From positions 1 through 36,797 of the forward strand of contig WFZZ01000006.1 in assembly GCA_015489315.1 (NCBI GenBank): DNA of 36,797 bases, given 5' to 3'. Both the position numbers and the translations under genes were made by a program. This document shows, piece after piece, positions 1-36,797 of this stretch. The notes beneath the pieces are model-generated. The model was not told the origin of the DNA. It did no database searches and saw nothing but the letters and a program-made list of their open reading frames with translations. Each line of letters begins with the position of its first letter. The stretch's first letter is position 1. The stretch is from Deltaproteobacteria bacterium (lineage in GTDB: Bacteria; Desulfobacterota; Dissulfuribacteria; Dissulfuribacterales; QOAL01).

Positions 1-246
1 AGTTACTACTGTGCGAAATGCATATATAACATCTTTAGGTATTTTTTTATTCCAATATTTACACTCACAAAGATAAACCATAGCAGGAGTACTACAAACA
101 TCCTCTACATATACATCGATTTTCTTGGTACCTCTTGCTAATTTAATCTCCTTTTCCAGTTCTGTTTTGCAACCAATTTCATCAAATAACTGCTTAACAA
201 GATCCTGTAATTCCTTCCAATTTTGTGGTTCCCTGTCAAAGATCAT
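1..246 (-). CDS. PD-(D/E)XK restriction-endonuclease-like protein, partial (integron cassette 2)
   Basis: Open reading frame absent from the ORF track because it runs off the left edge: 82 codons from an ATG at 246, with no stop. The start has an AAGG ribosome-binding site about 7 nt upstream and an in-frame TAG two codons upstream, so this start is firm. The visible part reads MIFDREPQNWKELQ, then KKIDVYVED, then VYLCECKYW. The spacing of the Asp and the E-C-K triplet matches the D...ExK core of Mrr/type IV-like restriction endonuclease folds. It lies just inside the second cassette of the integron, reading away from the integrase. The C-terminal part is missing from the window, so the substrate cannot be judged; a defence nuclease is plausible but inferred. 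Confidence 0.6.
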   Translation of the reverse strand, partial: MIFDREPQNWKELQDLVKQLFDEIGCKTELEKEIKLARGTKKIDVYVEDVCSTPAMVYLCECKYWNKKIPKDVIYAFRTVVT

Positions 247-335
247 ATACTACCTTGCCAACATTTCTTTTAATTAGATTGGATCTCCAATAAAAGCTTT
301 CATGTTAATGAACTCTGAGATATTTGCAGCTAGTA

Positions 336-408
336 AGCCAACGTCCAGGGTCACTTGCCGCTGTGGAGCGCCAGCGGAACAGCGGTCAAGTGGACCCGTT
401 TGTTAGCG
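336..408 (-). other. attC recombination site of integron cassette 1
   Basis: Read on the minus strand it begins with CGCTAAC (R'' box, 408-402) and ends with GTTGGCT (R' box, 342-336). Between them is an imperfect inverted repeat: GGGTCACTTGCCGCTGT at 348-364 pairs with ACAGCGGTCAAGTGGACCC at 379-397. The right arm has two unpaired bases, one T (386) and one G (392 or 393), on the plus strand. Extrahelical bases on one strand are the hallmark of folded attC sites. The R'' box is the exact reverse complement of the cassette's far end at 1127-1133, as expected if the cassette was once a circle. The next cassette's first bases are TTGGCT. Confidence 0.88.
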
Positions 409-424
409 AATAATATATTTTATT

Positions 425-619
425 TCAAGTGGATATATCCATTTTTAACACTTTGTCATGAATGTCTACAATCCCCAAACTTTTAATATCCCCTCTGATC
501 TTCTGAACCAATATCTCAAAATCTGAATCGCATGACGAAGAATAATAATCTTTTGCTTCCCATAATTCTTGTAATATATGATCTGTCTCTTTAATCTCAA
601 TATCTTCTTTTCTATTCAT
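425..619 (-). CDS. Small acidic protein, putative antitoxin-like partner of the PIN protein
   Basis: A 64-residue protein whose ATG lies inside the 3' end of the PIN gene (8-bp overlap, different frame), so translation is probably coupled. It is rich in charged residues, with a predicted helical middle around LQELWEAKDYY followed by D-F-E-I-L-V-Q-K-I. This resembles the short proteins often found downstream of this PIN group, with a pattern of E-x-R/A-x-A-x-D...(D)-L/I-x-x-I (from memory). There is no recognisable DNA-binding fold. An antitoxin role is inferred from position only; the toxin-first order is the reverse of classical vapBC. It ends 17 bp before the attC site. Confidence 0.6.
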   Translation of the reverse strand: MNRKEDIEIKETDHILQELWEAKDYYSSSCDSDFEILVQKIRGDIKSLGIVDIHDKVLKMDIST

Positions 620-1082
620 TGACTATCTCCTGTGGCGTACATATTGTCGGAACTACCAAACCTGCATCGAAAGAAATTTTCTGCAATTTTCGTATAAAGT
701 GAGCGTTAGCTAAGTGCCTACAATTCCACGTTAAAAGAAAATCCATTTGATAATGTGTTGCTATGGCAACATGTAACGCATCATCTCTAGCCTTTTCAGG
801 TAGCAGTGCTTTCCTAAAAAAGAGCTCTGCTAATTCAATACATTCCTTTGTGATTTTCAATACTTTAATTTCTTTTGCAACATCTATTCTCAACTTAACT
901 GCTCTTTCATCTCCACGTGAACATTCCGCCAACACCAATTCAGAAATGAAAATATTGTACTTATTTCTTTCACTATCCCACCAATCATATGTAATTTTTT
1001 GACGCGCAGCCGATATTAAATTATTACTCGGCCGTGCAACAAGATAGCTAATTATTGATGTTTCAATATATAAATATTCCAT
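612..1082 (-). CDS. PIN-domain ribonuclease, VapC-like toxin
   Basis: A 156-residue PIN-domain protein. The N-terminus is MEYLYIETSIISYL, where Glu7 stands at the first acidic position that is Asp in most VapC. Further acidic residues are at SELVLAE (about 48-53) and ARDDALHVA (100-101), followed by LLTWNCRHLAN (N120), so the usual acidic cluster for metal-dependent RNA cleavage is present. Family knowledge: VapC-type PIN proteins cleave tRNA or rRNA and are neutralised by a partner. The start has AAGGGA about 5 nt upstream. It is the first gene after attI in the integron, the best-expressed position in an array. The partner overlaps its 3' end rather than preceding it. Confidence 0.85.
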   Translation of the reverse strand: MEYLYIETSIISYLVARPSNNLISAARQKITYDWWDSERNKYNIFISELVLAECSRGDERAVKLRIDVAKEIKVLKITKECIELAELFFRKALLPEKARDDALHVAIATHYQMDFLLTWNCRHLANAHFIRKLQKISFDAGLVVPTICTPQEIVNE

Positions 1083-1126
1083 CTATTCCCTTTTGCATAC
1101 AGTTTGGCAACTTAATATAATTTTAC

Positions 1127-1133
1127 CGCTAAC
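1127..1133 (-). other. attI/cassette junction (GTTAGCG crossover site)
   Basis: On the minus strand this reads G/TTAGCG. The G at 1133 would belong to attI and TTAGCG is the start of cassette 1. It is an exact complement of the R'' box of that cassette's attC. It lies about 315 bp from the integrase start, in the expected attI position between intI and the array. The last base differs from strict GTTRRRY, but GTTAGCG-like ends occur in non-class-1 integrons (from memory). Confidence 0.75.
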
Positions 1134-1448
1134 ATTACCTTATTAGACATCATCGAAATTTTTTTAGCACGTAATAATTGTTGGAGCAAGGGAAAATTTT
1201 TGAGGCACTTTATTTCTGAACCTACTGAGTATGAATGATGTTTCGTTAAATTAGGTGCACTTTGCTTTTGCAGAATAGAAAAAGCATTGTAGAGCAATAT
1301 CAGATAATTAAGCAGCAAATGAAGTGATTTTTTTGACGTTAGACTGATATGGTTCAAGTACCTGTTTAAAATTCCACTTACAAAAATATTTGTTTAATGT
1401 TATGGTTATATTAAAAATATTTTGCTCAACACAATAAATTCTTGTGTC
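1134..1448. other. attI / promoter region of the integron, no gene
   Basis: Intergenic AT-rich stretch between the cassette junction and intI. It should hold attI, the cassette promoter (reading left) and the integrase promoter (reading right). I could not find a convincing -35/-10 pair for either, nor a clear LexA box. The 81-aa minus-strand ORF listed at 1112-1357 crosses the recombination junction and has no family signature, so I do not call it. Confidence 0.5.
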
Positions 1449-2705
1449 ATGAATAATAAAAAAAATGATATTTTTGATGATTTTGAAATTTTTTTGATAC
1501 AAAATAACTTTCCTGAAAGGCAAGTGCCGTTTTATGTTACATGGGTAAAGAAGGGGTTAAAGTTTTTCCGAAAAGGTTCTGGAGCAAGATTGAATTCCGA
1601 TGAAACTAATAGATTTTTGAAAAGTCTTTCTGAAAGGTTTTCCGACTGGCAGATCAGACAGGCTCAAGAGGCCATAAAACTTTATCATTTTTTTCTTGAT
1701 AAAGAATTGAATAAAGAAAAGGGTTTTCCTTCTCAGAACAAAAAGGCGTGGGATGAGTGCATTTCCAGAATGAAGAAAAGGATAAGGCTAAAGCACATGT
1801 CTTACCGAACTGAAAAGGCATATATTTCATGGGCTGAGAGATTTATGCACTTTACGGATTTTAAGGAGCCGACATCTCTCGCCAGCCATGATTTGCAAAA
1901 CTATTTGACGTACCTGGCAGTTGAAAGACAGGTTGCTCCTTCGACTCAAAATCAGGCATTGAATGCTCTGGTCTTTCTTTTTGGAAATGTCCTCGGCATA
2001 GATGTAAAAGATGCTATAGATGCTGTAAGGGCCAAGGAAAAAAGACGCCTTCCTGTAGTATTGTCTCAAGATGAAGTGCAAAGAATAATGGAAAATCTGA
2101 CAGGTGTTTACAAGTTGATAGGTAAGCTCATTTATGGATGTGGTCTTAGGCTTCAAGAAGCGGTGACGCTCAGGGTAAAGGATATTGACCTTAAAAGGCT
2201 GGTTCTAACAGTTAGACAAGGGAAGGGAGACAGGGACAGGGTTACGGTTCTTCCGGAAACTCTTGTTGAGCCTTTGAAAGGACACTTGGCAACCATCAGA
2301 AAAATTTATGAAAATGACAGGAAGGATGACATACCAGGTGTTTATCTTCCAACTGGACTTGAAAGAAAGTATCCAGATGCAGGAAAGAGCTGGGAGTGGT
2401 TCTGGGTATTTCCATCAAAAAGGCTTTCTGTAGATCCAATTTCAGTAGTTGTGAGAAGGCATCATATTAACCCTTCTGCCATGCAAAGGGCATTTAAAAA
2501 AGCAATAAAGGCAGCCGAGATACCTAAAAATGCAAGTGTCCATTCATTAAGACACAGCTTTGCCACACACCTTTTGGAATCAGGTTATGACATTAGGACA
2601 GTGCAAGAGCTTTTGGGGCACAAACATATCCAGACCACCATGATTTATACCCATGTTGCAAAGAAAAATATCCTTGGCGTGGTCAGTCCCCTTGATAAAA
2701 TGTAA
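1449..2705 (+). CDS. intI: Integron integrase, site-specific tyrosine recombinase
   Basis: Tyrosine recombinase of the IntI group, 418 aa from ATG 1449; the track uses a TTG at 1422 and neither start has a clear ribosome site. The catalytic set is visible: Arg in GCGLRLQEAV, Lys in GKGDRDR, His/Arg in HSLRHSF, His in LLGHKH, Tyr nucleophile in MIYTHV (about residue 400). The IntI-specific insertion between patches II and III is present (VYLPTGLERKYP, then WEWFWVFPSKRLSVDP, then RRHHINPSAMQRA). The core-binding domain starts near SYRTEKAYISWAERF, leaving roughly 90-100 extra N-terminal residues compared with the ~337-aa IntI1. It integrates and excises cassettes at attI and attC. It is convergent with the MFS gene, 18 bp apart. 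Confidence 0.95.
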   Translation: MNNKKNDIFDDFEIFLIQNNFPERQVPFYVTWVKKGLKFFRKGSGARLNSDETNRFLKSLSERFSDWQIRQAQEAIKLYHFFLDKELNKEKGFPSQNKKAWDECISRMKKRIRLKHMSYRTEKAYISWAERFMHFTDFKEPTSLASHDLQNYLTYLAVERQVAPSTQNQALNALVFLFGNVLGIDVKDAIDAVRAKEKRRLPVVLSQDEVQRIMENLTGVYKLIGKLIYGCGLRLQEAVTLRVKDIDLKRLVLTVRQGKGDRDRVTVLPETLVEPLKGHLATIRKIYENDRKDDIPGVYLPTGLERKYPDAGKSWEWFWVFPSKRLSVDPISVVVRRHHINPSAMQRAFKKAIKAAEIPKNASVHSLRHSFATHLLESGYDIRTVQELLGHKHIQTTMIYTHVAKKNILGVVSPLDKM

Positions 2706-2723
2706 CCAATCTCTGAAAATTTT

Positions 2724-3950
2724 TTAGGGCTTATTTCTTTTTGTAAATAAAATCAAGCAGATAAAAAAGGAAACCGCCGAAAAGATAACTATAGTCTGTC
2801 TTATTCCGATCTCGTCTGCAATTTTTCCCTGTAAAAGGCTTCCAAAGGGAAAAAGGCCCATGAAGGATGTGGTGAAAAGTCCCATTAGCCGCCCTCTCAA
2901 TTTGTCTTTGGCCTCTATTTGGAGGATGCTTATTGCACTTGTTGAGGTGATTACCATGATGAATCCGCTGACAAATAAGAATATACAGGCCTCAAGGAAG
3001 CTTTGAGAAATTGCAAAAAGACAAAGGGATAATGGAAAAAGGAAACAGCCGAGAAGCCACCAGCTCTTTCTGTTGCCGCCATGCCCAAAGATGGCCACAA
3101 AGATTGCGCCAAAAAGCGCGCCAAGGCCGTTTGCCGCACACATGAAGCCATATTCTTTTGCATTAAGTCCGAGGATATTACGTCCAAAGGATGGTAAAAG
3201 TATTGAATATGGAAGAAGCATGATTCCAAAGGCCATTATGGCCAGAAGGATTTTTAAGAGAAAGGGACGCTTTCTTATAAAATAGAAAAGCTCCTGAAAA
3301 GATACTATTATGGATTCTCCTTTATTGCCAAGGGGTTCGTCAAAGGACCTGTATCTTTTTTTTATAAAGAAAAGTGAACACATTATTGCAAGGGCAGAGG
3401 TAGCCTTAAAATAAAAGCAATCTGCCATGAGACCTGCACTCATAAGGATGCCCGCAAGGGCAGGGCCACAAAATCTTGCAATGTTGAAAACAGTTGAGTG
3501 AAGGGCAATGCCATTGGTTATATCTTTTCCCCCAACAAGGTCAAATACAAGAGACTGCCTTGCAGGAACTTCAAAGGACATGCCTGTACCAAGAAGAAGG
3601 GCAAGAAAAAGTATCCAGGAAAAGGTTATTTGATGGGTCTGGACCAGAAAGCCAAAGGCCATTGCCTGAATAAAAATCAGGGTATGGATCAAGAGTAAAA
3701 ACGAGACCTTAGGGAATCTATCTGCCAGAAGGCCTCCCATTATGGAAAAAAAAAGGACTGGAAGCCCTGAAACTGCCCCGAGAATTCCCACATGAAAGGA
3801 GGAGCCAGTAAGCTCAAGGACAAGCCACCTTTGGGCAGTGCCCTGGACCCATGTGCCCAGAAGGGAGATGGCCTGCCCGATTATAAAGACCCTGAATCCT
3901 AAGTGTCTAAGGCTTGAAAGGGCCTTTGGGTAGCCCTTGTTTTCGATCAT
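2724..3950 (-). CDS. MFS transporter, EntS/MFS_3-like efflux permease
   Basis: A 408-residue polytopic membrane protein with about 12 hydrophobic segments. The N-terminus ([20 protein letters not shown]) and the loop [10 protein letters not shown] after helix 2 fit the MFS_3 / enterobactin-exporter-like family. The loop [12 protein letters not shown] separates the two six-helix halves. The substrate is unknown. Its ATG overlaps the hemB stop (ATGA-type overlap, 3947-3950), so it is the last gene of the minus-strand operon and probably translationally coupled to hemB. Export of a tetrapyrrole-related compound would be pure inference. Confidence 0.85.
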
Positions 3951-4945
3951 GAAAGAGAGTTTACACTTTTCGCAAAATCCTTTGCAAAATATGTGATAAT
4001 AAGGTCTGCTCCTGCCCTTCTGAAAGCAATGAGGGATTCAAAGACGACCTGTTCTTCTGAAAGCCATCCGTTTTGAGCTGCTGCCTTTATCATGGAGTAT
4101 TCCCCGCTGACCTGATAGGCAGCAATCGGAAGGGTAAATTCCTGTCTCAATAGGCTTATGATGTCCAAATAGGGCATTCCTGGTTTTACCATCAGGATGT
4201 CTGCACCTTCTTCCATGTCGAGAGTTGCTTCTCTAAGGGCCTCGCGTCTATTGGCAATATCCATCTGGTAGGAACGCCTGTCTCCAAATTGCGGCGCACA
4301 CTCTGCTGCGTCCCTAAAGGGGCCGTAAAAGCTAGATGCATATTTTACTGCATAGGACATTATAGGCACATGTTCAAAGCCATTTTCATCAAGGGCCTCG
4401 CGAATGGCTCCAACCCTTCCGTCCATCATGTCAGATGGGGCAACCATGTCAGCTCCGGCCCTTGCATGGGATAATGCAATCTTCTGCAAAAGTTCCAAAG
4501 TAGCATCATTTTCAACCCTGAAATGGCCTTTCTTTTTATCCTTTATCACCACTCCACAATGGCCATGGGATGTATATTCACAAAGGCATACATCGGTAAT
4601 GACGACAAGCTCAGGAACCTCCTTCTTTATGGCTTCAATAGCCCTTTGAACTACTCCTGACTTTATCCAGGCATGGGAACCCTTGGAGTCTTTCTTTTCA
4701 GGGATGCCAAAAAGAAGGATGGCGGGTATTCCAAGGTCATAGGCCTCTTTGGCCTCTCTGATAATATTTTCAACAGACATTTGATAGACGCCTGGCATGG
4801 AGGATATAGGTTCCTTAACATTCTTTCCTGCAGTAACGAAAAGGGGATAGATGAGGTGGTCAGTGGAAATAGATGTTTCTCTGACCATTGCCCGTAATTT
4901 GTCTGTTTGCCTCAACCTTCTTGCTCTATATTCTGGAAACATCAT
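3947..4945 (-). CDS. hemB: Delta-aminolevulinic acid dehydratase (porphobilinogen synthase)
   Basis: Condenses two 5-aminolevulinate molecules into porphobilinogen in haem/siroheme synthesis. The Zn site [15 protein letters not shown] has the C-x-C-x7-C pattern of the zinc-dependent class. The two Schiff-base lysines are in [10 protein letters not shown] and [11 protein letters not shown]. The track start at 4957 is a GTG sitting directly on the AAGGAG ribosome site. ATG 4945 overlaps the TGA of the upstream receiver gene (ATGA) with the site about 11 nt upstream, giving 332 aa, so I prefer it. It is third in an operon with a ClpX-like ATPase and a receiver protein, an unusual setting for hemB. 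Confidence 0.95.
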
Positions 4946-5316
4946 TTGAAAAGCCACTCCTTGATCTTTGATATTACAGGTTCTTCGTCCTTTAGTTCTT
5001 TAATGCAATCGTTACAACCTGCATCCTGAAATTTTTCCTGGTCTTCTTTTGAAAAATCAGGACAAATGACAATAATTGGAATCTTTTCAGTACTGGCGGA
5101 CTGTTTTAAAAGCACACTCACAGATTGCGCGTTAAGGATAGGAACATTTTTCCTTATGACAATAAGATCAGGTACTTCTTCCCTGGCAATATCAAAGCCA
5201 GCCTGGCCATCTTCCGCAACAATAAGCTTGAATTGCACCTCTTTGGCGATCTTGGAAAGCACATTTCTGGCTTCGGGTTTGTCATCCACTAATAATACAA
5301 CTGGCTTATCGCTCAT
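4942..5316 (-). CDS. Degenerate response-regulator receiver protein (pseudo-receiver)
   Basis: A single-domain CheY-like receiver of 124 aa with no output domain. The acidic pair DD at 11-12 is kept ([12 protein letters not shown]). At the phosphoacceptor position the sequence reads [10 protein letters not shown], with Arg55 where Asp is expected. The conserved Thr/Ser after beta-4 is Cys (IIVICPD), and the beta-5 Lys region is shifted ([10 protein letters not shown]). Phosphorylation at the usual site should be impossible, suggesting a constitutive protein-protein module. The start has AGGAGA about 6 nt upstream. It begins 10 bp after the ClpX-like gene and overlaps hemB by an ATGA, so the three are co-expressed. 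Confidence 0.88.
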
Positions 5317-5326
5317 GGGATGTCTC

Positions 5327-7279
5327 CTAATTTTCGGATTCGTAGCAGATGCGAATCAGCCTATTTATAAAGAGTTCGGGATTTTCAACAGCATCCTTTG
5401 GTATATTAAACTGATTTTGGCCTGTTTTTTCCCTTATAAGAGTAAGGCCATATTCAAGGATGCTTATTAACCTTTCGCAGTGGGTGTAAAGGCTTGCTGG
5501 GTCGAACTTACATGCCTCAAGGATCTTATCGATGGCAGGATCATCAAAGGTAATTTCAATATCACATCTATTTAGAAAGGAGGTTTCGTAGCTTTTTATT
5601 TGTTGAATCCAGAAAAGCACATTGGAAGATGCCTCTTCTACAGTAAGGTCCTCTCTCAGGCAAAGATGTGCGATAAGCTCTTTTCTCATCTCGTTAAGGG
5701 AAATTCCCTGGTCTTTCCAAGAGGGCAATTTTTTAAGTGACAAGCCCTTAATGATCTCTTCCTTTTCTTCTTGAATAAGGGCCTCATATCGCTTTATTCG
5801 TTCCTGAGCATAAGGATTATCAAGAAGCCTTTTTAGTTCCCTTTCTGGATCTTCAACAAGTCTTTTTGTAACAACCAGAAAGTCAACATCAGTGGAAGGA
5901 AGCGCCTTTTCAAAGGGTAATAGTGCCCTTTCAATGACACTTACAAGGGCCCTTGCACCTGTTTTTTCCTGATAGGCCTTTTGGGCAAGAAGCCTCAGGG
6001 CATCTTCCTCGAATTTTAGATCAATACCATATGCCTTAAAGTCCTGCTTTTTGCTTACAATAACCGGGCTTTTGGGGTTTTTTAGTATCTCAAAAAGGTC
6101 ATTTTCAGTAAGCTCTTCAAGGACTGCAATTACCGGAAGCCTTCCAATGAACTCATTTTCAAAGCCAAATTCCACAAGGTCCTGAGGTTTAACCTTTTTA
6201 AGCCAATATTCTTCATCCTTGAGGTCAATATCTGCCCCGAAGCCAATACCCTGTTTGGATAGCCTTTTTTTTATGATTTCTGAAAGGCCATTAAAGGCGC
6301 CACTTACTATAAAGAGGATGTTTTTTGTGTTGATGGTCTTTTTCATCCTCTTTCCAGTCTTTCTGAAGTGCTCAATGGCCTCTAGCTGAGAAATCGGGTC
6401 ATGGGGGGTCTTAAGATCAACTTCTGTCTCTTCAAGGGGTTTTAAAAGGGCACGCTGAACACCTGCGCGGGAGACATCAGGCCCTCTAAATCCCTCTGAA
6501 GATGCAATTTTATCTATCTCGTCAATATAAACTATTCCATATTGGGCCCTTTCAATGTCTCCATCTGCCTCCTTGACAAGGTCTCTTATAAGGTCTTCAA
6601 CATCAGCGCCAACATAGCCGGTTTCACTGAATTTGGTTGCATCTCCCTTTACAAACGGGACCCCAAGCTTTGCTGCAATGAGTTTGATGATATAGGTCTT
6701 ACCAACCCCTGTGGGACCTATGAGGATGATATTGTTTTTGATATTTCCAACAGGATGCCTGTGTTTTCCTTTTTTATGCATATAGGAAATCTTGTTGAAA
6801 TGGGTACATATCTTTGTGGCAAGGATGGCCTTTGCCTCATCCTGCCTTACAACATATTCATCAAGATAGGCCTCAAGATCTTTGGGTTTTAGATTGAAAT
6901 TGATAACAGAATTTGTCTTTTTACTGGTGGAGGTGCCGTCTGTTTCTTCTGGTTTTGCCTGGCCTGGAAAGACCATCTGGGATATAACCTTTACTCTTCC
7001 GCCATACTTTTTGGCCAGATACTCGCTTATTTCTTTCTCTAGGGCCTTTTGAGACGGAAAAGGGCGTTCTCTTTCATCTTCAAGCTTTTCACCAGGGCCC
7101 TTCGGGGAATTTTTTTGGGCACCTTCTAATAGCTCATTAATTTCTGGTTTTTCACGGGCTTTCTGGGCCTCATCCCGTGAAGGCTTTTGGGCCTTTTTGC
7201 CCTTATCATTCATGTTCATAGAAGTCACTTTAACACAGCCAAAATCTATTCTCAACTTTCTGGACTTTTTATTTTCCAT
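5327..7279 (-). CDS. ClpX-like AAA+ ATPase lacking the zinc-binding domain, with C-terminal extension
   Basis: A 650-residue AAA+ protein. Walker A GPTGVGKT (188-195), pore loop GYVG (221-224), Walker B IVYIDEID (249-256), the IGF tripeptide that docks ClpX to ClpP (345-347, in QGIGFGAD), EFIGRLPV and the sensor-2 motif KTGAR (439-443) align well with ClpX. The N-terminal Cys4 zinc domain is missing: residues 1-125 are a charged, low-complexity Lys/Glu-rich segment with one Cys. The RKH pore-loop region is also different. About 170 residues follow the ClpX C-domain (from about 480), with no domain I recognise. It is probably an unfoldase, perhaps working with ClpP on special substrates. First gene of the minus-strand operon and divergent from guaA. 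Confidence 0.88.
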   Translation of the reverse strand: MENKKSRKLRIDFGCVKVTSMNMNDKGKKAQKPSRDEAQKAREKPEINELLEGAQKNSPKGPGEKLEDERERPFPSQKALEKEISEYLAKKYGGRVKVISQMVFPGQAKPEETDGTSTSKKTNSVINFNLKPKDLEAYLDEYVVRQDEAKAILATKICTHFNKISYMHKKGKHRHPVGNIKNNIILIGPTGVGKTYIIKLIAAKLGVPFVKGDATKFSETGYVGADVEDLIRDLVKEADGDIERAQYGIVYIDEIDKIASSEGFRGPDVSRAGVQRALLKPLEETEVDLKTPHDPISQLEAIEHFRKTGKRMKKTINTKNILFIVSGAFNGLSEIIKKRLSKQGIGFGADIDLKDEEYWLKKVKPQDLVEFGFENEFIGRLPVIAVLEELTENDLFEILKNPKSPVIVSKKQDFKAYGIDLKFEEDALRLLAQKAYQEKTGARALVSVIERALLPFEKALPSTDVDFLVVTKRLVEDPERELKRLLDNPYAQERIKRYEALIQEEKEEIIKGLSLKKLPSWKDQGISLNEMRKELIAHLCLREDLTVEEASSNVLFWIQQIKSYETSFLNRCDIEITFDDPAIDKILEACKFDPASLYTHCERLISILEYGLTLIREKTGQNQFNIPKDAVENPELFINRLIRICYESEN

Positions 7280-7361
7280 GTTTTCAGTTACTATTTCTTC
7301 TAAAAATCTTATTCTTAGGATTTTAATTTTTCAAAAAAACTTTAATCTTAAGAGGTTATAA

Positions 7362-8915
7362 ATGTCACCAACTCATAAAAATTTAATTGTTGTTCTTGAT
7401 TTTGGCTCTCAAACCACCCAGCTAATTGCCAGAAGGGTGAGAGAAGCAAATGTTTACTGTGAGATTCATCCATTTAATATAAGCCTTGAAAGGCTTAAGG
7501 CAATGGCTCCAAAGGGAATAATACTTTCAGGAGGGCCATCCAGTGTTTATGATAAGGATGCACCAAGGGTGGAAAAAGGGCTATTTGAGCTGGGAATCCC
7601 CATCCTTGGCATCTGCTATGGGATGCAGCTTACAAGCTATCTTTTGGGCGGTAAGGTTGAAAGAAGTGATCACAGGGAATACGGCCATGCAAAATTGATA
7701 ATTGACGAGCCAGATGAAATATTTCATGGCCTTTCAACAGGAGAGCCCGGCCATCAGGTATGGATGAGCCACGGGGATAGAATCGAAAGGCTTCCGGAAG
7801 GCTTCAAGGCCCTTGCACACAGCAAATCAAGCCCTTTTGCAGCAATGGCCAACAGGGAACTTCCCATCTATGGCGTTCAGTTTCATCCTGAGGTGGTGCA
7901 TACGGAAATAGGTATGGATTGCCTTTCAAACTTTATATTCAGGGTTTCAAGGTGTGAGCCAGACTGGACCATGGAGAACTTCGTGGAGGTTACAACCCGG
8001 GAGATTTCTGAAAGGGTGGGTGAGGGAAAGGTGATATGTGCCCTTTCAGGTGGGGTTGACTCAACGGTAACAGCCCTTTTGATCCACAGGGCCATAGGAA
8101 AAAGGCTTACCTGCGTCTTTGTAAACAATGGGCTTTTAAGGAAAAACGAGCCTGAGACCGTTTTGAATTTTTTGAAGCAGTTCGATCTCAACGTGCGCTA
8201 TGTGGATGCAGAAGATAGATTTTTGGAAAAACTTAAAGGTGTGGAAGATCCAGAAAAAAAGAGAAAGATAATAGGAAATGAATTTATAAAGGTCTTTGAA
8301 GAAGAGGCTGGAAAGATCGGCAAAGTCGATTTTCTGGCGCAGGGAACCCTTTACCCGGATGTTATTGAAAGCGTTTCATTCAAGGGGCCATCTGCCACCA
8401 TCAAGAGCCATCACAATGTGGGAGGGCTTCCAGAGGTCATGAAGCTTGATCTTATAGAGCCTTTGAGGGAGCTTTTCAAGGACGAGGTTAGAAAGGTGGC
8501 AAAGGAGCTTGGAATGCCCTATGAGCTCATAAACAGGCACCCTTTCCCAGGTCCGGGCCTTGCCATAAGGATTCTAGGCGAGGTTACCAAGGAAAGGCTT
8601 GAGATATTAAGGGAGGCCGATGCAATAGTCATTGAGGAGATGAAGGCATCGGACTGGTACTGGAAGGTTTGGCAGTCCTTTGCAGTCCTTTTGCCAATAA
8701 AGACCGTGGGGGTCATGGGGGATGAAAGGACCTATGACCATGTGGTGGCCCTTAGGGTCGTTGACAGCCAGGATGCAATGACTGCAGATTGGACAAAGCT
8801 TCCCTATGAGCTAATGGGAAGGATTTCAAATAGAATTATCAACGAAGTCAAGGGAGTAAATAGGGTCTGTTACGACATAAGCTCAAAGCCCCCGGCAACA
8901 ATAGAATGGGAGTAG
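7362..8915 (+). CDS. guaA: GMP synthase (glutamine-hydrolysing)
   Basis: Converts XMP, glutamine and ATP to GMP; last step of guanine nucleotide synthesis. The N-terminal class I glutamine amidotransferase has Cys85 in GICYGMQ and the His175/Glu177 pair in VQFHPEV. The ATP-pyrophosphatase P-loop is SGGVDS (229-234). The C-terminal dimerisation domain ends [13 protein letters not shown], as in the family. The length of 517 aa is normal. AGAGG lies 6-7 nt before the ATG. It is followed 18 bp later by dnaE. Confidence 0.98.
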
Positions 8916-8933
8916 ATTTTGGATCATTAGAAT

Positions 8934-11900
8934 ATGTTTACACATCTTCACTTACATACCGAGTATAGCCTCCTGGATGGGGCCATAAGGCTTAAGGACC
9001 TTTTTAAAAAGGCAAAAGAATATGGCTATGAAAGTGTTGCCATTACGGATCATGGCAATATGTACGGAGTGTTGAAATTTTATGAAAAGGCCAAAAAGGA
9101 GGGGATAAAGCCCATCATTGGCTGTGAGCTTTATGTGGCTCCAAAAAGCAGGAAGGACAGGAGTGCAAAGAGCCAGTCGGAGGCTGCCTATCACCTGGTC
9201 CTTCTAGCCATGAATGAAAAGGGTTACAAGAATCTCATGAAGCTTGTAACCATCGCAAATTTTGAAGGTTTTTACTACAAACCAAGGGTTGATAAGGCCC
9301 TTTTGGAAGAGATAAACGAAGGATTGATAGCCCTTTCGGCCTGTCTTCACGGCGAGGTGAGCAACTGTCTCCTAAGGGGGGATGAAAAGAGGGCAATTAG
9401 CCTTGCCGAGACCTATGCAAGTATATTTAAAGATAGATTTTATCTTGAGCTTCAGGAAAACGGGATTCCCGAGCAGGCTGAGGTCAATAAGGCCCTTTTG
9501 GACCTTGGAAAGAGACTTGGTATCCCAGTAGTTGCGACAAATGACTGCCATTACCTTAACCGGGAAGACGCCGACGCCCACGATGTCCTTTTGTGTATCC
9601 AGACTGGAAAGACCGTGAACGATCCCAAACGGATGAAGTTTTCAACAGACATGCTCTATTTTGCACCACCTGAGGAGATGAAAAGTCGCTTTTCATGGTG
9701 CGAGGAGGCAATAAGCCAGACTCAGGAGATTGCTGAAAGATGCAACGTGGAGATAGAAACGGGGAAACATCATTTTCCGGTCTTCACCATTGATGAAGGC
9801 ACTACCTATGAAGAAGAGTTTGAAAAAAGGGCACGGGAGGGCTTTAGAAAAAGGCTTAAACGGCTTAATTTATCAGACCAAGAGCTTAAGAGCTATGAGG
9901 AAAGGCTAGCAGAAGAACTTCAAATCATAAAGGAGAAGGGCTTTTCATCGTACTTTCTGATAGTTTCCGATTTTATAAATTGGGCAAAGAAAAAGGGGAT
10001 TCCTGTTGGGCCTGGAAGGGGTTCGGCAGCAGGCTCCCTTGTAGCCTATTCAATGGGTATTACAGATCTTGACCCAGTAAAATACGGACTTTTTTTCGAG
10101 CGTTTCCTGAATGTTGAAAGGATATCCTTGCCTGATATCGATGTGGATTTTTGCATGTCAAGAAGGGATGAAGTTATAGAGTATGTCACGAAGAAATATG
10201 GCGGAGAAGACCATGTTGCCCAGATAATCACCTTTGGTCAGATGAAGGCAAGGGCGGTCATAAGGGATGTTGGAAGAGGACTTGGGATGAGCTATCAGGA
10301 GGTGGATAGAATTGCAAAGCTCGTCCCTGAAAGGCTAAATATCAGCCTTGAAGAGGCCATAAGGCTTGAGCCAAAGCTCATGGAGCTTTCCAAAAAGGAT
10401 GAAAGAATCTCCCGCCTTTTGACCATTGCAAAGGCCCTTGAGGGACTTCCAAGGCACTCATCCACCCATGCGGCCGGGGTGGTCATATCGGACAAGCCCA
10501 TGATGGAATACCTTCCGCTCACAAAGGGGCAGGAGGGTGAAACCATCACCCAGTTTGACATGAAGGATGTTGAAAAGGTGGGGCTTATAAAGTTTGATTT
10601 TCTGGGTCTTAAGACCCTTACTGTCATTGACACAGCCCTAAAGCTCATTGAAAGGCACCACGGCGAAATGATTGATCTATCTTCCATACCCCTTGATGAC
10701 GAAAAGACCTTTGAGCTTTTGAAAAGGGGCGATACCACGGGGGTATTCCAACTTGAAAGCTCTGGCATGAAAGAGCTTATAAGGAGGCTTAAGCCAAGTA
10801 CCTTTACGGATCTCATAGCCCTTGTGGCCCTTTATAGACCAGGGCCCCTTGAAAGCGGAATGGTGGATGACTTTGTAAAGAGAAAGCATGGTGAAGTGGA
10901 GGTGGAGTATCTCCTTCCAGAGCTTGAACCAATTCTAAAGGAAACCTACGGGGTAATTGTCTATCAGGAACAGGTTATGAAGATTGCCCAGGAGCTTGCT
11001 GGCTACAGCCTTGGAGAGGGAGATCTTTTAAGAAGGGCAATGGGAAAAAAGATTCCAGAGGTCATGGAGGCCCAGAAGGACCGCTTCATGAAGGGTGCCC
11101 TTGAACGTGGTGTTGACCCAAAGAAGGCAGAGACCATCTTTGATCTAATGGCAAAATTTGCTGGATATGGCTTTAACAAGAGCCATTCTGCTGCCTATGC
11201 CCTTATTGCCTACCAAACTGCATATCTAAAGGCACACTATCCAATCCCGTTCATGACATCCCTTCTTTCAAATGAGCTTGGAAATACAGATGGTGTTGTA
11301 AAATTTCTTGCAGAATGCAGGGTTTCTGGGATTGAAGTCCTTCCTCCAGATATAAACAAGAGCGAAGAGGGGTTTACCATCGAAGGGGAAAAGATTCGTT
11401 TTGGCCTTGCTGCTGTAAAAAATGTGGGGGAAAGTGCCATACAGAGCATAACAACCGAGAGGGATAAAAAGGGGCCTTTCAAGGACCTTGAAGATTTTAT
11501 TTCAAGGGTGGATCTCAGAAAGGTTAATAAGAGGGTCATGGAAAGCCTCATAAAATCAGGTGCCCTTGACTCCTTTGGGCTAAAAAGGGCTCAGATGTTT
11601 GCCTTCCTTGACGAGCTTTTGGAATTTGGGCATAAGAAACAGCGTGAAAAAAGCCTTGGTCAAAAAAGCCTCTTTGACCTTAAAGAGACATCTTCTTCCA
11701 TGTCACAGTTTTCCTTAAAGCTTCCCGAGGTTGAGGAATGGCCCGAGCTTGAGCTTCTTTCAAAGGAAAAGGAGGCCCTTGGTTTTTATATAAGCGGCCA
11801 TCCCCTTGATGCCTATCATGATGAAATAAAGCGTCTTTCTCCTTTGAATACTGAGCGATTAAAGGACGTTCCAGAAGGTTCGAGAGTTGGTATTTGTGGA

Positions 11901-12422
11901 ATTGTGCGTTCAAAAAAAGAAAAGCTTACAAAAAGGGGAGACAAGATGGCCTTTTTGGTATTTGAGGACCTTTTTGGCTCAATAGAGATACTTTGTTTTT
12001 CCGAGGTTTTTTTACGGTCAAAGGAGGTTATTGAATCGGAAAAACCGCTTTGGATTGAGGGAATTCTTAAAAAAGAGGGAAACGAAGGGGAAGAGAGCCA
12101 GATAAATATAAAGATGGTGGCAGAAAGAATCGAGTCACTTGAAGATGCATGTAAGAAAAGGACCACTGGAGTTATCATCGAGCTTAACGAAAATGAGCAT
12201 TCCATGGCAATTCTTGATGAATTAAAGGGTCTTCTTTTAAAGAATGCAGGAGGGCTTCCTGTTATATTGAAGGTCAAAGTAGGTGAAAAAGGGCAGGTAG
12301 AGCTTGAGCTTCCTGAGGAGTTCAACTCCAGCCTTAATGATGAATTTATAAAAGAAGTTACTGATATACTAGGCTATCCAGGGATTAGGCCAAGATATGA
12401 AAATGTGAATGTGATTCATTAA
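8934..12422 (+). CDS. dnaE: DNA polymerase III alpha subunit
   Basis: The main replicative polymerase, 1162 aa, normal for DnaE1-type proteins. The N-terminal PHP domain starts FTHLHLHTEYSLLDGA and continues with AITDHGNMYG. The palm active site has LPDIDVDFC with two of the catalytic Asp residues, preceded by PVGPGRGSAAGSLV. The finger/thumb region includes LYRPGPLESGM and GYGFNKSHSAAYA. An OB-fold follows near VGICGIVRSKKEKLTKRGDKMAF. The ribosome site is weak. Co-transcribed with guaA and closed by the hairpin terminator at 12429. Confidence 0.97.
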   Translation: MFTHLHLHTEYSLLDGAIRLKDLFKKAKEYGYESVAITDHGNMYGVLKFYEKAKKEGIKPIIGCELYVAPKSRKDRSAKSQSEAAYHLVLLAMNEKGYKNLMKLVTIANFEGFYYKPRVDKALLEEINEGLIALSACLHGEVSNCLLRGDEKRAISLAETYASIFKDRFYLELQENGIPEQAEVNKALLDLGKRLGIPVVATNDCHYLNREDADAHDVLLCIQTGKTVNDPKRMKFSTDMLYFAPPEEMKSRFSWCEEAISQTQEIAERCNVEIETGKHHFPVFTIDEGTTYEEEFEKRAREGFRKRLKRLNLSDQELKSYEERLAEELQIIKEKGFSSYFLIVSDFINWAKKKGIPVGPGRGSAAGSLVAYSMGITDLDPVKYGLFFERFLNVERISLPDIDVDFCMSRRDEVIEYVTKKYGGEDHVAQIITFGQMKARAVIRDVGRGLGMSYQEVDRIAKLVPERLNISLEEAIRLEPKLMELSKKDERISRLLTIAKALEGLPRHSSTHAAGVVISDKPMMEYLPLTKGQEGETITQFDMKDVEKVGLIKFDFLGLKTLTVIDTALKLIERHHGEMIDLSSIPLDDEKTFELLKRGDTTGVFQLESSGMKELIRRLKPSTFTDLIALVALYRPGPLESGMVDDFVKRKHGEVEVEYLLPELEPILKETYGVIVYQEQVMKIAQELAGYSLGEGDLLRRAMGKKIPEVMEAQKDRFMKGALERGVDPKKAETIFDLMAKFAGYGFNKSHSAAYALIAYQTAYLKAHYPIPFMTSLLSNELGNTDGVVKFLAECRVSGIEVLPPDINKSEEGFTIEGEKIRFGLAAVKNVGESAIQSITTERDKKGPFKDLEDFISRVDLRKVNKRVMESLIKSGALDSFGLKRAQMFAFLDELLEFGHKKQREKSLGQKSLFDLKETSSSMSQFSLKLPEVEEWPELELLSKEKEALGFYISGHPLDAYHDEIKRLSPLNTERLKDVPEGSRVGICGIVRSKKEKLTKRGDKMAFLVFEDLFGSIEILCFSEVFLRSKEVIESEKPLWIEGILKKEGNEGEESQINIKMVAERIESLEDACKKRTTGVIIELNENEHSMAILDELKGLLLKNAGGLPVILKVKVGEKGQVELELPEEFNSSLNDEFIKEVTDILGYPGIRPRYENVNVIH

Positions 12423-12428
12423 TTGCGA

Positions 12429-12466
12429 GCACCTGCCCCTTTTAATTTAGGGCAGGTGCCTTTTTC
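12429..12466 (+). terminator. Rho-independent terminator of guaA-dnaE
   Basis: A perfect 10-bp stem, GCACCTGCCC at 12429-12438 and GGGCAGGTGC at 12450-12459, with an 11-nt AT-rich loop, is followed by CTTTTTC. It starts 7 bp after the dnaE stop. The minus strand has no T-run after the hairpin, so it serves mainly the plus-strand operon. Confidence 0.9.
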
Positions 12467-12476
12467 TTCGCCTTTT

Positions 12477-14108
12477 TTATCCTAGTATTTCTTTTATATC
12501 CTCATCGGGTGTTTTTATTGGCATGATGTTATAGTTTTGAACAAGGACATTCAAGACATTTGGACTTACAAAGGCCGGAAGGCTTGGTCCAAGCCTCATG
12601 TTTTTGATTCCAAGGGCAAAAAGGGTTAGAAGTATTGCAACTGCCTTTTGCTCATACCAGGAAAGCACCATTGAAAGTGGAAGATCATTCACATCGCAGT
12701 TAAAGACCTTTGAAAGGGCGACTGCAATCTGGATAGCAGAATAGGCGTCATTGCACTGGCCGATATCAAGAAGCCTTGGAATCCCCTCAATATCTCCAAG
12801 TTTTTTGTCAAAAAAGCGGAACTTTCCACAGGCAAGGGTAAGTACAATGCAGTCTTTGGGAACCTTTTCAACAAATTCTGTATAGTAATTTCTTCCTGGC
12901 TTTGCCCCGTCACAACCTGCAACTAGGAAAAAGTGCCTTATCTTTCCGGCCTTTACTGCCTCAATTACCTTGTCTGCAACGGACATAACCGTATTTCTTG
13001 CAAAGCCCACCATTACAGTGCCCTTGTCAGTATCTTCCTTGAAGCCTTCGCACTCAAGGGCCTTTTCAATGACAGGGGTAAAGTCCTTGTCGGCAATGTG
13101 CTTTACTCCTGGCCAGCCAACAAGACCAGTAGTGAATATCCTGTCAAAATAGGACTCCTTTGGCTTCTGGATACAGTTTGTAGTCATGACTATTGGCCCT
13201 GGAAATTCAGCAAATTCTTTTTGTTGATTTTGCCATGCAGTTCCATAATGGCCGTAAAAATGAGGGTATTTTTTAAGTTCAGGATAGCCATGACATGGAA
13301 GCATCTCGCCATGGGTATAGACATAAATACCCTTACCCTCGGTCTGCTTCAAAATAAGCTCAAGGTCCTTAAGATCATGTCCTGAGACAAGTATGGCCTT
13401 TCCCTTCTTGGCCCCTAGAGGAACTTCAGTTGGGACAGGATGGCCATAATTTTTGGTATTTGCATTATCAAGTAGCTCCATTGCCTTTAGATTAAGCTCT
13501 CCCACCTTAAGTGCCAGGCCAACCCATTCTTCAAGGGACATATCCTTATTGAGGGTTGCTGCAAAGACTTCGTGGATATTTTTATAGTGCTCTTCATCCT
13601 CTTCACCGAGAATCTGGGCATGATCCGTATAGGCACAGACCCCCTTTAATCCATAAGTTATTGTTTCTCTAAGAGATCTTTTGTCTTCATCAAGATCTCC
13701 GTTTGAAAGCACTCCATGCATCTCGCCTTGGCGCACCATCTCTTCCTTGTTGTTTCCAAGCTCAAAGGTTGCTGGGCCTTCTGGAAAGTCCGCATTTCCG
13801 CCCTTTGTCTTTATCTTTTCTTTAAGATCGTCTCTCATGGCGACACAGCGTCTTAAAAGCTCCACAAAACGATCCGGGTCAAAGTCCACATTGGTAAGTG
13901 TTGAAAATACAGCCTCACAGGTAAATACATTTACGTCTCTAGGTACATCTACACCACTTTTTCTGGCCTCAACTGCAACCTGTGAAAGGCCTTTTATGGC
14001 ATAAATAAGTAGGTCCTGTAATGCAGCTACATCGGGTTGTTTTCCACAAACTCCAACAGTTGTACAACCTTTACCCTTTGCTGTCTGTTCACATTGAAAA
14101 CAAAACAT
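12477..14108 (-). CDS. hcp: Hybrid cluster protein (hydroxylamine / NO reductase), class I
   Basis: A 543-aa Fe-S enzyme reducing hydroxylamine and NO. The N-terminal cysteine set is C3-x2-C6-x8-C15-x5-C21, the spacing of class I Hcp from strict anaerobes, which bind [4Fe-4S] rather than the [2Fe-2S] of class II. The C-terminal domain holds ligands for the hybrid Fe-S-O cluster in segments such as VAGCDGAKPG, LACGKFRF and IGQCNDAYSA. The ribosome site AGAGGTGA overlaps the end of the upstream siroheme-protein gene (3 bp between genes). The pair shares a promoter with a CRP/FNR-type palindrome, fitting nitrosative-stress control. Confidence 0.97.
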   Translation of the reverse strand: MFCFQCEQTAKGKGCTTVGVCGKQPDVAALQDLLIYAIKGLSQVAVEARKSGVDVPRDVNVFTCEAVFSTLTNVDFDPDRFVELLRRCVAMRDDLKEKIKTKGGNADFPEGPATFELGNNKEEMVRQGEMHGVLSNGDLDEDKRSLRETITYGLKGVCAYTDHAQILGEEDEEHYKNIHEVFAATLNKDMSLEEWVGLALKVGELNLKAMELLDNANTKNYGHPVPTEVPLGAKKGKAILVSGHDLKDLELILKQTEGKGIYVYTHGEMLPCHGYPELKKYPHFYGHYGTAWQNQQKEFAEFPGPIVMTTNCIQKPKESYFDRIFTTGLVGWPGVKHIADKDFTPVIEKALECEGFKEDTDKGTVMVGFARNTVMSVADKVIEAVKAGKIRHFFLVAGCDGAKPGRNYYTEFVEKVPKDCIVLTLACGKFRFFDKKLGDIEGIPRLLDIGQCNDAYSAIQIAVALSKVFNCDVNDLPLSMVLSWYEQKAVAILLTLFALGIKNMRLGPSLPAFVSPNVLNVLVQNYNIMPIKTPDEDIKEILG

Positions 14109-14111
14109 GGC

Positions 14112-14939
14112 TCACCTCTTACTATTTGGATTTCCCTTAAAAGGGATACTTAAACCTTCTTCCAAGGCCCTTAAACCCTCATGATCCAAAAGGGCTCCGA
14201 GCCTTTCTCCTCTACTTGCCCTTTTCTTATAAAATGAAAGAACCTTTTCTACTGCCTTGATGCATTCTGTTGTTGAAAAGATATGGTCAAGCTCAAGGCC
14301 AAGCTGGGGGTGACGACCTAGTTTTCCTCCAACAAGGATTCTAAAACCCTCTTTTCCTCTTGTAAGAGCGCTATTTTTACATGCCTTTATACAACTTCCA
14401 CAATAAAGACATTTTTTTTCATTTATTCGTGCAACCTTTTTTTCATTTAAGGTGATTGCATTCTCTTTGCATACCTTGATACATGCCTGGCATCCATCGC
14501 ACATTTCAGGGTCAAGTTTTGGCCTGACTGCACCTATGAGACCTATATCCACTATCTGGGGCCTTGAACAGCTATTTGGACAAAAGGATATGGAGACCCT
14601 AAATTCATTGTGCATCTTTAATGGCCCTTTGATTCTTTCCTTTAAAAACTCCTTTAGATCCTGGGCCATAAGGAGATTTTCAAGTCTATCCGGAATATCT
14701 GTTTTCCAAAGGAATCTGTTTTTGCATCCGTCAGCCCCAAGACAGGTGTCAAGACTAAAGCCCTTGATCTCATCTTCTTGGTCCTTCATAAACCTTTCTT
14801 TTAAGGTGTTGATATGCTCAACCCTTATTTCAGATATCCCGTTTTCACGTGCATAGGCCTCAACCTTTTTTTTCACCATAGGCCTTATGAAAAACGGGAC
14901 CCTTTTTATCTTTGATACTGCCTCAGGACTCCACTTCAT
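14112..14939 (-). CDS. Small siroheme/[4Fe-4S] sulfite- or nitrite-reductase-like protein with two ferredoxin clusters
   Basis: A 275-aa protein. Residues about 1-45 (WSPEAVSKIKRVPFFIR...) resemble the PCP_red-type N-terminal domain. The siroheme/[4Fe-4S] signature C-x5-C (C66, C72) plus C-x3-C (C120, C124 in CPNSC) is followed by two C-x2-C-x2-C-x3-C ferredoxin motifs at 147-157 and 177-187. This layout recalls the small DsrAB-related proteins (Dsr-LP group), not full DsrA/B. The substrate is unproven: sulfite, nitrite or another N/S oxide. It precedes hcp in the same operon, which suggests either electron delivery to Hcp or handling of a related nitrogen oxide. Ribosome site GAGGAG 4-5 nt before the ATG. 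Confidence 0.85.
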   Translation of the reverse strand: MKWSPEAVSKIKRVPFFIRPMVKKKVEAYARENGISEIRVEHINTLKERFMKDQEDEIKGFSLDTCLGADGCKNRFLWKTDIPDRLENLLMAQDLKEFLKERIKGPLKMHNEFRVSISFCPNSCSRPQIVDIGLIGAVRPKLDPEMCDGCQACIKVCKENAITLNEKKVARINEKKCLYCGSCIKACKNSALTRGKEGFRILVGGKLGRHPQLGLELDHIFSTTECIKAVEKVLSFYKKRASRGERLGALLDHEGLRALEEGLSIPFKGNPNSKR

Positions 14940-14955
14940 TTTTTCTCCTCAAATC

Positions 14956-15004
14956 TATTTTATTTATATATGAGACAATTTTGATAATAATTGACTTATG
15001 TCAA
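14956..15004 (-). promoter_or_regulatory. Promoter of the siroheme protein-hcp operon with a CRP/FNR-type (HcpR-like) operator
   Basis: A perfect palindrome TTGAC-N4-GTCAA lies at 14991-15004. On the minus strand a TATAAA -10 candidate is at 14968-14963, giving a start near 14956. The palindrome centre is then at -41.5, the standard class II activator position for CRP/FNR-family proteins. I recall HcpR sites in deltaproteobacteria being of this TTGAC-N4-GTCAA type and controlling hcp. No clear -35 is present, as expected for an activated promoter. Confidence 0.75.
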
Positions 15005-15057
15005 AGGATTTGAATAATTATTTCTTTTAGAGGAAAAACATGAAGACTAAAGAGATT

Positions 15058-16803
15058 CTAAAATGTAATTCTCAATATCTCTTCCATAGTGGTTATTCCT
15101 TCAAGCATCTTTTTGCACGCGTCATATTTAAGAGTCCTCATCCCCTCTTTAAAGGCAACCTTTCTTATCTCATCTTCAGACCTTTTCTGATGGATCATGG
15201 CCTTAATTTTCGGCGAAATAGACAAGACCTCATAGATGCCAATTCTTCCAAAATAGCCAGTATTTCTGCACTTATCACATCCTTTTCCATGATAAACCCT
15301 GACACGCTCCGTATTTACCTTCACGCCAAAGGCCCTTAATTCTTCTTCCGATATCCAGTAGGACTCCTTGCAGTTTGGACAGATGGTCCTTACGAGCCTT
15401 TGTGCAACTACACCAATTAAAGTTGATGAAATGAGATAGGGCTCAAGGCCTAGGTCCATTAGTCTTGTAATGGCTCCAACTGCGTCGTTAGTGTGAAGGG
15501 TAGAAAAGACAAGATGCCCTGTCAAAGAGGCCTGAACCGCATAGCGGGCAGTTTCGTTATCTCTTATCTCTCCTATCATTACTATATCAGGGTCCTGTCT
15601 TAGGATGTTTCTAAGTATGCTTGAAAAGGTGACATCAATCTGAGGCTGGACCGCTATCTGGTTGAAATCTTCATAGACCATCTCGATTGGGTCTTCAATG
15701 GTTATGATATTGACTTCGGGGCTACTAAGATATCTTAGGGAGGAATAGAGAGTGGTGGATTTTCCGCTCCCTGTAGGGCCGGTCATGAGTATCATTCCAA
15801 AGGTGTTTTTCAAAAAATTTCTGTAGGTCTCAAAGTCCCTTTTTGAAAAACCGAGTTTGTCTAGATCGCTCATAAGGATCTCTGCACTTTGAAGCCTTAG
15901 AACGAGCTTTTCTCCAAAGGCCACTGGAACTGTGGAAACACGGACCTCTGCCTCCTGTCCCTTCCAGGAAAGCTTGATCCTTCCATCCTGAGGGCGTCTT
16001 TTTTCCGAGATATCAAGGCGGGAAAGTGCCTTTATTCTTGTGCAAAAGGCCTCATGGATGATCCTTGGAAGCCGGTAGATGGTATGGAGGATTCCATCGA
16101 TTCTAAAGCGAATTACAGTTTCATTCCTCTTGGGCTCAATGTGGATATCGCTTGCCCTCTCATTAAGGGCATATTGAAAAAGGTGGTCAACTGCCTTGTT
16201 AATGTGTTTATCACTGGGGGATGTGCCATCTTTTGCAGAAAGTTTGACGTACTGTTCCAAGTTAGAAATATCTACCTCAGGGGCAGAAAGCACATCTTGG
16301 GCGGCAGAAATCGACCTTCTAAAATCAAAAAACTCCCCTATTACCCTTTCAATATCGCCTTTTGGAGAAATAAAGAAGCGTACATCACACTTGGAGACTC
16401 TTTTAATATCCTCTTCAAGCTCCTTGTCCCAAGGCTGATATGTACTTATTTCCAGCACATCATTTTCAAAGGCTACTGGAATAACAAGTCTTGTCTTTGC
16501 AAAGGATGCTGGAAGGGTCTTTGTGACCGTCTCCATGTCAAGTTTAAGCGGGTCAAGCCTTTTAAAGGAAAGCCCCTTGTCTTCGCAGATAAGTCTCAGT
16601 ATATCTGCCTCATTGAGGCTTTTTGAAGGGTCATCCTTTCTTAAGATCTTTTGATGGTGAAGCCACTGAACAATATCTATCCCCTTTCTTTCGGCAATGT
16701 GGCTTTTTGTCCTTAGTCTTTCAAGGGTTTCACTATCTATTAACCCCTTTTTTTCAAGGAGTGAGAATATATAATCTTTATCCTTATAGATATTTTGGGT
16801 CAT
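15058..16803 (-). CDS. GspE/PilB-type secretion or type IV pilus assembly ATPase
   Basis: A hexameric ATPase driving pilus or pseudopilus polymerisation at the inner membrane. Residues up to about 170 form the MshEN/N1-like region. The AAA core has Walker A GPTGSGKS, the Asp box IITIEDPIE, Walker B RQDPDIVMIGEIRD and the His box HLVFSTLHTNDA. The zinc tetracysteine site is CPNC plus CDKC. The listed start at 16854 is a TTG giving an odd basic leader; ATG 16803 (581 aa) has AAAGG upstream and fits the family N-terminus better. No other pilus or secretion genes are nearby, so type II versus type IV cannot be decided. Divergent from prmA. Confidence 0.9.
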   Translation of the reverse strand: MTQNIYKDKDYIFSLLEKKGLIDSETLERLRTKSHIAERKGIDIVQWLHHQKILRKDDPSKSLNEADILRLICEDKGLSFKRLDPLKLDMETVTKTLPASFAKTRLVIPVAFENDVLEISTYQPWDKELEEDIKRVSKCDVRFFISPKGDIERVIGEFFDFRRSISAAQDVLSAPEVDISNLEQYVKLSAKDGTSPSDKHINKAVDHLFQYALNERASDIHIEPKRNETVIRFRIDGILHTIYRLPRIIHEAFCTRIKALSRLDISEKRRPQDGRIKLSWKGQEAEVRVSTVPVAFGEKLVLRLQSAEILMSDLDKLGFSKRDFETYRNFLKNTFGMILMTGPTGSGKSTTLYSSLRYLSSPEVNIITIEDPIEMVYEDFNQIAVQPQIDVTFSSILRNILRQDPDIVMIGEIRDNETARYAVQASLTGHLVFSTLHTNDAVGAITRLMDLGLEPYLISSTLIGVVAQRLVRTICPNCKESYWISEEELRAFGVKVNTERVRVYHGKGCDKCRNTGYFGRIGIYEVLSISPKIKAMIHQKRSEDEIRKVAFKEGMRTLKYDACKKMLEGITTMEEILRITF

Positions 16804-16883
16804 TAAGTTCTTGCCTTTAATCCCCTTTTTTATTGTAATAGTCCAAGGTCTCAAATAATTTATCGGGAATTAGCAGAAAGATT

Positions 16884-17804
16884 ATGAGCAAGATTAAAAA
16901 GGACAATTTATGGGTTGAACTCCACATTAAGGTAAGCCCCGAGCTAGAAGATGCAGTCTGTGATTTTTTGGTATCAGAACTTAACAGAGGCGTGATAATT
17001 GAAGAGATAAATGAAAAAAAGCCTCCACTATTACTTATAAAGGCATATCTTAACCAGGAAGACCTTTCAACAGGGGTTTTAAAGGTAATTGAAGGTTATC
17101 TTAATGAGCTTTCAAGGCTTCATTCTGGCTTTTATACCGTTTCCATGGACATAAACCACATAGTAGAAGAAGATTGGCATGAGGGGTGGAAAAGGTTTTT
17201 CAGGCCCTTAAAGATTGGGGAGTATCTTATTGTAAAGCCCAGCTGGGAGACCTATGTTCCCAAAAGGGATGAGATTGTCATTGAGATTGATCCTGGAAGG
17301 GCCTTTGGCGTAGGCACTCATGCATCTACCCGACTTGTGCTTTTGGCCCTTGAAGGGCTTTATAAGAAATCTCTTTTAAAAAAGAAAGAGGTCCTTGATT
17401 GCGGCACTGGTTCTGGAATCCTTGCAATAGCCGCTGCAAAGCTAGGGGCTTCATCTGTAACTGCCATTGATATTGATCAGGATGCAGTGGAAGTTGCCAG
17501 AAAAAACGTCCATCTCAATCATTGTCATGATATAGTTTCTGTGTCAAATACCCCCCTTTGGAAAGTAGAAGGCCCCTTTGATGTAGTCCTTGCCAACATT
17601 GAAAAAGACACTCTTATCTTTTTGTCGAAGGACCTTTTAAGGGTGGTTAAGATGAAAGGCTTACTCATTTTAAGTGGAATTCTAAATATACAGGTCCAGG
17701 AACTTAAGGCCAGCTATGAAAAAAAAGGTTTTGTCCTTAAAAAAGTCATAAGTGACCAAAAAGAAAAAGAATGGGTCCTAATGGAATTCCAAAAAGGCTC
17801 TTAA
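16884..17804 (+). CDS. prmA: Ribosomal protein L11 methyltransferase
   Basis: SAM-dependent methylation of ribosomal protein L11, 306 aa. The family hallmarks are EEDWHEGWKRFFRP in the N-terminal substrate domain, DPGRAFGVGTHAST before the catalytic domain, the SAM-binding glycine motif LDCGTGSGILAIAAAKLGA, and VVLANI after beta-4. Its 3' end overlaps rsmE by 34 bp. Confidence 0.96.
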   Translation: MSKIKKDNLWVELHIKVSPELEDAVCDFLVSELNRGVIIEEINEKKPPLLLIKAYLNQEDLSTGVLKVIEGYLNELSRLHSGFYTVSMDINHIVEEDWHEGWKRFFRPLKIGEYLIVKPSWETYVPKRDEIVIEIDPGRAFGVGTHASTRLVLLALEGLYKKSLLKKKEVLDCGTGSGILAIAAAKLGASSVTAIDIDQDAVEVARKNVHLNHCHDIVSVSNTPLWKVEGPFDVVLANIEKDTLIFLSKDLLRVVKMKGLLILSGILNIQVQELKASYEKKGFVLKKVISDQKEKEWVLMEFQKGS

Positions 17805-18541
17805 GCCTTCCGCAATTTTTGGTAAATGGACGTCAGATCAAAAAAGGCGGACAAATTCTCGTAAAAGGCCCCGAGGCAAGGCATATTGTCGGTTCAAGGA
17901 GGCTTAAAAAGGGTGACGAGTTAAGACTTTGTGATGGAGAGGGGAACTTTCTTTTTGGCAGGATCATAGATGTAAAAAATGAAGGCGTCCTTGTTGATTC
18001 CTTCCTTGGCCCCCTTTTTTTTGATGACAGGAAGGATCTTATCTTTATTCTTTCCATTATCAAATCTGAGCGTTTTGATATTGCAATATCAAAGCTTTCT
18101 GAAATTGGTGTGAGAGCTATAATCCCAGTATTTACAGAAAGAACCCTTTTAAGGGACAGGAACGAAAAAAGACTCCTTTCAAAGCATAAAAGATGGAAAA
18201 GGCTTAGCCTTGAGGCTCTAAAACAAAGTAAAGGTTTTTTTGCAACAGCCATCCATTTTCCTTGCCCACTTAAAGAGGCATTAAAGGGCATTCCAGTAGA
18301 TTCAATAAGGATTGTTGTTCATGAAAAGGAAGAAGGTGGGATTCTGGAAAATATAAAGGGTGTTAAAAAAGGCCCACTATTCATTGCTATAGGGCCAGAA
18401 GGCGGTTTTTCTGAAGGAGATCTTGAGCTTTTTAAACATTACGGTTTTTTAAGGACAGGGCTTTCTTCAAGGGTCCTTAGAAGCGAGACAGCGGCAATCT
18501 ATGTCGCCTCCTTTTTCTCTGAATATCTAAATGGAGCCTAA
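17771..18541 (+). CDS. rsmE: 16S rRNA (uracil-1498-N3)-methyltransferase
   Basis: A SPOUT methyltransferase of 256 aa. The PUA-like N-terminal part (LPQFLV..., then GPEARHIVGSRRLKKGDELRLCDGEG) leads into the knot region with IAIGPEGGFSEGDLE and SSRVLRSETAAIY, the SAM-binding motifs of RsmE. The ATG at 17771 lies inside prmA with a weak ribosome site. The family N-terminus would start near codon 13, so the first dozen residues are doubtful, but no better start codon is visible. Translation is probably coupled to prmA. Confidence 0.93.
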   Translation: MGPNGIPKRLLSLPQFLVNGRQIKKGGQILVKGPEARHIVGSRRLKKGDELRLCDGEGNFLFGRIIDVKNEGVLVDSFLGPLFFDDRKDLIFILSIIKSERFDIAISKLSEIGVRAIIPVFTERTLLRDRNEKRLLSKHKRWKRLSLEALKQSKGFFATAIHFPCPLKEALKGIPVDSIRIVVHEKEEGGILENIKGVKKGPLFIAIGPEGGFSEGDLELFKHYGFLRTGLSSRVLRSETAAIYVASFFSEYLNGA

Positions 18542-18542
18542 T

Positions 18543-19661
18543 ATGAAAGGAAATTTTCATGCCCTTATACTTGCAGGTGGAATTGGCGTAAGGCTTTGGC
18601 CCAAAAGCCGGGTATTTCGTCCAAAGCAATTTTTAAGGTTTGATAATGATCTAACCTTTCTCGAAAAGACTGTCAGACGGATAGAGAGAATCTTTAAAAG
18701 GGAAAATATCTGGATACTTTGTAAACCCTATCAACAGGAACAACTGAGGACAATTCTTCCGGAATTTCCAGAGGAAAACATAATCATCGAACCTTCTCCA
18801 AAGGGTACCTGTGCAGCCATTTTATTTGGGAGTCTTTTTATAGATAAGAGCTCTCCAGGGGCAACGGTTTCCGTTTTTCCATCGGATCACCTTATTAGAG
18901 ATGAAAATAGGTTTTACTCAACTTTGCTATCTGGCCAAAAATGGGCAGAGGAAAACATGGCCATTGTCATTTATGGAATAAGACCCCAGAGGGCAGAAAC
19001 ATCTTATGGATATATTGAACTTGGCCCAACCCTTGGAAAGGTGAATGGTTTTTGTTGCATGGAAGTAAGGGGCTTTCATGAAAAGCCTGACAAGAGGACT
19101 GCAAGGGCCTATTTTAAATCAAAAAGATTTCTATGGAATAGCGGGATGCTTTCCTTTTTTGTAAAAAATGTAAGCTCACTGTTGAACTTTGATGATTTTT
19201 CTATATGGAGGCCCCTAATTGAGCTGTCTGAAAGGGCCTTTAAAAATAAGATAGACCTGGATATTGAAAAAGGTTACAGGATGCTTCCTGAGGATCCCTT
19301 TGATACGGCCTTTTTGGAAAAGATATCAGGCTGTAAGATATATTCCTCCAGGCCCCCTTTGGATGTTGTGGTATTTCCCTGTGACTTTGAATGGCACGAT
19401 ATGGGGCTTTGGGAAAGTGTTTACAGGATAAGTACAAAGGACGAGTCAGGTAATGCAATTTCGGGGAAAGCCTTTGCACTTTCCTGTAAAAATAGCCTTT
19501 TGATGTCTGAAGACGGCGTACTGGTTGCAGCAATTGGTCTTAAGGATATGGTGGTGGTTTTTGAAAATGATGCAATTCTTGTATGTCCAAGGGATCAGCT
19601 TGAAAGGATAAAAGAGCTTGTTGAAGGGCTTAGAAAAAAAGGTTTTGAGAAATACACCTAG
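18543..19661 (+). CDS. Mannose-1-phosphate guanylyltransferase (ManC-like, without isomerase domain)
   Basis: A 372-aa nucleotidyltransferase forming GDP-mannose or a related NDP-sugar. It has the pyrophosphorylase signature GGIGVRLWPKSR...PKQFL, FPSDHL, FHEKPD, LWNSGML and EWHDMGLWESV. It lacks the C-terminal cupin isomerase present in the second copy at 33927. The track starts at ATG 18531, but a GGAG at 18533-18536 sits 6 nt before ATG 18543, which I prefer; this also avoids overlap with rsmE. The sugar specificity is not certain from sequence. Confidence 0.88.
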   Translation: MKGNFHALILAGGIGVRLWPKSRVFRPKQFLRFDNDLTFLEKTVRRIERIFKRENIWILCKPYQQEQLRTILPEFPEENIIIEPSPKGTCAAILFGSLFIDKSSPGATVSVFPSDHLIRDENRFYSTLLSGQKWAEENMAIVIYGIRPQRAETSYGYIELGPTLGKVNGFCCMEVRGFHEKPDKRTARAYFKSKRFLWNSGMLSFFVKNVSSLLNFDDFSIWRPLIELSERAFKNKIDLDIEKGYRMLPEDPFDTAFLEKISGCKIYSSRPPLDVVVFPCDFEWHDMGLWESVYRISTKDESGNAISGKAFALSCKNSLLMSEDGVLVAAIGLKDMVVVFENDAILVCPRDQLERIKELVEGLRKKGFEKYT

Positions 19662-19675
19662 GTTTAAGTAAAGGC

Positions 19676-20221
19676 ATGGAAGGGATAATTGGCTTTGATA
19701 CAACTGTTTTTCCAAGGCTTAATTATAAAGAACCAAATGAGTTTTGGGAGAAAATAGAGGAAATAAAGGCCTTTTTTAGAGAAAACAGAGGGGAGCTTGA
19801 ATCCTGTTTTGTCTCAGCAAAAAAGGTCGAGCATGCCTTTTCGGTTCTTGATCCATTTATAGAATCCTATACCTCAAGGATCTGTCCATATTGCGGCACT
19901 GTTTGCTGTGCTAATAAATTTGGTTTTCCTGAATTTGCCGATGTGGTTGTCTTTTTCGCCCTCGGTCTTGAGGTTCCAAGATATGACCTTTCCGTAAATG
20001 AAGAGGATATCTGCCAGTTCATTGGCGAAAAGGGATGTATGCTTCCAAGACCCCAGAGGCCCTACAGGTGCACGTGGTATTTTTGTGATCCAATACTTAT
20101 ACAGCTTGACCTTGGCCCGGCAAAGACCTATAGAAAATTCATCCATGAACTCCAGAGCCTTTCTGGAGCCAGGGGAGAGCTTTTAAGGAATTTTTATTCT
20201 GTTTGGTCAAAAAAGAGGTGA
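19676..20221 (+). CDS. Cysteine-rich YkgJ-like putative metal-chelating protein
   Basis: A 181-aa protein of unknown function. Eight cysteines lie in the pattern C70-x2-C73-x3-C77-C78, C113, C121, C132-x4-C137 (CPYCGTVCC ... GCMLPRPQRPYRC). This is close to the CxxxCC family called putative zinc- or iron-chelating (YkgJ). The N-terminal 60 residues are charged and probably helical. It lies 14 bp after the nucleotidyltransferase and 7 bp before the phosphatidyltransferase, so it is part of a housekeeping operon, but nothing indicates its role. Confidence 0.7.
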   Translation: MEGIIGFDTTVFPRLNYKEPNEFWEKIEEIKAFFRENRGELESCFVSAKKVEHAFSVLDPFIESYTSRICPYCGTVCCANKFGFPEFADVVVFFALGLEVPRYDLSVNEEDICQFIGEKGCMLPRPQRPYRCTWYFCDPILIQLDLGPAKTYRKFIHELQSLSGARGELLRNFYSVWSKKR

Positions 20222-20228
20222 AGGAGCA

Positions 20229-21272
20229 ATGAGGGTTAATGCCAATCAAATCACTGCGCTTAGAATAATCCTTTTGCCTCTCCCTCTTTTTTTGATATAC
20301 GGCAATACCCTTTGCCGTATAATTGCCCTTGTCATTTTTACCATACTCGGACTTACTGATTATCTGGACGGGGTGATGGCTAGAAGATATGGGGTAACCC
20401 CGTTAGGAAGGCTCCTAGACCCCATAGCAGATAAGATTTTTCTGGCTGTAACCGCTGTGCCCCTAGTGGATTTGGGAATGTTACCTATTTGGATTGTATG
20501 GCTCATCTTTTTTAGGGAATTTCTGATTACAGAGATGCGCCGTTTTATGACTCCAGATAAAAAGGGGCTTAGGGTTACAGAGCTTGCAAAGCTTAAGACC
20601 ACCATTCAGATGATAGGAATGGGGCTCATTCTTTTAAATTCCACCTTTCCTGACAAGCTCATAACCATTTCTTTTTTGTCTGGGCTGTTCCTTGCGACAA
20701 TCTTTCTGGCAGTGGCCATGTGGGCAAAGGGTCAGGAGATTACCCAAAGGGTGAAATCGGCCCTTTTGTTTGAATCAATCGGACTCTTGGCAGCGAGTGT
20801 TCTAGGCGTGGATTCTCTTAATATATTTTATGGCCTGATGATTCTTGGTGTCACCATTCTATCTGGCGGTCAATACTTTTTGGCATGTCTTCCTTCTGTA
20901 AGCAAAAAGGGGTTTGGTGTGTGGATGGATATTATTTATTCTCTTTTGATTCCACTTGTGGTCTTGGGATTATTGCCCTGGGCGCCCAAAAATGCCCATT
21001 TTTTGGCTATCTTGATTCTTGCAATTGAATTTGCAGTTCAGGGGATCGATATGTGGGCGGTGCAAGAGAATAGATTTGATCTTTCAAACCTAAAGAAAAA
21101 GATATTTATTCCAACTCTTTTGATCATTTTTATTTTAATGTTTGTGGCAAGGGTCAACTTTAGTCTTATTGTCGGAACATTTTTTGTGGCTTCTGCCCTT
21201 TTTTCTCTTTCATATCTGATCCTTGATATCTGGAAGCACAGTGAGTTATTTCGAAAAGGGGATTTTTTTTAA
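20229..21272 (+). CDS. CDP-alcohol phosphatidyltransferase (PgsA-like) with extra C-terminal membrane domain
   Basis: An integral membrane enzyme transferring a phosphatidyl group from CDP-diacylglycerol to an alcohol, probably glycerol-3-phosphate. The catalytic motif is D44-x2-D47-G48-x2-A51-R52, then G60-x3-D64-x3-D68; the R-to-G gap is 7 residues, one less than in E. coli or B. subtilis PgsA. The protein is 347 aa, while PgsA is usually about 180-200 aa. The added C-terminal half has several further hydrophobic helices of no family I know. The AGGAG ribosome site right after the upstream stop supports the start. Confidence 0.85.
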   Translation: MRVNANQITALRIILLPLPLFLIYGNTLCRIIALVIFTILGLTDYLDGVMARRYGVTPLGRLLDPIADKIFLAVTAVPLVDLGMLPIWIVWLIFFREFLITEMRRFMTPDKKGLRVTELAKLKTTIQMIGMGLILLNSTFPDKLITISFLSGLFLATIFLAVAMWAKGQEITQRVKSALLFESIGLLAASVLGVDSLNIFYGLMILGVTILSGGQYFLACLPSVSKKGFGVWMDIIYSLLIPLVVLGLLPWAPKNAHFLAILILAIEFAVQGIDMWAVQENRFDLSNLKKKIFIPTLLIIFILMFVARVNFSLIVGTFFVASALFSLSYLILDIWKHSELFRKGDFF

Positions 21273-21319
21273 CATTTATCATATTGCCTGTTTTTATTGA
21301 AAAAGTTATAACTTCAAAC

Positions 21320-22423
21320 ATGTACATTGATAGAGGGAGCCAAGTCAAAAATACCAAAGGGCTTAGTGTAAGGCAGGAACTTGAGCTAAGGGAAGAGCAG
21401 ATGTTAAGCCCTCATGCCTGTCTCAGCAAGAATAGCAGGGGCAGAAGATTCAAGACAACTCCCTGTTTTATCCGTACATCATTTCAAAGAGACAGAGACA
21501 GGATAGTATATTCAAAGGCCTTTAGAAGGCTTAAGCACAAGACCCAGGTCTTTTTGTCCCCTATGGGAGACCACTATAGAACAAGGCTTACACATACTCT
21601 AGAAGTCTCTGAAATAGCAAGGACAATATCAAGGGCCCTTCGCCTCAACGAAGATCTCACAGAAGCCATAGCCCTTGGCCATGATCTAGGGCATACGCCC
21701 TTTGGACATGCAGGAGAGACAGTTCTTAATGAGATTGTGCCAGGGGGTTTTAGCCACTGCAGACAAAGCCTCAGGGTGGTAGATTGTTTGGAAAATGGGG
21801 GAAGGGGACTCAATCTCACCTATGAAGTAAGAGACGGAATATTAAAGCATTCAAAGGGCTTTGGAAACATTATCCCTAAAGAGCCAGGTGAGTTTGCCCA
21901 GACTGTAGAAGGTAGAGTTGTTAGGATCGCCGATGTAATCGCCTATTTAAGTCATGACCTTGATGATGCCATAAGAAGCGGGGTTATTAAGGAGTCTTTT
22001 GTGCCAGAGGAAGTGACAAAGGTCTTGGGTGATACCCACAGCAGCCGTATTTCATCTATGATAAAAGACATCATAGCAAGTACAAAGATAACAGATGAAG
22101 GTATAGAGCTTGATATTAGCCCTATAATGCTAAAAACCATGCTGGATCTCCGTGCCTTTTTGTATGATAATGTCTATAGGGCTCCTCAGGTACATAACGA
22201 ATTTGAAAAGGCAAGAAAGATACTTTTTGAACTTTATGAATATTTTTTAAAGAATAAGGATGCCTTTTTTAGAGAGAGGAAAAGGCTTTTTGAGGAGGAG
22301 CAGGTTATAAAGGACGAAAGAACTCCCTATGAAAGACATGTCTGTGATTTTATAGCAGGAATGACAGATAGATATGCTCAAAACCTCTATAATAAGATAT
22401 TTATGCCATCTTCTGTGGTCTGA
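21320..22423 (+). CDS. dgt: Deoxyguanosinetriphosphate triphosphohydrolase-like HD protein
   Basis: An HD-domain dNTPase hydrolysing dNTPs to nucleosides and triphosphate. The motif series RLTHTLEVSEIAR ... ALGHDLGHTPFGHAGE supplies the H...HD metal ligands, with a later Asp in HDLDDA. The family-typical start region SVRQELELREEQMLSPHA is present. The track uses TTG 21284; ATG 21320 (367 aa) is closer to the usual N-terminus, though neither has a good ribosome site. The stop overlaps the lptD start by one base. Confidence 0.92.
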   Translation: MYIDRGSQVKNTKGLSVRQELELREEQMLSPHACLSKNSRGRRFKTTPCFIRTSFQRDRDRIVYSKAFRRLKHKTQVFLSPMGDHYRTRLTHTLEVSEIARTISRALRLNEDLTEAIALGHDLGHTPFGHAGETVLNEIVPGGFSHCRQSLRVVDCLENGGRGLNLTYEVRDGILKHSKGFGNIIPKEPGEFAQTVEGRVVRIADVIAYLSHDLDDAIRSGVIKESFVPEEVTKVLGDTHSSRISSMIKDIIASTKITDEGIELDISPIMLKTMLDLRAFLYDNVYRAPQVHNEFEKARKILFELYEYFLKNKDAFFRERKRLFEEEQVIKDERTPYERHVCDFIAGMTDRYAQNLYNKIFMPSSVV

Positions 22424-24594
22424 TGAGATACCCTTTGCCTTTCATTAAAAGACCATTTATCTTTTACTTTTTGTTCCTTTACATTTTTCTTTTTATATCC
22501 GTTGTCTTTGCAGCAAGTAATAGTCAAATAAAAAAAGAGCCTTGGTCCATAAGGGCCCGCGAGCTCGTTTTTTATCACAATTCAAGGGTTGTGGTGGCAA
22601 GGGGTGATGTTGAAGTCATCAAGGGTAAGCTTCGCTGTTTTGCCCAAAAGATAATTTATGACTCGCAAAAGAAAAGGATTTATGCCAGTGGAAATGTTGT
22701 AATACACATGGGTGAGGATGTACTAAAGGGCAAAAGGGGTAGGCTTGATCTTATAACATCAACAGGTGAAGTAGAAGGTGGTATTTTATATCTAAAGCGT
22801 AACAACATACATCTTACTGCCAAAAAAATGGAAAAGATTGGGCCAGAGGAATATTATGCGGAAGATGCCACTGTCAGTACATGCCCATTTCCAGATCAGG
22901 ACTGGAGATTTAGATGCAAAAAACTAAAACTTACTGTAAATGGTGAAGCCGAGGCAAAGCATTCCTTTTTTGAAGTAAAAAATATCCCTATCTTTTACAC
23001 GCCCTGGCTTTTTGTCCCTATAAATAGATACAGAAAGACAGGTTTTTTAATACCCGAGTACACCTCGTCAAAAAGAAACGGGATAGGTGTAAATATCCCT
23101 TTTTTCCTCGCATTAAATGACAGCATGGACCTCACTTTTTATCAGCACCCTATGTCAAGCAGAGGCTGGATGCAGGGGATCGAATACAGGCATGTATTTT
23201 CAAATACTGATAAAATGATCCTTAGATATAACTTCCTTTATGATACCAAGGATGACAATGATTTTAATGGAGACGGTCATACTAGGGGCAATAAATTCAG
23301 GTGGTGGCTCAGAGGTAAAGTGAATCAGTCCCTTCCCTTTGGCTTTAATGCAAAGCTGGATCTGGATCTTATGAGCGATATGGATTACCTGCAAGAATTT
23401 GATTCAGGTCTTATGGGTTTTTCAAGGAGCGATGAAGAGTTCAGAAAGGTCTTCAACAGAAATCTTGCCGAAGAGACAGATAATATAAGGCCTACAATTG
23501 CACAGATTACTAAGGAGACCACTAATTCCTTTTTTGGTCTTCATGGGCGTTATAATGACAACCATTTTTTTGGAGAAAGGGGATTTACGGTCCAGACCTT
23601 GCCAAGTGTTTTTTGGCATGTGTTTAAAAAAAGGCTTTGGAAATCAGTATATTATTCCTTTGATTTTGATTACACAGATTATTATCGTGAGCAGGGAACA
23701 AAGGAGCACAGGCTAAAATTCACCCCTGGGCTTTCTATTCCTTTGGACCTTTTCAACTGGGGGGACTTGGTTCTTGAGGCAAAGGCTGATGATACGGTCT
23801 ATGTGGCCTACGGGGAAGAGGTCAATGAAAAGAAATACAACAATACAGCCAATAAATTTAGATACATACTTAAGGCAGATTTAAGCAAGACCTTTTCCAG
23901 AAATTTTAATAGCACCACTTCCACTTGGCGACATTATATTACTCCAAGGGTAAGATATGAATACAGCCCCCATAGAAATACAGACAATATTCCTAGTATT
24001 GATATCTATGACAATTATGATGAGAAAAATAAAGTTGTTTTTTCACTTCTGTCTTTTGTTAGCAGAAAGTGGCAAAGGACAAATGGTGCCTATTCTTACA
24101 GGGATGTTTTTAGGATAAAGGTGGAAGAGGCCTATAATTTTCATAAAGAGCCCACCTTCTTATCAGCCAAATTTTCCGAGCCTAAAAGCCTTTCTGATCT
24201 CTATGCTGAAATGGATTTTTCACCATTTCAAAACTTTTGGTTGAGGTATGATTCAACCTATAATTTTTATGGAGATGGTTTTAGAACCCACAATGTCTGG
24301 TGGAGGTATACAGGATATCTAGGAAGCACGGTTGATCTTTATTATAGGTATCATAAGCTCGTAGATATCAATGAATTGAATTTTGACCTAAATGCAATAC
24401 TTACTAGGTCATGGTCTTTTAAGTTCCATATAAAGCAGGATTTTAAAAACAACAAACAGATTGAATCTCGTTATGCACTTCGTTATACCTCAAGCTGTTG
24501 GGCATTGGAGGGGAAGTTAAAGACAGATTCTGATGACACCTCTTTTTTGATAAATCTTGAGCTTCTTGGAATAGGCGGCTGGTCTGGAGAGTAG
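22423..24594 (+). CDS. lptD: LPS-assembly outer-membrane protein LptD
   Basis: Inserts lipopolysaccharide into the outer leaflet. It has a signal peptide of about 31 residues (hydrophobic core FLFLYIFLFISVVFA), then an OstA/beta-jellyroll domain (WSIRARELVFYHNSR, ARGDVEVIKG), then a barrel of alternating beta-strands to the end. Conserved features are ASGNVVI, the TCPFPDQDWRF segment and FYTPWLFVP...GFLIP. It is 723 aa, normal. The TGATG overlap with dgt implies coupled translation. It shows the host makes LPS. Confidence 0.94.
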   Translation: MRYPLPFIKRPFIFYFLFLYIFLFISVVFAASNSQIKKEPWSIRARELVFYHNSRVVVARGDVEVIKGKLRCFAQKIIYDSQKKRIYASGNVVIHMGEDVLKGKRGRLDLITSTGEVEGGILYLKRNNIHLTAKKMEKIGPEEYYAEDATVSTCPFPDQDWRFRCKKLKLTVNGEAEAKHSFFEVKNIPIFYTPWLFVPINRYRKTGFLIPEYTSSKRNGIGVNIPFFLALNDSMDLTFYQHPMSSRGWMQGIEYRHVFSNTDKMILRYNFLYDTKDDNDFNGDGHTRGNKFRWWLRGKVNQSLPFGFNAKLDLDLMSDMDYLQEFDSGLMGFSRSDEEFRKVFNRNLAEETDNIRPTIAQITKETTNSFFGLHGRYNDNHFFGERGFTVQTLPSVFWHVFKKRLWKSVYYSFDFDYTDYYREQGTKEHRLKFTPGLSIPLDLFNWGDLVLEAKADDTVYVAYGEEVNEKKYNNTANKFRYILKADLSKTFSRNFNSTTSTWRHYITPRVRYEYSPHRNTDNIPSIDIYDNYDEKNKVVFSLLSFVSRKWQRTNGAYSYRDVFRIKVEEAYNFHKEPTFLSAKFSEPKSLSDLYAEMDFSPFQNFWLRYDSTYNFYGDGFRTHNVWWRYTGYLGSTVDLYYRYHKLVDINELNFDLNAILTRSWSFKFHIKQDFKNNKQIESRYALRYTSSCWALEGKLKTDSDDTSFLINLELLGIGGWSGE

Positions 24595-24598
24595 GGCG

Positions 24599-26287
24599 AT
24601 GCCCCAAAAAGAAAGGCAAAAAAGATCCTTAAAAGACTGGACGCCAGAAATTATCCTCCTTTTGGCTGCAAGTATTCTCCTCTTTTTTAATCTTGGGGAA
24701 AGGGCCCTTTGGGGGTCAGAAGGAAGATGGGCAGAAGTTGTCCGCCAGATGCTTCTTACTGGGGACTTTTTTCATCCAAGGATTAATGGGGAACCCTATT
24801 TTGACAAACCCCTTTTTACCTACTGGGCCATTGCCATCTTTGTTCCTATCTTTGGAAAGCTAAACGAATTTGTTGTAAGATTGCCAAGTGCACTTTCTGG
24901 AATAGTTACCCTGTCTTCCACTTACCTTTTAGGGAAAAGACTTATTGGAAGAAAAGCTGCCCTTATGGCATCTTGGCTTCTTTTGACCTCGTGGGGCTTT
25001 ATCTTCTGGGCAAGGACGGCTGCAGCAGATATGGAAAATCTTGCATTTATCATGCTGGCCTCCTTGTGGTTTGTGATTCGAAGGGAAAAAAGGGATCTTT
25101 TCTCATATCTCGTCTTTTATGGGATTTGTGCAGTAGGTGCTCAGTTTAAGGGGCTAACAGCAATTGCAGTTCCAGTCCTTGTTGCAACAATCTTTATCTT
25201 CATAAGAGGAGAAATTAAAAGGCATATTAATGTATCACACCTTTTTTCCATTATATTTGGTGCAGCGTTCTATTTACTTCCATTTATCTATGCGCAAATG
25301 ACGAGTGAAGGCTATGCGGAGCAGGGTCTTTACCTTGTTTTCAGGGAAAATCTTTTGCGCTTTTTTAATGCCTTTGACCACAGGGAGCCTTTTTATTGCT
25401 ATTTTTATTATGTGCCCATCCTTTTAATGCCCTGGATATTCTTTCTCGTAGGAACGTTAATAGATGGATTCAAAAATCTAAAAACATTGGAAAAAAATCA
25501 CAGGTGGCTCTTTTTGTCTTCTGTTGGGATATTTCTTCTTTTCACCATATCTAGTTCAAGAAGGAGTTATTACATTCTTCCAATTTTGCCCTTTTTGACC
25601 CTGTCCATTTCCTCCTTTCTTGTTTCTTCAAGTTCAAAATTGAGGAATTTTTTTATTGATATTGAGGCCCTGCTTATTTTTTTTATTGGTTTAATAGAGC
25701 TATTGAGTGTAATTATCTGGCCAATAATAGAAAAGAGGTTTCTTTTTTATGCGCCCTTTTCCTTTAAGGTATCAACGGCATTAATTGGATTTTTTGCAAT
25801 ATTTCCCTTTCAAGTCCCTCAAAGGTATCCTTTTTTCAAAAAAGAGGAAAAACGTTCACTTGCTCCCCTTATACTTTCAACCTTTATCCTTTTTTCTGGC
25901 TTTTTTTGTGTCCAACAGGTGCAGCTTGAGATCTTTAGGTCAACTAAAAGGATATTAGAACAGGTGAAACCCATTGTCCAAGGGTTGCCTGAGGATGCAG
26001 TTGCCCTCTCAAAAAATATGGCCTCGGTGGCCTTTTATCTTAACAGGCCGAAGCCGCTGGTAAATCTTGAGAGGCCATTAAATCAGGAACGATTTTTTAA
26101 CAGGAAAGGGGAAAAGGTACTGATCACTCGTAAAAAGGACATGAGGCGTTTTAAAAAATATATCTCCAGTTGTTCAATGGAGTTAATAATATCTGCCCCT
26201 GAATACTCCTGGAGCCATAGAAATGATAAGGAATTGGCTGTCTATAAAATTAATGGTCCATGTATAAAGAAAGGTAAGGACATTTGA
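24599..26287 (+). CDS. ArnT/PMT-like lipid-linked-sugar glycosyltransferase
   Basis: A 562-aa GT-C family membrane enzyme with roughly 12 helices. The first periplasmic loop has GSEGRWAEVVRQML, replacing the more usual DE/SE-x-R motif, and the PYFDKPLFTYW stretch typical of ArnT and related GT83 proteins. ARTAAADMENL is the second loop motif. The C-terminal part (after about 430) is soluble. It follows lptD by 4 bp, so modification of lipid A or another envelope lipid is plausible. The sugar is not known. Confidence 0.85.
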   Translation: MPQKERQKRSLKDWTPEIILLLAASILLFFNLGERALWGSEGRWAEVVRQMLLTGDFFHPRINGEPYFDKPLFTYWAIAIFVPIFGKLNEFVVRLPSALSGIVTLSSTYLLGKRLIGRKAALMASWLLLTSWGFIFWARTAAADMENLAFIMLASLWFVIRREKRDLFSYLVFYGICAVGAQFKGLTAIAVPVLVATIFIFIRGEIKRHINVSHLFSIIFGAAFYLLPFIYAQMTSEGYAEQGLYLVFRENLLRFFNAFDHREPFYCYFYYVPILLMPWIFFLVGTLIDGFKNLKTLEKNHRWLFLSSVGIFLLFTISSSRRSYYILPILPFLTLSISSFLVSSSSKLRNFFIDIEALLIFFIGLIELLSVIIWPIIEKRFLFYAPFSFKVSTALIGFFAIFPFQVPQRYPFFKKEEKRSLAPLILSTFILFSGFFCVQQVQLEIFRSTKRILEQVKPIVQGLPEDAVALSKNMASVAFYLNRPKPLVNLERPLNQERFFNRKGEKVLITRKKDMRRFKKYISSCSMELIISAPEYSWSHRNDKELAVYKINGPCIKKGKDI

Positions 26288-26303
26288 TATACGAATTTTC
26301 AAG

Positions 26304-26331
26304 TTGAATTTTAGATAGCCTCTGATAAACT
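26304..26331 (+). promoter_or_regulatory. Possible sigma70-type promoter of pal
   Basis: TTGAAT, a 16-bp spacer and TAAACT lie about 35 bp before the pal start, in the gap between the ArnT-like gene and pal. It is a moderate match to the consensus only. Confidence 0.35.
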
Positions 26332-26365
26332 GCCATCCAAATTAAAAAGGCCCTTTGGAGGTGTT

Positions 26366-26956
26366 ATGCATATTAGGAAGTTATATCTTTATCTAATCTT
26401 TTTCATGTCATTTGTCCCTTTTTTACTTTCTTCTTGTTCTCAAAAGGCCCAGACTACCACTGAGGCAGGAGGTGAAATTCCACTTGAGCAGGTGGGCCAG
26501 GCTCAAGGCCAGGGACAGGGCATCCATGGCCAGGGTCAAGGTGAAATCAAAGAAGGTGTTATAAATGAAGAAGGAATAAGGGTGCCAGGTGAAGGCAGCA
26601 ATATAATGGAGGGCAGGACAAGTGCGCCTTTTCAGCCAATCTATTTTGACTTTGATAGTTATGTGATTCGTCCTGATATGATGGAGAGAATGGAATATAA
26701 TGCAAGGGTAATGCAGGAGCATCCCGATATTAAGGTGGAAATTCAGGGAAATTGTGATGAGCGAGGCACCAACGAATACAATTTGGCCCTCGGAGAAAAA
26801 AGGGCTAAGGCCGCAAGAGACTATTTGATCAACATGGGTATAAGTCCTGATAGAATTTCTATTGTAAGTCTTGGTGAAGAAAAACCCCTTGATCCAGGTC
26901 ATAATGAAGAGGCCTGGGCGAAAAATAGAAGAGACGACTTTGTAATTTATCGTTAA
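26366..26956 (+). CDS. pal: Peptidoglycan-associated lipoprotein (OmpA-like)
   Basis: An outer-membrane lipoprotein tethering the membrane to peptidoglycan as part of Tol-Pal. The lipobox LLSS-C places the acylated Cys at 24. A Gly/Gln-rich linker follows (GQAQGQGQGIHGQGQG). The OmpA domain has IYFDFDSYVIRPD and GNCDERGTNEYNLALGEKRA, where the usual His of the GHCDERGT motif is Asn. The protein is 196 aa, normal. GGAGG precedes the ATG by a few bases. No tol genes lie in the window. Confidence 0.94.
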   Translation: MHIRKLYLYLIFFMSFVPFLLSSCSQKAQTTTEAGGEIPLEQVGQAQGQGQGIHGQGQGEIKEGVINEEGIRVPGEGSNIMEGRTSAPFQPIYFDFDSYVIRPDMMERMEYNARVMQEHPDIKVEIQGNCDERGTNEYNLALGEKRAKAARDYLINMGISPDRISIVSLGEEKPLDPGHNEEAWAKNRRDDFVIYR

Positions 26957-27028
26957 AATAAAGTATAGAATGAGTCTCTTTTATTTTTGATAAAAATTCA
27001 TCAAAATCTTCACGCCAATAAAGTTTTC

Positions 27029-27042
27029 TTGATGATTATCAA
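27029..27042 (+). promoter_or_regulatory. FNR-type palindrome upstream of skp
   Basis: TTGATGATTATCAA matches the classic FNR box TTGAT-N4-ATCAA exactly. Overlapping TAAATA candidates at 27062-27071 would place a start at about 27074-27078, so the palindrome centre would be near -40. A second pair TTGAT-N8-ATCAA lies at 26987-27004 but has the wrong spacing. A hairpin role downstream of pal is the alternative, though no T-run follows. Confidence 0.45.
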
Positions 27043-27130
27043 GGTTAAAAGGATGTACTAGTAAATAAATATTGATTTTTAACTATTTGAATCACAATAA
27101 ATTTTAACCCTGAGTGGAGGATTTTTAATT

Positions 27131-27667
27131 ATGAAAGATTTTTTTAGTCCTGGAGTCGTTTTTTCTATTTTCATATTAATAGCCATGATTCTAACCTTTT
27201 CGTCAACATCCTTTGGGCAGGAGGTAAAGATTGCAGTAATTGATATGCAAAAGGTAGTCAGGAGTTCGAAGGCAGGTAAAAAGGCCATGAAGGAGCTTAA
27301 TAAGAAATTTGAGGCATTGAAAAAGAAGCTTCAGGCAAAGCAAAGAGAAATCAAGGCATTCAAGGTTGACCTTGAGAAAAAGGCCCCTCTTATGAGTGAA
27401 GAGGCAAGGGCTGAGAAGGAAAGACAATACAAAAAGATGTTGAGGGATTTTCAGGATCAAAGTGATGATGCCCAGTATGAGATGAGAAATGCCGAGGCAA
27501 AGAGGATGCAGCCCATTCTAAAGAAACTTGAAAAGGTTGTAAATAAACTAGGAAAAGACAAGGGCTATACTTTGATATTGGAAAAAAATATGCCTGGTCT
27601 CTATTACATATCTCCAAAGGTGGATATCACGGAAAAGGTCATAAAGATATTCGATAGCCAAAGTTAA
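27131..27667 (+). CDS. skp: Periplasmic chaperone Skp/OmpH family
   Basis: Holds outer-membrane proteins unfolded in the periplasm before delivery to Bam. A signal peptide covers about residues 1-29 (hydrophobic, ending SFGQ). IAVIDMQKVVRSSKAGKKAM starts the beta-strand/helix core. A long Lys/Glu/Gln coiled coil (about 50-135) forms the tentacle, and the protein returns to the core with YTLILEKNMPGLYYISP. It is 178 aa, normal. GGAGG lies about 10 nt before the ATG. The 174-bp upstream gap contains the FNR-like palindrome. Confidence 0.9.
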   Translation: MKDFFSPGVVFSIFILIAMILTFSSTSFGQEVKIAVIDMQKVVRSSKAGKKAMKELNKKFEALKKKLQAKQREIKAFKVDLEKKAPLMSEEARAEKERQYKKMLRDFQDQSDDAQYEMRNAEAKRMQPILKKLEKVVNKLGKDKGYTLILEKNMPGLYYISPKVDITEKVIKIFDSQS

Positions 27668-27694
27668 GAAAGGTTTGAGATTAGGGGTAGGGAA

Positions 27695-29647
27695 ATGTTT
27701 AGGATAGATGTGTCTTCAAAAAAGGAGCTTAGTTCAGAAGATTTAGAAACCCTTTCGGGTATGTGGAAAAGGTGTGTAGGAAATATTATTCTTTCCACAA
27801 CCCTTGCTGGAAGTGGACACCCTGGCGGAAGTCTTTCGAGTCTCCATTCCCTTCTTTTGTTATACGCCATAATGAGGCATGATCCCAAAAATCCAGACTG
27901 GGAGGAACGGGAAAGGCTTATAGTAAGCATAGGTCACATATCTCCTGGGGTTTATAGTGTTTTGAGTGAGTATGGCTATTTTGACCAGGAGATATTTTTG
28001 AAAGAATTCAGGCGGGCAGGCTCTGCATTCGGAGGTCATATAGAACAAGGCGTTCCGGGAGTAGAGTGGAATACAGGAAATCTTGGACAAGGTCTTTCTG
28101 CAGCTGATGGATTTGCCTTATCTTCAAAGCTTCTTGGACGAGAAGGAAAGACCTATTGTCTTATGGGAGACGGCGAGCAGCAAAAGGGTCAGGTGGCTGA
28201 GGCAAGAAGGTTTGCAGTAAAATTCAATTTAAAGGATCTTATCTGCATAGTTGATAGAAATCATCTTCAGATCGGCGGAAACACAGAAGAAGTTATGCCC
28301 GTAAGGGTAAGAGATGAATACAAGGCTGCAGGATGGAATGTGATTTACTGCCCAAATGGTAATGATTTTAATGAGCTTTATAAGTGCATGAGACGGGCAA
28401 TTTTACATGAGGACCTGGACCCAGAAAGGCCAGTTGTAATCATCAACAGGACTGTAATGGGTTATGGTGTTTCTTTCATGGAAAACAAAGAGAAATACCA
28501 TGGAAGCCCGTTAAAATGGGATGAGGCTGAAAAGGCCCTTGATGAGATTGGCATTGATTCAGGTCTTCTTGAAAAATACAGGGAAAAAAGAGATGCACAT
28601 AAGATTAAGCCTAAAAGGCATGAATTTAGAAGGGTCCCTAAAAGGTCCATTGATCCGGGGCAGCCAATAGTATATTCTCCGGATGTTTTTACAGACTGTC
28701 GTTCTGCCTATGGCAACGCCCTAAAATCCCTTGCCGAGGCAAATAACTTGGGGGATTTCCCAACAATCCTTGGCTTTAGCTGTGACCTTGAAGGTTCTGT
28801 GAAGATGCAGGGTTTTCACTCCATAAATCCTAAGGCCTTTTATGAAACAGGCATCCAGGAACACCATGCAGCAGTTTGTGCAGGTGCCACAACAAGGGAG
28901 GGCTTTGTTACCTTTTTTAGCACATTCGGGGTATTTGCGGTATGTGAGACATATAATCAGCACCGCCTGAGTGATCAGAATGAGACAAATTTAAAGGTAG
29001 TGTCAACTCACATAGGGCTTGATGTGGGGGAGGATGGGCCCACCCATCAATGCATTGACTATGTTGGCCTCATGGAAAATCTCTTTGGTTTTTCCATTTT
29101 CATACCTGCAGATCCAAATCAGACCGATAGAATCATTCGCTATGTGGCAACTCATGAAGGAAATTACTTTGTGGGCATGGGAAGGTCCAAGTTGCCGGTT
29201 GTAACAAACGAAGAAGGAGAGCCATTTTTCGGGAAGGATTATAGCTTTACTCCTGGAAAGGCCGACTGGATCAGAAAAGGTGAAAAAGGCGTTCCCACCA
29301 TTATGGCCTATGGCTCGGTTATTCCAAACTGTATTGAGGCTGTGAATGAGCTAAAAAATGAAGGTATTAGGGCCACATTGATAAATATGGCAAGTCTTAA
29401 GCCAGTTGATGAAGAGGCGATTATTGAAGCTTGCCAAAATGGGCCTATTGTTACTGTGGAAGACCATGTTGCAACAACGGGGCTTGGGTCCATTGTGGCA
29501 AGGGTTATGGTTAAAAATGGCATCATCCAAAAGCTAAAGACCATGGGAGTTACTGCCTATGGAGCATCTGGAAAGCCAAAGGATCTTTATAAGATACAGG
29601 GGTTAGATCCGGGAAGCATAAAAGGTGCGGTAAAATCCTTTCTTTAG
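27695..29647 (+). CDS. tkt: Transketolase
   Basis: A thiamine-diphosphate enzyme moving two-carbon units between sugar phosphates, 650 aa with all three domains in one chain. ThDP/Mg motif GDGEQQKGQVAEARRFAVKF...DRN, substrate-loop SGHPGGSLSS, EWNTGNLGQGLSAADG, and the pyrimidine domain QEHHAAVCAGATTREGFVTFFSTFGVF. Some positions differ from textbook enzymes: GHISPGVYSVL stands where GHGSALLYALL is common. The ackA gene starts on the base after its stop codon, so the two are translated together. Confidence 0.88.
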   Translation: MFRIDVSSKKELSSEDLETLSGMWKRCVGNIILSTTLAGSGHPGGSLSSLHSLLLLYAIMRHDPKNPDWEERERLIVSIGHISPGVYSVLSEYGYFDQEIFLKEFRRAGSAFGGHIEQGVPGVEWNTGNLGQGLSAADGFALSSKLLGREGKTYCLMGDGEQQKGQVAEARRFAVKFNLKDLICIVDRNHLQIGGNTEEVMPVRVRDEYKAAGWNVIYCPNGNDFNELYKCMRRAILHEDLDPERPVVIINRTVMGYGVSFMENKEKYHGSPLKWDEAEKALDEIGIDSGLLEKYREKRDAHKIKPKRHEFRRVPKRSIDPGQPIVYSPDVFTDCRSAYGNALKSLAEANNLGDFPTILGFSCDLEGSVKMQGFHSINPKAFYETGIQEHHAAVCAGATTREGFVTFFSTFGVFAVCETYNQHRLSDQNETNLKVVSTHIGLDVGEDGPTHQCIDYVGLMENLFGFSIFIPADPNQTDRIIRYVATHEGNYFVGMGRSKLPVVTNEEGEPFFGKDYSFTPGKADWIRKGEKGVPTIMAYGSVIPNCIEAVNELKNEGIRATLINMASLKPVDEEAIIEACQNGPIVTVEDHVATTGLGSIVARVMVKNGIIQKLKTMGVTAYGASGKPKDLYKIQGLDPGSIKGAVKSFL

Positions 29648-30856
29648 ATGTCAAAGATTTTAGTTATCAATTCGGGGAGTTCTTCACTAAAATTTACGCT
29701 TTTTAAAAGGGAAGGACTCACATTTTGGGCAAAGGGCCTGATCGAAGAGATAGGAAGTGAACGGGCAAAGATAAAAGTTAAGTCCAAAGAAGGCGAAACA
29801 ATTTTTGAAGACAAAAGGGCCATAAGGGATCATTCCGAGGCCCTTTTTTTAATGACAGATTGCCTTACAGGTTGCTCTATTTTAAAGGAAAGTGAAGAAA
29901 TACTTGCAGTTGGGCACAGGGTGGTCCACGGTGGTGAGAAATTCAGGGATGCAACCCTTATTACAAAAGATGTTTTGAATGAGATAAAAAGGCTTTTTGA
30001 CCTTGCCCCTCTTCACAACCCACCAAATCTCCTTGGTATTGAGGTTGCTATCAAGGCTCTTCCTGGAATTCCACAGGTTGCCGTCTTTGATACTGCCTTT
30101 CATCAGACAATGCCCGAAAGGGCTTGGCGCTATGCAATTCCCTTGAAGTTTTACCAAAAAAACAGGATAAGGCGCTATGGCTTTCATGGCACATCTCACA
30201 GTTATGTAAACAAAAAGGCTGCTGATTTTTTAGAAAAAAATTTTTCAAGTCTTTCGTCTATAAGCCTTCACCTTGGTAATGGGGCAAGTGCCTGTGCCAT
30301 AAAAAATGGCAAATGCATTGATACCTCAATGGGCTTTACACCTCTTGAGGGCCTTGTCATGGGGACAAGATCAGGTGATATAGACCCCTCCATTGTCATA
30401 TACATGATCAAAGACCTTGGTTTTTCACTACAAGAGGTTGAAGATATCCTCAATAAAAAAAGCGGGCTTTTCGGACTATGTGGTGAAAGCGATATGAGGA
30501 AGATAGTCGCTGGTGTAAAAGAAGGGGACAGGGACAAAGAACTTGCCCTTGACATATTCTGCTACAGGATAAAAAAGTATATTGGTTCCTATCTGGCAGT
30601 AACTGGAGAGATTGATTGCCTCATATTTACTGGTGGAATTGGAGAAAACTCATCCTTGGTAAGGGAAAGGATTTGTTCTGGCCTTGAACATCTAGAGATT
30701 GTTTTAGATGAGGAGTTAAATGGTATCAGTCCAAACGATGACGTTTCAAGAATAGGGAAGGAGAATGGGGCAGTTGAAATACTTGTGGTAAAAACTGATG
30801 AAGAGCTCGAAATAGCTAGAAAAACCTTGAAGGTTTTTGAAGGATTTGAAGGTTAG
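29648..30856 (+). CDS. ackA: Acetate kinase
   Basis: Interconverts acetate + ATP and acetyl phosphate + ADP. Family motifs in order: INSGSSSLKF, GHRVVHGGE, PLHNPPNLLGIE, VFDTAFHQTMP, RRYGFHGTSHSYV, LHLGNGASA, MGFTPLEGLVMGTRSGDIDP and FTGGIGENS. It is 402 aa, normal. It has no intergenic gap to tkt. No phosphotransacetylase gene is in the window, so the partner for acetyl phosphate is unknown. Confidence 0.97.
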   Translation: MSKILVINSGSSSLKFTLFKREGLTFWAKGLIEEIGSERAKIKVKSKEGETIFEDKRAIRDHSEALFLMTDCLTGCSILKESEEILAVGHRVVHGGEKFRDATLITKDVLNEIKRLFDLAPLHNPPNLLGIEVAIKALPGIPQVAVFDTAFHQTMPERAWRYAIPLKFYQKNRIRRYGFHGTSHSYVNKKAADFLEKNFSSLSSISLHLGNGASACAIKNGKCIDTSMGFTPLEGLVMGTRSGDIDPSIVIYMIKDLGFSLQEVEDILNKKSGLFGLCGESDMRKIVAGVKEGDRDKELALDIFCYRIKKYIGSYLAVTGEIDCLIFTGGIGENSSLVRERICSGLEHLEIVLDEELNGISPNDDVSRIGKENGAVEILVVKTDEELEIARKTLKVFEGFEG

Positions 30857-31487
30857 CATAATAGCCATAGAGACCCTATGTGGAAGGATAACTCCTGCCG
30901 GTTTTGGGAGTAAAAGAGACAGGGTATTTTTAGAAACAGCAAGAGAAAATACAGACGCATCCCTTATTGGTGCTGGCTCTCTAAGAGAAGGAGACCCTGA
31001 ATTCAGGATAAGAGATGGCTCAATCCCCCCAAAAAGACTTAGGGCCATAATTACAAATTCGGGTGATTTGCCGGAAGATAGATCCATATTTAAAAAAGGG
31101 CCTAGCCCTATAATCTTTTGTCCTGAAACAGTCTTTACTAGATTAGAGGAAAGATTTTCCAAAAAGGCCCACGTCGTTGCCCTATCAAAGACAATAGATG
31201 GAATGCTCGATTTAAAGGAAGCATTTTCATTTTTAGAGAGGCATGGGGCAGGTAGTTTGCTGATAGAAGGAGGGGGCATGTTGAACTATTATGCCTTAAA
31301 ACAAGGTGTAGTCCACGAGCTTTTGATAACCCTTTCTCCCAAGCTAATTGGAAGCGTGAGAGAAAAGTGCATGGTTTATGGAGAGGGTCCCTTGGGGTCT
31401 CCTTTCATGGATTCTGAATTGAAGTCTTTTAAGGTCCTTTTGGAAACAGGGGAAATTTTTTTGAAATACAGGATAAAACAAGTATGA
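30837..31487 (+). CDS. Stand-alone RibD C-terminal-domain (DHFR-fold) reductase
   Basis: A 216-aa protein of the RibD_C/pyrimidine reductase family with no deaminase domain. It has CGRITPAG and SKRD near the start, DASLIGAGSLREGDPE, and LLIEGGGMLNYYAL...VVHELLITLSPKLIG, the NADPH and substrate elements of this fold. The start is a TTG (30837 or 30846) inside ackA; no ATG is available near the N-terminus. A role in riboflavin synthesis or as a dihydropterin reductase is possible; FolE2 lies in the same operon. Confidence 0.8.
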   Translation: MKDLKVSIIAIETLCGRITPAGFGSKRDRVFLETARENTDASLIGAGSLREGDPEFRIRDGSIPPKRLRAIITNSGDLPEDRSIFKKGPSPIIFCPETVFTRLEERFSKKAHVVALSKTIDGMLDLKEAFSFLERHGAGSLLIEGGGMLNYYALKQGVVHELLITLSPKLIGSVREKCMVYGEGPLGSPFMDSELKSFKVLLETGEIFLKYRIKQV

Positions 31488-31494
31488 TACTTTC

Positions 31495-32271
31495 ATGACC
31501 ATGGAAAAAAAGGACATAGCCATTCTCTATTCAGGGGGTAGGGATAGCCTTTCTCTCTACGCCCTTTCGATGACAGGAAGGCATAAGGACATCCCCATGG
31601 CCCGCTCCATCCACTGCCTTCACATGTTAAATGGTATGGGCAGGTTTCATGATTTTCCCAAAAGGCGTCTTGATGTTGCTAAGAAAATCCTTGAAGGGCA
31701 AGTTCCCCAAAGGGAAGATTGCCCCAGTACTCATTATGTAGAGCTTGATTGTGGAAGGCTTTTTCAGGGACTTTGGCTAGATACCTATGAAGCCCTAATG
31801 CCGCGGTTTGGGGGCAAAAATCTTGTCTGCGTGGCATGTAAACTTGCTATGCACACAAAGGCTATTATATATTCCATTACTAATTATTGTTCTATAATCC
31901 TTGCAGGCTATGCGAAAAGACAGTCTTTTTACCCTGAACAGACCTATGTCTTCATGGAAAAGATAGTTGAGGTTTCAGCACATTTTGGCGTTACCACTAG
32001 TTTTCCTCTTTACGAGGACTTTAGTGATGAAGACATTACTAGGCACCTTCTTGAAGACTTTGGCCTTCCTTCCACAGGTGGAGGGGAAAGAAAGTGCCTT
32101 TTCTGTCAGACCCTCACTACAGCTACTGAAAAGGAGATTGGTCAATACCTTGATTACATGATTCCGACAATCAAAAAATATATTGACCATGTGCTTTCCG
32201 GACAGATCAAAAAGGCTGCCGAGTGTTTTCCTCCAGGAAACAAATGCCTTACCCAGAAGTCACCTGCATAA
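31495..32271 (+). CDS. PP-loop ATP-pyrophosphatase-like protein with two CxxC pairs
   Basis: A 258-aa protein with an N-type PP-loop LYSGGRDSLSLY (SGGRDS at 13-18), as in enzymes that adenylate a substrate before adding S or N (ThiI, TtcA, QueC, TtuA). Two Cys pairs, CVAC (112-115) and CLFC (201-204), could bind zinc or an Fe-S cluster. It does not match QueC, TtcA or MnmA well enough to name. A tRNA-thiolation or deazapurine role is inference. It begins 7 bp after the reductase and overlaps the next gene. Confidence 0.75.
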   Translation: MTMEKKDIAILYSGGRDSLSLYALSMTGRHKDIPMARSIHCLHMLNGMGRFHDFPKRRLDVAKKILEGQVPQREDCPSTHYVELDCGRLFQGLWLDTYEALMPRFGGKNLVCVACKLAMHTKAIIYSITNYCSIILAGYAKRQSFYPEQTYVFMEKIVEVSAHFGVTTSFPLYEDFSDEDITRHLLEDFGLPSTGGGERKCLFCQTLTTATEKEIGQYLDYMIPTIKKYIDHVLSGQIKKAAECFPPGNKCLTQKSPA

Positions 32272-33053
32272 TTCCTGTTAAAGACAGGAAGGATAAAGCC
32301 ATCGAGGCCATAGAGTCTGTTTTTTCAAATGAAGGCGTGAGCCTTGAGGTAATCCTTGTTGATGATGGTTCAAAGGATGGTGTATCTGAGGCTGTCAAAA
32401 AGTGTTTTCCAGAAGTAAGGATAATTCGGGGAGAAAATCTTGGGCCTGGAAGGGCAAGAAATCTCGGTGCAAGGTTTGCTAGTGGCGATTGCCTTATGTT
32501 CCTTGACTCCGATGATCTATGGCTTAAAGGCCATGTTTCAAGTCTTCTTTCTCCCCTTTTCAAGGGATATCATGCCTCATTTGGCATAGCAAAAAATATT
32601 GATACCAAGACAGGAGATACATTTTACATACCTGGAGATGAATTTGACGATAAAAGGTCGGTTTTTGAAAATCTCTTTTTCTGGTGTTCCATTGTTCCCT
32701 CTGCCTTTTCAATAAAAAGGGATATATTTTTTAAAACTGGGGGTTTTAGGGATATAGGTCTGGGAGAGGACTGGCTTTTTTTCTTTGAACTGTCCCTTAA
32801 ATATGACCTCTATTTTGTGAAAAGGATTGTCACTACCAGAAGAGTGAGTGATAATGGCCTTTGTTCAAAAAACTTTTCAAGGGATTCCATTCTTTATCTT
32901 TTATCAGAGATAAAGAATCTGGCAAAGAACTCGCAAAAGGAGCTAAACCTTGAAGCTATCGACTGCTTAATTGAATTTACCAGGAGTATGGATGGAAGAT
33001 GTCAAAGGATTCAAGACTGGTATCTGGCCCTAAGGGAGCAAGGTCTTATTTGA
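32244..33053 (+). CDS. GT2 family glycosyltransferase
   Basis: A soluble GT-A glycosyltransferase of about 269 aa. The fold motifs are TCIIPVKDRKDKAIEAIESV, VDDGSKDG, GPGRARNLGARFASGD and the metal-binding LDSDDLW. GLGEDWLFFFELSL holds the catalytic ED-type acid region. ATG 32244 has AGGA 6 nt upstream and is preferred over GTG 32223; both lie within the PP-loop gene. It probably acts on surface polysaccharide, matching the GDP-mannose and UDP-glucuronate genes nearby. Confidence 0.85.
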   Translation: MPYPEVTCIIPVKDRKDKAIEAIESVFSNEGVSLEVILVDDGSKDGVSEAVKKCFPEVRIIRGENLGPGRARNLGARFASGDCLMFLDSDDLWLKGHVSSLLSPLFKGYHASFGIAKNIDTKTGDTFYIPGDEFDDKRSVFENLFFWCSIVPSAFSIKRDIFFKTGGFRDIGLGEDWLFFFELSLKYDLYFVKRIVTTRRVSDNGLCSKNFSRDSILYLLSEIKNLAKNSQKELNLEAIDCLIEFTRSMDGRCQRIQDWYLALREQGLI

Positions 33054-33943
33054 GGCCCCAGTTTTCTAGAGAAGAACATAAGAGGTGCCTTTTAAGAGGA
33101 GAGGATGTCCCCGAGCTTTCGCCGGATTTCAGGATAGACCTAGACGAGGTCGGGATTTCCCAAAAGACCGTATGGATAAATCTTCCAGAGGGAAGAGTGC
33201 CCTTTGATGCAGAGATAACCACAGACCTTCCGGGGGATTTTAAAGGCATCCATATGTCAAGGATAGAAAACCAGATATCTTTGTTAAACGAAAGGTCCTT
33301 TTCTGACATCAGGGAATATGGCCTTTGTCTTTCAAAGAAGGTTCTAGTCGGACAGAGGGGGAGAAGGGCAAAGGTTACTCTAAAGGGCCTTTTCCCTGTA
33401 AATTCAATTACCCCGGTAAGTGAAAGGGCCTCAATAGACAATATGGAAATCTACCTAAAGGCTGAATCCAAAAGGCTGGATGGAGACGGAATTTCTCAGT
33501 CTTCCTGGCTAGGCCTTGGTGTTTTTCACATAACTGCATGTCCATGCACCCAGGTGTATAACGAGAGCCTTTTCAACCAAAAGTCGTCTTTCCCGATGCC
33601 GACCCATTCCCAGAGGTGTAAGACTTGGGTTTATGTGGAAGATAGGCTAAACAGGCTTTCTTATGATGATATTCTGGGGCCATTGTTGAAAAGCCTTCAT
33701 GTGGTAAGTGACCTTTTAAAAAGGCCGGATGAGGCAGAGCTTGTCTATAGGAGCCATTCGGCCCCCCAGTTTGCTGAAGATGTCGTAAGGGCTGTGGCAA
33801 AGGCCCTTGGAAAGGGCCTTTTAAATAAGGTATCCAAGGATTCCAAGATAATTATTGAAACCCTTAGCCTTGAAAGCATTCACATCCACAACGTAAAGTG
33901 CAGACTGAATACAAGGCTAACGGACATTATTGAGGCCCTTTAG
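32999..33943 (+). CDS. folE2: GTP cyclohydrolase FolE2/MptA family
   Basis: Converts GTP to a dihydroneopterin phosphate, the first step of folate, pterin or queuosine-precursor synthesis. Family motifs are GIHMSRIENQ, the active-site Cys region TACPCTQVYNES and PTHSQRCKTWVYVE. The length of 314 aa is close to archaeal MptA. The ATG at 32999 has a poor ribosome site and overlaps the GT2 gene by 55 bp. A TTG at 33050 has GGAGCAAGG upstream and a TTGA overlap with the GT2 stop, so it is a credible alternative start. No folE1 is visible here. The 3' end overlaps manC tail to tail by 17 bp. Confidence 0.9.
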   Translation: MSKDSRLVSGPKGARSYLRPQFSREEHKRCLLRGEDVPELSPDFRIDLDEVGISQKTVWINLPEGRVPFDAEITTDLPGDFKGIHMSRIENQISLLNERSFSDIREYGLCLSKKVLVGQRGRRAKVTLKGLFPVNSITPVSERASIDNMEIYLKAESKRLDGDGISQSSWLGLGVFHITACPCTQVYNESLFNQKSSFPMPTHSQRCKTWVYVEDRLNRLSYDDILGPLLKSLHVVSDLLKRPDEAELVYRSHSAPQFAEDVVRAVAKALGKGLLNKVSKDSKIIIETLSLESIHIHNVKCRLNTRLTDIIEAL

Positions 33944-35360
33944 TCTGTTTAGCCCGTCCATATCTATCTTCAAATCGGACTATATCGTCCTCGCCAAGAT
34001 AAGGTCCGCTTTGGACCTCAATGAGTTCGAGCGGAATCTTGCCCGGGTTTTCAAGGCTGTGAATGGTCCCTAAGGGTATGAAGGTGGACTGGTTTTCTGT
34101 AAGAAGTATGGTTTCATCTCCTCGTTGAACTCTAGCAGTGCCCTTTACGATTATCCAGTGCTCGGCCCTGTGGTGATGCATCTGTACCGAAAGTTTTGCC
34201 CCTGGCTTTACCGTGATGAGCTTAACCTGAAATCTGTCACCGGAAACCAGCCCTTCATAGGAGCCCCAGGGCCTATAGACCTTTGAGTGAAAAATCAGCT
34301 CTTCCCTTCCTTTTTCTTTGAGCCTTGAGACAATGTCCTTTATCTCCTGGCTCCTTTTTTTATCAGCCACAAGGAGTGCATCGGTAGTATCGATAACAAT
34401 GACTTCTGAAAGCCCAAGGGCTGCAACTAATCTTTTTTCAGAAAAGAGTATGGAATCTTTCACATCCTTTGTTATCACATCACCCCTTGAAACATTTCCA
34501 TCCTCATCTTTTTCATTAACTTCCCAGAGAGAAGCCCATGAGCCAATATCGTTCCAAGGGCAGTCAAGGGGAATAACTGCACATTTTTCTGTCCTTTCCA
34601 TGACTGCGTAATCTATGGAATTTGAAGGGCAAAGGGAAAAGCTTTTCTTTTCAAGACGCAGGAAATCAAGGTCCTTGGCAGCACCAGAAAAGGCCCTTTT
34701 ACACATGTCATACATCTTTGGTTCAAAGGCCTTAAGCTCGTTGAGGTAATCCTTTGCCCTGAAAAAGAACATTCCCGAGTTCCAAGAAAAACTTCCTTCA
34801 TCCAGATACCTTTTTGCCCTTTCTTCGTCGGGCTTTTCAACAAATCTTTCCACCCTGTAGGCGCCATCTCCAAGCGCTTCTCCCCTTTTTATATAACCAT
34901 AGCCTGTCTCTGGTGAGGTGGGCTTGATCCCAAAGGTTACTAAAAATCCTTTATCTGAAAGTGCTTCTGCAACCTTTATGGCATGTTGGAATCGTTCTAT
35001 ATTTCCCAAAAGGTGATCTGCGGGCAATATCAAAAGATTTGGATTATCATGTTCTTTAAGTGCCCTTAATGCTGCTACAGCAATGGCAGGAGCTGTATTT
35101 CTTCCTAAAGGCTCAAGTATTATTTCAAGGGGTTTTACCCCGATTTCGAGCATCTGCTCTGCCACAAGAAATCTGTGCTCGTTATTGCAAACAAGAATTG
35201 GGGCGCTTGCTTCATGAAGCTCTCTAATCCTTTTTACTGTCTGTTGTATGAGTGAGTCCTCCCCTGTTAGTCTTAAGAGCTGCTTAGGGTAGGCTTCCCT
35301 TGACATTGGCCAGAGGCGGCTTCCTGTTCCACCAGAAAGGATTACAGGGATAAAGGTCAT
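33927..35360 (-). CDS. manC: Bifunctional mannose-1-phosphate guanylyltransferase / mannose-6-phosphate isomerase
   Basis: A 477-aa AlgA/ManC/XanB-type enzyme. The nucleotidyltransferase domain has ILSGGTGSRLWPMSREAYPKQLL, LPADHL, FVEKPDEE, WNSGMFFF and PWNDIGSWASLW. From about 345 the type II isomerase/cupin domain has VYRPWGSYEGL, KPGAKLSVQMHHHRAEHWIIVKGTARV and FIPLGTIHSLENPG with the metal-binding His/Glu set. It makes GDP-mannose from mannose-6-phosphate together with phosphomannomutase. It is 11 bp downstream of ugd. Confidence 0.96.
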   Translation of the reverse strand: MTFIPVILSGGTGSRLWPMSREAYPKQLLRLTGEDSLIQQTVKRIRELHEASAPILVCNNEHRFLVAEQMLEIGVKPLEIILEPLGRNTAPAIAVAALRALKEHDNPNLLILPADHLLGNIERFQHAIKVAEALSDKGFLVTFGIKPTSPETGYGYIKRGEALGDGAYRVERFVEKPDEERAKRYLDEGSFSWNSGMFFFRAKDYLNELKAFEPKMYDMCKRAFSGAAKDLDFLRLEKKSFSLCPSNSIDYAVMERTEKCAVIPLDCPWNDIGSWASLWEVNEKDEDGNVSRGDVITKDVKDSILFSEKRLVAALGLSEVIVIDTTDALLVADKKRSQEIKDIVSRLKEKGREELIFHSKVYRPWGSYEGLVSGDRFQVKLITVKPGAKLSVQMHHHRAEHWIIVKGTARVQRGDETILLTENQSTFIPLGTIHSLENPGKIPLELIEVQSGPYLGEDDIVRFEDRYGRAKQTKGPQ

Positions 35361-35371
35361 TTTTTCCTCCT

Positions 35372-36682
35372 TTATTTTCTTCCAACCCCAGTATATTTAA
35401 ACCCCAATTTTTTCATGTTTTTGGGATCATAGACATTTCTTAGGTCTATAAAAATTGGCTCGTTTAAAAGATTTTTTATCTTTTTTAGGTCAAGCGCTCT
35501 ATATTGATTCCATTCGGTCATGAGGACCACTGCATCCGCCCCTTCACATGCCTCATAGGCGTTCCGGGTATAAATCACCCCTTCCGGAAGGACCTTTTTG
35601 GCCTCATCCATGCCTTTTGGGTCATGGGCCTTTACCCTTGCGCCCTTTTCCATAAGTGATGTGATAATTGTGATGGAAGGGGCTTCCCTCATATCGTCTG
35701 TCTCTGGTTTAAAGGTAAGCCCAAGAAAGGCAATGGTCTTTCCTGCCTCACTTCCTCCAAGCATGTCCCTGATCTTTTTTACCATCCTTGCCTTTTGGGC
35801 AAAGTTCACCTCGACTGCTGTTTCAACAAGTCTTACGTGCTCACCGTACTCCTGAACTATACGCATGAGGGCTGTGGTGTCCTTGGGAAAACAAGAGCCG
35901 CCATAACCGGGCCCTGGATGTAGGAATTTTGACCCGATCCGTCCATCCATGCCTATTGCCTTTGCAATGTCTGCTACATCTGCCCCTACGGCCTCGCAGA
36001 CATTTGCTATTTCGTTTATGAAACTAATCTTTATGGCCAGAAAGGCATTTGCAGCATATTTTGAAAGCTCTGCCGTCTCGATGGTGGTGCAGACAATGGG
36101 TGTTTCAATGAGATAAAGGGGCTTATAGATTTCCCTAAGGACCTTTTCGGCCCTTTCACTTTCTACACCAATGACCACCCTGTCAGGTCTCATGAAATCA
36201 TTTATGGCAGCTCCTTCCCTTAAAAACTCAGGGTTTGATGCCACATCAAAGTCTGCATTTGGATTTTCTTCCTGTATTATCCTTTTGACCTGCCGTGCAG
36301 TTCCCACAGGAACCGTGCTTTTATCGACGATTACAGTATAATCATTTAGATACGGCGCTATTTCCCTTGCCGCCTGATATACATAAGTAAGGTCCGCATA
36401 GCCATCTCCCCTTCTGCTGCTCGGGGTGCCTACTGCCAGAAAGACTGCCTCCGCATCGGGGATGGCCTCGGATAGTTCTGTTGTAAAATGAAGCCTTCCT
36501 TCAGAAATATTCTTTTTTACAAGCTGTTCAAGACCAGGTTCATAGATTGGGATTTCCCCTTTTTTAAGGGTTTCTATCTTTTCTTTTATCTTGTCAACAC
36601 AGGTGACATTATGACCAAATTCTGAAAAACAGGTCCCTGTCACTAGCCCAACATACCCTGTTCCAATCATTGTTATATTCAT
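35372..36682 (-). CDS. ugd: UDP-glucose 6-dehydrogenase
   Basis: Oxidises UDP-glucose to UDP-glucuronate with two NAD+, 436 aa. The NAD-binding motif is GTGYVGLVTG, followed by VDKSTVPVGTA, SNPEFLREGAAINDFMRPDRVVIG and the catalytic Cys in GPGYGGSCFPKDT. The C-terminal domain has GLTFKPETDDMREAPS. GGAG about 9-10 nt before the ATG. With manC it supplies precursors for uronic-acid and mannose polysaccharides. Upstream, a TTGACA occurs on the minus strand at 36742-36737 without a good -10 partner. Confidence 0.97.
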   Translation of the reverse strand: MNITMIGTGYVGLVTGTCFSEFGHNVTCVDKIKEKIETLKKGEIPIYEPGLEQLVKKNISEGRLHFTTELSEAIPDAEAVFLAVGTPSSRRGDGYADLTYVYQAAREIAPYLNDYTVIVDKSTVPVGTARQVKRIIQEENPNADFDVASNPEFLREGAAINDFMRPDRVVIGVESERAEKVLREIYKPLYLIETPIVCTTIETAELSKYAANAFLAIKISFINEIANVCEAVGADVADIAKAIGMDGRIGSKFLHPGPGYGGSCFPKDTTALMRIVQEYGEHVRLVETAVEVNFAQKARMVKKIRDMLGGSEAGKTIAFLGLTFKPETDDMREAPSITIITSLMEKGARVKAHDPKGMDEAKKVLPEGVIYTRNAYEACEGADAVVLMTEWNQYRALDLKKIKNLLNEPIFIDLRNVYDPKNMKKLGFKYTGVGRK

Positions 36683-36797
36683 AAATTCTAGCTCCCGATG
36701 TGGTTTATTTTGTTAGTGAACCAATTTAGACAGAGTTGTCAATCTCCAACTTCATCTCCTTATTAGTCATTTTGGTGAAAATTTGAGACATTTATAT

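Follow-up and report, generated by a model that had tools for sequence, protein, structure and literature searches.

A siroheme-type protein encoded with class I Hcp in what looks like a conserved HcpR1-type nitrosative-stress operon

The sir-hcp locus

The window considered here is the whole stretch of DNA that was analysed (36,797 nucleotides; 36.8 kb), and the genes of interest lie on its minus strand. By their ORF coordinates in the window, sir, which encodes a siroheme-type protein, and hcp, which encodes the hybrid cluster protein Hcp, run in that order on the same strand, 3 bp apart; along the operon strand, the operator is followed by 22 bp, the TATAAA element, the GAGGAG ribosome-binding site and the ATG of sir (Table 1). 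The original observation that sir leads hcp in a single operon holds. Taken together, the arrangement looks like a conserved HcpR1-type nitrosative-stress operon, in which the regulator and Hcp are ordinary and the siroheme protein is unusual.

Table 1. Features of the sir-hcp operon, with positions in the window
Feature	Position	Strand	Basis or description
HcpR1-type operator TTGACATAAGTCAA, centre -41.5	14991..15004	-	Sequence; kept in relatives
-10 element TATAAA, predicted +1 = 14956	14963..14968	-	Sequence; site-centred alignment of 57 relatives
GAGGAG ribosome-binding site of sir	14945..14950	-	Sequence
sir	14112..14939	-	275-aa siroheme-type / 2x[4Fe-4S] protein
PCP_red domain of Sir, residues 3-47, in place of NIR_SIR_ferr half domain	14799..14933	-	PF08369, E 9.6e-16
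First siroheme-[4Fe-4S] motif, C66-x5-C72	14724..14744	-	Invariant in 27 and 81 sequences
Rebuilt pocket K108-M-H110-N-E112-F-R114 and second siroheme motif C120-x3-C124	14568..14618	-	Conservation; alignment to Fsr
2x[4Fe-4S] ferredoxin insert, C147-C157 and C177-C187	14367..14519	-	Fer4 matches; eight cysteines invariant
hcp	12477..14108	-	Class I hybrid cluster protein; hydroxylamine reductase NF003658, 851 bits (cut-off 367); PF03063, 590 bits

Hcp carries the N-terminal motif C3-x2-C6-x8-C15-x5-C21, which places it in class I, as are 61 of the 62 Hcp proteins at sir-linked loci, the remaining one having an unclear start. As a separate observation, there are two distinct class I Hcp lineages (~65-98% and ~49% identity to the Hcp of the window), and each occurs together with sir and a site of HcpR type (L101, L105, L108, L114, L125, L161 and others).

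An operator conserved in sequence and position

Positions 14991-15004 read TTGACTTATGTCAA on the plus strand and TTGACATAAGTCAA on the operon strand, that is, two perfect five-base arms around a non-palindromic spacer, so that the TTGAC-N4-GTCAA palindrome originally proposed is exact in both arms. Taking 14963 as -7 puts the operator centre (14997.5) 41.5 bp upstream of the +1 at 14956, which is where a class II CRP/FNR activator sits. These coordinates agree with the distance first given from TATAAA, and the -10 element is recovered at the same spacing in relatives. The core is also a perfect match, upstream of an hcp operon, to the published delta-proteobacterial HcpR motif, wyTTGACnnnnGTCAArw (PMC1274295).

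Within the window, the pattern TTGACnnnnGTCAA has one exact match, at the operator; dinucleotide shuffles of the window have a mean of 0.04 exact sites, with one such site in 4 of 100 shuffles. The whole 2.4 Mb genome holds 6 exact sites, 3 of them inside genes, and a reading of all six as regulatory was dropped, the intragenic ones being treated as chance occurrences. From such counts alone, the argument against chance is modest, and it is conservation in relatives that is decisive.

A scan of a genome collection for Sir gave 296 relatives. The 80 that were retained come almost entirely from metagenome-assembled genomes of Thermodesulfobacteriota (Deltaproteobacteria), together with one titled Nitrospiraceae. 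An exact site lies within 260 bp of sir in 40 of the 75 loci with enough upstream DNA, and hcp is preceded by an exact site in 22 of 44; control palindromes (reversed, shuffled, HcpR2-type and CRP-type) gave no matches, and the FNR type gave one, before sir. When 57 sites of the form TTGAYnnnnRTCAA were superimposed with their centres as the only fixed point, a -10 box emerged (T-12 in 35, A-11 in 45, T-10 in 35 and T-7 in 38 of the 57), so that the -41.5 geometry is conserved and goes beyond the reading of one sequence.

The placement of sites follows the distance between the two genes. In 38 of the 80 loci, hcp follows sir on the same strand at a distance of no more than 400 bp. Allowing up to one mismatch, the site precedes sir in 13 loci where hcp lies within 100 bp; where the two genes are 100-400 bp apart, 20 of 21 loci show a separate site before hcp. 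The site is also kept before sir in 31 loci that lack hcp within 400 bp; sir thus counts as an independent member of the regulon, and dependence of sir on hcp as a general rule was rejected. Across 99 genomes, hcp occurs in 35 of 37 with sir and in 32 of 62 without it (Fisher p 5e-6, phylogeny not corrected for).

The regulator

In 13 of the 80 loci, a divergent CRP/FNR gene stands beside sir, and its product has the recognition helix GT[IV]PETLSR. Ser/Pro180 and Glu181 in this helix have been linked to TTGAC-type sites, TTGACnnnnGTCAA, in delta-proteobacterial HcpR (PMC1274295). The best PDB match of the HcpR1 proteins of relatives is DNR, in agreement with the tree of Rodionov et al. (PMC1274295). 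HcpR1 with the helix GTIPETLSR is encoded in most close relatives and genomes of the same family, and it co-occurs with hcp across genomes (p 7e-5). The description of the site as HcpR-like is accordingly well founded: the published motif is matched, site, spacing and target genes are kept in relatives, and nearly all close relatives have an HcpR1-type regulator.

The original prediction had named the lack of an HcpR homologue in the genome as a result that would refute it. A PF13545 search of the assembly recovered three full CRP/FNR proteins, one on contig C66 and two on C88, none of them with the P180 helix. In a 96%-identical relative, HcpR1, at L200:9203-9907, is flanked by argB and corA-like genes, so named by their sequence; in the present assembly, the matching DNA stops within an hslU-like gene where C132 ends, and C8 begins within the corA-like gene. 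HcpR1 is probably missing because its syntenic place falls in the gap between these two contigs. The objection, then, is not borne out, even if the genome could formally still lack the gene. Judging from the relatives, HcpR1 is the probable binder of the operator.

Other sites in the genome

Two further loci carry sites of this type. On contig C16 (L083:3521-5657), a gene for a 247-aa ferredoxin, called FrdX-like from its context and domains, is followed by one for a 434-aa octaheme HAO-like cytochrome (eight CxxCH motifs; PF13447, E 4e-27), and a perfect TTGACTTAAGTCAA lies just upstream, near the divergent starts of a Gate-domain permease gene and the FrdX-like 4Fe-4S gene. On C252 (L086:5538-5989), a class III cytochrome c (cytochrome c3) of 122 aa has a perfect TTGACAAAAGTCAA upstream and probably belongs to the regulon as its third member. 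NrfA was not found in this genome, and the HAO-like cytochrome of C16 may therefore be its periplasmic nitrite/hydroxylamine enzyme. FrdX-like genes occur near sir in 22 of the 80 loci, and sir, frdX and hao come together in one (L113).

Contig C88 (L089:2580-3985) carries tandem CRP/FNR regulator genes, encoding the helices GTCKEVVSR and GTRREVISR, immediately upstream of genes for large multiheme cytochromes.

Sir: conserved ligands and a rebuilt pocket

Domain search gives Sir the architecture PCP_red (PF08369), NIR_SIR (PF01077) and two 4Fe-4S motifs, with PCP_red missing from a few more distant relatives. Its twelve Fe-S/siroheme cysteines, four of the siroheme cluster and eight of the ferredoxin insert, are invariant in 81 sequences. 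The protein type originally proposed, siroheme with two [4Fe-4S] clusters, is thus recovered in its NIR_SIR domain and in both sets of cysteines, and these conserved ligands suggest that siroheme is bound. By sequence and fold, the closest structures are F420-dependent sulfite reductase (Fsr) and DsrAB (pLDDT of the Sir model, 86.5). The PF03460 half domain, where we take the first sulfite-binding arginine of Fsr (R355) to be located, was not found in Sir and is present in the Dsr-like relatives L210, L211 and L219. A search of open-licence papers that combined the protochlorophyllide-reductase domain with sulfite reductase and Hcp brought up no account of the Sir family.

Sulfite in Fsr is bound by R355, R423, K460 and K462 (PMC10229431), and Group I and III Dsr-like proteins keep three or four of the sulfite-binding residues (PMC3448663). 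In the sequence alignment, the R423 position is E/D64 in Sir (81 of 81 sequences; position 64 is beside a small gap), K460 becomes E112 (79/81) and K462 becomes R114 (78/81); next to these replacements, H110 is invariant (81/81). The DsrA of the same genome keeps K-F-K at the E112-F-R114 position. Sir shares with Group III Dsr-like proteins and AsrC the siroheme-[4Fe-4S] cysteine motif and two additional [4Fe-4S] clusters, and lacks their Arg/Lys sulfite set; against the AsrC model TIGR02912, it scores 75.8 bits (curated cut-off 324.1). Nor does it have the PF03460 plus PF01077 architecture of the NirA/NirB type, PF03460 being absent. Canonical sulfite reductase and NirA were both rejected as identities for Sir on these domain and residue tests. 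With the half domain lost and the sulfite-binding set replaced, a role as sulfite reductase is improbable for Sir.

The acidic replacements around the siroheme point to a putative catalyst whose substrate is small and either uncharged or cationic, such as NO or hydroxylamine, more than to one for an oxyanion. In known siroheme reductases, most of the replaced positions hold sulfite or nitrite oxyanions; their loss weakens the case for a nitrite reductase of the usual kind and would make NO or hydroxylamine the more natural substrate. In this fold, a partner protomer supplies pocket residues (PMC13381448), and a Sir dimer could therefore compensate for those that have been replaced.

A working model and its alternatives

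In the explanation that we favour, the appearance of NO, or of nitrite yielding NO, would lead HcpR1, a DNR-like member of the CRP/FNR family, to bind at -41.5 and turn on sir-hcp transcription as a class II activator. The products would be two cytoplasmic metalloenzymes: class I Hcp, converting NO to N2O, and Sir, a remodelled relative of group III Dsr-like proteins and the C-terminal half of Fsr that would have kept the siroheme-[4Fe-4S] centre and two-cluster ferredoxin wire and lost the sulfite Arg/Lys set. Sir would act on a small nitrogen species other than sulfite, with NO or hydroxylamine as first candidates and nitrite as second, probably yielding ammonia. The original interpretation is partly supported: its regulatory half well, whereas its enzymatic half, a path from nitrite or NO by way of hydroxylamine to ammonia or else electron feed to Hcp, is a candidate reading. 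We consider the regulon part of this explanation highly probable; the enzymatic role suggested for Sir by its residues is an evenly balanced proposition; and the full reading, an HcpR1 nitrosative-stress operon with Hcp and with Sir as a nitrogen-species enzyme, is one we hold with moderate confidence. A more specific proposal, drawn from the same residues, is offered tentatively: Sir may represent a new siroheme enzyme class, a cytoplasmic NO/hydroxylamine reductase with an acid/histidine pocket (E64, H110, E112, R114) under a PCP_red roof, converting NO-derived nitrogen to ammonia, either in parallel with Hcp or on what Hcp supplies, in sulfate-reducing bacteria.

Recent work favours Hcp as an NO reductase and states that class I Hcp has no known electron donor (PMC10210160), and in C. 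difficile, HcpR activates frdX-hcp under NO, with each gene product protective (PMC12915319). These findings support an NO-defence setting for sir-hcp, and they leave electron feed from Sir to Hcp as a fair rival. Under that rival, Sir would be the reductase of class I Hcp through its two [4Fe-4S] clusters, with the siroheme secondary and serving, for example, in NO capture; the 3-bp spacing, the two-cluster insert and the class I assignment of every classable sir-linked Hcp, the very class whose donor is wanting, all fit. However, the many loci with an HcpR-type site before sir and hcp nowhere within 400 bp argue that Sir is not simply an Hcp subunit, just over half of the genomes without sir carry hcp all the same, the FrdX-like ferredoxin is an equally good candidate donor, and a mere electron wire would not need four invariant siroheme-cluster cysteines. 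We regard it as rather unlikely.

Two further alternatives bear on substrate and on regulator. Sir could be a sulfite reductase induced as NO disturbs sulfite reduction or as sulfite accumulates, given that its fold and closest structures are those of Fsr and DsrAB and that the host carries a DsrA gene; but the half domain with the first sulfite-binding arginine is absent, the three remaining positions hold E/D, E and R, and both the partner gene and the regulator are of the nitrosative type, which makes this very unlikely. As for the operator, sites of its type are also common to other FNR-family regulators, which counts against the assignment to HcpR1, and the genome does carry two CRP/FNR genes on C88, one of which encodes a K180-E181-R185 protein that might bind in its place. 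Such a binder would be compatible with any reading of Sir; it is nevertheless quite unlikely, since relatives keep the pairing of site and genes where a P180-E181 HcpR1 gene adjoins sir, and since HcpR1 and hcp co-occur across genomes.

Relation to known systems and significance

The operon agrees with the HcpR1 regulon of delta-proteobacteria (PMC545781, PMC1274295) in motif, regulator class (P/S180, E181), the target hcp and co-members of ferredoxin and cytochrome type. HcpR control of hcp is already known, as is that of a Desulfovibrio sulfite/nitrite-reductase-like gene: Rodionov (2004) listed an operon of a putative sulfite/nitrite reductase and polyferredoxin (206515-206516) with an HcpR site (PMC545781). 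That operon differs in not including hcp and in having a CRP-type site, and it is likened to sir here by description, with no family kinship implied. What is new is the family of Sir, with its remodelled pocket, and the fact that it is paired with class I Hcp.

Among siroheme proteins, the best sequence and fold matches are Group III Dsr-like proteins, AsrC and the C-terminal half of Fsr, which have the siroheme-[4Fe-4S] motif and two more [4Fe-4S] clusters as Sir does, whereas in Sir PCP_red replaces PF03460 and the sulfite Arg/Lys set is missing. DEACI_1836 of Acididesulfobacillus acetoxydans, a candidate nitrite reductase up-regulated with Hcp during nitrate reduction (PMC10949509), is likewise a small cytoplasmic siroheme-type protein, but it has PF03460 and a ferredoxin encoded alongside, while Sir, without PF03460, has its own 2x[4Fe-4S] insert. 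The low-spin alSir of D. vulgaris (group I Dsr-like) is also a small single-chain siroheme protein; that group is without the ferredoxin insert (PMC3448663), and Sir has both the insert and PCP_red. As in the reverse-HURM pathway (Hao plus Hcp) of Nautilia profundicola (PMC2628731), this genome encodes an octaheme HAO-like cytochrome and Hcp, each close to a site of the kind described above, with a siroheme protein and an FrdX-like ferredoxin besides; any pathway of that type would be putative here.

The rebuilt pocket advises caution in annotating members of the Sir family as sulfite reductases. In Thermodesulfobacteriota metagenomes, finding NIR_SIR, PCP_red and 2xFer4 together with an HcpR site can serve to mark nitrosative-stress capacity. 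For the sulfate reducers themselves, Sir is a concrete candidate for the donor of class I Hcp or for the fate of hydroxylamine or NO.
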